Positions 1 through 64,000 of a stretch of 64,000 nt of DNA are shown piece by piece. The notes under the pieces are model-generated. The model did not search any database, had not been told where the DNA came from, and was given only the letters and a program-made list of their open reading frames with translations. The stretch spans positions 38,443,296 to 38,507,295 of the forward strand of contig NC_030386.2 of the NCBI RefSeq assembly GCF_001625215.2, given 5' to 3'. The translations under genes and the position numbers were made by a program. Position 1 is the first letter of the stretch. Each line of letters begins with the position of its first letter. Source of the DNA: Daucus carota subsp. sativus (Eukaryota; Streptophyta; Magnoliopsida; Apiales; Apiaceae).

Positions 1-1158
1 AAAAAATTATAATTTTTCATTTTTATTTTTTTGCTAATCCATTGAAATGAACAGAGCTAACAATTTATAAGCATTCTGTGGTTTGAAACGGACCAGAATC
101 TCTTTCGTGGACCGGAGTGCCACTTCGTCAGGCTGTTGTGGACTTTGTGATAAATTAATACTCTCTTCGTCCTGTTTTGTTGTTACCGTTCACTGTTTGC
201 ATAATTTTATAATATTTTTTTGATTTATTTCTTTTTATATAAAAATTTTTACATAAAATTTTTATTTAGAATTTTTTTGAAAAAAATATATCATGAAATT
301 ATATTCTATATATCTTGAAAAACGTGCCAAAAAATTATTTTAACAATCCAACGGCACCCGGACATAGAGTGTAGGTTAGTTGCACAACTTCTGAATTTAT
401 GAGAATTTGGCTGCTAGTGTGCTTTTTCTATGCGTCAAATCAAAGTGCTCACTGAACTTAAGAATTGATATCAAATTAATCATCGAACTTAACCGATATC
501 ACTTTAATAACTAAAATCAATGTAAATATGGTTTAAACATTGGTTTCATCTTCTGTCCAGTGTCCATACACAAAAATTGATTTCATATAACAAACTACAA
601 GGTTTTTCTCATAAATATTTAAATTCAATTTATTTAAAAAATCAATAATATTGATTTTTCAAAATATTTTATAAAAACATTGATTTTTTGAAAATCTTTT
701 CAAAAATATTATATGCAATCAAATACAATCATAGGTTGAGATATATAAAAAGTCCATATTTGTAAGGCGATGTAATCATAGTTGCAATCCTGCTGGGTCA
801 ATTACCTGAATTGCATATAGTTAGAGACCTTATTTTGTAAATATTTTTTGTAAAAGTTAAAAACAGTGATATTCCTAAAGTATATCATCTCTTTCCCTAA
901 TTTATCTATTTTATAGATAAAAATATAAAACTTGTCATATTTAAGTGATGAAAATAAAGTGAAAATATAATACAATGATCAAATAACAATACTCTAAGTC
1001 AAATTAGTAAATTTTATATTTCATATATTAATAAGTCGAAAACTATATATTTATAAATTGTACTTATTTGAAGAAAAAAATAAGGTAGAAAAATTATTTT
1101 AAATTTATATTAAATCAAAAGTATATATTATTTAATAAATTTAAGATAATTCTTTTAA

Positions 1159-1208
<50 letters not shown>

Positions 1209-1598
1209 AAATATTAAGTACATAGTCTAAGTATAGTCCGATTTGTCCTGATCTAATACGAAAATTAAATATAATATGTCTCATATATCTCCAATTTATA
1301 AATTAAACTAGTATTATATTTTATTCAAATATCGTTTTGGACATTTTAAATTTTTGTACAACATGCGCTATGCAGAGTTCCCTTTTATACACGATTACGT
1401 AAGATATATATACTACTAATATGGAATAATTTTTACTTTTGATAATACAAATCCATTCATATACTGATATTAGTAATCTATATAGAAAGTACATAATAAT
1501 TCTTTCATTTTCTCTAAGCTACGTATTTTCTTCCATAACATATTTTTCCCTTATAACATGAAGTGTTAATTCGTTTTATATATAAGGAAAGAAATTAG
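1..1598. other. AT-rich intergenic DNA
   Basis: No gene is recognisable here. The stretch is strongly AT-rich, with a (TA)n microsatellite at about 1164-1205. The last few hundred bases are the promoter side of the first small-peptide gene. Confidence 0.6.
1164..1205. repeat. (TA)n microsatellite
   Basis: An uninterrupted run of about 20 TA dinucleotides in AT-rich spacer. Confidence 0.95.
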
Positions 1599-1607
1599 TA
1601 TATATAT
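1599..1607 (+). promoter_or_regulatory. TATA box of peptide gene 1
   Basis: TATATATA lies about 55 nt before the ATG at 1659. Gene copies 2 and 4 carry TATATATA in the same place (2687 and 4419), followed by a shared sequence containing TTACTTCAT. The proximal promoter was therefore duplicated with the gene, and the 5' leader must be only about 20-30 nt. Confidence 0.7.
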
Positions 1608-1658
1608 CTCGCTATTCACCTATCACTTCATGCTTGAATAATTCCATCAAATTAAAAT

Positions 1659-2043
1659 ATGGCCACCTCTAAAATTGCAGCCATGCTCATGATTTGTCTT
1701 TTCTGGAGCTCTTTTATTGCTGAATGTAAGTTTGATCTGCATTAATATTTTTATTTTTTTGAAGTAACATTAATATTTATTGTTGATTTTATCAGGCATG
1801 AAGTGTTTGCACACATCTATTACACTTGATTGTAATTTGTTTAATTATGCAGGTGAATTGATGAAAGAGAGTTCTCGAAAGATGCTCAAGAATGATGTCC
1901 CGGACGGTGGTTTTTGTATACCTAATTTTTGCTCCGACAATAATGAAAGTTCAACAAAGTTTCAAGTTTTCTGTTGGTGTTGTGTTGCAGGAGATTTCAG
2001 CGGCTGCGTTAAATCAAAAAAAGAGTGTAACAGACGTTGTTAA
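1659..2043 (+). CDS. ESF1-like secreted cysteine-rich peptide, copy 1
   Basis: Two exons, 1659-1725 and 1853-2043, with a GT-AG intron of 127 bp in phase 1 (GAA T|GT). Product 85 aa. Exon 1 encodes a signal peptide: MATSK, then a hydrophobic stretch ending near AEC. Exon 2 encodes an acidic/basic linker starting ELMKESS and a core C-x4-C-x13-CWCC-x7-C-x6-C-x3-C. These eight cysteines, with the CxCC centre and the x6/x3 spacing at the end, match the EMBRYO SURROUNDING FACTOR 1/MEG peptide type. In Arabidopsis, ESF1 peptides act from the endosperm side on early embryo and suspensor patterning. The role here is inferred. The start was chosen because all copies share MA-S-K plus a leader. An ATG at 1780 lies inside the intron. 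Family naming rests on the cysteine pattern only; another plant cysteine-rich peptide class remains possible. Confidence 0.82.
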
Positions 2044-2686
2044 TCATCAAATTCAAGTATACTTTGTAATAAATTGTGTAGATCAAAGTTTTGGAACTGT
2101 GAAATAAAAGTTGGACACTCGTGATAATGTAATATATGTCTTCATTTTATTTACTAAAAATTGAGATGTATTTTTTTCGCAATTCAATATTTGATGGTGA
2201 TAAAGTAAATTGGACTTGATATTTAGTATCATTCCAATGAGTTTAAAATATTACGCCTGTAAACCCCTTTTGCAAGGAACCACCGTGACGGGCTTGCAAA
2301 GCATGTATAAATCTCACTGCCTCCCCTCTTTTCAAGGGACAAATCATACTCCAAACAATTTATTATTTATGTGCCGCAGAGAAATCGAATCCTTTATATT
2401 GTGAAAGTGAAACACAAGGCAGGTCAGTGTCAATGAAAACATCGAGTAAAGTACTAGTACTATGTCATTACGTTACATTTATACTTTGTGCAAAGCAGAC
2501 CCCAAATATATGAATTAAAACCACCCAGTAGTGGTAGATATATTTTCCGGAAGCTAAAAACACGTATAATCCGTTTGGAAGGAAGTTAAAAACTCTTTCA
2601 TTTTCTTCGCTTACTTGTTTTCTTGCATAACATTTTTTTTCCTTAAAATGTTAGAGTTAATTTTCATATATAGACAAAAAAACTTG
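2044..2686. other. Intergenic spacer between peptide genes 1 and 2
   Basis: AT-rich 3' flank of copy 1 and promoter side of copy 2. No further coding signal is seen. The last 80 bases resemble the copy 1 promoter. Confidence 0.5.
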
Positions 2687-2695
2687 TATATATAT
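2687..2695 (+). promoter_or_regulatory. TATA box of peptide gene 2
   Basis: TATATATAT about 50 nt before the ATG at 2740, in the same context (ACTTGTATATATAT, then CCAATTACTTCAT) as copy 4. Confidence 0.7.
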
Positions 2696-2739
2696 GACCA
2701 ATTACTTCATTCTTCAAAAATTTTATAAAATAAAAAAAG

Positions 2740-3099
2740 ATGGCCACCTCTAGACTTGCAACCATGCTCATGATTTGTCTTCTCTCCGCCGTTTATATTG
2801 GTGAATGTAAGTTTAGTCACATATATATATTTATCATTATCATTAAATTTTAAATCTTTGCGCACCTATTTACATGTAACCATAGTAATTTGCTTAATTG
2901 TGCAGGTGAGTTGATGAAAGAGAGTTCTCAAAAGATGCTTGACACAGATCCCAACAAAAATTTCAAGAATGGTTTGTGCTTACCTAATATTTGTTTGAAT
3001 GAAAGTTCAGCGAAGTTTCAAATTTTTTGTTGGTGTTGTTCTGCCGGACGTATCGCGGATTGCGTTAGATCGAAACAGCTGTGTAATAAACTTTGTTGA
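2740..3099 (+). CDS. ESF1-like secreted cysteine-rich peptide, copy 2
   Basis: Exons 2740-2806 and 2906-3099, intron 99 bp, phase 1 as in copy 1. Product 86 aa. The signal peptide (MATSRLATMLMICLL...) is followed by CELMKESSQKML and the core C-x4-C-x11-CWCC-x7-C-x6-C-x3-C. It is the nearest relative of copy 1 in both the leader and the ELMKESS linker, so the two look like a recent tandem duplicate. The loop between cysteines 2 and 3 is two residues shorter than in copy 1, and the basic loop between cysteines 6 and 7 (VRSKQL) differs. Probably secreted to the apoplast. Family assignment rests on the cysteine spacing. Confidence 0.82.
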
Positions 3100-3549
3100 T
3101 GAATAAATTCTAAGTACTTTAATATAAAGCTTTTGTAAGTTCTAGTACTATTTTATCGCAACTTCTTGAAATTGTGAAGTAGAAGTTGGTTTTTTCATTC
3201 TATTTACGAGAAATTGAGAGTTCAAATTTATGAGAAAAGATGAAAATTTATGAGATAAAAAATTATTAATATAATTATAAATTATATTTTAGATTAATAT
3301 TGTATAGTCTTATAAAATTAAATTTTAAAAGGAAATAAGTCAATAGAAAAGATTAAAATTTTTAATTTTTTATATTCCTACTTATATGTAAGAAGGTGGT
3401 TTATAATTTTTTAAATAAATAATACAATTAAGCTAACTCTGTTTATAATCAGAAGCACGACTATATAGATCTGAATATGATAGATAACATATGCAATTTC
3501 CGCTTGACCTTCCTACATGTATTCATAGTAAATTTGTTTAGTTATTCAG

Positions 3550-3726
3550 GTGAGTTGACGAAGGAGAGTTATCACTTATCAGCCAATGAAAAATCCAAGA
3601 ATGCTTTCTGTTTACCTAATTTTTGACATTTGTTATAATAAAAATTCAGCAAAATTTTCAGTTTTTTGTTGGTGTTGTTCTGGAAGAGGGTTCGCCGATT
3701 GTTATAGAACCAAAAAGAAATTGTAA
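3550..3726 (+). pseudogene. Relic of an ESF1-like peptide gene (exon 2 only)
   Basis: The sequence starts with the same intron end and exon-2 opening as its neighbours (TTCAG|GTGAGTTGACGAAGGAG, giving ELTKES) and still contains the CWCC segment near 3668-3680. The reading frame stops right after the first cysteine pair (AAT TTT TGA). The last two cysteines are gone, and no exon 1 with a signal peptide is found upstream. It is a decayed third member of the array. Confidence 0.8.
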
Positions 3727-4418
3727 GGGAAATTATATGTTAAATATTCTTGAACATAAGAAAATTAATTTAGTTGTTGTAAATTAGAAATATAATATAT
3801 TTTTTATATTTTATTAATAAAAAATTATTAAAATTATTAAATAAACAATATATTAATTTTTAAAAGTACAAATAAATATATTTGACTCTCTTAAAATCAT
3901 ATAATATCATAAAAATCAGATTTAAAATTTGTCATATAATTTTTCATTCCGTTTCTGCATCAAAACCAAACAAGTAAAACAATTTAAGATCATTACTTTC
4001 TTTTCTCCGCATTTCCCTTTCTGCATTCCATTCCGTTTCTCCGAAACGAACCAAACGCCCCTAAATATAATCTTTTGTTCTATAAAGTTTCCAGATCAAT
4101 GGATCGAATTATAAGAATATTACTCTAAACAAGATGAGAAAAATACTAAATTTGCTGTGACAGTTCAGGTGATCTTTTAAAGTATTGCTCTTTATACATG
4201 TTTGGTAATCATAATATGGAATAATTTCCATTTTCTTTAATAAAACAAATCCATCCATGTCCTCGTATTAGTAATTCGTTTAGAAGGAATTTAAATCTCT
4301 CTTTCATACTCTTCCACTTTTTTATTTTATTGTGCAACAACTTTTCCCGGAAAAAGGTAGTGTTAATATTGTATAGTAGCTGACATTCTTTTGAACTCTG
4401 ATTAGCAAAAAATACTTG
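3727..4418. other. Intergenic spacer with a MITE-like end
   Basis: AT-rich. Around 4030-4062 a sequence ending CCAAACGCCCCTAA resembles a Tourist-type terminal repeat, but no partner end was found. No genes are seen. Confidence 0.35.
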
Positions 4419-4427
4419 TATATATAT
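4419..4427 (+). promoter_or_regulatory. TATA box of peptide gene 4
   Basis: TATATATAT about 50 nt before the ATG at 4469. The flanks are shared with copy 2 (ACTTGTATATATAT, CCAATTACTTCAT). Confidence 0.7.
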
Positions 4428-4468
4428 CACCAATTACTTCATGTTTTAACAATTCCATGATTTAAAAT

Positions 4469-4808
4469 ATGGCACCCTCTAAACTTGTAATCATGCTCGT
4501 GATTTTTCTTTTCTCTCTACCCTATATTGTTGAATGTAAGTCTAGTCTACTTCTATATTTCTTGTTTTTATATATATCATAATAATTTTTTAAATTATGC
4601 AGGCGACCTGATGAATGAGAGCTCCAAGAAGATGTTTAAAGCTGATTATGTTAACAAAAAATTTAACATCGGATTCTGCTTACCTCAAATTTGTTTCGGT
4701 AAAATTTCGACAGATATCCACTTTCGCATTTGTTGGTGCTGTATTGGAGGAGCTAGTCCGGATTGCGTCAAATCAAAATCAACTTGTAATCATATTTGTA
4801 ATTTGTAG
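4469..4808 (+). CDS. ESF1-like secreted cysteine-rich peptide, copy 4
   Basis: Exons 4469-4535 and 4603-4808, with a very short 67-bp intron in the same phase. Product 90 aa, the longest of the array because the linker is extended (about 25 residues between the first core cysteine and the leader). The signal peptide starts MAPSKLVIMLVIF. The core is C-x4-C-x12-CWCC-x7-C-x6-C-x3-C followed by NL. It belongs with copies 1 and 2 by promoter and linker (DLMNESSKKM). A shifted-frame reading over 4615-4842 is a shadow of this exon. Confidence 0.82.
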
Positions 4809-5431
4809 TACTATTTCGGCACAACTTCTTAAAAGAATATAATAAAATCTACGTTGAGAGTTTAAATATATATTTACTTTTTGTTGAAGAAACGAGAATC
4901 AAGTATTCGATAGAGTTGACTCTCAATTTTGATGATGAAAATGTCAGATATCCAAAAAGGTATTTCTTCCTTCAAATCTAATTACTAAGGTATATAATTC
5001 CCACTTACACTAATAATAATTAGATTTTATATACACAAAAATCATCCAATTAAAATTGGTCATCTTTCTGTCATGTTATTTGGAAGAAAAAAAATATGAA
5101 AACGATACGATACCTAAAAAAACTCTTTAAATATTAATTTAAGTAATACAGTGGCCTCTGTCAAAAAAAAAAAGATAATATATACACAGTGGCCGTTATT
5201 TGAGCATTATTTTTTATAACCGATTTGATAGCATTACTACTCTGTAACCTAACATTTATTTTCTTTTAAAGAAACTTACGCCCAACATCTTTAAAACCAG
5301 TCGTTTGCACTTTGCATATTAAAAGCTTTCAATTCATTACATTCTACATTTTCTACAAAACAGTTAAAACCGAATAAACTTGTTCATCTCCATGTTAATT
5401 AAAAATTAACACTATAACATAGTATTGTACT
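4809..5431. other. Intergenic spacer before peptide gene 5
   Basis: AT-rich 3' flank of copy 4 and upstream region of copy 5. No clear TATA box like those of copies 1, 2 and 4 is seen. No other features. Confidence 0.45.
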
Positions 5432-5791
5432 ATGGCCTCCTCAAAAGTTATAGCCATGCTCATGTTCAATATGATTCTTCTCCTCTCCAACTCTTTAATA
5501 GCCGAATGTAAGTTTAATCCACATTTACATTACATTTTTTATTAATTATCTAATCTATATTCTATATTTGCATGTATATTATAGTAATTTGTTCAATGAT
5601 CAGGCGACTCCATGGATAAGAGCTTTGGAGGGATGCTCAACGGCGGAGAAGCCAAATTTAAGCTCAATTTTTGTATACCCTATTTTTGTACTAATCAAAT
5701 TGCATCTGATTTTTTCCCTTGCTGGTGTTGTGCTGGATATCCTGAGGATTGTTCAAAAAAAAGATCGGATTGTCTTTTCTCTTGTGAATGA
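5432..5791 (+). CDS. ESF1-like secreted cysteine-rich peptide, copy 5
   Basis: Exons 5432-5507 and 5604-5791, intron 96 bp, phase 1. Product 87 aa. The signal peptide is three residues longer than in copies 1, 2 and 4 (MASSKVIAMLMFNMILLL), a trait shared only with copy 6, so 5 and 6 form a second subgroup. The core is C-x4-C-x10-CWCC-x6-C-x6-C-x3-C, with one residue fewer after CWCC than in the other subgroup. A longer reading from 5568 begins inside the intron and runs in a different frame. Probably secreted; function inferred from the cysteine framework only. Confidence 0.8.
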
Positions 5792-5841
5792 TCAAATCCA
5801 ATAAAGCGTATGTTTACGATCTCCAATTGGCTAGCTTCTAA

Positions 5842-6202
5842 GAGCATCTCCAATAGGCTCTTAAATAGGCTCCTAACTCAAGATATAAAGAGAATGTTCA
5901 AAAATTGAGCTCCAAAAGCCTCCTAGTGGCTCTTAAAAATCTTAAGAGCCTCTTCTCTCTCCTCTAATTTAAGAGCTACTAGTTGGCTCCTAACTTGATA
6001 AAATAATCATTTCTTCCCATTCTCATATTAGACTCCCACTACATGACAAATGTTTGAATTCAAAATATAAATAAAATATAAGTTAAGAGCATATATAAGG
6101 AGCATTGTTGGAGTTGACACTCTTAATTTTATATTAACTTATTAGGAGTTTAATATTTTATATTATATATAGGAGCCAACTAGGAGACTATTGGAGATGC
6201 TC
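5842..6202. mobile_element. Tourist-like (PIF/Harbinger) MITE, GAGCATCTCC family
   Basis: Terminal inverted repeats GAGCATCTCCAATAG at the left and CTATTGGAGATGCTC at the right, flanked on both sides by TAA (5839-5841 and 6203-6205). 361 bp, non-coding. The TAA/TTA target duplication is the mark of PIF/Harbinger-type MITEs. A second member lies at 8396-8737. Confidence 0.85.
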
Positions 6203-6387
6203 TAAGGACTTTCCCGTTAATGGTGACTGACATAACAATTTAATTGATTATATTTGGTTCTGTTATTTGTTTCCTAAATCATTTTGGAAGTTCTAAAGAA
6301 ATCTTTTTCGAGTTTAACCCACTAAAATTTCATTAATGCATAAAAATAAAAATAAAAAGTATATCATTTCATGACTAATTTCTTATA

Positions 6388-6420
6388 CTAGTGAAGAATC
6401 CGCGCGTTGCGGCGGTTTAT
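6388..6420 (-). mobile_element. Helitron 3' terminus (minus strand)
   Basis: Read on the minus strand, the sequence ends with a GC-rich hairpin (CCGCCGCAACGCGCGG, 6400-6415), a short spacer and CTAG, followed by T. This is the standard Helitron 3' end (hairpin, CTRR, T of the AT target). The element body would lie to the right, into the repeats at 6420-7650. The 5' TC end was not located. Confidence 0.65.
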
Positions 6421-7060
6421 AAAAATTATATTAATGATTCAATATTAATATTTGTAGAATGCAATATATTTGTGGAAATCTATAAAAAGTATATTAATGA
6501 TTCAAAGTTAATATTTGTAGGATAAAATAAATTTTATATTATTGATGTAATACCAATACTAATATATAAAATTGCAAAATTGGACTATAATTCATGGTGA
6601 AAAATGAAAATAAATTTCTACGCGTAATCATGTTCTTACATTGTCGCCAACCTCCAATTTTTTCGGATTGATTGTTCACAAAAACATCTAACTTAAATTC
6701 GTGAAATAGCGGTCTATAACTACCCTTGCTTATAACAAACTTTATTTTTTAATACTGTATAAACAGTATTCACTTAAAAGTTGCTTGAACGGAGCAAACA
6801 GATAATGCATGAATAATATTTTCCTGTATACAAAGTAAATCATATAAAAATTAACAACAACAAACATGTCCGATGAACAAAACAAATATTATAAAAGAAT
6901 AACTAAAAAACATACATCACTAATAGTTAATTTATTGATATCATCCATCAATATCATGTCGAAACTATATTCATCTCCCGTGTTTGGATTTTTCGACTCC
7001 CACATAGCGGTCTATAACTACCTTTGCTTGCAACAACCTTTATTTTTTTAATACCATATA
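6420..7060. repeat. Helitron-derived AT-rich repeats
   Basis: A sequence of about 60-65 bp beginning TATAAAAATTATATTAATG recurs directly after itself (about 6418-6525). A segment with GGTCTATAACTACC...TTTATTTTTTAATAC at about 6710 is repeated at about 7010. This fits the interior of a decayed non-autonomous Helitron. No coding capacity is seen. Confidence 0.4.
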
Positions 7061-7648
7061 AACAGCCTTCACTTATCGTTGTAGAAGAAGGACACCATTG
7101 AGTTAGAAATCGAGTAAGAGAACTATCACCAAAGAGAGGTAGGGTTGTGCTATTGAGGGAGAGGAGGTTGTGTTTAGATGATCCAAAAGCTTATAACCTA
7201 TAGAGGTATTTATAGGTGCAGAGAGACTTGTGTGCTATTCTTTCCCATAATTAAATAATCTGAAACAAAATCATATTAAAACTTTCAAGCTACTATATTC
7301 CATTCCATAAATAATCTAACTAAATATTCCATAAATAATAAATAATCTAAAATAAACAGCCTTCACTTATCGTTGCAGAAGAAGGACACCATTGAGTTAG
7401 AAATCGAGTAAGAGAACTATCACCAAAGAGAGTTAGGTTTGTGCTATTGAGGGAGAAGAGGTTGTGTTTAGATGATCCAAAACCTTATAACCTATAGAGG
7501 TATTTATAGGTGCAGAGAGACTTGTGTGCTATTCTTTCCCATAATTAAATAATCTGAAACAAAATCATATTAAAACTTTCAAGCTACTATATTCCATTCC
7601 ATAAATAATCTAACTAAATATTCCATAAATAATAAATAATCTGAAACA
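7061..7648. repeat. Tandem duplication of a 294-bp promoter-like unit
   Basis: Two head-to-tail units start with AACAGCCTTCACTTATCG at 7061 and 7355 and differ at only a few positions. On the minus strand each unit carries TATAAATACCTC, and further downstream a CTCTTACTCGATTTC leader-like stretch. The unit therefore resembles a captured promoter and 5' leader facing left. No protein could be assigned. Confidence 0.75.
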
Positions 7649-7649
7649 A

Positions 7650-8392
7650 AATCAGATACTGAAACTTGCTTCTAATATATCCGAAACTAAAAAAGGTAGT
7701 TCTAATTTTTGATATTTTGCATCCAATAATTTCAGAAAAATAGAACGGAGCGATGTGAGATGCGCCATCTACACGCCCCTCGCTTCTAAAGTATATTGAT
7801 TTGGTTAATTTGATACACAACATGATAAAGTTAGAGGAAGAACATTTCAAAAATATATTTTTCTCTTTCTATGAATGTATCTGGAATGCTTTGAAGTTTG
7901 AACACCTTTAACACCTAAGTATATGTTTGATTGTTCTAAAAGCATCATCCACGATACAAAATATATTATTAAAAATAGTTCAAAAATAACAATTTTATAA
8001 GAAAATAACGTCTATGGTAAAATTTAGTCAACCTCCTAAATTTTGCTAACGAATCACTAGCGGACTGCAACATAACATCGATCAATTATTTGATTAAAAT
8101 AATATATTTTATTCATAAAATTTGAAATAATATTAAATTATATTTTAAAATAATTCGGTCATAAGCAGGTGTCTTAAAACATCTCCAACCATATAGAACC
8201 TTAACTCAAATAACTAATCCATACTATAAATTGAAAATATAGAGATTATGCGGGAGAAGATCATCTCTAATGGAGGAATTTTCTTATATGTAATTTTAGC
8301 CGACCATCCAGCGTTGACTATATTCAGCGTTGACTATATTCGTTGAACCATCCGAATAATAATAATATACTACATCTGTAGCATCCAAATGT
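7650..8392. other. Intergenic DNA
   Basis: AT-rich. A partial copy of the CATCTCCAACCAT MITE motif occurs near 8190. No gene is seen. Confidence 0.4.
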
Positions 8393-8395
8393 TTA

Positions 8396-8737
8396 GAGCA
8401 TCTCCAACCATCTAAAACCCTCCAAAAACTCAACTCCAACCATGCTCACCTGTTGTCTATAAATTTAGTCAACCTCCTATGGATGGCTAAATTGTCGAAC
8501 CTCTACAAGTCTGTAAGAAAATCTGTAGGAAGATTGTACATCATTTATTACCATATTGAACTGATATATTCTATTTTAACAATTTAAAATATTAATAACA
8601 TACTATTTTTAAATTATAGTCAACCAATATAGCCAGTACCATTGAAGCAAAATGTCTTACAGGTTCAGCAAATTTTACATAATGTCTTACAGGTCCAATT
8701 TAGCCAACGATTATAGCCAACGCCGTTGGAGATGCTC
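8396..8737. mobile_element. Tourist-like (PIF/Harbinger) MITE, GAGCATCTCC family
   Basis: Ends GAGCATCTCCAACC and GTTGGAGATGCTC form inverted repeats and are flanked by TTA (8393-8395 and 8738-8740). 342 bp, non-coding. Same family as 5842-6202. Confidence 0.85.
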
Positions 8738-8740
8738 TTA

Positions 8741-9182
8741 TATTTGGATTGCGCATATGAAGTTAAGAAAATATATAAATTATAATTTATGAATTGTTCC
8801 ACGTGTATATATAGGGTAGATTATATTATTGTAGTTTCCAGATATTTTATTAACATTTATATATTTTAAGACTATTAAAATATATTTTACAAGATATATT
8901 AGTGAAAGCGCTGAGAAAATACGTGGTCTATTAGTTGTTATCTGGTAACGGTCAAATGAAGTAATTATACAGTTACCAAAATCGGAAATATTTAGATTGA
9001 ATAGGAGTTAATATGCAATTAATAGAAAAGATCTAATTTTATTTCCCAGCTGTAATAAGTGCTATTCAGTAGATTTTCAAGATTTTCTCTTTGAGTAAAT
9101 ATGGTAAATCTTGTATTTATTGATCAATCAATATTGTAAGTCATTCGATTTTCTCAATAAAATTGGATTTGTCCTGAACCCC
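8741..9182. other. Intergenic DNA before peptide gene 6
   Basis: No gene is seen. A TATATATATAT run at about 9183-9193, 45-50 nt before the ATG at 9235, is the likely TATA box of the next gene. Confidence 0.5.
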
Positions 9183-9234
9183 TATATATATATCCACGGT
9201 AAACGATAATTAACCGACAACATAATATTATAAC

Positions 9235-9578
9235 ATGGCCTCCCCAAAGTTTCTAGCCATGCTCATGTTCAATGTGATTCTTCTTTTCTCCAATCCTTTG
9301 GTGGGCGAATGTAAGTCTAATCTACTTTTACACTATAGTTTTTAAATATTGTTTTAATTATATAATTGCATATATGTTTATTATTGTTTTGTATTGAATA
9401 ATCAGGCGACTTGATGAACAAAAGCTCTGGGATTATACTTGATGGTGGGGAGAAGTATGAGACGAAGATCCATATTTGTATACCTACTCTATGTAACAAT
9501 AAAACTTGTTGGTGTTGTGTTGGAGGATCTAAACAATGTCTTGCGACAAGAGAAGAATGTCTTGCGACGTGTCATTAA
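9235..9578 (+). CDS. ESF1-like secreted cysteine-rich peptide, copy 6
   Basis: Exons 9235-9310 and 9406-9578, intron 95 bp, phase 1. Product 82 aa, the shortest of the array. The signal peptide MASPKFLAMLMFNVILLF carries the same three-residue insertion as copy 5. The linker is CDLMNKSSGIILDGG. The core is C-x4-C-x4-CWCC-x6-C-x6-C-x3-C-H. The loop between cysteines 2 and 3 is cut to four residues (NNKT) against 10-13 in the others, while every cysteine is kept. It lies 3.4 kb from copy 5, separated by MITEs and a Helitron fragment. Probably functional and secreted; family assignment by cysteine pattern. Confidence 0.8.
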
Positions 9579-10885
9579 ATGATGAAACCCAATGAATCAC
9601 ATTTCTTAAGAGCAATGGCTCGATTCTCATATTTTATCCTGGATTCTTAAAAAAAAATAAAATCAAACAATATAGTCTCGATAACATGACAGTTTTATCA
9701 ATTTTAATTGATCTCGTTAACTTGCACTCAGATTACATGCTCTCTTCATCCGGTCAAATTTTACAAAGCCCGGTATGTATTATCATTAAGAATTGTGTCA
9801 TCACAAAATATTGTTATATCGGTACGGTGATATCGGATTGGAGAGGAAAATTAGAATGTTTCTTTCAAAAAAAATATGTCTATCAAAAAATATAGATAAA
9901 CTTTTTTTTGGCTAAGTATAGATAAACCCTTTTTTTTTTTTTTGCTAAATTAGATAAACCCCTTTGATTTGCTTGTCTTAAATATCATTAATCAAATAGG
10001 TAATCTGATAGAGGTTTAATGGAATTTTTTGCAATCATGAAATTTGAATGTATTCAATTAGGATTATTTAAAATTAATTAAAATTTTTGGATATTCAATT
10101 GAGATTTTAAATGATACTCCAAAATCTGGTGGTATACAATCAAAATTTTAAATTATGCTTAAAACCCCGATAAATTGAAATTGTTTAAAATTTATTAAAA
10201 TCTTATAGTATTCAAATGCTGATGAACTTTTTTTGATTTCATAAAACTATGGATTTTGTGGAATTTTTTAGTATATTTTAAATTTTTTAAAATCCCATCA
10301 AAATCCATGAGATTTTGAAACATCATGCTTAAATCCCATCGAAACTATATCAACTCTACAACATTTTATCAAAAATCTGCACAAAATCAAAATCTTAACC
10401 TCTTGAACATTAAACTTTATATATTTGACTAATTTCTTGATTAATGTGGTTGTTGTACATGTATGAGTCATTATTTAATCATTATTAACAAGTAGGATCC
10501 AATAAAAATAGTCAAACTTATAAATTTTAGTGGTTAATATGTACCGAATGACACATCATAAAAAATTGATATCTAATTATTGAATATTTTATATTAAATG
10601 ACTATTTAATATTAAACATCTTTTTAGAAGTCAGGGCAAATAAGTTTAAAAATTATTCTTGATTTTATTTGTTCGTAATCTTTTTGTAAAGGTAAGCCGA
10701 ATTGCACATAAAATTTAAACCCCAAAAAAATAAAAAAAAATAAAAACAAAGTTGTCTGAATAAATAAATTGAATAGATGATCAAATGGGACTACAACTAC
10801 ATCATATGAATATATATGATACACGATGCTAGTCGACAGACCTGCCAAACTAAAACAAAAAGTCAAACATTGACCACCTATCTAT
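9579..10885. other. Intergenic DNA
   Basis: AT-rich. Between about 10020 and 10370 motifs such as GTATTCAATTGAGATTTTAAA recur in both orientations, probably an old degenerate MITE, but no clean ends or target duplication were found. Confidence 0.35.
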
Positions 10886-11578
10886 CTACTGCAACTTCAG
10901 CGTAAAAGAGAACCTTGACTTTTTCGTAGGATGAGGACTTTCAACTTCCTCCTCTCTGAACACACTCCACATATCCGGCACCGCCGGCACGTTCAGATCA
11001 AATCCACGGTGGTGACTGTTAGTGGACCCCACACCTTCCGACGTCGTCACGCCACTGCTACTCGTCCCGTTGTTTCCTCCGTCGTAGTGGCGGCGCTTGT
11101 GCCCGCCCAAAGCCTGTCCGCTCGGAAAACACTTGTGGCAAATCGAGCACTCGTGTGTCCTTCCACTAGTGGTTGTCGCGGTGGCGGAGGAGGTGGTGGC
11201 GGCGGAGTTCGTGTCGGAAGTCGTGCCTTTCCGGTGACTCGCTTTGTGGCCGCCGAGCGCTTGGTACGACGCGAACGCCTTGTCACACACAGTACACGTG
11301 TAAACTACGTCAGTATTTGATTGAGGTGGATGAGTGACTGATTTGGCGGGAAAGATGCTTTTATCGCCGTCGTGAGCGAGCATAACGAGACACAGAGCTA
11401 AGTACTCGTCAGTATTCACATTCTGATACTGATCATGATCATGATCATGATCATCTTGTGATTCTGATTTGCGAGATCTTTTGGAGCGCTTGCCTTTAGT
11501 CCACGATTCGAGATTGCAGACGTAATTGCTTTGATCCAGGTTAGCTGAACTAGGGATGCTTATTGCTTCAACTGCCAT
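10886..11578 (-). CDS. C2H2 zinc-finger repressor, ZAT10/STZ-like
   Basis: Intronless, 230 aa. Order of motifs: a basic B-box KGKRSKRSR (about residues 28-36, probable nuclear signal), an L-box [11 protein letters not shown] (about 58-68), and two C2H2 fingers with the plant QALGGH helix (about 94-114 and 141-161). Near the C-terminus is an EAR repression motif, [10 protein letters not shown]. Spacing and motifs match the Arabidopsis C1-2i group, closest to ZAT10/STZ by the HRGFDLN and KKSRF ends. In that family the protein is a nuclear transcriptional repressor induced by salt, drought, cold and other stresses. A TATATATA box lies about 95 nt upstream (11672-11679). Reverse-strand readings over 10931-11320 are shadows of this GC-rich gene. 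The orthologue within ZAT6/ZAT10/AZF cannot be fixed by eye. Confidence 0.93.
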
Positions 11579-11671
11579 TGTATGAAAGTATAGAAGAGAA
11601 TTGTGAAGATGAGTGGATGCGAGTTTGAGAAGAATGTGAATATTATTATGAGATGGTGTGTTAGTAATGTG

Positions 11672-11679
11672 TATATATA
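11672..11679 (-). promoter_or_regulatory. TATA box of the ZAT10-like gene
   Basis: TATATATA on the minus strand about 95 nt before the ATG. Transcription start is expected near 11645. Confidence 0.6.
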
Positions 11680-11699
11680 ACTATACAAGTGGTGGGAGC

Positions 11700-12603
11700 G
11701 GAAGGTGCGTGTGGGTCTGTTTAGTTAGGAGTGGTCAAATTAGTTGAGTGTGGGGATGTAGCTGACCGCGGTTTCTCGAGATATTTCTCGAGTTTATTTA
11801 AAAAAATTGAATTACAAGATCGAAATTAAGCAGTCGAGCTATCGATTTAAGATTTGTCGGGAATTTTTTATCGAATCGAAATATAATTTATAAATCAGTA
11901 AAATAGTTTCTAAAGTTTAATCAAAAAATTTCAATGAATTGAAGATCTAGGATACTGAATTATAAATGATTAAATTAAATTATATTATGTATAGGAATAA
12001 ATTCGAGAATCTTTTCAGAATTCCGAATTTGGCGGTCTGAGGATAGGTGTACTAGTTGGAATTGGAAAGGAGGTGGAAAAAGAACATGTGATATAAATGA
12101 GTTAGTTGTAGTTGGGTTGGCTAGAATTGAGTAAGAGGTCAGCGGAGTGAAGCAGCAAGTAGGAGTCGGCTGAGTAGAGTGGGCTGATTGGGCCAGGTTG
12201 GGGTGTGGTGGAGAAATGTGACTGGGTCTAAGTCAAAGGTGTTACGCGGTTGGTGTGACGACTTGTTTTTCTTGCTTTGTTTAATGCTGGATTGGTGTTT
12301 ACTATTACACGTTCTCAATTCTCATACTATTCTTATGACGGAAGGTTCGGAGAATTGGGAACGGGAACGAATATCCCACTTCCATATGTAGGATTTTGGT
12401 CGAAAAATTGGGAGGAGGTGTTTCTGGAAGGATGACAAATGTCGTAAAAAGTTGCGAAAGTTCTTCTTTGTTTGAAGAGAGAAAAAATGAAGCGGCGGTT
12501 TTGTCATTTTAACTGAAAATAAAGTTTGAAAATTTCAGTGACTGAAATTTCTTTTTTGACGCATTGTTTTATAAAAATGTTGATAAATTTAAGAACGGAA
12601 GAT
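11700..12603. other. Upstream region of the ZAT gene / intergenic
   Basis: No gene is recognised. Readings over 12188-12507 lack any family resemblance. Confidence 0.45.
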
Positions 12604-12606
12604 TTA

Positions 12607-12857
12607 GGCCATGTTTGGAAGTTAGAGGTTTGAGGTGGTTTAGAGGTTTGACAACTGGAATCCGTTGATTTTAGTGTTTGGTAGTTAGTGGATTGAAATA
12701 GAGGTTTGGGTCCAATAAGCTAATTTTGAAAAAAACTATTTTAAGGATATTTTTTGAATTAAAAATTTTGGTTGTGTCAGAAAAAACTAATCAATCAGTT
12801 ATTTACCAAACATGATTCAATCCGCTAACAGCTAACCGCTGATTTCCAAACAGGGTC
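12607..12857. mobile_element. Tourist-like MITE (TGTTTGGAA ends)
   Basis: Imperfect terminal inverted repeats GGCCATGTTTGGAAGT and, reversed, GACCCTGTTTGGAAAT, flanked by TTA on both sides (12604-12606 and 12858-12860). 251 bp, non-coding. The TTA duplication and G-rich ends fit PIF/Harbinger (Tourist) MITEs. Confidence 0.8.
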
Positions 12858-13142
12858 TTAATATTTTCTGTTATCCAACAATACTACAATTAGAAAATCT
12901 AATCTGATTTAATTCCCCCTCTCACATAGTCACATTTATATCTATGCTAGTCCAATTTATTTAGATTAACGTGCACGTCAGGTGTTAACAGAAGGTACAT
13001 GTTATAAAAGTTCCCCAAAAGAAGCTGAACAAGTGACCTATAAAAGCAAATATCCCTTGTTGCCACTATGCATTATAAATTTTTTATTGACACCTCAGGA
13101 TTAGGTAAACGAGATTCATAAATCAAAGATCAGTGATAAGCA

Positions 13143-13420
13143 GGGATGGCAGAAAAAACCGATCCGAATGGATATCCGACCGTTTCGATTCGAATAGATC
13201 TTATCGAACCTGATATTTTGGATTTGAATTTGGATTTAGATTTTATTTTTAGAATTTCGAACAAACTCAAACCCGATCCGAAACTCATGGATTTGGATTT
13301 GATATGTGAAACCCGATTGGATTTGGATTTGGATTTGAATTTGAATTTTAAAAATAATTTGGATTTGGATTTGAATATCTCAAATATTCGAACCGATCCA
13401 ACCCGTTGTCGTGGTCAATT
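13143..13420. repeat. Low-complexity TTTGGATTTG repeat with hAT-like left end
   Basis: Starts CAGGGATGGCA, a common hAT-type start, and continues with many GGATTTGGATTTGAA units and CCGAACC-type subterminal motifs. It gives an apparent 100-residue reading rich in DLDLN that is simply the translated repeat. No matching right end was seen. Confidence 0.45.
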
Positions 13421-14141
13421 TATAGTGCCCTGTCGCCTCTTCGGCTAGTGGCGTATATACAATTATTTATTCTCTTGTTATGCGTATATTAATTTGATTA
13501 ATTGTGTTTTCTTAGGTTAATTTTTTTCTCATTTTTTCCCGTGTATTAGTATCTGATCCAGTTTTATTATCCAAATATAGTCATTTCAAAATATTTGATA
13601 TATGATTTAGGAACTTTAAATTCATGTATAGCACATCTTTCCGAATACGTAACTATTTATATTAAAATATATTAAAGCTTGATGCATGTTATTTCATTTG
13701 ATATATATAATTTTTTTTTAAGGATTTTATCGCTTCCCGACAGCCTCTTTTGTCAATGAGAGTCGACCCATGAGGCCATGACCTAGCCGCCCCCAGAACA
13801 CTTAGATATCTTTTTTTTCAGTACGGTTCAGCCTTATTATTCCACATACTAACAGTAATTTTTTTGCTAAACACAGATGGAAAAAATTTGGTAAAATTAA
13901 AAACAATTTTTTAAAACAAAAACTGCTTTTAAGAAAAGCAGGTTCTCTAATATTTTTTATAAAAACTAATCTTAGATTTTATGAGAAACTGTCATGTATT
14001 TCACTGTCAAAATATGCAAATATGTATAAAAAATATCGTAACTTTACGACTTTCACAACAATACATTCTAACCAGCACAACAATTTTTAACATTACTCAC
14101 AAACATACCTTTACTTTCAACCCTCGTTCTTATTTTTCATT
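13421..14141. other. Intergenic DNA
   Basis: AT-rich with no gene recognised. Around 13730-13800 a GC-richer patch (CGACAGCCTC...GACCTAGCCGCCCCC) may be a transposon fragment. Confidence 0.35.
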
Positions 14142-14192
14142 CAATAATCATCTTATTTTGTGTGGATGGCACACAAAATAAGATGATTATTG
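14142..14192. repeat. Perfect 23-bp inverted repeat (hairpin)
   Basis: Arms 14142-14164 and 14170-14192 are exact reverse complements with a 5-nt loop. A further direct partial copy of the arm (AATAATCATCTTATTTTG) follows at about 14196-14214. Confidence 0.95.
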
Positions 14193-14644
14193 TGTGAATA
14201 ATCATCTTATTTTGCTAAAATTGAAATAAATACAACTGAAGTTAATTATGTAAAGATCATTTATGATATTACTAGTTTCAGATATAGTGCTTGTCGAATG
14301 TTACTCGAAGTTGTTGTAATTTTTTTTAGTCAAAACAACAATATTATTCTACAAATGACATGGTTTGAAAATAAAATATTTAGTTATTTGTTTTATAACT
14401 AGAATATATTATCAGCTTGAAAATTTTGTCCCGATTGAATTAAACTTTTAAGCAAGATGTAATATATTTTGTTAAAAAAAACACGCCAAAAATAAGTAAA
14501 ACGCGATTGTATAAATAAGAGCCCAGTGATTTTAGTAGTACTCGTGGTCAACTTACCAGTGCTCCAATTGGGTTAGTGGCGTCTACCCAATAATTCACTT
14601 TAATCGAAACCGACAAAACTCATTTCACCAACGCACTTGCACAA

Positions 14645-15194
14645 ATGACCACCACAGTCATTACCACTCTCCCTCATTTTAGTAATCTCTCCAGGGGTAT
14701 TTTCGTCAGACCAAATTTCTCTTTCCCCTTCTCTCCCTCCCGCCGTCTCGCCGGAAATCTAGCCTCTTCTAACATGGCCGCCGCCGCCGCCGCTATATCC
14801 CCGGTTCCAAAAGACGACCTCGAGCGCATCGCGAAAATCTCGGCGACTATTCGCGTGATTCCCGACTTTCCTAAACCAGGTAGCACGATTAGTTGTGTGC
14901 ATATGTAGAGATATGTGTGTTTAGTTGTGTGAGTATGTTTGTTGATTGAATTGATGTCGTTTTGAAGGGATTATGTTCCAGGATATAACGACTTTGTTGC
15001 TTGATCCGGTGGCGTTTAAGGATACTATTGACTTGTTTGTTGAGAGATACAAGCACATGAATATCTCCGTTGTTGCAGGTAAATTTATACTGACATCTCT
15101 GTGTGTGTGAGAGAGAGAATTTGTTTACTGCCTTTTTTATTATATATTTTGGAATTTTTCTGTGAATGTGGACTGGGTGGAGAGAGGGGGGAGG

Positions 15195-15253
<59 letters not shown>

Positions 15254-18200
15254 AGATTTGACCTAGTCTAGCATTTTTTTGTAACTGCCCTTTAATTTCA
15301 CATTTTTTTAGAGAGAGAGAAAGAGGGAGATTGCGGAATTTTTCTGTGAAGGTAGACTGTAGAGCGATAGTGTTATTCACTCGTGTATTATAAATTATAA
15401 GATGTGGCGGATAATGTAGGGGATCTAATTAATGAACAAGTAAGTTGATAAGCTGAAATGTGTAATGGTTTTGATATGTGAGTTAGTATAGTCATTCAGG
15501 TTAGAGGTACATTCGGTTATGACTGTAGTAATTAGGAGGATCATAAGAGATATCGTGTTTGAATTGATAAATGAGGAAATGCATGATGGAAGCTCGGCAT
15601 CATGTCAATTAATATCTCAAATTTTGATAGATTTTAAAATGAATGAAGATAAGGAAGAGTGAGTTGTAAAATGGTAGCTAGGTTTTACCTAGTCTAGCAT
15701 TTTTTTATTGGCTGGTTTCTAAATTCACATGTGACTGTCACATATCGATTCTACCCAGCATGTCAATTTTTGGTCACCGTTATTCAGAAATCAGCCACAT
15801 TGTAAAATTCCAGCAGTTTTTTGATGCCAAAATTTTGAAGTCCAGTCTAGTCGCCTCTTTGCAGTCCATTCTCAAGGAATCTTGAATCACTATATAAGAT
15901 ATTAAGAACGTATGCAGACTATCATATCCATATCAAATTGGTATCCAGCATTCATGATCAAGTTACGGATGAAACCTAGTGTTGGAACATGGAATATATT
16001 TGAGTCTACTACCCTGAGGCATTTGTAGTGAACCTGGAATTTTGCTGTGATCATGCCGTTTAAATGTTATGTGATGTTTATACCGGAATAAAAAAGAAAT
16101 CAAATATTCGAGAGACCAATTGTTTGCATATGTTTAGTATACAACTCTTTGAAAGTCAAGGTTTCATGAACCACTTATCTGATTTTTTCAGTGCTACTTA
16201 CATTGGCTTATTCATGTATCATAGGTTGAGATATTCATATTTGGGTTTTTTGCCCCTATTAATTAGGTTGCACAGTTTCACAGTTACATGTCACTTTTCT
16301 CTACTAATATGGGTAAAAACATGTTATATCAAATGCAAATAGCTTTTCTGTTAGTTGCCTTTCTTAGTCCATTAGGGCACTTCTGAAGTTATCAACTTTT
16401 TTTGGCATTGGCTAGTGAAAAATAGTGACCTCAAAATCTGTAGACAGTGCCGTGTGTAGAATATATGCACAGTTAATTAAAAGTTTCCATCTGATTCTGG
16501 CACTAACAATTAGTTGTTCGGATATTGATATTGTGGGCAGGTGTTGAGGCTAGAGGTTTCATATTTGGTCCTCCAATTGCATTGGCTATTGGGGCAAAAT
16601 TTGTTCCCATTAGAAAACCCAAGAAATTGCCAGGTATACGTCTACTGTCTCAAATCTACACCTTTGTTTTTATTAATGGTATTCAGTTTGCAAACATCCA
16701 AAAGATTAAGAAAGCTATATAAGATGTACATAGATGTAACTCGCGCAAAGAATTTGTCATTTTTTGTATTAGTTTAATATTTAAAAACAAATTATAACTT
16801 TTTAAGTCTTGTTATAATTGTTGAAATTTCTAGAAGAATAACTGGCTCATATGAATTCTTATGATGATTTTCACCTCTTTGTAGTCAATCCTAATGGGTG
16901 TCCTATAGTATTGTTCAGTTTTCAATATAATGCTTGGGAATGTAAGCAACATTCCACACTAATTTCTATCGGCATAATGCATATACATAGCAATCATGAT
17001 TGGTAGGTATTACTGTGCTAGATAACTTTAAAACATATCAATTTTTCATGTGCACTTTTTTTAGTGTTAAAATAGCTTTATCCCCTGCTATCAAGAAGTA
17101 AGGCATGCAAGAACTGAGACTAGTAGTCTATTACAACCGACCTTTGTGATTTATGACTCCAGTGTCCAGACCAAACATATTGAAGTAACCTTGCTGTGAG
17201 AGACTATAGCTAACTATTTTTTGGTGTCCTGTGTATTGTTTTCTTTTGGTGTCCTGCTCGTATGTGTGTTTTACTTTTGTGCATTAAGAATGTATGTGGA
17301 TGTATCTATTGCAAGGTGTACTTTTAACTATCTGTAGTCTATGGAAACCACTTTCTTGGGTTTTAGCTGTATCACCTGTAGGAGTATGATATTGTTATTG
17401 AATATGTATGAACTAAGATTAATTCATTTAGCATGCTTTATATCTATGTAATATGAATGATAAGTGGCACACCCGCCAAGCAGTTCTTAATCCAAGTAGG
17501 ACTCCTGGTTACTGTTTCTTACGTCTTCCTCCGTAACAAGTTAGCTATTCTTTTATAAAAGTGACTCAGCATTAGATACATCTTTTAATTAATATGCAAC
17601 AAAGTTTTCTCTTTGTTGATTTTGCTAAGGATAAAATTGTGGGCTATGTTCCTGAGTATTTTGTTTTTTCGTCATTCCTTCAGGGGAGGTTATTTCGGAG
17701 GAGTATTCCTTGGAATATGGAACTGACAAAATGGAGATGCACGTAGGAGCGGTTCAACCAGGGGATCGAGCCTTAGTGGTAGATGATCTCATTGCAACCG
17801 GGGGGACCTTATGCGCTGCAATGAAACTACTTGGTATTGTGCTGTGCTGATATTTTTATTTTTCTTGCATTTTGTTTTGGAAAGTGAATAGTTCAAAACA
17901 ATCTTATGGCTTTATTCATTTATAAGGGGAAAGGTCGCTATCATAAATTATTTCTTCTCCAGGAGTGTATTAAGTCGACGAGTTTAACATCTAGCTAAAA
18001 AAGTCCGAGATTCAATACCAATAAGTGCGCTGTCATAGTCCCCAACAATAAATTGAAAATTGAATTATTAGCGACTCACCGGCAACCATATCTTGATTGG
18101 TAGAGCATTTTGCTGACTAGATGTATAATATTGTGCGGGAGCTGTTATAACTTACACTTATTATATTTTAATCTTGTAGCAGCATGATTTATTTTTCAGA

Positions 18201-19261
18201 TGAGGCATATTGGTTTTCTGATCTCTTAACCCATTTTAGTGTCTTGAAAGAGTTCCTGGTAATTAGCAAGGATTAAGACCAGTGGATATCTCTCCCTTGG
18301 TAACATAACAAGACATCGAGGGTTGAGTCACAGTGGAAACAAGTGTGCGCATGAGTATATGAATTTTATGTACCCCCGAATTGCTGGTAATCAGCAAGGC
18401 TTGGCCCTAGTGATATCCCTTACCCTTGGTAACAAGTGATCGAGGGTTTGAGTCTCAGTGGAGACAAGTGTGTGCTTGAGTATATGAAATTTTTGTGCCC
18501 ACGAATCGCTGGAAATTAGCAAGGCTTAGCCTAGTGAATATCCCTAACTTTTAGAAAAAAGAGGTCAAGGGTTTGAGCCTTATTAGAGACAAGTCTGGGC
18601 ACCCCCAAAAAAAAAAAGCACAAAAAAATTATAATATATATAAAATAATAATAATAGTAATTCCAGGAGATAATCAACATTGTGGTTATGAAAGTAGTCT
18701 TTGCACAATAGATGTTCCCATGAAAACCTTTTCCAATATATTATCTTGTTTATATTCATCCAAGTCTGCAACTTAAATTTATAATTGTTTGTGTGGCAGA
18801 GCGTGTTGAGGCTCATGTGGTCGAATGTGCTTGTGTTATAGAGTTGGCTGAGCTGAAGGTATGAAACTATTTCCATGTCAATTTCATTTTGTCGATATTT
18901 ATAAATATTCTTTTATGTTGTATTTATGACAACATTTCATCAATCAAGGGACTGTTATTAATTTTATATGTGTTAATCAGCCACATTAAATAAATTTTAA
19001 ACTTATTTCCAGTTCTATTTTCCTCCTTAATAAACTCATATGTTATCTTTTTCATATATGCAAATCTCTCCATATAAAGCTTCTAGTTTCATGCATTTCA
19101 TATAAATATATATATATTGCAAGTGAGTTGAAGCCTTGAAGTGGATGTTTTTGTAAGAGTGCTAATACATCCTTGTTTTCTGTTCTTTCGCTGCCCTTAT
19201 TGTATAGGGTCGGGATCGTCTAGGTGAGAAGCCACTGTTTGTGCTGGTTAGCTCAACTTGA
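14645..19261 (+). CDS. APT1: Adenine phosphoribosyltransferase, copy 1 (APT1-like)
   Basis: Six exons: 14645-14879, 14968-15078, 16541-16633, 17684-17833, 18800-18858, 19208-19261, all GT-AG, giving 233 aa. The enzyme converts adenine plus PRPP to AMP (purine salvage) and in plants also acts on cytokinin bases. Seen: [15 protein letters not shown] near the start of the core, [17 protein letters not shown], and the PRPP-binding signature [12 protein letters not shown] in exon 4. A 43-residue leader rich in S, R and F precedes a second in-frame Met (SNMAAAAAA), suggesting plastid and cytosolic forms from two starts, as known for Arabidopsis APT1. The C-terminus ends FVLVSST. Intron 2 holds a (GA)n tract, and intron 4 holds SINE-like repeats. 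A tandem paralogue lies downstream. Confidence 0.95.
15181..15256. repeat. (GA)n microsatellite in APT1 intron 2
   Basis: GGGAGGGAG followed by about 25 GA units. A long minus-strand reading across it (SLSLSL) is only the translated repeat. Confidence 0.95.
18254..18617 (+). repeat. Three tandem SINE-like copies with A-tail in APT1 intron 4
   Basis: Units begin with CTGGTAATTAGCAAGG-type sequence at about 18256, 18384 and 18509 (spacing 128 and 125 bp). Each has a GAGGGTTTGAGTCTC-like stretch resembling a Pol III B box and an upstream AAGGCTTAGCCTAGTG resembling an A box. The last unit ends in an A-rich tail (18606-18617). A tRNA-derived SINE is the likely source; the family was not identified. 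Confidence 0.5.
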
Positions 19262-20085
19262 TATGGCGTGTACCAAAAACAGCCCTTTATAGTCATTTTA
19301 TTATGTAACAGCCATCTCAAAAGCACTAACGGTAATTTATTTTTTATGAATTGAGGTTTCATTCTTGGAATTGATTTAAACAACGTATCAAGCTCTGATG
19401 AATTAAGATTTCACCACTGTTGAATAGTAGTGAATTCAGAACAATGTTCCATTTGGTCGGAACACTGGAGGAATGAAATTTGTATTATTTTGTGAGAAAA
19501 ATGAATTTTTTATTATTTTGTGCGAATTTTTTTATTGCTTCTGTTCCATTTTATTCTATTCATGTGAATATAAGTTGGAGCTAGATGTCATCAAATTAAA
19601 AGTAATTTTGCTAGTTTCTACATAAAAATTCATTCAGATTTTAACAATCCAATAAAACATAAACGATCAAGGGACAAGAATGTGGCGGTGCTTTGGTGGC
19701 AAAAACAGCACGTGCCACGTAGGCTCCTTAATGGCCCAAAGCTCTCATACAAAATTTCTTAAGTGGAAATGATATGAAATCGGTATGGATTGTATCCGAA
19801 TCGATTTTGATCACACATAATTTTAATTTTAAAATTAAATATGAGAAACAAAAAGTGCGCAAAATGATTTTCTTATCAATATTAATATAGATAGCTGAAT
19901 TATAAATTTTAGTGATTTAACGATTCCATTTCTATTCAAGTAATTGTGAAAAAAATAACTTCAATAAAGTAACAGACCGACTTTTTTTCTTTTTTTAATT
20001 GTTTTTTAATATTTTCAACTTATTATACTTTTTTTCCCGAATTCACAAGATATCCATTTTTTAATTGATTGGTGAATATTTATAA
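19262..20085. other. Spacer between the two APT genes
   Basis: Mostly AT-rich. A short GC-rich patch at about 19681-19735 contains GCACGTGCCACGT, a G-box/ABRE-like cluster, but no gene start follows it closely. The 9-bp target duplication of the next element ends at 20085. Confidence 0.45.
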
Positions 20086-21253
20086 GGGAAAATAGATTTT
20101 TTTGCCACTCAACTTATAGTGTTTTTAGAAATATACCACTCAACTATTTTTTTTATTCTTTTAGTCATTAATGTTAGGTTTGGTTTTGTTTTTAGCCACC
20201 AACTTAGGTTTGGATTTGATTACTAGCATTATGATAATTTTTTGTAGCGTCATTTATACATAGGGATAGTATCTAATCTTTGGTGATGTGTCGTATGTTT
20301 ATATCCTTATATATAGCAATAATAATATAAAATGAGCCGATGAAAAATTAAAATCAGGAAAAATAGTAATTAGATTCTAAAAATTCAATAAATCATGAAT
20401 ATGAAATCAATGATTTCAAACAATTCACCCTCTATGATAAGATAAAGTGTAATTGAGTGATATGACGCATCATCTTTCATTATTAAACTTTCAATGGACT
20501 AGCTCAGTCTAAGATCTCTCTTAAATTTATCTTCAAAAATTTTAATAACTTTATCTTATTATAATTTTCGAGATAAATAAATAGAGAGGAAAACTTAATT
20601 TTCGATGATTGTCCTCTATATATAATGCATCATTTTATATTATTATTACTCCCTCCGTCCCTCTCATTAGTTTACAAATTTTCTCTAGTGCTTAGCATGT
20701 ATTTAAGATTCTTATAAAACATAGTTTCATAACTTATTTTTGTGTGTAAAAATTTAAACGCTGAATTTTCATTCGGAAGAAAAAAATAAAGTTATATATG
20801 AAACTACATCTTTTAAAGGCCTTATAATGCGTGTAAAATTCTTTTCATCCAAGGTAAGCGACCTTGAAGACATAAAAGTACTACATATAAAAATACAAAC
20901 ATATATCAAATCATCAAAATATTACCGACTACCACTATATTTTAATAACGATACACATAAAATGTAATGCTAATAATCAAATCTGAATCTAACTTCAATG
21001 ACAAAAAAAAAAGAGCTAAATCTAACACTAGTGAATAAAATAAAAAAAATTATAGTTCAGTGGTTAGTTTCTAAAAACGCAATAAGTTTAGTGACAAAAA
21101 ATTATAATAATGCTGGTAATCAAATCCAAACCTAAGTTGGTGGCTAAAAATAAAACCAAACCTAACATTAGTGACTAAAAGAATAAAAAAATTAGTTGGG
21201 TGGTAAGTTTCTAAAAACACTATAACTTGAGTGGCAAAAAAATCTATTTTCCC
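20086..21253. mobile_element. Mutator-like MITE (1168 bp) upstream of APT copy 2
   Basis: Long terminal inverted repeats, at least 150 bp, open with GGGAAAATAGATTTTTTTGC and close with its complement. The element is flanked by a perfect 9-bp duplication, TATTTATAA (20077-20085 and 21254-21262). G/C ends, long inverted repeats and a 9-bp duplication are diagnostic of Mutator-like elements. No transposase reading is present, so it is non-autonomous. A half Stowaway end (CTCCCTCCGTCCC, about 20648) lies inside. Confidence 0.88.
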
Positions 21254-21350
21254 TATTTATAATTATTTCTTCATTTGTCAACTTTTTGTTTTGAACTTTT
21301 GTGGCGCGCATATCAATACGAATAGATTCCCCTCCGCCCGGCCGTTGAAC

Positions 21351-24300
21351 ATGGCCGCACTCATCGGCCGTCGTCTGTTTAGTAATCTCGGCAGGGGCAT
21401 TCTCGTCACATCAAATTTATCATCCTTCACTCCCCTAACTCGGTCTCCGACTCACTTCACTCCGTCCGTCACCTGACCGACAATCCCGCGAATTCAAACA
21501 CTGCAGCTCTTGCTCGTGCTCAAAACGACGTCGCTGATCGCATCGCCAAAATCTCTTCAACGATTCGCATCATTCCTGACTTCCCTAAACCAGGTAATAC
21601 TCTACCGCGTTTTTAATTATACTTGATTTTGTAAATTCGTGAAAATCGATTGATTTTGTTAATTCGTGAGAATCGATTTAATTGGAGTTGTGTGGTTTTG
21701 GAAGGGATTATGTTTCATGATATTACGACATTGTTGCTTGATCACGCGGCTTTTAAAGACACTATCGATTTGTTCGTGGAGAGATACAAAGACATGAATA
21801 TTTCTGTTGTTGCAGGTAAATTTATCCGTGATTGTACTGTTTTTGAATTAATATGATCGGAAAATCTGTATTGTGGATCGTAGCGTTGTTGTGGTCGTCA
21901 GCACGGGGTGATCTAATCAATTAATCAATTAATAAGTGAATTGATAAGTTGAGATTATAAAATATGGTCGCAGGTAATAAAATTTACCATCTGAATTTGG
22001 CTTTTCATAGTAAGCAATATCTTGTGATATTAGCACTAACAACCATTTTTTTCCTGATATTGTGGGCAGGTGTTGAAGCAAGAGGTTTTATATTCGGTCC
22101 TCCAATTGCATTGGCTATAGGGGCGAAATTTGTTCCCCTTAGAAAACCCAATCGATTGCCAGGTATATGTCAAAGTGTGTCAGATTCACATCTTGTAATT
22201 ATTAATGCTTTTCATTGTGCAAAGATCTAAAACATTAAGAAATCTAAATGACTAAATTCGATGTATGAAGATGTAACTGGTGCAAAGAAGTTATCATTTT
22301 GTCTTCAGTTAACAAACATTATATGTTTTATAATCTTGCAAGTGTTACTAAAATTCTTGAAAGTCAGAAAGAGTTGTATAGAGTAATATGAATGTTTATA
22401 TCTGATTTCACCCCTATGGAATTAATCAGAATATGAATTGTGTAGTTTGAAATTGAATCCTTGAAAATACAACAAATATCTTGTACAAACTTTGATCTGT
22501 ATATTGCACTTATGCATCAATCATAATTGCTATGTGCTACTGTGCCTAGAATTGCTCATAACATCGAACCTTGTGTGTACTGTGTTACAGTTTATAGTGT
22601 TGGACTGGCTCTCTTATCCTGCTATCAAGAAGTCGGGCACTGAACTAACTTAGACTGCTATGAGCTTAACCATAGCTGGGGAGACCATATTTGGTTCTTT
22701 TAGAGGGCTTTTGTACTGTTTTTTTTACTGTGTTTTCACTGTACCTGTAGTCTTTTGCACCTATATGTTGCAGTTTCTATCGGAAGGAACTCATAACCTG
22801 GTCCTCAATCTGGTTTCTATAAAACAGCACATTCATGTGTTTGACTGCATCACCATCAGATTGATGATATTGTTATTAATTACGGTCCATGAATCAAGGC
22901 TATTTTACTTAGCACGCTTCATATTCCTTGAAAACAAGTTGGTGATACTTTTATGGCCTGGCTCTGCAACTACCTACTGTTTTGCTTTCACTTTCCTCCT
23001 TCATCTCCAACAATATTTTCTTAATTTTCCTCTATTCCCTAGGTGAGGTTATTTCGGAGGAGTATTCCTTGGAATATGGAACAGACATAATGGAGATGCA
23101 CTTGGGAGCAGTACAAGCAGGGGATCAAGCTTTAGTGGTAGATGATCTCATCGCAACTGGAGGAACTTTATGTGCTGCCATGAAACTACTCGGTGTGTGC
23201 AGTGATGTGTTAATTTGCCTCGTAATTGAGTTTTGGAAGCTAAACTAAGTTAAATTCAACAACTACAACTAATTTATATAAAAGATGCTAATGTGTGAAC
23301 CGAACTGTGATAGGAATATTGTGCTTGAACCAAGATTCCTAAATTTTTTATTATCATACATTTTTCTACCAAATAATCTATTTTTCAGAGCCTAAAACAC
23401 TTCAATTCATTTTAATCTCTTTAAAGAGTTGGATGGTAGCAGCAGATAATAGCATGAGACCATCAATTTAATGTCTTGCTTATATGTAGATTAACATACA
23501 AATTTACAACTAAATTCTTTGTGGCAGAGCGTGTTGGGGCTCATGTAGTGGAGTGTGCTTGTGTTGTTGAATTGGTCGAGCTAAAGGTATATAACTAAAT
23601 CCATATTGAAGTTGATATCTACATATTCTTACTTCTAAGTTAGCTCTATTTATATGTCTCCACTCTACGATATTGTATATATGTACCGAAGCTGCCAAAG
23701 TACATTAAGAAACCTCTTATGATTCAGAAAGTTTTAGTTAACTTTCTTAAAGTGCTTGAATTTGGAATTCAATATTGTGGAAGGTGGAAATGTGCACTTC
23801 TAGATTTAAGGTCTTGACTGCCACATTATTAAATGCTCTAAATTAAATCAAATCATATGAATGCCAAATCGAGGATATTAAGGACCGACTCTTGCGGGCT
23901 ACTTTCTTCTAACTGGTAGCCATAGCAGAAAAAGATATTCAGTCATTAGTCGTTGGTGCCATTAGTTTGAAACATATAGGAGGCCGAATCTGGTGGTCCA
24001 ATGTTTTATTAGGTTTAATGTTAGAATTTGATTAACACTTGTTCTAGTAAGAGGCTTTATACATTTAGAAGCAGGCTGAAATATAGTTAGATTTACCAAG
24101 TCAAAAGGTCTGCATTCTGGACCTGGACTGGGAATAAGAGCTTAGCTTCATCTATTTCAGATACTAGTAAGTATGCTAGGAGATGGAAAAATGGGGAATA
24201 TTTAGCCTAATTTTCCTTATCAGAGCTTAATCGCGACAAGCACATATGAAGTGAATCACTAAACTTATGTTAAGCTTTAGGTTGTCCTCCTTAAGAAACT

Positions 24301-24489
24301 TCAGTAGTTTTATGCTATCTTGTCCCTTGTTTCATGCATTTTATAGAATTGCAAGTGAGTGAAGCCTTGAATTATGTTCTGTAGAAGTGCTAACCCATCC
24401 CTGTTTTTTGTTCATCTCCTGGTCTTATTGTACAGGGTCGGGATCGTTTAGGTGAGAAGCCACTGTTTGTGCTGGTAAGCTCAACTTGA
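21351..24489 (+). pseudogene. Adenine phosphoribosyltransferase, copy 2 (start codons lost)
   Basis: Tandem duplicate of the gene at 14645. Exon 1 remnant about 21351-21593, then 21705-21815, 22070-22162, 23043-23192, 23528-23586 and 24436-24489. Exons 2-6 have the same lengths as copy 1, intact splice sites and an open frame, including [12 protein letters not shown]. The leader from ATG 21351 (MAALIGRRLFSNLGRG, matching copy 1) runs out of frame and stops at 21476. The frame that enters exon 2 has no ATG in exon 1. The internal Met used for the cytosolic form of copy 1 (SNM-AAA) is ACT here (SNT-AAL). The first in-frame Met would be in exon 2 (GIMFHDIT). It is either a young pseudogene or is expressed from a non-AUG, alternatively spliced or truncated start. 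A few changes (FHDIT, LLLDH) are conservative. Confidence 0.75.
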
Positions 24490-25187
24490 TATTGCAATTC
24501 TACTAAACAACAGCCTTTCCTAATAATATTGCTATGCAACAGTTATCTTAAAAGCTCACACCATAATTTAGACCGCATACGCAAGTCTTTTACAAATTAA
24601 TGCTTCATTCATCGAATTGATGTAAACAATGTATCCAGCTCTAGCTACTGTTGTACTAGAAATATTAACGTTCTCCTTGGTCTGAACTCGGGAGGAAAAA
24701 AAATTCGTACTAAATTTTAGTGTGACTGATAATTTTTATCATTCCCACTGATAATTTTTCTCTTTATAATAAGAAAATGTTATTTATTTATGTTTATAGC
24801 TTTTCCCAAATTATACCTATTTCATTTCTAGAAACAGTGAAGTCTGACTTTTTTGCCAGCCAAAATATAATAATGATTGACATTTTGCATTCTGCAATAT
24901 TCTATATAAAAAAGCATTATAAACAAATGTAACAGTATTGACTTGCAAATTAAGTACCATCATACTGCTAATTAGCAAGAGATTAGTTAAATAAATTTCG
25001 TATTCTAATTTATAAAGTATAAATTAACCTAGTATGAATACTCATAGTTTATCAAGAGACGGCTATAGGCATGCTGAACTTAAATCACTCTCAAATCTTT
25101 CAACATCAAAGTCACATAGCCTGAATTAATTCAATTTTCATACGTGATGACACTACACAAAAATATTTTTAACGGGAAATTTTGTTC
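24490..25187. other. 3' flank of APT copy 2 / intergenic
   Basis: No gene is seen. Confidence 0.45.
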
Positions 25188-25189
25188 TA

Positions 25190-25502
25190 CTCCCTCCGTC
25201 CCAGTGAGTTATATACATTGGGATTGGACACGGAGACCAAGAAAAAGAGTAAGAAATGAGTAAAGTTAAATGGAAAGTAGGTAAAATGGTGGGACCCATA
25301 TATTTTTTAATAATAGATTTGAGATAGTGGAGGAAGGTAGTAGGTGTAATAGTGTTTTTATTATTATAAAATGGAGATAGTGGGAGAATGTAGTGGGTGT
25401 AGTAGTGTTTTATATTATAAAAAGTTGCTATTTTGGGAATGTATAGAAATGATGGGACATCCCAAAAAGGAAACTGTATAGAATTGATTGGGACGGAGGG
25501 AG
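25190..25502. mobile_element. Stowaway MITE
   Basis: Terminal inverted repeats CTCCCTCCGTCCCA and TGGGACGGAGGGAG with TA on both flanks (25188-25189 and 25503-25504). 313 bp, non-coding. Typical Stowaway (Tc1/mariner-type) MITE; the minus-strand reading across it is not a gene. Confidence 0.92.
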
Positions 25503-25504
25503 TA

Positions 25505-28005
25505 ATCATTATTTTTGTACATATTTATACCTTTTTTCCTTTCGAGTAGACAAGTTTATGAACTATCATCTCGGACGAGGAGTAATCGAACTAAAATTTA
25601 TTAACTAATCGTCCAATTAATTTTCGATCAGTCTAATTAAATTCAGTTTGAATTCCATATTTTATAATATTCATATAAACAGTTTCGAAACCAACATTGC
25701 ATTCGAATTGCACCAATAAAACTCCTCTCGAATGCTTAGCACAAGGTTTTACTATGTGAGATATTCTTTTTAGTAACAACCAATTAATTGACTTTTGATG
25801 AGACTTTTATAATGAATTATTCGAGGCATGATTTCTTAGCAAGGTAACACAAAATCACAATGCATGTTCACTTTATTTAAATTTAATCTATCACTACATT
25901 AAATAATATTGTACCAATAATGACGGTTATATTTTATATGATAAAGAATTTAATTAAAAAGCAAGACTCGTGGCTCAAATGCTGAATATTCAATACTAAT
26001 ACGTGTCTTACGCTTGATGGGTATGAAAGAATAATCGAAAATTTTGTGTAGTTTGATGAGACAAAAATAGTTGGCACACTGAGATATAGGATAGAGACAG
26101 TTCCTGTTAATTTTTAAATTATTTTTACCAGCAAAAACTAAAAAGGAAATTGGGGGATCATACTCATCGTGCAATGCCGGCTAGAAAGATAATTTTGTTT
26201 TAAGCCAACAAAATCTCACTTTCTAACAACATTTCTACATTCTCTTTGCCACTCGCAAAGGGCACTTTTTGTTCTGTCCAGTTCGTGTTTACGGAGTCTT
26301 TTGATTTTTTGTTGTACCAGTTATTCTTTAACAGAAAATTTTAAAATTATGATTCGATGACAGGTTAAACATTAAGATTTGATGGCGTATTATTTTCGAC
26401 GAGTGATTAATTTTTGTTTATCAGATGATGAGTGATTTAATTATTAGGTAATTTTGTTTGACGTCGTACCACAACATCGCAATCATATATAACATTATCA
26501 GTGAAATTTTGCAAAATAATGTTGAAGAGGAAGAGCCTTTTTAGTTTTCATAATACATTTGAATCTGAATAAATAAAATTAGACACACATTCTAAATGAA
26601 ATCATATTATTAACAAATGCTATTCATTTAGAACCTCCACCAGATCACATTCTAACAATTTTTCTTACTGAGAAACTCATTTTTAGATCAAGAGTGGATC
26701 AGTGTATTTATCTTCCATAATCTTAAATTTTAATATCAATTTTTCGAAATCTCAAAATATTAGCAAATGATTATAAGAAGTTTGAAAGTTGATACTGATT
26801 ATCCGAAATCTCAAGATATTAGAAAGTTGGCTTGAAGATCATATTCTGGCACTTTAAAGATAAAAACACTCAAATTTACATAACTATTTACTTGAAATGT
26901 ACCCAGTCCCTTCTTACAATATTTTGAAAGCATGTCAGACGCGTAAGAAAGCAACACGCATAAGTAATGGCGGAATCTACGGGCATAAACTGGTAATTAA
27001 GACTTAAAGAGTCATAAGTCTAAGTTCAAGTAATCTCTAGATTGTCACTCACTGGCATATCCAAGCTCCTCTCTTTTATTCCTTAATTCAGTCCTCTTAT
27101 GCATTACAGTATAGCACCTACGTGTTCTCTTCAGATATTATTCTTTCACAAGAATTAAATTTTAACTCATCGATGAAAAATCCTATTTCTAAGTTACGTT
27201 ACCCGGACTCGATTAAAAGTGTCCGACATAAACATGTATTCCAGTTTTGAACTTGATAATATTTAAGTATACTATGTCCAAGTGTCAATGACATTGACAC
27301 TCGAGGCAAAATAAAAAGTCGGAATAATTTAACTTCTTAGCTAATATTTCCTGATAATTCCGGTTTCTTCATGTTCTGGGAAAAACTTCTTGATTTGATT
27401 AAAGTCTGAAGTAATTTTCTGGAGTTTTGAACTTTTCAAGAACCAGATGAATATTGAAGTCCAAATAATGTGAATGAGGGGACAAGAACCGAGTTGTGCG
27501 CTTACAATGTCAGTAGATTACTTGGTACCTCGAAGCTGTCAGATTCATCTCCACGATTCTCTGAGTTCCTCACCCGAATCATCTTTCAATCAACAAATTT
27601 CTTTTAACTAATCATACTTTCCAGTTCCCACGTTCTCAGCTCTCAAGATTCCGCGAGTACCTCTTAAGTACTTATAATTTTCCAAATGTGCTCAGTTTCA
27701 TGCTTAATTGTTTTTAGCCTCTAGTTAATCATGATTAACCCTCTCCCAATCATTGTGATTACGGCATTCTTAAGGCTATCGCAATCGAATTAAATTAGCT
27801 TCTCTGAGTCTAACAAGGTTTGAAAGGGTGGTGTTAGTTTAATCCCCTAATGCATGTACTTGGTCTAACTATGAGCTGTAGAGTGGACTCCTGGAGTTTT
27901 ACAAACAAATGTTTCTTTGTTTAGTACAGCATTAGAAATGTATGAATTTATCGCAATTTTATAATCCAAGTCAATTTGTGTACTAATTCTTCTGTAATTC
28001 TACAC
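25505..28005. other. Intergenic DNA upstream of the RSL-like gene
   Basis: About 2.5 kb without a recognisable gene. The right end is the promoter of the bHLH gene. Confidence 0.5.
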
Positions 28006-28013
28006 TATAAATA
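28006..28013 (+). promoter_or_regulatory. TATA box of the RSL-like bHLH gene
   Basis: TATAAATA about 100 nt before the ATG at 28110. Transcription start is expected near 28037. Confidence 0.65.
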
Positions 28014-28109
28014 AGTTCTCACTTCTGTTTTAAGTCAAATCATATTAAGCATCTCTCTAATTAGCAGCATTGTCACTAAATATCTGCATTTTTTTTTCTT
28101 ATTAGTACA

Positions 28110-29421
28110 ATGGAGTCTGTGAGAGTTTTTCAGAGTGAAGATTTTGATTTTCTGAACAAAATGTTAGTGTTCGACGAAGAAGCTGATCCGGCTTTGCAGT
28201 TCCTGCCGGGTTATGGAACTCCTGCAGATCTCTGGCCTTGTACTGAAGCCAATGCTAATGCAAATTTTGCATTTTTCGATGAAAGTTTTAACACTAATTT
28301 CTGTTTTTCTCAAGAAAACACTAATATTGGTACTTATAGTAATAACTATGGTGCATGTTTTCCCCATCTAAGCCAAGAAACTCCCCAGTTTTGTGATTCT
28401 AACCTCATCATGAGTGACATTCCTGAGTCCATGCGTTTTTGTGAAATGGACAGACCAAACAACACACCGCAATTTTTTCCCGGTGATCATGTCATGCATG
28501 ATGCTGTGAACCTGAAAGTAGAGATGACAAATGCAGAGTTAACCGACTTAGGCCTTAAGAGGAAGTTTGAAGTGCCACAACAGCCTGAAGCTGTGTTAAA
28601 TGCAGAGAATCCGAAGAAAAAATGCCGTGTTCCAAGAGATGTAAGTGTCGATAGTAGGAAGTCTAATTTTTTATTTTTACAAATATAGTGTTAATGTCTA
28701 ATTAAATGTTAATTTCAAAATGCAGATATCAACATGCAAGAAGGTTGTGCAGGCTAAGAGGAATAGGACTGTCGCTCAAGTTGTCAGCATCGATGAAGAT
28801 AACACTTGTAACGGTCCAGTTGCACAGAGTTCTAGCAGCTATAGCTCGGGAGATGATTCCAATACTTCCCAAGAGCTTAATGGCGGAGCAACCTCAGATT
28901 CTAAAGGCTCTGTAGCTCTCAATTCGGGCAAAAAGCCAAGAGCTGGTAGAGGAGCTGCAACTGATCCCCAGAGCCTCTATGCTAGAGTAAGTGATTTGAG
29001 AAATATGTTATTCATCTTATCAGATGTTTTTTTTTATCATCATGAAAAATATGAAGCGGCCTTTTAACGGGTGTCTTTTATTGATGTGTTATTGCAGAAG
29101 AGAAGAGAGAAAATAAACGAGAGACTGAGAATCCTGCAAAACCTTGTCCCTAATGGAACAAAGGTTGACATTAGCACAATGCTCGAAGATGCTGTCCATT
29201 ATGTGCAATTTTTGCAGCTTCAGATCAAGGTAAGTCGGGTTATCAGGATCATATTATATTCTAGCGGTTCATTCATATCAACTAAAGGTACCATATATGA
29301 TCAACTTATATATAAATTTCTCGTGCAGTTATTGAGCTCCGATGAAATGTGGATGTATGCACCTATTGCTCACAAGGGGATGGACATGGGTCTCTACCAG
29401 AACATTTCTCCGACCCTGTGA
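28110..29421 (+). CDS. bHLH transcription factor, RSL2/RSL4-like (subfamily VIIIc)
   Basis: Four exons, 28110-28640, 28726-28986, 29098-29229 and 29329-29421, all in phase 0, giving 338 aa. The bHLH spans about residues 257-308: [18 protein letters not shown] forms the basic region and helix 1, [10 protein letters not shown] the loop, and [20 protein letters not shown] helix 2. The exon junction falls inside the basic region (YAR|KRR). The C-terminal tail [17 protein letters not shown] is the hallmark of the ROOT HAIR DEFECTIVE SIX-LIKE class II proteins (RSL2-RSL5), nuclear regulators that drive root-hair outgrowth. The acidic/aromatic N-terminal half is variable in this family. Downstream AATAAA near 29561 may be the polyadenylation signal. 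RSL2 versus RSL4 cannot be settled by eye. Confidence 0.92.
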
Positions 29422-30936
29422 TCTTGCAGATCGGACTTTATTAATTGTAACTATTCATTAGAAATTAATGATTGTTTGGAAAAAAGAGAGAGAACAATAT
29501 ACTCTATAGAGGCGCATGTAAACTTTCTGGATCAAGGGACAATTCTATATTTTGAATGACAATAAATTTCATAGATGTTCTTTTTAAAAGGTTCTTGATT
29601 AGTCATTTCCATGTAGTGATCTATGTTATGATAAGATTAACAGGAAGTTTCCCTGACCAAAAAAAAAAAAAAGATTAACAGGAAGTTTCAAAATTTCAGT
29701 GCTGGTTAGCATAAATTGTGTCGGAAAATGCTAGGTTGTACATGGAACAAGATAGAAGTCAGCCTCAAGTTTCGAGTGAAATTATGTGCAAAAAATTAAA
29801 GTCACTGGTATTGTTTTAGAAAGGAAGGAGTACTGAAGTTGATGTAAGATTAACAGAAAGTTTTGAAATTTGAGTGCTGGTTAGCGTAAATTATAACATG
29901 GAACAAGAGAGATGTCAGCCTCAAATAAATGTCATCCTGGACTGCTGGGAATTACTATGCTTGATACCTGGAGACACTGCAAATCTGAAATCTGTTAGTC
30001 TTACACAGTTAGACATGATCTAACCAGGACAAAGTCCATAATTGTTTTCAAATAAACCCTTTTTCAACAAATTATCATTTACGAAATTATATTTACTCCT
30101 GCAATTTCTGACAGTGTTAGAAAAGATATACGTAGTAGAAATCAGATAATTAATCGCTTGATATATATTTTAATTTTGAGTTATAATATAAAAATAATAT
30201 TTTTTATGAAATTTGATTGTTAAATTTACGATAGCTTCTAACAAATTGAAAAGCAAAAACACAAGTCACCTTAAAAAATTCTCATGTAGTCACTGATGAC
30301 CGATACGCCAACTAGGATAATTAAGAGAGCAAACCCAAATAATGAGTAACGAGTTTATCTGTTATTGATGACTATGCACTAACTAGGATAATTAAAGAGC
30401 ACGATTGGATCCGAAAAGTATTAAAAGGGGCAAACAAAACATGATTCCGAATATTATTTTTCAAATTTTCTTCTCTGTATGAAAATACGAATGTTAAATT
30501 TTTATTCGGAAACAGAATATTTGAAAAATAATATATTGTATATTTTATTTGCACCTCAAGTTACGTGCAAAAAGTCAAAACGACACTTATTTTATTTTGA
30601 GACGGAAGGAGTATATATATATATTTTTTTAACTGGAGAAACACTGTAAAATTACTTCCCAATCGTTAACATAACGGAAAATCAATATCCGTCTAAATTT
30701 TTTAATCAAGCTGCTACTGCTTCAAGGATGAACATATCCATGTATTTTTTGAACAGGTAAATTACAGTGCAACCATGCCATATTGCCATCAACAAATAAT
30801 TTAATAAATCATGTCCCATCTACATTAACAAATTATTAGTTGGACATAGCAAGTACAAATGTTGGCTTTTTTAAGCAACTAGAAGAATTTGCCCCTCCCG
30901 GACTCCAAAGCTATTGTACACCGAATATTGCAGACT
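29422..30936. other. 3' flank of RSL gene with a diverged duplication
   Basis: Two diverged copies of a stretch containing GATTAACAGGAAGTTT, GTGCTGGTTAGC and ATGGAACAAGA...GTCAGCCTCAA occur at about 29672-29775 and 29846-29925. A 16-bp direct repeat also flanks a short A-tailed insert at about 29634-29690, resembling a truncated retroposed fragment. A lone Stowaway-like end (GACGGAAGGAGTA) is at about 30601. No gene. Confidence 0.45.
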
Positions 30937-33900
30937 CTAGATGTCATCATCAGCTACTGCAAAGTGACCGGCATTTCGATCCTGCAAAAGTGAATTCAAA
31001 ATTTTAGGACATCACACAAGTTGCCGCGAACTCAAAAAGAAAAAAAAAGTGATGCAGGACAAGGTCTAGGGTCGGGAATTACAGATTTGGGAACTCTCCC
31101 AGCTATATATTTCAAAATATAATTTCTCATGAGAACACAATTTCAGAGACCAATTCTTCATTAAAAACTGTAAAATATGATTACTTTAGAATGTTGTGCC
31201 ATAATTTGGACATCGGAACTCACCCTAATATTTCAATGGATGAAAATTCATATTTAGAAATAAACACTGCACTATGAAGCATATAGTTATTGGCATTAAA
31301 CCAAATGCTTTTGTTCAAATATTAGTTTCTATACCACCAACACCAACATTTACTAGTTCATTACTCTACCTCCTAAGGTAATAGGGCTACTAAAATATAC
31401 ATTAGTTAGGGCCAACTCATCAAACTAAGCCTGGTCCCTAATGCATACGAAAATACAAATATATTCAACAGGTCAAACCGAAGCAGAGAAACTACCTGAG
31501 ACAACATCCGCTGCTTGTTTAAGAACTGAGTCCTCGACTTGTTGTGGACCGAGTTTGGTGACTTGTACATCCTCTGTAATTGTAATAAATACATATTGTA
31601 AAAAAAAAAAAAAAAAGCATTAGAAATGCTGAGACATGATAATAGAAAAGTTCATAAACAAACAGCAGTGACACATGCAAATATAGCAAGAAGCCATATG
31701 AGAAGTAAGAGAGCAATTCCTAAGGACCGAGTTTGTCCACAAGGAATCACCACATATTGGTAAACTTCTTTATTATTCATAAGCAGGTTTATATTCAGGA
31801 AAGAAGCACGCAAAAGTTTCTGTTAAGCAGACTAACAAACTAATTTGCAGTTTAAAAGAGTAAACAATGGTATGCCTTTTAAGGCTGTAAGCAGAAAAAT
31901 AATTATTTAAGCGTCTATATGAAATTGTCAAAAAGCAGTAACAGGCACAACTATAATTTATTTCATCAGAATAAACTTCATTTCGAGTATCACTGTATGA
32001 AGATCCATGTCATATACTATCGACAGAACATAAGCAACATATGAGTACCAAGTTTAAGCAACATAATAAGTACTAACCTTCTCCGTGCCGGATAGCTTTT
32101 GTGTACCAGAAAGAAGCTTTCTCTTTGGGGAGAAGCCAAAAATGTCATGAAGAACTTCATTATCCTGTTTAGACAGAAGTGGTTTTATGTAAGGACTCAT
32201 AATTAATCCATCTTCCCATATATACAACAGACAACAATAAGGTCCAGGCAAGAAATGGGAAGGGGAACTAACCTGCATTTGCTTTACAAATCCTCCCCCA
32301 AGAAAATGCTTCAGAAAGTTAAGCTATTCAGAGAAAGCACACATGAGAACCCAGAAAATAAATTTATGAAGAAATTATGATATCATCATCAAGGAGCAAA
32401 AGAGAAACCTGTATGAGTTGAGACCACGACGTTGTGTTGAGGGATTCTCCACCAATCTTCATCGATGTTTCAGGACTAAAACCATCCTAAATAATCAAAA
32501 GAAGGTCATTACACCTGCCTTTACTTGCTTTAAAAAAGAAAGAAAGAGAAAACAAGAATACCTCTAGAAATTCTAATATATCACGAAAAGTATTACGCTG
32601 ACTGTTGAGATCTTTCTTGGCAGAACCTTTACCGCCTGCCTCCACAGAGAGGCTTTTCACTTGATTAAGGATTTTTTGCCTCAATCCTTGTATATGTGTG
32701 AATTCACGAGCATTGTTTCCATCATGATTGAAGCTATCACTTGGACCAGTGGTTGCAACAGAAAATTTCTCCAAGTTCCCCATCTCAAAAATCAATGCAA
32801 GTCCCTCACCAGCCGCAATCCTAATAGATCTATCATCCTTGTCTAGTAAAGAAGAGAGATAAGATATGGACCTGCATCGGAGTCAAAATTAAGTTAAAAC
32901 TCCTCTGATTGTTCAGCACCTACATGGAGTTGGAATGATATTTGCCATAGAAAAAAATTGTCCATATTCAACAATCAGATACATTTTTTATGACATTGTC
33001 CTTAATTTGAAATCCTAACAACTAGTATGCAAGAAGCAGAAAGACAAAAATCAGGTAGAGAGAGAACACTGACTCTTGCCAAGTTTTTGGATTAAGCGTC
33101 CAACCATCCATGGTTGTGAGGAGAAACGACCAAGCAGAGACAGCTGACGTTATAACAGCAGGTGAAGGTTTTATAGCAACTACCTGAAAAGTTATATACA
33201 AGCTTAAAGTCTCCATATAACACTCGGCGCATAATTTAAAACTCTGGACAATCATGACGAAAAGCATATACGTATTACGACTTCACATATTTGTAGTAAA
33301 GAACGACACAGAACAAAGTTACACTATTCCAAACAAAAGAAGGAAAACTAAATATCAAAAAAGAAAAGGCATAGTGGTGCAAGGTGCTTGGAGTGAGACG
33401 AAGTAAAAAAAATGATCATATTGTATCATATTTAACGGTGAAATACATACATTAGAACCAAGTTTTGGATGAACCACTTGCCACATGGTTTGCATTGACT
33501 TTTCTGTTTCCTCTGGCTCCTCTCCGCCAATAAAAGTCACGATGGTCAAACACTCCAACAACTAGAAAAATGAATACAGTCATTTAAAACCTTTGAAAAC
33601 AGTTGATCAATATTGGTATTTTAAGGTTATATTCTAGTCTTTGTACCGCTGATATCTTAGAGGCGTCTGACTTTGATTTAAGAGCTTCTATAATAGGAGG
33701 AAATGATTCTTCCAATATTTCCTGGGCTCTCTCCCCGGGACCTGTGGTCAGTGCTAACAGTCCTGCAATGAGGGTACATAAATGCTTAGAATCGCAAATA
33801 AGTGATAAGTTAAAATATCTAACCCAGGAATGAGATGATCACCAATAGCATGGGAAGCTAATGATATCTCTTTGGCAGACCCCTTCTTAATGGAGCTCAA

Positions 33901-36104
33901 ACATTGATGTAGTAATGTCGCGAACCTGAAATGGAAGTGCATGTGATGAGAAGACACTTAAGAAAAAACATTCTAGTCCACAACAGTATAAAGGTAAATT
34001 ATCCAGCATCTAGTGTTTCGACAACAATTTTTAATCAAAGAACCTTAAGTACCAAAGATTGACGGTTAAAATGTAGATTACTTATATAAAAATCATTCCA
34101 GTCTATTCTTGAACCCAATCCCCCTTTTGTAATTCATGGTTATGACAGATAACAACTCTAAAAGGTATTGCAAGTCTACATTTCAATTTGGCCAATATCA
34201 TTACTTACCAAATGAGAAGTCATGAATTAACAATGCTATAAAACCCCACCCCCAACTAAATTGACTTGTAACCGAAAAATCACATACGAATACGACAATC
34301 AAATGATACAAAATTCCCTTTCAGCTATAATATATACTCCAAGACCATCTAAAACATGATAAAGCAAGAAAATATAATGATTGAGATGCTTACTTCTTTT
34401 CGACAAATTCATGCTGTATTTTGCTATTGAAAGCATCTATTATTGAAGCCAACGCTTTTTCCCTTGTTGACCCCCTGCATGAGTCACAGGAAACACTAAT
34501 TTTCAGCATTACTAACTACTTGAATTTCTTCGAACTAATACAAGGGGCAAGAATATAAAATAGATAAAGCGGTATAAAGGGGCAAAAAAGACCTTTTCTC
34601 GTATAAATCATCTAAAGCCTGATCAAGTATAGAATCTTTTTCAAGCTGCAAGTCCACAACACCAGACACCAGCAATTGTTCTGACGGCAAAGTAGAACTT
34701 GAACTCACACTGTCAGTATCAGAATAATCTAAAGTCGCTGCCACATTCTTACGTTGAGAACTACCTGTATGTCCCAAATAACACCAAGTTAAATCTCAAT
34801 TCATTTAGATCCTTAATTTTCAATCCAAAATTATTATAATTACACATGCAACATACTCAAACATCATAATCACCATAAATAACATTTGAATTGAAAACAC
34901 TACAACTATAAATATATCAAATTGTTATAAGCTTTAACATCATAATCAAATTTAGAAACATCATGATTGAACTAATAAAATACCATTTCAAAATCAAGTC
35001 CTCAGTTTCTGCCAAAAATTGGTAAGTTACAAAAATAACATGCTTTAACATCATAATTACCATCAATAACTAACTGAATTGGAGAAAACTGCTGGTTCCA
35101 TAAATCAAACCATAACAAGCTAACATCATAATTAAAGTTCGAAACATCATAAGTGAACTTAGAAACAACAATCAAAATTATTTCCTAAATCTCAATTTGT
35201 AACTAATTGAATTGTAACTATACCAAGTTCAAACATCACAATTTAACTTGGTCACTAGACAGATAAAGAAGGCTACAACATACATAAATCAAACTGTAAC
35301 ATTCTTAAAAATCATAATTGAACTTTGGTGCATCATAATTGAACTCGAAAACACAATTCAATATCAAATCCTTAAAATTCAATCCAAATTATTAAAATTG
35401 CAATTATAACAAAAAAAATACATAAATCAAACAATGAAATGCTAAAACATCATAATTATCAGAAACATCATAATTGAACTCAAAAACATTAATTCAAAAA
35501 TCAAATCCATGAATTTCAATCCAAACTAGTAGAATTACATATATAACATTCTCAATCATTATAATTAAACTTAGTTACTGACCTAAACGAGAATAACTAA
35601 AAATTACATCATAATTAAACTTCACCAACTTGAATTTCAATCCAGAATGATAGTACACATCTAACATTCTCAAACATTATAATTAAACTTAGTAACTGAC
35701 CTAATCCAGAAGAACTACAAGTTATATCATAATTAAACTTTGGAACATCATATTTGAACATAAAAACACCAATTCACAATCATATCCTTGAATTTCAATC
35801 CAAACTAATATTACACATATAACATGCTCAAACATCACAATTAAACCTATTAACTAACCTAATCGATAAAAACTACAAACTACATCATAATTGAACACTG
35901 AAACATCATAATTGAACTCCAAAACACCAATTCACAATCAACTCCTCTAATTTCAATCCAAACTAACATAATCACACATATAACACGCTCAAACATCATA
36001 ATCAAACTACAAATCCAACTAAACCTCAAAAAACTCAAATCGCGATTAAAACCGCGCAAACAACACAAATCGAATATCGAAACAATCAACTTACGTTTCC
36101 CCAT
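30937..36104 (-). CDS. Interferon-related developmental regulator family protein (SAT32-like)
   Basis: Thirteen exons on the minus strand: 36104-36095, 34764-34593, 34474-34394, 33925-33843, 33762-33647, 33561-33451, 33183-33074, 32871-32562, 32486-32409, 32323-32273, 32164-32078, 31573-31496, 30981-30937. All have GT-AG borders and keep frame, giving 443 aa, the usual length for plant members. The protein starts MGKRSSQRKNVA with a Ser-rich stretch. An ARM-like IFRD domain follows (about 55-330), with LDDLYEKRGSTREKAL, LLHQCLSSIKKGSAKEI and VHPKLGSNVVAIKPSPAV. Then come SVEAGGKGSAKKDLNSQR, FLGGGFVKQMQ and the C-terminal KSRTQFLNKQRMLSQ. Arabidopsis SAT32 is a nuclear protein of this family tied to salt response; the animal relatives IFRD1/2 are transcriptional co-regulators. 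The first exon is only ten coding bases, and intron 1 is 1.33 kb of degenerate repeats. Confidence 0.95.
34850..36010. repeat. Degenerate tandem repeats filling SAT32-like intron 1
   Basis: The motif AACATCATAATTGAACT, together with CAATTCACAATCAAATCC and TGAATTTCAATCCAAACTA, recurs roughly every 100-130 bp, about nine or ten times, with many substitutions. A minor satellite has expanded inside the intron. Confidence 0.75.
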
Positions 36105-36568
36105 CGCGGCAGCTCCGTTGACGAAAATCGTTAGCAAAAACAACAGCGTTGACGAACAAAAGCTATAAAAAGGAGATTAAAACGCAGAGATTGAGTCGAA
36201 GAGAGCGCTGAATTGATTGAATTTGAGACGCGAGACGATATATCCATTAAAGTTTAGGAGCGGATTGAAGGAGAGAGATACGTACAAGCGGTGTGTATGT
36301 ATAGGTTAGGGTTTGTGAAAGTGGTGAGAAGCGAATTGTTCTAAGCAAGCGTTTTGGTATATTCGATTTGGAGTAGGAAACTAGAGGCGCGTATTGGGGG
36401 TGACGTGTCGCGATCTGGGCCGTTGATGTGGGGGGTTTGGATTTTTGAGTCGGTGGAGCCACGAGGCCACGAGGTTTGATAAGGATGCGATTCTGACTTA
36501 AAAAAAATTAAAAATATTTCAACAAATTTAGAAAAATGGATGATTTAAACTTATTCTAAAAAAAAAAA
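36105..36568. other. 5' region of the SAT32-like gene
   Basis: Upstream of the ATG at 36104; promoter and 5' leader of the minus-strand gene. No other coding signal. A reading over 36247-36462 has no family resemblance. Confidence 0.5.
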
Positions 36569-37442
36569 ACCTAATTTTCTTTTCTCTCTTTTCTATGACT
36601 GTCTCTCTCTTTTCATCCCCGACGGGGCTTCCATCGGTTTTCCGGTGGAAAGCCTCAAATCTTTCTGTTTGATTGCTATTTCTTTGATTGTTTTTGCTTT
36701 CTCATTGATTTTTTTAATAAATCTCCTTTTTCGGAGAAAGTTTTCTTAGATCTATATCATCGAGCTTTCGATTTTCGTTCTTATTCGCTTTCGGAGGGCT
36801 TTTTAGATTTGTGAGTGAATCGATTATATCAAACGCGTCGTGATGCATATCTAATTGTTTTAGTTTGTAATTGGATTTTCTATAGTTTGTTTTGCTTATA
36901 CTCCCTCCGTCCCTTTTTACATGTCCCTTTTGAAAAAAAAATTGTCCCAAATTACTTGTCCACTTCTCTTTTCAAAGCAACTTTTTATATGTTTTTTCAA
37001 AATGTAACAACTTCCAATGTTTGACTAGCATATATATATACACAACTCTATCTAATTCATTACATTTATTAGGGATATGTATGAAAACAAGATATCCACC
37101 TAACATTTTCTTAAGATGCGTTATTTTTTCAAAAGGGACAAGTAAAAAGGGACGGAGGGAGTAGTTTGATTTCTCTCCCTGGTGGGAGTCTATGGTTTTT
37201 CTCTCCTTTTTCTGTGAGAGTTGGTTTGGATCCATCGATAAAGGTCTTCGGTAATTGCATTTGTGGTTGATAGCTCAAACAGTATTTTTGAAAAAGATGG
37301 TTAACACAGTGGAAGGATCTATATATGTACCATCGTCAATTTCAACATTACTTATTTGTCTCATCGGGTATGAAGACAAACGTGTTATTTTGTTCTATGT
37401 TCAATCATTCTTGTAGATGCCGTATGGCTCTTATTTATTGAA
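36569..37442. repeat. Dispersed repeat, copy A (interrupted by a Stowaway MITE)
   Basis: Runs parallel to 56371-56959, with shared stretches such as CTATATCATCGA, TTCGTTCTTATTCGCTT, GAGAGTTGGTTTGGAT and TGTGGTTGATA. By eye about 80% alike. The class of the repeat is not recognised. Copy A contains a Stowaway insertion that copy B lacks; copy B is followed by a Helitron that copy A lacks. Confidence 0.8.
36901..37161. mobile_element. Stowaway MITE
   Basis: Inverted ends CTCCCTCCGTCCCTTTTTAC and GTAAAAAGGGACGGAGGGAG, flanked by TA (36899-36900 and 37162-37163). 261 bp. The paralogous repeat at about 56680 has a single TA at this point, an empty site that confirms the insertion. Confidence 0.95.
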
Positions 37443-38600
37443 TTATATCATTTTTTTTATAAAAAGAAAAAAGAAAAACGGGTGGTTTAATGAGTTTTCC
37501 GGCAGGGTTATCCTAACAAGATTGAAAACGAAAAAACATATTTCTATAATCAAGTTATATTTCTATGTTATTAGTTTTTATTTCATTTTAATTGTTTCAC
37601 TTTCGTGTGTATTTGACTTTTTTCTAACTGGTAAAATCTCATAAGAGCGGCCGGTTTATAAAAATAAAAGTGATATATAAGAGTTGTAACAATTATCATA
37701 AAATTAGATTTTTTGGTCATATAACAAAATCATGAGAGCGAATGATTGAAAATCAGGATAAGAAAATAAATTTAAATAATTAAAAAGTAATTTAATTTCA
37801 TGCTGAAAGTGAGAAGGTTAATAATATAGACGATTTACCTGCTTATTTAGAAAAATATAAAATATATATACTTAAGAATCACATATGATGATATTCATAA
37901 ACTTATAAAAAATCCATAAACTTATAAAAAATTCATATGATAATAATATGCAAAGCAATATGAAACACGAACCCGTAGCCAATATGCTAGGAGGATACAA
38001 GATGTGTACTTCTAAATTCCGTGGTCATTTGTTTTATAAATTTTACAGAGAAATAAAAGAATGCGTGAAGCGGTGAATAAATATGAATGAGTATAAAGTT
38101 TATGTGACGAATATCGTAGAAAAATATTCAATACACGTGGACTAGAATTTTAGTTTAAATAGTTTTAATGTTACAATCGAAAGAATGTAAATTATAGATT
38201 TTCGCTCATCACTTTCAATCTAATTTAGAATATAAATTTTTTTCATTTCATCCAAAACTCATATTTAATCGGTTGAGTTATCGATTTAAGATTAATTGAA
38301 AATCCATGATTAATCGGATTGAAAATTGGATGTATGCATATTTATTATATTAAAAATTTTATAATCGTTCAATTTAAAGCAATATATTCTAATTTTAAAA
38401 AATTATTATTATTATATAAGAAAACTTATAAGGATTAATCGGATTTCAAAAATACTGTATATGTTATTAAGATTTTTTTTAAAAATTATTTTCCGAAAAA
38501 TTATGCGACCGTGATTTACGCACCTGCTCTTGATTAAGAAACTGTAGAGCAGTTTATCTAAATCTCTTGCAAGAACACCCAACAACTGTAATAACGACCA
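37443..38600. other. Intergenic DNA upstream of the PPR gene
   Basis: AT-rich with no gene recognised. The last 100 bases are the leader of the PPR-DYW gene. Confidence 0.5.
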
Positions 38601-41228
38601 ATGTTATCTCTTACACAAAATCTCTCTCCTCTCTCTTCACCACCACTTCAATCTCAAAAACAACTTCAAAATCCCAACTCCACACTCAACTTCACCAAGA
38701 AATCTCCCTCCCCAGCATCATGGATCGAGTCTCTCCGCTCTCTAACACGTTCAAATCAGTTTCAACAAGCTCTGTACACTTATAATGATATGATAATGGC
38801 TGGTGTTGTGCCCAACAACTTCGCGTTCCCGGCTGTTTTGAAGGCTGTTACTGGGCTAGAGGATGTGAGAGTTGGGAGGCAGATTCAAGGGAGTGTTGTT
38901 AAGCTTGGGTATGATTCGAGTTCGGTGACGGTGGCTAATAGTTTGTTGAATTTGTATGGGAAGTGTGGGGACGCGGGGGATGTTTACAAGGTGTTTGATA
39001 GAATGCCTGAGAGAGATCAGGTGTCGTGGAACTCGATGATTGCGGCATTGTGTAGGTTTGGGGAATGGGTGTTGGCGTTGGAGTTTTTTAGGGTGATGCA
39101 GGTGGAGGGAGTGGAGCCGAGCTCGTTTACGTTGGTGAGTGTGGCGCTGGCGTGCTCGAATTTGGAGAAGCGGGAAGGGTTGGTACTTGGGAAGCAAGTG
39201 CATGGGTTTAGTTTGAGGGTTGGGGGAATGAAGACGTTTACGAATAATGCATTGATGAAAATGTATGCTAAGTTGGGGGAAGTTGATGGTTCTAGGTATA
39301 TGTTTGAGTTGTTTGAGGGTCGTGATATGGTGTCTTGGAACACTATGATAAGTGCTTTGTCGCAAAGTGATCGGTTTTCTGAGGCGATGGCGTACTTTAA
39401 GCTTATGTTGCATGAAGGGATTAAGCCTGATGGGGTTACAATTGCAAGCATTCTTCCTGCATGCTCGCATTTGGAGTTGTTAGATGTCGGGAAAAGAATT
39501 CATGCTTTTGTGTTGAGAAATGATGATTTGGTTAATAATTCTTATGTGGGAAGTGCTTTAGTTGACATGTACTGCAATTGCCGGCAAGTTGAAAGCGGGC
39601 GCAGAGTTTTTGATGGTATTGTAGATAGAAAACTTGCTCTTTGGAATGCTATGCTTGCTGGTTATGCACAAAAGGGGTTTTACAAGAATGCTTTAATACT
39701 GTTTCAGGAAATGATGGAGTTTTCAGGACTTTTTCCATGCCCCACCTCAATGGTAAGTGTCTTGCCTTCTTGCGTGCACTATGAAGCATTTTCAGACAGG
39801 GAAGGAATGCATGGGTATGTGCTGAAGATGGGTTTCGGTAGGGACAGGTATGTCCAGAATGCACTTATGGACCTGTACTCTAGGATGGGAAAGATAGACA
39901 TCTCAAAGAAAATATTTGAGAGTATGGATGTTAGAGACATTGTTTCTTGGAATACAATGATCACTGGTTACGTAGTTTGTGGACTCCATGAAGCGGCATT
40001 AATTTTACTTCATGAAATGCAACACACAGAAGAAGAAAATCAGAAACTTGATGGTTATGTTGAAAGAAGATTATCCTGTAAACCTAATTCTATTACTCTC
40101 ATGACTATCCTTCCTGGTTGTGCTGCTTTAGCTGCACTGGCAAAAGGAAAGGAAATCCATGCTTATGCAATAAGAAATGCGCTGAGTTCAGATGTCACAG
40201 TAGGAAGCGCTTTGGTAGACATGTATGCTAAATGTGGTTGCCTGAGTTTAGCTAGAAGAGTTTTCGACGACATGAGAGTTAGAAATGTGATCACATGGAA
40301 TGTTATGATTATGGCTTATGGGATGCACGGAAAGGGAAAGCAAGCTTTAGAACTTTTTAATAAAATGTCTCTCAAAGGCGCTGTGGGTGAGGAAGTAAAG
40401 CCTAACGAGGTTACGTGGATAGCGGTATTTTCAGCATGTAGTCACTCTGGAATGGTAAATGAAGGCTGGAATCTGTTTCAGAGATTGAAATCGGACTATG
40501 AAATGGAACCCACATCCGATCATTATGCTTGTGTTGTTGATTTGCTTGGCCGAGCAGGTCAATTGGAGGAAGCTTATGAACTTGTCAACACAATGCCTCT
40601 TCATTACGACAGAGCAGGTGCATGGAGCAGTCTGCTTGGTGCTTGCCGGATTCACAAAAATGTAGAACTTGGAGAAATTGCAGCCAATAGTCTCCTTAAA
40701 TTGGAGCCAAATGTGGCTAGTCACTATGTTCTACTCTCTAATATCTACTCATCTGCCGGTCTCTGGGAGAAAGCAACGGAGGTGAGAAAGAAGATGATGA
40801 ACATGGGAGTAAGAAAAGAACCTGGGTGCAGCTGGATTGAGTTTGAGGATGAGGTACATAAGTTCATTGCTGGGGATGGATCACATCCTCAAAGCAAGCA
40901 GCTCCATGAGTTCCTTGAAACCTTGTCAGATAAATTGAAAAAGGGAGGTTACGTGCCTGATACTTCTTGTGTTCTTCACAATGTTAATGAGGACGAAAAG
41001 GAGAATTTATTATGCAGCCATAGCGAGAGACTAGCGATAGCCTTTGGTCTTCTCAACAGTCCTCCTGGAACCACCATTAGAGTTGCAAAGAACCTGAGGG
41101 TTTGTAATGATTGCCATGCTGCTACTAAGATTATCTCAAAAGTAGTTGAGAGGGAGATTGTTGTACGAGATGTTAGGCGATTTCACTATTTCAAAGATGG
41201 AACTTGTTCGTGTGGGGATTATTGGTGA
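38601..41228 (+). CDS. OTP84: PPR-DYW RNA editing factor, OTP84-like
   Basis: Intronless, 875 aa. An N-terminal Ser/Thr/Leu-rich leader of about 35 residues looks like a chloroplast transit peptide. A long PLS-type PPR tract follows (repeated units such as VSWNSMI, GSALVDMYAKCG, VITWNVMIMAYG), then E and E+ motifs (GAWSSLLGACRIH, KEPGCSWIEFEDEVHKF) and a full DYW domain. The DYW deaminase signature HSE is at about residue 807, CNDC at about 835-838, and the protein ends CSCGDYW. Length and wording match Arabidopsis OTP84 throughout, including YVPDTSCVLHNVNEDEKE. OTP84 is needed for C-to-U editing of plastid ndhB, ndhF and psbZ sites; that specificity is inferred from similarity. Antisense readings over 38856-39964 are shadows. 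Confidence 0.95.
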   Translation: MLSLTQNLSPLSSPPLQSQKQLQNPNSTLNFTKKSPSPASWIESLRSLTRSNQFQQALYTYNDMIMAGVVPNNFAFPAVLKAVTGLEDVRVGRQIQGSVVKLGYDSSSVTVANSLLNLYGKCGDAGDVYKVFDRMPERDQVSWNSMIAALCRFGEWVLALEFFRVMQVEGVEPSSFTLVSVALACSNLEKREGLVLGKQVHGFSLRVGGMKTFTNNALMKMYAKLGEVDGSRYMFELFEGRDMVSWNTMISALSQSDRFSEAMAYFKLMLHEGIKPDGVTIASILPACSHLELLDVGKRIHAFVLRNDDLVNNSYVGSALVDMYCNCRQVESGRRVFDGIVDRKLALWNAMLAGYAQKGFYKNALILFQEMMEFSGLFPCPTSMVSVLPSCVHYEAFSDREGMHGYVLKMGFGRDRYVQNALMDLYSRMGKIDISKKIFESMDVRDIVSWNTMITGYVVCGLHEAALILLHEMQHTEEENQKLDGYVERRLSCKPNSITLMTILPGCAALAALAKGKEIHAYAIRNALSSDVTVGSALVDMYAKCGCLSLARRVFDDMRVRNVITWNVMIMAYGMHGKGKQALELFNKMSLKGAVGEEVKPNEVTWIAVFSACSHSGMVNEGWNLFQRLKSDYEMEPTSDHYACVVDLLGRAGQLEEAYELVNTMPLHYDRAGAWSSLLGACRIHKNVELGEIAANSLLKLEPNVASHYVLLSNIYSSAGLWEKATEVRKKMMNMGVRKEPGCSWIEFEDEVHKFIAGDGSHPQSKQLHEFLETLSDKLKKGGYVPDTSCVLHNVNEDEKENLLCSHSERLAIAFGLLNSPPGTTIRVAKNLRVCNDCHAATKIISKVVEREIVVRDVRRFHYFKDGTCSCGDYW

Positions 41229-43004
41229 TCACTTGGGATGTCCCTGAAACCCTCCCTTGTTTTCATATGGACATTGAGATCCAATTGTGGGTAATGTATA
41301 TCGTGTTTGTTTTTTGTAACCATACTACTTCAGATAAATTATTTATTTATGTTTCTTCTTTATGATTATATGTACATTTTTACACGGCAGAATCACATTA
41401 CATTTCCTTTTGAAACATATTTTTGTTTAGCTTGAGTATATTATAAATTTATAGTAATTATAGAGCTGAACGCCAGCATTGCCTAATGGGCCCCTATGCG
41501 AGCCTAGGCATATGAGCAGTTCGCATTAATGCCTTTATAGGTATACTTCAAAGTTCAAATTGTAACTTAAGTAAGCCTTAAAATCATTTCAGTTTATATA
41601 TTGTTCTGTCCCCCACTCTGTCTCGTAAATTCTTATAGGCATCCTGCCTTGTCATTTCTGAGATGTTTCTATCTTCGACTCCAAATACACAATCAAGCTA
41701 CCGTGAGTTTAGACTCTTAAATGTCTAGTACGATCCAATTTTATGACAGTTGTTTTTATTTTTTCAGAAGTTCTAATCCAGCTATGTTTGACCATGATTA
41801 AGAGTTTTCGAGCGCTCTGATTTTTTCACTCACTTTACCTCGGTTCGTATCTTCTATACTGTACAATGCATCCCTTTTCATCTGTGTGCTTGAATTTAAT
41901 GTATTCACTTTCTTGTTTCATAATCACTTCTTGTTTCATACACTATAGTATAGATTGTTGTTTACTGGTAACTTTTTCCCGAAAAAATAAAAATTCAATG
42001 TGATACATTGCGCGCAGGTAAATTAAATAGATATCCCAAACTCAGTTCTAGTTTTTTGTTTAATTGTTGCTTACTCACTGCTAGTTCCATTTGTATTTAA
42101 ATTTGATTTGGTATTGGTTTGTGAGATGCCACTCTGTTCTCATTTTCTAGCTGTGATGTTGCTTGCTTTCAAATTTTTAACACCTAACTAAAAGATTGTC
42201 TTGCTTTTTAGGTTCCCAGAAGTTTTTTATAAATCAAATCTGTTAGCCGAGGTATGCTGTAAGCAAGTAGATATGTAATATGTAGCCCTAGATACATTTA
42301 TGATTTAAAAAATGGAATCTCCTATATATCTAAAACTATAATTTTACAACAATTTACCGAGTTATCAGGTTCAAAATTGATCATGCATGTGACCTTTGGT
42401 TATGCAATACAGGCTAATATAGTGATAACTATGTGCATCTCATAAACGGAAGGAATGATTCTGGACATTGACTCTTCTTGGACTTATTCATCAATAAGAG
42501 GTAGACTTCTGGACTTCGACTTCTTCTTGGACTTGTTCATCCTTTTCATTGTTGTGGCCTATCCATGCTGTATTTATCGGTGTCCAGATGTTTATATTTT
42601 GTGGTTTATACTGATGTCAGTATCATACTATCCTTGATATCTTCTTTTATTTGTAAGCACATTGGCCCCTGGGGCACAACATATGCACAAACACTTAGTA
42701 GCTTTCACACACAAATATTAGAAGTATATCGGTGACTGCTGATGGTTTTCTAGCATTCTTTCATACAGCATGTACATGTTACTTGTATAAATTCCTTTTT
42801 AATATTTTAATTGCAGACTGGTAGCGGTCAGGCGTCACTCTAACACTCCAGCATTCAAATCTAATTATTTGATGTTCTTGTCGGAATTTGGTTGCAGGTC
42901 TATATAGTAGAGGCAAGGTTTTCGGTCCTGTTAGTACTGACTACGTTGTCGCGTTAATTGTGGAGGATGTTGATGAATGCATGCTTTGGGTGACTCTGAC
43001 AAAG
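41229..43004. other. 3' flank of the PPR gene / intergenic
   Basis: About 1.8 kb with no recognised gene. A short internal duplication (GGACTTCGACTTCTTCTTGGACTTGTTCATC and an earlier variant, about 42460-42540) produces an apparent hydrophobic reading that is not a family I know. Confidence 0.45.
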
Positions 43005-43015
43005 ATCCCACATCG
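43005..43015 (+). promoter_or_regulatory. Upstream sequence element (USE) of U1 snRNA
   Basis: ATCCCACATCG is an exact match to the plant snRNA USE consensus RTCCCACATCG. It lies 65-75 nt before the U1 start. A TATA-like TATTAATATG follows at 43048, about 32 nt away, the spacing of Pol II-type plant snRNA genes. Confidence 0.88.
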
Positions 43016-43047
43016 ATATAATGGATGTGAAAACATTTCTCCCAGTG

Positions 43048-43057
43048 TATTAATATG
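43048..43057 (+). promoter_or_regulatory. TATA-like box of U1 snRNA
   Basis: TATTAATATG about 32 nt before the U1 start and 32 nt after the USE. Confidence 0.7.
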
Positions 43058-43079
43058 GAGATGCTGCCAACCTTTAAAC

Positions 43080-43238
43080 ATACTTACCTGGATGGGGTCA
43101 ATGGATGATCAAGAAGGTCCATGGCCTAGGCTAGTGACCTCCATTGCACTCTGGAGGGGTGCTAGCCTAAGATCTACCCAAGTGGTGGAGTCTACATCAT
43201 AATTTGTGACAGGGGGACTTGCGTTCGCGCAGTCCCCA
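43080..43238 (+). ncRNA. U1: U1 spliceosomal snRNA
   Basis: Begins ATACTTACCTG, the 5' splice-site recognition sequence. GATCAAGAAGGTCCATGG and CTAGTGACCTCCATTGCACT follow in the stem-loop I-II region, then GATCTACCCAAGTGGTGGAG, the Sm site ATAATTTGTG (about 43199-43208) and a terminal stem closing with AGTCCCC. About 159 nt, the normal plant U1 length. With a perfect USE, a TATA-like box at the right spacing and a 3' box, the gene looks intact. Spliceosomal U1 binds 5' splice sites in the nucleus. A protein reading over 42888-43202 is a shadow. Confidence 0.93.
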
Positions 43239-43253
43239 CAATTCTAGTTAAAT
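43239..43253 (+). terminator. 3' box of U1 snRNA
   Basis: CACAATTCTAGTTAAAT fits the plant snRNA 3'-end signal CA-N3-10-AGTNNAA directly after the U1 body. Confidence 0.8.
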
Positions 43254-43314
43254 GATTTAGAAGGAACCTATGGAAAGATCTAGTTAAATGATTTAGAAGG
43301 AACTTATGAAAAGA
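43243..43314. repeat. 36-bp tandem duplication after U1
   Basis: TCTAGTTAAATGATTTAG... at 43243-43278 is repeated at 43279-43314 with two changes. It covers the core of the U1 3' box. Confidence 0.9.
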
Positions 43315-43380
43315 GACGAACTGCTGTTTGATTGTTTATAAATGAGATTTGGCTTGTGTTTTAAAGCTCTGTTTTACAGT

Positions 43381-43391
43381 GTACCACATCG
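43381..43391 (+). promoter_or_regulatory. USE of the U2 snRNA gene
   Basis: GTACCACATCG, one mismatch to RTCCCACATCG. TTTATAA follows at 43424-43430, about 32 nt away, and the U2 body starts at 43456. This is the same layout as the U1 promoter. Confidence 0.8.
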
Positions 43392-43423
43392 AGAGATTTA
43401 TGTTAGAGGTAGAAAGGCTGAGC

Positions 43424-43430
43424 TTTATAA
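43424..43430 (+). promoter_or_regulatory. TATA box of the U2 snRNA gene
   Basis: TTTATAA about 26-32 nt before the U2 start. Confidence 0.7.
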
Positions 43431-43455
43431 CCACAAGCGCGCAACAGAAGCAAGC

Positions 43456-44440
43456 ATACCTTTCTCGGCCTTTTGACTAAGATCAAGTGTAGTATCTGTT
43501 CTTAGGGGAGAGCATGGGCCGGTTCGGCTCGGTTTTTGGACAAAACCGGAACCATATATCTTCGGTTTTTAAAATCGAAAACCGCAACCGCCGGTTCGGA
43601 TTCGGTTTCGGTTTAAAAATCCCGGTTTGGTTATAATCGGCCCGGTTTCGGTTACAAAACCGGTAAATATCAAATATAAAAGCAATATACAAACAAGATA
43701 AATTAATGTACGAAATTCATACATAATAATTAATAAAAAATAATAATTAATACAAGAGTAGTTTAGCATAAATAATAGGAGTATATTCTAGTTCAAATTT
43801 CTAACAGTGAGAGTCTAAATTGCCTTGTGGATGCTGTAAGATCATAAATTAATTCAAGGCAGTATCACAGAATAGTCTCTAGCTTAGCAGCGGAGAAATT
43901 TTCACAGAAGAGAAGTTATGCATGAGTAGGTTTCACCTTATAACTAAACTCTCGCAAAATATTATATTATGTTTGGTTTGCAACCTTTTGAAAAACATTT
44001 ATATTAAGTATTAACTAATAGCACTGAAGAAGCCATCTGCAGTATAACAAAATAAGTTATTGAAAGTGTTGAGAAAGGAAGAGCATATTATAAATTATAT
44101 ATTATTATTATTATTATTATTTAAATAATCGGTTCGGTTCGGTTTTTTCCGGTTCGGTTTTAACCAATAACCGGAACCGAACCCATGAACTCGGTTCGGT
44201 TTTTTAATTTTCGGTTTCGGTTTCGGATCGGTTTTTCTCGGCTCGGTTTTTACCGGTTTTGACCGGTTTCGGTTCCGGATCGGTTTTTTTTCGGTTTTTT
44301 GCTCAGCCCTATCTATTCTTATCAGTTTAATATCTGATATGTGGGCCATTGATCTACACGATATTAAATTTATTTTTTGAGGGGAAAGTTCCATCACAGT
44401 AGCTTGCTGCTGGGTTCTGCTTTGGCCTGGCACACCCCAC
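43456..44440 (+). pseudogene. U2: U2 spliceosomal snRNA gene split by a hAT MITE
   Basis: The 5' part (43456-43502) reads ATACCTTTCTCGGCC...AAGATCAAGTGTAGTATCTGTTCT, including the branch-site pairing GTAGTA. One base differs from the usual U2 (TTTTGACTAAG for TTTTGGCTAAG). The rest resumes at 44312-44440 with TCTATTCTTATCAGTTTAATATCTGATATG, the Sm-like ATTTATTTTTTGAG and a 3' stem. A 3' box (CAAATCAAGTTTAAA, about 44441-44455) follows. An 809-bp transposon sits between the two parts, so a normal U2 cannot be made. Changes in the loop GGGCCATTGATCTACAC weaken a conserved stem, which also suggests decay. Originally an ordinary U2 gene paired with U1. Confidence 0.93.
43503..44311. mobile_element. 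hAT-type MITE inserted in U2 snRNA
   Basis: Ends TAGGGGAGAGCA and, reversed, TAGGGCTGAGCA, with an 8-bp target duplication TCTGTTCT (43495-43502) and TCTATTCT (44312-44319). An 8-bp duplication is typical of hAT elements. Both subterminal regions are crowded with GGTTCGGTT-like repeats. 809 bp, no transposase. Apparent readings over 43483-43769 and 44095-44448 are translated repeats. Confidence 0.9.
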
Positions 44441-44455
44441 CAAATCAAGTTTAAA
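44441..44455 (+). terminator. 3' box of the U2 snRNA gene
   Basis: CAAATCAAGTTTAAA fits CA-N3-10-AGTNNAA immediately after the U2 body. Confidence 0.75.
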
Positions 44456-44968
44456 ACTATTTTCTGTGCTTGTTTGTGATGTTAGTGTTAACAGGGTAAA
44501 ACACCACTTAAGCTATTAATTCACAAGATTGATTTGCACAGGTCGAAAAAACCTCAGGTTCTCAGCGCTGAAATGGTGTCCAATCTTCAATACTTAAACT
44601 ATTTCTGAGAAGATAAAACAAGGATCATGGTTGAAAATGCAATAACACGTATGAGGTTTCTCGATTTCTTCATCATGTATTCTGGGCTTAATGTTCCCAG
44701 GTATTGGTTTTGTTTTTATACAAAAAAATTTATATTGTAGATCAGCGAGATTTGTTGGTGACCGTAGATATAAATGTAGAAAAAGCACTGTTACCATATG
44801 ATTTCTAACTAGTTCTCTGCTTATAAACGAATGGACTATAATGGTTATTACACTATCTCCAAAGTGTGGAACTGTGAAAGAACTTTCTGAGTTGGGAGAA
44901 TGTAGTAATCTGCCAGCTCAAATGGCATGTATTTACTTGCTATGTCCTAAAAGCTCGGTGATCTTCAA
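44456..44968. other. Spacer between U2 and the CSLC gene (3' flank of CSLC)
   Basis: Likely holds the 3' untranslated region of the minus-strand CSLC gene. No other gene is seen. Confidence 0.5.
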
Positions 44969-47380
44969 TCATGCGATTTGCTCCCCTATCAAATCGAGAC
45001 CCACGAGCAAGAAAGATACGCCCTGAAAGAGGAGGAAGTAGAAATGAATCCCCTGAGCTGACAAGAGACTCCTAGCTGAAGCAGTCAATAGAAGGAAAGC
45101 TAATGCCAATTCTTTTGTGTATATCCTGTTGTGTTTCTTCCTCTTAGAGGTCTTTTTCTTTTCAGCTCTTACTTCGTCTAGATCAGGCATTGAGTTGCCC
45201 CTTTGAAGTACTGGCTCTTTCTCGACTAAAGAGATGAGATCACTCTCAGAAGAACGACCGGATTTCTTAGTGACAACCCATTCATATGCACTTCCAAGTT
45301 GAAATAATCCGGATATCATGGCATTGAACTTGGTAACTGACATGGTGTTTTCGAACAAAAGGTATGGGACAATGAAAGGGAATGACTTTGGCGCTGGGAG
45401 TATGTTGAGAAACGACATAGTAGCTGGAATATAGCACACAACCCATGCTGGGAGCGTAGCCTCGGGTACAAACATCGTCATGGGAAGAATAATGCAAAAT
45501 AGGGTGAAGGAATAAAACGGAAGTATCAGTTTCCTTAACAGGAAGAACAGAAAGATCATGTTGAATTTCTTCCATATGCTGATCTGCATCAATCAAAGGT
45601 ATTACGTATTACTTTGAAATTGAGTAATTACATTCACTGCATTAAAGTTTCCGGATAAATTGCTTGACAAAGTTCTTTACCTTCGACCTGATAATATCAG
45701 GCAAACATAGACGAAACAAATGCATGGGACCTGAATGCCATCTATGCTGTTGTTTTCTGTAAGCTTCATATGATTCAGGCAATTCACATTGGCACTAAAA
45801 ATGAGATTAAAGCATTATCAATATACGAGAGATGTCATAAAAGCATGCTTAATTCTTGTGAATTCCACTCTGCAGGTAATAATACCTCTACATCATTGAG
45901 GAAGATAAATTTCCATCCATGGAGATGAGCTCGAACTGCAATGTCCATGTCTTCAACTGTCGTCCTCTCTAACCACCCACCAGACTCCTCTAACGCCTTA
46001 ATTCTCCAAACGCCAGCAGTCCCATTGAATCCAAAGAAATTGAGGAAAGTTCCATTAACCTGTTGTTCTACTTCAAAATGAAATGCTAGATTGATGTTCT
46101 GCAATCTTGTTAACAAGTTTTCATCCTTGTTCACAAATGACCATCTCGCCTGAACCAGACCTAATTCCTCATTACCCTGCCACGAAATGTTGAACCAAAT
46201 TCTATCAAATAACATAAAACCATATACAGCTCTAGAATTTTCTGTACTACACAGTCACATATGTAAAGTTAATCATGTTGAAGGCAAAAGCAAAAAAAAT
46301 TAGTACCTTGAAATGGGGAACAGTCTTCTTAAGAAATTCAGGGGTAGGCTGAAAATCGGCATCAAAGATAGCAACAAACTCATACTCTTTAACGTAGCTG
46401 CAATTCATTGCAGACTTGAGATTACCTGCTTTGTACCCTTCTCTAATAACTCTATGCCTGTACAAAATGTTGGCACCTTCCTCTTGCCACTTGTGCACTT
46501 CCTCTTTGATCAACAACTGAGTCGTAGGATCATCCGAATCATCTAGTACTTGGATCAGTAAATTCGATTTTGGCCAGTCCAAATTGCACACTGCAGCTAT
46601 AGATTGCTGATAAACCTGTTATTGAAAACCAAAATCAATACTAGCAAGTACATTATTGCAAATTTATCACTTAACTTAAATTTCAAATTTTACCTCTTTT
46701 TCGTTGCACATAGGAATCTGAACAAGAACCATGGGGAAGTAATCACCTCCATTCCCAGATTCAAGATCATTGCCTCCATCACTCAAAACAGGCTTTATAT
46801 TCCTAAACTTAATCCAAAAACAACCTAAAGAGAGAACAAGCCTGTCCACACTCTGAACAATAAACAACACTACACAAGCATTCGAAAGAAACTGAAGAGG
46901 TGGAGCAAGATAATCCACCCTGATCGAAACCCAACTCGAGTAAGCTAAATCAAACACACCCTTAACACCAAAAGGCCTGATCAATGTACATACACAAGCA
47001 ATTATCTCAAAACCTAATAACAAAGCAGCCAAAAAAGCAAACACTTTCAAGAAAATGTATAGTTTTAATGTTGTATGGGAGTTTTTTGTGTCAGTTCTAC
47101 CAGAGGAGATACGTTGGCGTATAGCAGAGGAGAAAGTGAGCAATGCGGCCGCGATGGAGGTTAGACAACCAGCAGCTTTGTGGGCTTTAAGGAGGAGGAC
47201 CCAAGTGAGTTGCTTGGCGTTTTTGTTGCGGTGGTTTTTGGTTTTAGAGAAGTTTAAAACTTCGTCGTCTGAAAGAGTGTGGAGTTCACGCATGGACCAG
47301 TTGTTGGGGTTCTCCATTTTGACTACTACTGGTGTTCCCCTGTGTGTTTCTTCCGTCCACCAGCTGAAGGGAGGTGACAT
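44969..47380 (-). CDS. Cellulose synthase-like C (xyloglucan glucan synthase)
   Basis: Five exons on the minus strand: 47380-46694, 46615-46307, 46176-45886, 45794-45681, 45583-44969, all in phase 0, giving 671 aa (family usual about 670-700). CSLC enzymes of the Golgi membrane polymerise the beta-1,4-glucan backbone of xyloglucan from UDP-glucose. N-terminus: the CSLC signature [18 protein letters not shown], then membrane segments at about 85-200. The GT2 catalytic motifs are complete: VLDDSDD (about 253-258), DAD (314-316), TVEDMD (D about 408) and QQHRW (444-448). Several C-terminal membrane segments follow in exon 5. The CSLC4/5/6/8/12 subgroup is not resolved. Upstream on the gene strand is a long CT-rich tract. 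Confidence 0.95.
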
Positions 47381-47540
47381 TTTTATAATGTGTGTGTGTG
47401 TGTGCAGGGGAGGAACTCAGGAGGAGGCTAGGCTGAAGCCTCCAAGAATGTGCATGAAAGTTAAAGATTTTCAGATGGGATTGTGGAACCACTGAAATGT
47501 GGAAATCTCATGTTAAGTGATGGTGACAACGCAAATCTTG

Positions 47541-47675
47541 GAGAGACAGAGGGAGAGAGAGAGGGGGGGGAGGGAGGGAGATTAGAGGGAGAGGGGGGAG
47601 GGAGAGAGGGAGGGAGAGAGAGAGAGGGAGGGAGGGAGAGAGAGAGAGAGAGAGGGAGGGAGGGAGGGAGGGAGC

Positions 47676-47743
<68 letters not shown>
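47541..47743. repeat. (GA)n / GGGA-rich microsatellite upstream of CSLC
   Basis: About 200 bp of GA and GGGAGGGA units ending in a pure (GA)n run. It lies 160-360 bp before the CSLC ATG and is CT-rich on the gene strand, as plant 5' leaders often are. The plus-strand EREREG reading is the translated repeat. Confidence 0.95.
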
Positions 47744-47744
<1 letters not shown>

Positions 47745-47935
47745 GAATTGCAGGAAAGAATGAGAGATGAAGCAGAGGACGTTCGGTTAAATAAGAAGAA
47801 TTTGAAAAAATTTAGAGAGAGGGAGGGAGAGTAACGAATCGCAGGAAAGAATGAGAGAATGAAGCAGAGGAAGTTTGAGAGAATGAAGCAGAGGAAGTTC
47901 GGTTAAATAAGAAGAATTTGAAAGATTTAAAAAGA
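47742..47935. repeat. Short tandem duplication after the GA tract
   Basis: CGAATTGCAGGAAAGAATGA...GAAGCAGAGGA...TTCGGTTAAATAAGAAG is repeated about 90 bp further on, with an extra AATGAAGCAGAGGAAG inserted. Confidence 0.8.
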
Positions 47936-48043
47936 GAAGGAAAGATGGTACAGACTACAGACAGAGACTTCTCAACTTTAGATGAGTGATTGTTTTCTGT
48001 GTGTGTGTGTGTGTTACGGGGATGAGTTTATCTCCTTTTACTC

Positions 48044-48402
48044 ATTTCACTTTATTTTAAGGATAAAAATAATTCAGTTTGGCTTCTTGCAAAAAAACAA
48101 TCCTTTTACATAAAAGGGTGCTGGTTTTTTTGACCAGAGATTAATGATTTTCACAGTATTATTACAAATAAAAACAAATTAAAAAATAGTTTGTACTCAG
48201 AAAGATATAACAGTACAGCAATTTCATTTTGTTTTAAGGATAAAAATAATTCAGTTTGGCTTCTTGCAAAAAAAACAATCTTTTAACACAAAAGGGTGCT
48301 ACTTTTTTTTGACCAGAGAACAATGTTTTTCACTGTATTATTGGAAATAAAAAAAAATTAAATAATTTGTACTCGGAGAGATATATAACAGTACAGGAAT
48401 TT
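48044..48402. repeat. Tandem duplication of a 177-bp unit
   Basis: Two head-to-tail units start at 48044 and 48221, sharing TTTTAAGGATAAAAATAATT, CAGTTTGGCTTCTTGC, AAAAGGGTGCT, TTTTTTGACCAGAGA and ATAACAGTACAG. It lies 0.7-1 kb upstream of CSLC. Confidence 0.88.
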
Positions 48403-51400
48403 CAAAGACCATATATATCGTCTTTGTTTAACTGGCCCAACTGTTCACAAGTTCAGCTAATCAAATCCTTCCTATTTTATTTTATTATCCATGCTATCGA
48501 CGTATCATATTTTGGTGACGCATGCTGCTGCCGCCTTATATCTTTCTCCCCAATTTACTATTTATTTAATGTCGAACGCTTTTTTTTTTTTTAATAATAC
48601 AGGCTTATATGGCGTAGAAATTAATATTTGTTTTAATAAATTTCGGAATGAGTCAAGATCGAACCGATTGTCCGAAACAACAGAGGATAAACCCACCACT
48701 TGAGTCTAATCGTGAAGAAGCCAAAACATGTATGTCCGGTTTATGCAAGGCCGTCCCTAATTTCCTTTCAAGTTAACAGGGGTTGATCCGTATTACATGA
48801 TTCTTATAGTTATTTTTCTGTTGAAGAGTGAAACAAATTTTTGGAATGAATAAATTTTTTGTTGAAAAATACAGTAACCCTTACATTCATATCATAAATT
48901 CAGAATTAATCCACGGAATATCAAAACATAACAAAATTAATAAACGTTTTATATATTATTGTCTCGTATTAACTAAATGACATCTTATCCGCGATCTGAT
49001 TCTCATTTATCCCGATATTTTTAAAAATAAATACTCATTTCATTTAAAAAAATATGTGAATTTAATTACTGAAAAATAAAACTTATATATTTCCGGATGA
49101 CAAGAACATGTGAGATGCACCCGAGGCCCGAGGGGTGTAGCATGAAAATCCTTAAATATCCACGCTCTTGTCCTCTGTCTATTGTCTTATCCAAACACTT
49201 CTCTTGTGCAAAATACTATTTCTAAATTCTAACCGAACATTCCCGATATTTTTTTTTATTCTTATTAACAGGAACCAAATATACTACTAATCTTAATTTT
49301 ATAAAATTACCACACATGACTATTATATGAAAATTTATGTTCTTTTTGAATTAATTCTGTTCATGTATGTTGAAAAAACTAATATATTTTGACCGTAATT
49401 TAGAACGAGTGATCGATAAAATTACTTTTGAAAATGTTTTATTATTGACACAGAGATGATTGTTGACAGAGGCACACCGCACATGTAGAGAAAAGACATG
49501 TATGTTTATACTAAAGGAAACACTGGTGCGACCAAGATAATGCTACAAACATCAGAAATCGCCCTTTTGACTGTTTGAACAGCTTCTTTATTAGGGCTTC
49601 TCATTTTATATACAAAACTACGTCGTGCGCACTTTTTGCACCGACAGAAAATGCACCGATTTTATGTAAAAAAATTTATACTCACTCAAGTCCAGAGAAA
49701 AATGATACACAACACAACTTCGAAAATACGTTTTTAAAACACCTTAAATTATGTGGAGAAAAAATTACATAAAAAACCAATCTAATATTCTGATGAGTAT
49801 CTATTAACGAAAAAAATATAATAATACTTCTTATAATAAACTAACAAAACTTCAAAAGAGAGTGTTTGAAAATACGGAGAGAAAACGAAGGTAGTATAGA
49901 TTAGAGGATCCTATGCTAAGATTCACGAGTTAAGAGTTTAGACAAGCGAGTCAATGTTTTCACGGGAATGGTGAGTTGCAGATTTTCACGAGAACTCTCT
50001 TACAACACATTCATACAATAAAATCCGCACTGACTAGTTTCGACATTCTTGTTACAACTCTGGCCTTTTGCTTACAATGTTTCAGAGCATTCAGTGTTTT
50101 GGCACGCATACCAATTCCCAAACCCCTTTTTTTCCAAGTACCACAGCTCGGTAAGAGGGGACACATCACACATTTCAGTCCTCCCATAAATCAGATATAA
50201 TCGTCCATTTAAAACTTTAACGTGTTTGATCTTACAATCTCTTTTACTCGAAATCCTATTTTTGAGTTGAAGAGTGGATCACAACATTTGTGTACATATT
50301 ATATTGTGAGAATATTGGACGGTGACAGAGAGTGAAACTTGAGACCTTCGTCAAACCTTACACGAAATCCCCAAATAGATCTTATACTATATTTGAACAT
50401 CACGAATAAAAAAGTCGGGGAAAATCAGGTTTTTGTAAAATATCTTTATATATATGCCAAAAATTAAATAAAATTGATTAGGACCAAACGGACCTGACTG
50501 CCAAACCCATCACTAAAGCAGGAGGAAAAGAAATCCATATTTTCAAAAGAACTATATAGCTTAATATATACATAAAATTCAATACTTCACCTAAAAATGA
50601 AATATAATGATACTGTCCAGATATGAATACTACGACTACGGTCGACGATGAATGCACTTTTCAAGCTATAATGATATTTTAGGCTAACATGAAAACAATG
50701 CATAAGGCGGCAGGCACAAGTACTCCAAAAAGATGATACAAAAGAGCTTTACTTTTTGTTCATGACATATCTTAGTTTATAAACATCTGGACAGCTACTG
50801 ACCATATTTATATTAGCAGAAGATCGTGCTTCACTATAAAAATTAAACGTTTTGCTCTAGGAACATAATAGCATTAGAAATATGAGGGACATCTTGACTA
50901 CATTCATGCACTAACAACTTCAATTCAAAAAAATTAAGTGAAAGGTTGTTGCGGAGGGAGAAAATATATAAAAGTGAAACTCGCAGAGTACAAATAACAA
51001 ATCTAATCAACCTAGGTCATTAATACTTGAAAGAGAATTCTCTTTACCAATTATCCTTGTCATCTAAAATTGAGCATTTACCCGGCAAAGTTCTTTCATC
51101 TAATGTTGACGATCTTAAGAAGGCTGTAGAGGTTGTTTTTAACTTGCAAGGCAGTTTCCAGCTTAGCAATACAGCTATACTGCTTTGCTACCTTGATACT
51201 GGTAAACACAATTATAAGTAGAAATTTGCAAATACATTTCCTCAGCTGAGTTGCAAGATATAGACATGATTGTAAGAACTAGAGTGAGGTGACACGTAAA
51301 GTAGGTCTTCTATAAATTATTTGTACTTGTTCCTTAGAGGTTCTTTTGCAGAGTCAAAAAATATACTACAATGATGATTCTGTTGAATAGCCATGGGGAT

Positions 51401-51809
51401 TGAGGTAAGTCACTGCATCATTATAAAGTGGCGCACTCCTCTGGATTTCTGATTATTTCAACGCAAAGGATAGTGTGGAAATGATTCCCTAAAGTATTAA
51501 GCAACAAGTTTACCAGATAATCACCTATTTAGGTTATTTCTGGGAAGGAAGACCAGTCACCAGAACCATCTGCACTCTCCTTCATAAAAAACTACTCCCT
51601 CCCTTTCATTTTTCACACTTTTCTTTTTGGATGCCCCTTTCAATAATTTACATTTCAATACTTTCTAAAAGTAGTACTTTTATAATATAGAAATTAATCT
51701 CACCCGCTACTTTCATCCACCTTTATTAATCTATCAATTAGATATTAATGGATACCACCACTTTTCTTACTCTTTCACACTACTTTATACATATTTCTTA
51801 ACCTCCATG
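48403..51809. other. Gene-poor intergenic DNA
   Basis: About 3.4 kb. A lone Stowaway-like end (CTCCCTCCCTTTCATTTTTC, about 51596) precedes the next element. Short readings such as 49575-49772, 49976-50200 and 51027-51221 match no family I recognise. Confidence 0.45.
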
Positions 51810-52154
51810 TGACATCCCTCAAATCAGGAGGTCTATTATAGGGAAGTGGTGGACTCCCTTCTCTACCATGTGTCTTTCTTCTGCACATTATTTGCATTTA
51901 ATTTTAAAACGCAAATACCGGAATAATCCCTCACAATAACACTTTAATCTCATTTAGGAGAAAGGTTTAGGGTTCATCGATCAATGTGCAGTGTCACAAA
52001 CCCCACAACATAATTAAAGTGTTATTGTGAGGGATTTTTCTGGCATTTGCCCTTTAAAATTAAATGCCAAATGCAAATAATGTGCACAAAGACATAGGGC
52101 AGATAAGGGAATCCACCACTTCCTTATAATAGACCCCCGCATATGAGGGATGTC
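51810..52154. mobile_element. Fold-back MITE-like element (345 bp)
   Basis: The ends GACATCCCTCA and TGAGGGATGTC are exact inverted repeats. The arms continue as partial inverted repeats (GTCTATTATAGGGAAGTGGT against CCACTTCCTTATAATAGAC, and TCCCTCACAATAACACTTTAAT with its complement). Non-coding. No clear target duplication was found, so the superfamily is not assigned. Confidence 0.7.
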
Positions 52155-53309
52155 ATAATTGGTATCAAAGCCACATGTTATAAGTTATTGAATTTAGAAT
52201 ATAGATTGTAATAATAGGGTTTAATAAAAAGGAACACGTTGTGTAACCTTACATAAAGATATCATAAGACTATTTGGGGATAGCCTTTTTGAACATAATA
52301 AAATCAAGTTTAGACGATTAAGTTTAAGTGTTTATAATTATAGATATCACACTCCCTGCCCAATTTCAATGTAAAGAATTGTGTGGGACAGAGGAGAAAT
52401 AAACTTCTTGTTCATAAGATATTGTGTGATATCACCCAACCTATAAGCTTTTAGCCATCTCCATTTTGAAACTAATAAAATTGAGAGTTTGATAATACAC
52501 ATTTGTAGAAAAACAGATTAATAATTTACATGCGCTTGTTATTTTGGTACTGACTTTCTGTTAAAATTTTGAAATATTTGATTTTCATCTCCATGAAATT
52601 CGCAAGAATTAACTTCTAGCAATATTTTACAATAAAGCCAAAAGCATTGCATTCCCTGATGTCACATTGAACCCAAACATTTATTTTGGTTGCCTTGCTA
52701 TGTTTTATACTAAACCAATTAGATTCTGCGGTTGTTTCCGGTCACCGTCTAATCATAAGACACAAACAGAGTACACTAGTCCTTTCCTATATATAATTCA
52801 CATAGCATTAATCTGTCAAGGATAGGGGATTAGAGCAAAAATGAAAAATGAGAGCAAAACAAAATAAGAAGCACAAGGGTTCACATTTATGAAAGGAAAA
52901 AAAAGTGCAATCATGCAGATTCAACTCCTCTCTTCATTTATTTCTTAAATTAGACATGTAAAGCAACTTTGGAATTTTTAACTATGTTAAATTATTAGTG
53001 AAGGCTACAGGTTACTCACATATACAGCCAGACATGTATTAATCTAAGATGGACAAAACTGAATAAGTATAAGAGATGGACTAAGCTTGAATGTGTCACA
53101 AACTTGCATACTGATATAAAAAAAAAAAAAAAAAAAAAAACTACTCTGGTTACAGATCATAAATATTATTGCATAAGTTCAGAAAGAGTGAGAGAGCAAA
53201 GTAAAAGATGCCTGACCTCTCATGTTAGACAATAAGTTGTTAGCAGAGTACAGCTTAAACAGAACAGGAAAACTTAGACAAATTCCTGCAGCAACTTCGC
53301 ATAAATACT
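52155..53309. other. Intergenic DNA, 3' flank of the HhH gene
   Basis: No gene is seen. A homopolymer A run is at about 53118-53140. Confidence 0.45.
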
Positions 53310-55203
53310 TCACTGTTTCCTCTTCCTCTTTGAGCTTTTGTTTGTGCTAGCCTCTTTTCCTTCATCATTTGGCAAAGATGGATACTTGACCCCGATAGCA
53401 GAACTCCAGATAGCCCTTTCTACATCAGATGGTGTAAATAATTCCCCTTCCAAAGATAGTTCCTAAAAATAGTTTTCCCCAAGAAAAAGTAGCAGCTCAA
53501 CAAACTGAAGGAGACTAATTCAAAGAACTGCCATACAAAAATGTAATAATGGAAGTATAACTGAATAATAAAACTATATTATTTTGAAACCTGATTGTGC
53601 TAGACAAAATAGAGACCCTATATGGCTATTTTTAACTAAAAAAGGTTGCAGCAGCAAATCAGGTAAGAGCTAGATATCAAATCTGATGCTAAACCAAAAG
53701 GCTATTCTAAATTTTAGACTTTGGTTATCAAGATGATAACATCATATTGGGCATTTTGTTATGAATTCAATTTATAGTAAGCATCCATAAGTAAATATCC
53801 TTATGGCCTATTAGGATCCCGGGGTTTCATTCTAAATGATAGAATGGATAGAATGGGATCAATTAATTACAGGGGGGGATATGAATTTGGATTTGACTCA
53901 ATTCCAAGTCAATAGAACATAAGCCCAAAACAAAACATTCTTATTTAAGTCATTTAATTTCGTTTCTTTTTCTCTTTCACGCTACAACACAATGTCTTCC
54001 AGAATCAGCCAGATGGCAGAACTCTTATGAATGAAAACCTCGTAAAAGAACCTCAAGTTAGACAATGGACAAAGGAATGTTCATACATTTAGAAATTATT
54101 ATGAAAGAAAAAAGATATATGCAAGTGGATTTGAAAAATATTATCAAAAAAAATTTAACTCTTACAAATATCAATAGGTTAGCATGTACTAGAGCAGTCG
54201 CTTATGCTCCATTTGGTTGAAAGGAACTAAATGAGGGGAAAAAACAAATGATATATGTACTATTATAGCTCCATTCCATTCACCAAACCTTAACTTGTGC
54301 TTAATCCGCCAATATGTTAATGGATAATCATCCCTTCCTCCTACCCATCTTTTTCACCAATTTTATCAAAAGAAAATTGCAGTCATTCTTTCTTTCTATT
54401 CACCTCTTCCAGCTTATTTTGAAACAGGAAACCTTAGCTAACCTTCGATTTTTCTTGTAATTTCTCCACAAACAGAAGATACTGCTTCAGAGTATAATCT
54501 TTCAAGTTTCCAAGTGCTGCCTCCATAGCCTAAATTAGAAATGGCATATCAAATAACATAGATATAAAAATAAAGGACAACTTATCACTTAACGGACATA
54601 ACAACTTGAATAATCCCTCGATATGAGATTCACCTCATCTGACATGAACGGCGCAACATCAGGAGCATAGGCCGCCAGAACAGCAGATGCAGTGGCTGGA
54701 CCTACACCTTTCAATTTAGAAAGCTCAGATATCGCTTTGGAGATATCAGGTAATGACTGAAAAGCCTTCTGAGATGAAGATTTCACTGATTCCTCATCCA
54801 AGGATGACACAAAGTCCAACAATCGTGGCCTGTGGTCGCAAATTAGTCTCTCATTAATCACCACATACATGACAGTGACCTATCTACTACAAAGCGTTTT
54901 AAAACATCAACATACAAACACCATAAGAGTAACAACAAACAGGATGTATAAACTAACTCTGCATTCACTTGATATTCATGATTGAAAATAGAACTCTAAC
55001 CGGACTGACGAAATGTAAGAATCAAAACTTTAGAAAGACATTAACTCACATCTACGGCAAAAAATCTCTACGAATTAATACTACTCCAGCTACTTTAATT
55101 ACAATTGTCCATTGAAAAATAGATTTCATACACTAAAGATGGGAGGGAGGGAGAGGGAGAGGGGGGGGAGAGAGAGGGAGAGGGAGGGAGGGAGGGAGGG
55201 AGG

Positions 55204-55276
<73 letters not shown>

Positions 55277-55507
55277 CCTCCATTTACCACGAGTGAGTTT
55301 CCACTGCATGAGTTTAGAAAGCTCGGAAGTGGTGATATATGAATTAGGTTTGCGCTGGTGAAGAATAGTAGGGAGTTGTTTGCGGTAGAAATCATCGAGA
55401 GAGACCAGGTCAGGCTTCTTCTTGTTGTTGCCCAGAGATTCGAGCCGGGCTTCATACTCAGAGAGGCTTTGTTTCCATACCTTTAAATCAGTGCATTTGA
55501 ACTCCAT
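53310..55507 (-). CDS. Small helix-hairpin-helix protein, function unknown
   Basis: Four exons on the minus strand: 55507-55278, 54829-54634, 54529-54443, 53462-53310, with GT-AG borders and continuous frame, giving 221 aa. The N-terminal half (MEFKCTDLKVWKQSL..., with YITTSELSKLMQWKLTRGKW) is helical. A helix-hairpin-helix motif, KLKGVGPATASAVLAAYAP, lies at about residues 115-133 and is followed by FMSDE. The C-terminus is lysine/arginine-rich (SSKRKRKQ), a likely nuclear signal. The HhH is of the type found in DNA-binding and repair proteins, but no glycosylase catalytic part is seen. I recall similar short conserved eukaryotic proteins without an assigned function. Nuclear nucleic-acid binding is inferred. 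Intron 1 begins directly with a long (CT)n tract on the gene strand, which abuts the donor site. Confidence 0.85.
55140..55274. repeat. (GA)n microsatellite at the start of HhH-gene intron 1
   Basis: GGGAGGGAG units followed by about 35 GA units, ending three bases from the splice donor of exon 1 (GTATTCTCTCTC on the minus strand). Several SLSLSL readings across it are the translated repeat. Confidence 0.95.
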
Positions 55508-56370
55508 GACTTCTCAACTTCACTATTCCGATTTGTTGAGCGTTCGACTTTTTTAAAATTGGGGAAGGGCTCCCGGTTTCCGGATTCTTCTTCTTTTTAA
55601 TTTCGCGCGCGATTCCCAAATCCTTCCCCGGTTTTTCCGGCGTGAAGTTTTCTTCCCCCTTTTACTACACAAGGAATTAATCGGATAATTGGGATTATTT
55701 TTTTTTGAAACACGGATAATTGAGATTATTAATCGGAATTAATTTAATATTATTTTTAATATATATGTATTATAAATTTATAATTTTATATAATTAAAAT
55801 AACAAATATTTATATAAACATATGTATATATATTAGAACAAAAAAAAATATAATTTTAAGTATTTTGCATATTTACATAACATAATCCAATAAAAATAAT
55901 TATATCATACGTAATTTTATTTTAAGGTATATTTTTCATAACAATCGATATAATTATAATTAAATAGTTTTAATAATTTTTATTTTATTTATATATTTAT
56001 TAAATTAAACTAATAAAGTAATTTTTTAATGAGATAATTTTTTCTTTTTTTCCAATTGACCGATTTTGCCGGATTTTAACCGATTTTTTGTGTTGAAAAG
56101 AAATGCACAGGCATAAAATTATTATTTTTTGACATATTTCATTAATTAATACAAATATCAAAATGAAAATATTATATTGGAAGCGCTAAATTAAAAGCAA
56201 ATTTTTATATTTTAAATTTAATAATTTTACATTTCATTCAAAGTAACAAATCAACTCGATTGAATCCAATTCGATTGATTATAGAGAATATTAATTCATA
56301 AAATCCATACTTGACGAACTAAATTGAAATATATATTTTAAAACAATATTATTATTAAAAACATTAGTTT
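55508..56370. other. 5' flank of the HhH gene / intergenic
   Basis: Promoter side of the HhH gene followed by very AT-rich DNA. No gene is seen. Confidence 0.5.
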
Positions 56371-56959
56371 TCTTTTCCCTCTTCTCTCTAGCCGCGTCCT
56401 TCTTTTCATCCCGGAGCTTCCATCGGTATTCTGATTGAAAGCCCAGGTATTTCCATTTGATCGCTAGTTCTTTGATTGTTCTTGTTTTTTCATTAATTTT
56501 CTTAATAAATCTACTTCTTCGAGAAAAGTTTTCTTTGATCTATATCATCGAAACTTTCGATTTTCGTTCTTATTCGCTTCTAGAGGGCTTTTTGAATTTG
56601 TGAGTAGTCTTCTACGCGTCTGTGGTGTAGATCTAATTATTTTAGTTTGTAGTTGGATTTTGTCTAGTTTGTTTTGATTATAGTTTGATTTCTCCCCCTG
56701 TTTAGAGTGTGTGTTTTTTCTCCACTTCTTTTGTGAGAGTTGGTTTGGATTCATCGATAAAAACTTTCGAAAATTACATTTGTGGTTGATAACTCAAACG
56801 GAGTTTTTAGAAAAGATGGCGAACACAGAGCAAGGATCCATACATGTAATATCTTCAATTTCAACATTCCTTATTTGTATTATCTTGGGTATTTAATTTT
56901 TTCAATGTTTTTTCGACTCGGTTATTTTTGTATATGTTGCATGTCTATTATTTATTGAA
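56371..56959. repeat. Dispersed repeat, copy B
   Basis: Parallel to 36569-37442 (copy A). It lacks the Stowaway of copy A: TTTTGATTATAGTTTGATTTC is continuous here. It stops at TTATTTATTGAA exactly where a Helitron end begins, while copy A continues TTATATC. Confidence 0.8.
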
Positions 56960-56991
56960 CTAGCCTTTTTGGCCCGTGCTACGCACACGGG
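56960..56991 (-). mobile_element. Helitron 3' terminus (minus strand)
   Basis: On the minus strand: hairpin CCCGTGTGCGTAGCACGGG, then CCAAAAAGG, CTAG and T. This is the canonical Helitron end. The exact border is supported by the empty site in copy A of the flanking repeat (A37442|T37443). The element extends rightward; its 5' TC end was not found and may lie beyond the window. Confidence 0.8.
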
Positions 56992-59900
56992 TATTGATTC
57001 TTTGATTTTTTATCAACTTAACATATACTTTCTGTCGTGAATAACCCCAAATCTGACGGGTAATAAGCGCAGTCAAACTACTTATTTATGAGTTTTAAGT
57101 TATAAAATTTAACGTGTTTATTAACATTTTGGCCCGTGCTACGCACACGGGTATGATTTTTTGTTTTTTTTTTTATCTAATTAACCTATACATTTTTTAT
57201 TAACAAACAGTATGATATGAGATATAAGTTGTGAAAGGCACGTATGTAAGAGTTAAAATACTTGAGTTATGTTATTGGCGATCTGTACGTTGCAGATGTT
57301 AAAGATAATATATACGAATGTCGATTGAAAAAAAAAATCACGAAAAAATATTTATAACGACGCGAACTATATAAATCTTTGTATTTGGAAACATGACTTA
57401 ACCTGATTATCCAGATTATAAATCTTCCATCCATTCTTTATTTATTAAATTAAGGTGAATATGTTGATGATAGAGTTTCCACCCGTCCTTAATAAAAATT
57501 GATAAATAGGTTAAGAAATAATTAACCTTAAACATCAATAAAGGAATACCTATGTAGTCATAATTCAGTTACATTACTATAATTATATGCTACAATTATT
57601 GTTTATACCGAAAATTTATTGTAAAAAGATATACGTGATAAATATCTATATAATAGATACTGTATTGATTTTATAACGGAATACATTTTTCATTAGTATC
57701 ATTGATATAACCAAATATTTAATATAATAATATTTCAAGTTCAGAATAAAAATTTATAAGTTTAAGGATCAATAATCAAATCATTGTTTGTATGGTTAAT
57801 ATAATAAAAAAAACAGGTAATTGTTTCTAAAATATTTGAAAAATTCATGAAAATAGTAATGACTATATAATTAATATTTCTCGGGGTCGCCTAACGGCGA
57901 CCCCTCGTATCTTAAATAAAATAACGAAAAATTATATAAACTATATGCTACAAATTTTATTGTCAAGTTATTTAAATGAATAATGCTCATTTATCAAATT
58001 TTTATTTATTGAAAAATATGCTCATAGCATTTCGGCCCGTGCTACGCACACGGGTATGATTTGTTTTTATCTAGTTAACCTATAAATTTTTTATTAACAA
58101 ACAATATGATATGAGATATAAGTTATGAAAGGCAACGTATGTAATAGTCAAAATACTCGAGTTATGTTATTGACGATCAGTACGTTGTAGATGTTAAAGA
58201 TAAAATATATACGAATTTCTATTGAAAAAATAAAATCACGCAACAGAAATTATGACGACGCGGACTATATAAATCTTTGTATTTAGAAACATAAATAATT
58301 CTTAATTTAACATGATTATACAGATTATAAAGCTTCCATTCATTCCTTAATTATAAAATTAAGGTGAATATACTGACGCTAGAGTCTCCTCCTTCCTTAA
58401 TTAATATTAATAAATTGATTAAGAAATAATTAACCTTAAACGAATACATCAATAAAGAAATACATAGCAGTCATAATTCAATTACATTACTAAAATTATA
58501 TGCTACAATTATTGACTATATTTAAAATTGGTAATAAGCAGATATACGTGATAAATATTTTTAATAAAACAGTTTCCGTATTGTTTTTATAACGGGATAG
58601 ATTTTCATTAGTATCATTAATATAACCAAATATTTAATAAAATGATAATTTATAATGTTTTGAATAAAAGTTTATAGATCTATTATTAAATCATTATTTG
58701 TATAGATAAAATAATAAAAAAATATTAAGTAATTTTTTCTAAAATATTTATAAAAGACATGAAAATAGTAATGACTATATAATTAAAATTTCTCGGGGTT
58801 CGCCTAACGGCGACCCCTTGTATCTTAAATAAAATAACAAAAAATTATAATTAATTGTATGTAAAAAAATTTATTATTAAGTTATTTAGATGAAAAATAT
58901 GTTCATAGCATTTTGGCCCGTGCTAAGCACATGGGTATGATTTTTTGTTTTTTTTTTTATCTAGGTAAGCTATACATTTTTTATTAACAAACAATATGAT
59001 ATGAGATATAAGTTACGAAAGGCAACGCATATAAGAGTCAAAATAATCGTGTTATGTTATTGGCGATCAGTACTCTGTAAATGTTAAAGATAATATATAT
59101 GATTCGATTGAAAAACAATAAAATCACGCAACAGGAATTATAAAGACGCAGACTATTTGGAAACAGAAATAATTTTAAACTTAACCCTATTATGCAGATT
59201 ATAAACTTTCCATCCATTCCTTAATTATAAAATTAAGGTGAATATGCTGATAATAGAGTTTCCTATCTTCCTTAAATAAAATTGATAAATAAGTTGGGGA
59301 ATAACTAACCTTGCGAGAATACATCAATAAAGGAATACCATCCAACAATTATTGCCTATATTTAAAATTTATAATAAGAAGATATACGTGATAAATATTT
59401 ATAATGAAATAGATTATGTATTGTTTTTATAACGGAATATACTTTGCATTAGCATCATTAATATAACCAAATATTTAATATAATAATAAATTTTTGATGT
59501 TTGGAATAGAAATTTATAAGTTTATAGATCAATTATTAAATTATTATTTATATAGTTAAAATAAAAATATTTGGTAATTTTTACCAAAATATTTATAAAA
59601 GACATGAAAATAGTAATGACTGTATAATTAAAATTTCTCGATGTCGCCTAACGGCGACCCCTCGTATCTTAAATAAAATAACAAAAAATTATAATTAATT
59701 GTATGTAAAAAAATTTATTGTTAAGTTATTTAAATTAAAATATCCTCATAGAATTTTGGCCCGTGCTACACAAATAGGTATGATTTTTTGTTTTTTTATA
59801 GTTAAGCTATGCATTTTTTCATTAACAAACAATATGATATGAGATATAAGTTATGAAAGACAACGTATGTAAGGGTCAAAATAATCGTTTTATATTGTTG

Positions 59901-61509
59901 GCGATCAGTACGTGTAAATGTGAAAGATAATATATATGATTCGATTAAAAAAAAATCACGCAACAGAAATTATAACGACGCAGACTATATAAATCTTTGT
60001 ATTTAGAAACAGAAATAATTTTAAACTTAACCTGATTATGCAGATTATAAAGCTTCCATCCATTCCTTAATTATAAAATTAAGGTGAATATGCTGATAAA
60101 AGAGTTCCCTCCCTTCCTTGATAAAATTTGATAAATAAGTTAAGGATTAACTAACCTTGAAGAACTTCATCAATAAAGGAATACATATGTGATCATAATT
60201 CAGTTATATTACTGAAATTATATGCTACAATTATTGTCTATATTTAAATTTTATAATAAGAAGATAAACGTGATAAATATTTATAATGGAATAGATTCTG
60301 TATTGTCTTTATAATAGAATATACTTTTCATTAGTATAATTAATATAACCAAATATTTAATATAATAATAATTTTTTATGTTTGGAATAAAAATTTATAA
60401 GTTTATAGATCTATTATTAAATCATTATTTGTATAGTTAAAATAAATAAAAATATTTGATAATTTTTACTAAAATATTTATAAAAGACATGAAAATAGTA
60501 ATCACTATATAATTAAAAAATTTTGGGGTTGGCTAACTGCGACCCCTCGTATTTTAAATAAAATAACAAAAAATTATAATTGATTGTATGTAAGAAAATT
60601 TATTGTTAAGTTATTTAAATAAAAATATGCTCATAGCTTTTGGCCCGTGTTACGCACATGGGTATGATTTTTTGTTTTTTTTATATGGTTAAGCTATACA
60701 TTTTTTATTAACAAATAATATGATATGAGATATGAGTTATGAAATGCAACGCACGTAAGAGTCAAAATAATCGTGTTATGTTATTGACGATCAGTACGTT
60801 GTAAATGTTAAAGATAATATATACGATTCGATTGAAAAAAAATAAAATCACGCAACAGAAATTATAACGACGCAGACTATATAAATCTTTGTATTTAGAA
60901 ATAGAAATAAGTTTAAACTTAACCTGATTATGCAGATTATAAAGCTTCCATCCATTACTTAATTATAAAAGTAAGGTGAATATGCTGATAAAAGAGTTTT
61001 CTCCCGTCCTTAATAAAAATTGATTGATAAGTTAAGGAATAACTAACCTTGAAGGAATACATCAATAAAGGAATACATATGTGATCATAATTCAGTTACA
61101 TTACTAAAATTATATGCTACAATTATTGTCTATATTTAAAATTTATAATAAGAAGATATACGTGATAAATATTTATAATGGAATAAATTCTGTATTGTTT
61201 TTATAACGGAATATACTTTTCATTAGTATCATTAATATAACAAAATATTTAATATAATAATAATTTTTTATTTTTGGAATAAAAATTTATAAGTTTATAG
61301 ATTTATTATTAAATCAATATTTGTATAGTTAAAAATTTATAAGTTTATAGATATACTATTAAATAATAATTTGTATAATTTATTGTATGTAAAATTTTTT
61401 ATTGTTAAGTTATTTAAACTTCTAATATGCTCATTTATCAGAATTAATATATAAATAAATATATACTCATAGCATTTTGGCCAGTGCTACGCACACGAGT
61501 ATGATTTTT
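56971..61509 (-). repeat. Tandem array of about 0.88-kb Helitron-linked monomers with two palindromes
   Basis: The terminal hairpin (GGCCCGTGCTACGCACACGG) recurs at 56971, 57131, 58034, 58915, 59758, 60642 and 61489, so monomers measure 903, 881, 843, 884 and 847 bp after a 160-bp partial one. A second palindrome, GGGGTCGCC-TAAC-GGCGACCCC, lies about 130-150 bp before the next hairpin at 57883, 58795, 59640 and 60525 (the last degenerate). It is missing from the fifth monomer. The rest of each monomer is AT-rich and alignable throughout (TTAACAAACAATATGATATG, GATATACGTGATAAATATTT and others). No coding capacity. Confidence 0.9.
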
Positions 61510-61518
61510 GTTTTTTTA

Positions 61519-63112
61519 TCTAATATATAAAAACTTCATAATTAAAAGTTAAAATTGTTGAATGAAAAAATTCTTTGTTATTCGAAAACCATAACTGAAA
61601 GTCTTAATTTGAAAATTGAATGTGGTGAAATGGAAACTGCATAAATTATACGAAAAAACATTGTAGTCATATATGCTAAAATTAGTGATAATTAAATTAA
61701 GTTTGATTACGTTTTCTTATTTGCATATGAATTATAGCTTGCTAGATTCATATATTTGGAAATTTTAAAAATCTAATATATAAACACTTCATCATCAAGA
61801 ACTAAAATTGTGGAGTTAAAAGGTGTTGCATTGATATGAAATTATATAAAAAAAATCTAGATTTGAAACTTGAATGTGATGAATATGGAAACCAGTACAT
61901 ATATTAGAAAAAAGGATTGTAATAATAAATGTCAAAATCAGCGAAAAGCAAATAAACATTGACTGCCTTTCTTTATTTACATATGAGTTATAGCAGGCTT
62001 GACCTATTTATCCGAAAATTTAAAAAGTCAAATATATAAAAACTTACTTATCGAGAGCTAAAATTGTGGAGTGAAAAGATACTCTATTAATAATGCAATT
62101 ATAACAAAAAAATCTTGATTTTAAAATTGAATATAATGAACATGGACACCGCATAAATTAAACAAAAACGTATTGTAATAATGAATGACATAACAGTGGA
62201 AATCAAATGAAGTTTGACTTCTCTATTCGCATATAAGCTATAGCAATCCAGATCCATGTATCGAAAGTTTGAAAAATCTTTGTATATGAAAACTTCCTTA
62301 TCAAGAGCTGAAATTATGGAGAGAGAAAAGACTCAATTAATTTGAAATTATAACAAAAAGTATTGATTTGCTTATTGAATTGTTAATGTATATGGAAGCC
62401 ACTATATTTTATACAAAAATGGATTGTAATAATAAATGCCAAAATCATTGAAAATCGAATAACTCTTGATTATGTTTCCTTATTTACATATAAGTTACAG
62501 CAGGCTAGATTCCTGTATCTGAAAATTTAAAAAGTCTAATATATAGAAACTTCCTTATCAAGAGTTAAAATTGTGGAGTGAAGAAATACTTTGTTAATCG
62601 GAAATTATAACAAAAAGTCGATTTGAAAATTGAATATAGTGAAAACAGAAACCACACAAATTATACGAAAAAATATTGTAGTAATAAGTGCTAAAATAAG
62701 TGGAAATCAAATTATATTTGACTATGTTTTCTTACTTGCTATGAGTTATAGTAGTGTATACGTATGTATCGGAAAATATAAAAAAAATTAATACATAAAA
62801 ATTTTATTATCAAGAGCTAAAATTGTGGTGTTAAAAAGTCTAGATCCATGTATCCGAATATTTAAAAATCTAATATATAAAAACTTCGTTATTAAGAGCT
62901 AAAATTGTGGAGTGAAAAAAGACTCCATTAATTCGAAATTATAACAAAAAATCAAGATTTGAAAATTGAATACACTGAATATGGAAACCACTACATATTA
63001 TACAAAAAAGGATTGTAATAATAAATGCCAAAATCATTGAAAATCAAATATATTTTGACTACTTTTCCCTATTTACATATGAGTTGTAGCAGGCTAGATT
63101 CATGTATCTGGA
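61519..63112. repeat. Tandem array of about 253-bp monomers
   Basis: Monomers begin with TCTAATATATAAAAACTTC or close variants at about 61519, 61772, 62028, 62277, 62535, 62788 and 62869 (spacing 249-258 bp; the sixth unit is cut to 81 bp). Shared inner words include GAGCTAAAATTGTGGAGTG and TTGTAATAATAAATGCCAAA. It directly follows the palindrome array. Confidence 0.88.
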
Positions 63113-64000
63113 CGGAAATTGCATCATATTCATTCTCTGTGTCTCTTGTCAAAAAACAATGGCACATGATAAAAAGTTAACAAAAAGTCTAGATCAATGA
63201 AGCAGATGTTGAGGAAAAGTGAATACAAATCTTCACACGATGAGCATCCGATGGTGGCCAAGACGAATTATCTCTGTTCAACAGTTGTAAGGAAAACTCA
63301 ATAACAAAAAGAGGCTCAATAAATACAGTGGAGGACATATATGCATCATCATAATCACTATCAATACGAAAGGAAATTATGCAAAAAAATTAAAAAAATT
63401 AATTACAAATTATCATGTCATCTATACAAAATCAAAATAAATTGAATCCAGAAGAATTAAAAAACAAAACACTAAGATTACTTTTTGCACAACACAAATC
63501 CCAACACGAAGAGTTAAAAATGATGTTCAAAAAAATAATCCCAATTTCTATATCACAACACAAATCTTTCATTTGCACTAAAGTGTTCGAATCTTTTCTC
63601 AAATTCCTGGAACATGAAATCAATAGAAATCGTGAGGACGGATCTCTCAGCTTTTCTCTGTAACAAATTATCAAACACGTTAAATACAAAATCATGTACT
63701 GATTATGGTACCTGCAGCGTTCAAACAACAAACTTCAGAACCCGTTCAAAAATAATAGAATGAACAAATATACACAATGTAGCAAATATTGTAAATTAAG
63801 ATGGAAATAGTGCAGACTTATTTCACGGCCAATGGTGTTATTCTCTTTTTGACTTCGAAACATCATCCTTTGTCGAAGCATCGTCGCAAAAGGACTTTGA
63901 CGGATACTACCTGATGCATACACGGATCAATGCGATTTGTGCAAGATAAGTACAATTTGATTATACAATATAGTAAATAAGTGCAAAGCAAAATCCGTGG
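63113..64000. other. Right edge of the window, no gene recognised
   Basis: Less repetitive than the arrays. An 82-residue plus-strand reading (63415-63663, Lys/Gln/His-rich with SQHK twice) and a 62-residue minus-strand reading (63735-63923) match nothing I know. They could be transposon interior or chance. Confidence 0.35.

Follow-up and report, generated by a model that had tools for sequence, protein, structure and literature searches.

A carrot tandem array of genes for small cysteine-rich CWCC peptides, putative relatives of the ESF1, PCP-B and Meg ligands

What kind of peptide is encoded by the short spliced genes that lie one behind the other near the start of this 64,000-nucleotide stretch of carrot DNA (the window), and where in the plant would such peptides act? 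A preliminary description had proposed that five genes of two exons each, all intact, and a relic share a single strand and are related to ESF1. Splicing in silico confirmed this arrangement on the plus strand between positions 1659 and 9578 and yielded five open readings of 82-90 amino acids. Gene 1 (1659..2043, plus strand) consists of exon 1 at 1659-1725, which carries the putative signal peptide, an intron at 1726-1852 and exon 2 at 1853-2043, and encodes 85 residues, 62 of them in the mature part. The other four genes, likewise on the plus strand and defined by splicing and translation, are gene 2 (2740..3099; exon 1 2740-2806, intron 2807-2905, exon 2 2906-3099; 86 residues), gene 3 (4469..4808; exon 1 4469-4535, intron 4536-4602, exon 2 4603-4808; 90 residues), gene 4 (5432..5791; exon 1 5432-5507, intron 5508-5603, exon 2 5604-5791; 87 residues) and gene 5 (9235..9578; exon 1 9235-9310, intron 9311-9405, exon 2 9406-9578; 82 residues). 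The five introns measure 67-127 bases and follow GTAAGT...CAG, with the donor GTAAGT in every case and TGCAG or ATCAG as acceptor, and each splits a Cys codon after the first base. Searching the 64 kb by tblastn with the five peptides revealed no convincing further copy outside 1659-9578 (best E 0.31). Genes of the PPR-DYW and C2H2 types are also present in the same stretch, among them a C2H2 zinc-finger gene at 10886-11578 beside the array. Annotation often omits short spliced genes for cysteine-rich peptides.

The relic (3514..3726, plus strand) comprises the end of an intron and a degenerate exon 2, the exon part starting at 3550. In a blastn self-comparison its homology to the other copies begins at about 3514, inside the intron, and a search for exon 1 in 3100-3549 yielded no convincing candidate. 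Three-frame translation of exon 2 showed an in-frame stop, a frame change and the loss of the last two cysteines; CWCC is retained. A signal peptide and a Cys-splitting intron had been ascribed to all copies; both apply to the five genes and not to the relic, because the latter is represented by exon 2 only.

Exon 1 encodes a hydrophobic stretch in all five genes, with a best 12-residue mean hydropathy of 2.3-3.3. The Cys split by the intron is the residue just before the likely cleavage site of the signal peptide (-1), and position -3 is A, G, V, A and G in genes 1 to 5, respectively. The signal peptide was called from this hydrophobic stretch together with small residues at -3 and -1 (5/5) and not by a dedicated predictor. 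Judged by these features, the five peptides would be secreted, with the signal peptide removed at or near the split Cys. The mature peptides are 56-67 residues long and contain eight cysteines each, as described before; the split Cys is an additional ninth. After it, a Met and a Ser (M26 and S29 of gene 1) are conserved.

The core proposed earlier, C-x4-C-x(4-13)-CWCC-x(6-7)-C-x6-C-x3-C, was recovered in the mature part of all five genes. It occurs five times in the six frames of the window compared to zero times in 60 simulated windows (first-order Markov), and CWCC alone occurs six times compared to a simulated mean of 0.017. All six copies, including the relic, carry the Trp within CWCC. 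The loop between the second and the third Cys varies, measuring 13, 11, 12, 10 and 4 residues in genes 1 to 5.

The array arose by duplication. In the mature part, dN/dS between paralogues ranges from 0.21 to 0.79 and is below 1 in all ten pairs; the coding sense of the paralogues has therefore been kept. Since dS in the mature part amounts to 0.57 to 1.88, the paralogues are not very young. A block upstream of gene 1 (1494..1658, plus strand) resembles 2587-2739 in front of gene 2 and a stretch within 4212-4468 in front of gene 3 (blastn self-comparison, alignment) and travelled with the duplications. A short stretch upstream of gene 5 (9190..9234, plus strand) resembles 5386-5431 upstream of gene 4 (blastn self-comparison), and the upstream alignment showed that genes 4 and 5 share little with genes 1-3. 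Positive selection on exon 1 was also considered, with ratios of 7.2 (genes 1/2) and 1.08 (genes 2/5); these were given no weight, as they rest on about 15 synonymous sites.

To which family do the peptides belong? Pfam at E values up to 10, a range in which HMMER filters discard most matches above about 0.1, returned Meg for four of the five proteins, ESF1 for two, and no other family. The highest scores were obtained with gene 5 (Meg 23.4 bits, E 7e-5; ESF1 16.0 bits, E 0.014) and gene 3 (Meg 20.0 bits, ESF1 13.3 bits), followed by gene 1 (Meg 13.5 bits) and gene 2 (Meg 11.5 bits); for gene 4, zero families were listed. None of the five proteins attains the curated cut-off of Meg (PF24153, 27 bits) or of ESF1 (PF18209, 24.1 bits). 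The profile search suggested at the outset thus singled out the two expected families, with every score below the cut-offs. The Meg score is due in part to the cysteine frame alone, because two of ten Cys-fixed shuffles also matched Meg (17.1 and 11.4 bits); none of the ten matched ESF1. According to PMC4236715, the Meg/Ae1 supergroup unites small Cys-rich proteins in 17 subgroups which share a simple CXCC and little other likeness. This motif is present, as CWCC, in all five genes and the relic, and on sequence grounds the peptides suit the broad CXCC supergroup, yet pass the score of neither narrow family.

Family scores that all lie under the cut-offs, and the share of those scores that Cys spacing alone yields, would also be consistent with a separate, hitherto undescribed family of eight-Cys peptides in which the CXCC frame evolved independently. 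Residues outside the cysteines make this very unlikely. Maize MEG14 (7dab) was the top PDB sequence match for a profile of all five peptides (E 0.22), through which alone genes 1 and 2 entered this search, and also for gene 5 (E 0.013) and gene 3 (E 0.07); gene 4 gave chance matches only. When a 28-residue MEG14 fragment was aligned and compared with Cys-fixed shuffles, p was 0.0002 (the floor value) for gene 5, 0.0004 for gene 3 and 0.012 for gene 1. Likeness to MEG14 beyond the cysteines is thus clear at the sequence level for two of the five peptides, those of genes 3 and 5.

Defensins, thionins, LTPs and snakins, as well as RALF, EPF, EC1 and STIG1, were dropped as candidates, since none appeared for the five proteins among the filtered Pfam matches at E up to 10. 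The absence of the first four, within the reach of the HMMER filters, also speaks against apoplastic antimicrobial peptides whose likeness to the ESF1/PCP-B frame would be superficial. Antimicrobial cysteine-rich peptides often occur in tandem arrays and change fast, and three of the five mature peptides bear a net charge of +2, +3 and +4; the other two, however, have net charges of 0 and -2, and we regard a role in defence as distinctly improbable.

Two AlphaFold models of modest confidence consist of two strands, a short two-residue bridge and a C-terminal helix; the published ESF1.3/PCP-B fold has one helix and a three-stranded antiparallel sheet. PDB fold searches with these two models returned chance-level matches only, and the structural support from the models is limited to the order of strands and helix. 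The eight cysteines are probably paired as four disulphides.

We consider it reasonably likely, with a probability of about 60%, that the tandem array consists of plant CXCC peptide genes of the ESF1, PCP-B and Meg kind, within the Meg/Ae1 supergroup, encoding ligands for reproductive contacts. From each gene, removal of the signal peptide at or near the split Cys would leave a peptide of 56-67 residues formed as a hairpin and a C-terminal helix, with Trp in CWCC and probably four disulphides. Outside the cell, such peptides would most likely serve as short-range ligands of receptor kinases, and differences in loop length between copies may shift receptor preference. As with secretion and fold, we infer receptor and tissue. 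In Arabidopsis, where their PCP-B and ESF1 relatives govern pollen hydration and embryo patterning, two contacts offer themselves: pollen coat to stigma, as for PCP-B gamma, which binds FERONIA, and central cell or endosperm to embryo, as for the ESF1s, which act in embryo patterning.

The preliminary description had moved from the family to a possible role in seed development or in other signalling. The evidence gives the seed role no advantage over one between pollen and stigma, because ESF1s and the pollen-coat PCP-Bs belong to one Arabidopsis gene family. ESF1/MEG-type peptides acting solely from the central cell or endosperm on embryo, suspensor or transfer-cell growth would be a narrower form of the reproductive-ligand reading. 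Here the top Pfam score (Meg), the top PDB sequence match (maize MEG14) and an aromatic residue that is Trp, like that of ESF1.3 and in contrast to the Tyr of PCP-B gamma, are in favour; however, the first spacing is unlike the printed Meg motif, the spacing outside one loop is the printed PCP-B pattern, and the likeness found cannot tell seed from pollen members, which leaves this form doubtful. The same agreement in spacing, the binding of FERONIA by PCP-B gamma, and the frequent duplication and rapid divergence of PCP-Bs around a fixed Cys frame suggest an equally narrow alternative, PCP-B-like ligands that set pollen hydration via FERONIA-type receptors of the stigma. This we entertain only tentatively, as ESF1 members share the gene family and the frame, and the loop of 4-13 residues departs from the printed 7-8.

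The array is a sound gene find of an already known kind. It is unlikely, though conceivable, that it extends PCP-B-like genes beyond the seven plant families for which they were listed in 2016, with loop variants and two upstream types serving species-specific pollen or seed recognition. If this is true, the cluster would provide a natural series for testing loop length against receptor choice. With loops of 4 to 13 residues while the frame stays the same, the array would in itself be useful for finding out which portion of such peptides selects the receptor.

How close, finally, is the array to the known systems? The PCP-B/ESF1-like (ESFL) peptides of Arabidopsis and Brassica (ESF1.1-1.3, PCP-B alpha to epsilon; PCP-B gamma and delta are listed also as ESFL8 and ESFL9) are likewise small, predicted to be secreted and equipped with eight cysteines and a conserved aromatic residue, and their genes are often duplicated. 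Their printed pattern, CX4C-X(7-8)-CXCC-X(6-8)-CX6CX3C, with a loop of 8 in B. oleracea (Table 1, PMC9856046), shares CX4C, CXCC-X(6-8)-C, CX6C and CX3C with all five carrot genes. The spacing claimed earlier to be that of ESF1 therefore matches the pattern of its PCP-B relatives except in the loop, where none of the five genes (4-13) falls within 7-8, a limit drawn from pollen-coat members of three Brassicaceae species that may not span the whole family. The ESF1 profile was matched by two proteins (16.0 and 13.3 bits against 24.1) and left the other three without a match. The aromatic residue, reported as essential in ESF1.3 (Trp-48) and kept in PCP-Bs (Tyr-45 in PCP-B gamma), would by its numbering sit inside CxCC, and the Trp of the array copies would correspond to that of ESF1.3. 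The motif printed for Meg, CX6CX4CYCCX14CX3C (PMC4236715), begins with x6 and has a fixed x4 loop and Tyr, whereas all five carrot genes begin with x4 and carry a loop of 4-13 and Trp; relative to that printed motif, x4 before CxCC is found in gene 5 only. The maize Meg family (Meg1, MEG14, PF24153) nevertheless gave the best PDB sequence scores and the best Pfam scores, the latter below 27 bits; the end of MEG14, CxCC-x7-C-x6-C-x3-C, is similar, and local gene duplication is common to both.

Splicing in silico of the first 12 kb of the window yielded five two-exon genes on the + strand: gene 1 at 1659-2043 (85 residues), gene 2 at 2740-3099 (86 residues), gene 3 at 4469-4808 (90 residues), gene 4 at 5432-5791 (87 residues) and gene 5 at 9235-9578 (82 residues). 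In all five, exon 1 and exon 2 share a Cys codon, only the first base of which lies in exon 1; the intron has GTAAGT as donor and TGCAG or ATCAG as acceptor, and comprises 67-127 bases with an AT content of 75-82%. A hydrophobic stretch precedes this intron-split Cys. Signal peptidase usually permits A, G or V at position -3 and C at -1; a cut behind the split Cys has A, G or V at -3 and C at -1, and this predicted cut leaves exactly eight Cys in each of the five peptides. Their core opens with C-x4-C, followed by a loop between the second and third Cys of 13, 11, 12, 10 and 4 residues for genes 1 to 5, respectively, then CWCC, x7 (genes 1-3) or x6 (genes 4-5), and C-x6-C-x3-C. The gene coordinates and the Cys pattern of the preliminary description were thus confirmed for all five genes. 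The closest gene found beside the array, a 230-aa open frame with two C2H2 zinc fingers at 10886-11578 (-), is a possible synteny anchor.

The core pattern occurred five times in the window, read in six frames, and was absent from all 60 windows simulated with the neighbour-base composition of the real one; the CWCC count was six, compared to a simulated mean of 0.017. Since dN/dS of the mature part (the peptide behind the predicted cut) was 0.21-0.79 in all ten gene pairs and its dS ranged from 0.57 to 1.88, some pairs being near saturation, the array genes look like kept coding genes, the copies of which are not very recent. In exon 1, which is short and offers ~15 synonymous sites, dN/dS exceeded 1 in two of the ten pairs (7.24 and 1.08).

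Self-comparison showed that genes 1, 2 and 3 have exon, intron and upstream DNA in common, and that genes 4 and 5 form a second pair with a different upstream stretch. The relic at 3514-3726 (+) is closest to gene 2 (72% over 216 columns, compared to 69% over 206 columns for gene 1). It retains only the intron end and exon 2, in which a stop interrupts the reading frame, the frame changes and the last two Cys are gone. A convincing exon 1 before the relic was found neither by blastn (45 scraps at E up to 1, the best being 20 bases of AT-rich DNA with E 0.007) nor by tblastn, for which three of the five exon-1 peptides served as queries (three scraps, E at least 1). Between genes 4 and 5 lies a recent tandem duplication (7058-7650; two 294-base copies, 97% alike).

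Elsewhere in the window, an 875-aa open frame at 38601-41228 (+) codes for a PPR protein that carries E, E+ and DYW domains and is probably an organelle RNA editing factor. The + strand carries, in the 1.4 kb of 43080-44453, a U1 snRNA gene (147.9 bits) together with two U2-like matches that score 57.0 and 58.3 bits (gathering score 46); these U2 copies are possibly diverged. GC skew is strong (-0.37) at 34001-36000, where a 158-base tandem repeat is located (35629-36007, 2.4 copies), and a 256-base tandem repeat with about five diverged copies occupies 61518-62836.

The proposed relationship to the ESF1/MEG family was only partly borne out by profiles. In an hmmscan of the five proteins against 24736 Pfam models (E up to 10), Meg and ESF1 were the only families listed, but all scores stayed below the curated cut-offs: Meg matched four proteins (23.4, 20.0, 13.5 and 11.5 bits; cut-off 27), ESF1 matched two (16.0 and 13.3 bits; cut-off 24.1), and gene 4 matched none of the models. 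Among ten control shuffles with Cys positions held, two matched Meg (17.1 and 11.4 bits) and none ESF1, and two unrelated families also appeared by chance. As shuffles matched Meg, the Cys frame alone accounts for part of the family score, and perhaps for the whole score of genes 1 and 2.

Among PDB sequences, maize MEG14 (7dab) was the top match of the five-peptide profile (E 0.22), gene 5 (E 0.013) and gene 3 (E 0.07); gene 4 gave chance matches only. ESF1.3 was not among the matches of the five PDB sequence searches, the PDB copy possibly being without its entry. A stretch of 28 MEG14 residues, aligned locally to each peptide and to 5000 Cys-fixed shuffles per gene, gave p values of 0.0002 (the floor) for gene 5, 0.0004 for gene 3, 0.012 for gene 1, 0.09 for gene 4 and 0.18 for gene 2, with a bias towards gene 5, which had previously matched this very stretch. 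Two AlphaFold models, built on five-row alignments and of modest confidence (67.8 and 61.7; first 19-20 residues below 50), predict two strands, a short bridge and a C-terminal helix after the low-confidence start. Searches of solved structures with these models gave no significant match, and beyond the order of elements the predictions neither back nor exclude an ESF1 fold.

The Meg/Ae1 supergroup has been defined with a CXCC motif, Meg itself with CX6CX4CYCCX14CX3C, and local duplication is reported for Meg (PMC4236715). According to the same source, likeness between Meg and ESF1 is undetectable outside the Cys pattern; low scores would thus be expected between true relatives, and those of the array peptides cannot prove descent.

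The array peptides probably work like ESF1/PCP-B peptides, most likely as secreted ligands at a reproductive contact. The nearest family is described as acting in both pollen-stigma and endosperm-embryo signalling, with Arabidopsis members expressed in either or both (PMC5215366, PMC11435202), including mixed pollen and silique expression (PMC11435202). PCP-B is reported to act on FERONIA (PMC9908550, PMC12034098) and ESF1 in embryo patterning (PMC13022542). Because this family serves both contacts, the seed role suggested initially is retained as an option without being favoured, a pollen-stigma role being about equally probable.

The twelve PCP-B-like genes reported for Arabidopsis include the PCP-Bs as well as the three ESF1s, and an eight-Cys motif is common to the PCP-B-like sequences, of which 282 are described from seven angiosperm families; an aromatic residue is essential in ESF1.3 (PMC5215366). 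PCP-B gamma and PCP-B delta correspond to ESFL8 and ESFL9, and the PCP-B pattern is given as CX4CX(7-8)CXCCX(6-8)CX6CX3C for A. thaliana and A. lyrata, and as slightly wider for B. oleracea (PMC9856046). The CXCC supergroup is loosely defined, and the array peptides fit its definition. Since their Cys spacing agrees with that of the ESF1/PCP-B-like family except in the loop, and the curated cut-offs of both ESF1 and Meg were missed, we assign them only to the broad CXCC supergroup, within which, judged by spacing, they resemble ESF1/PCP-B peptides.
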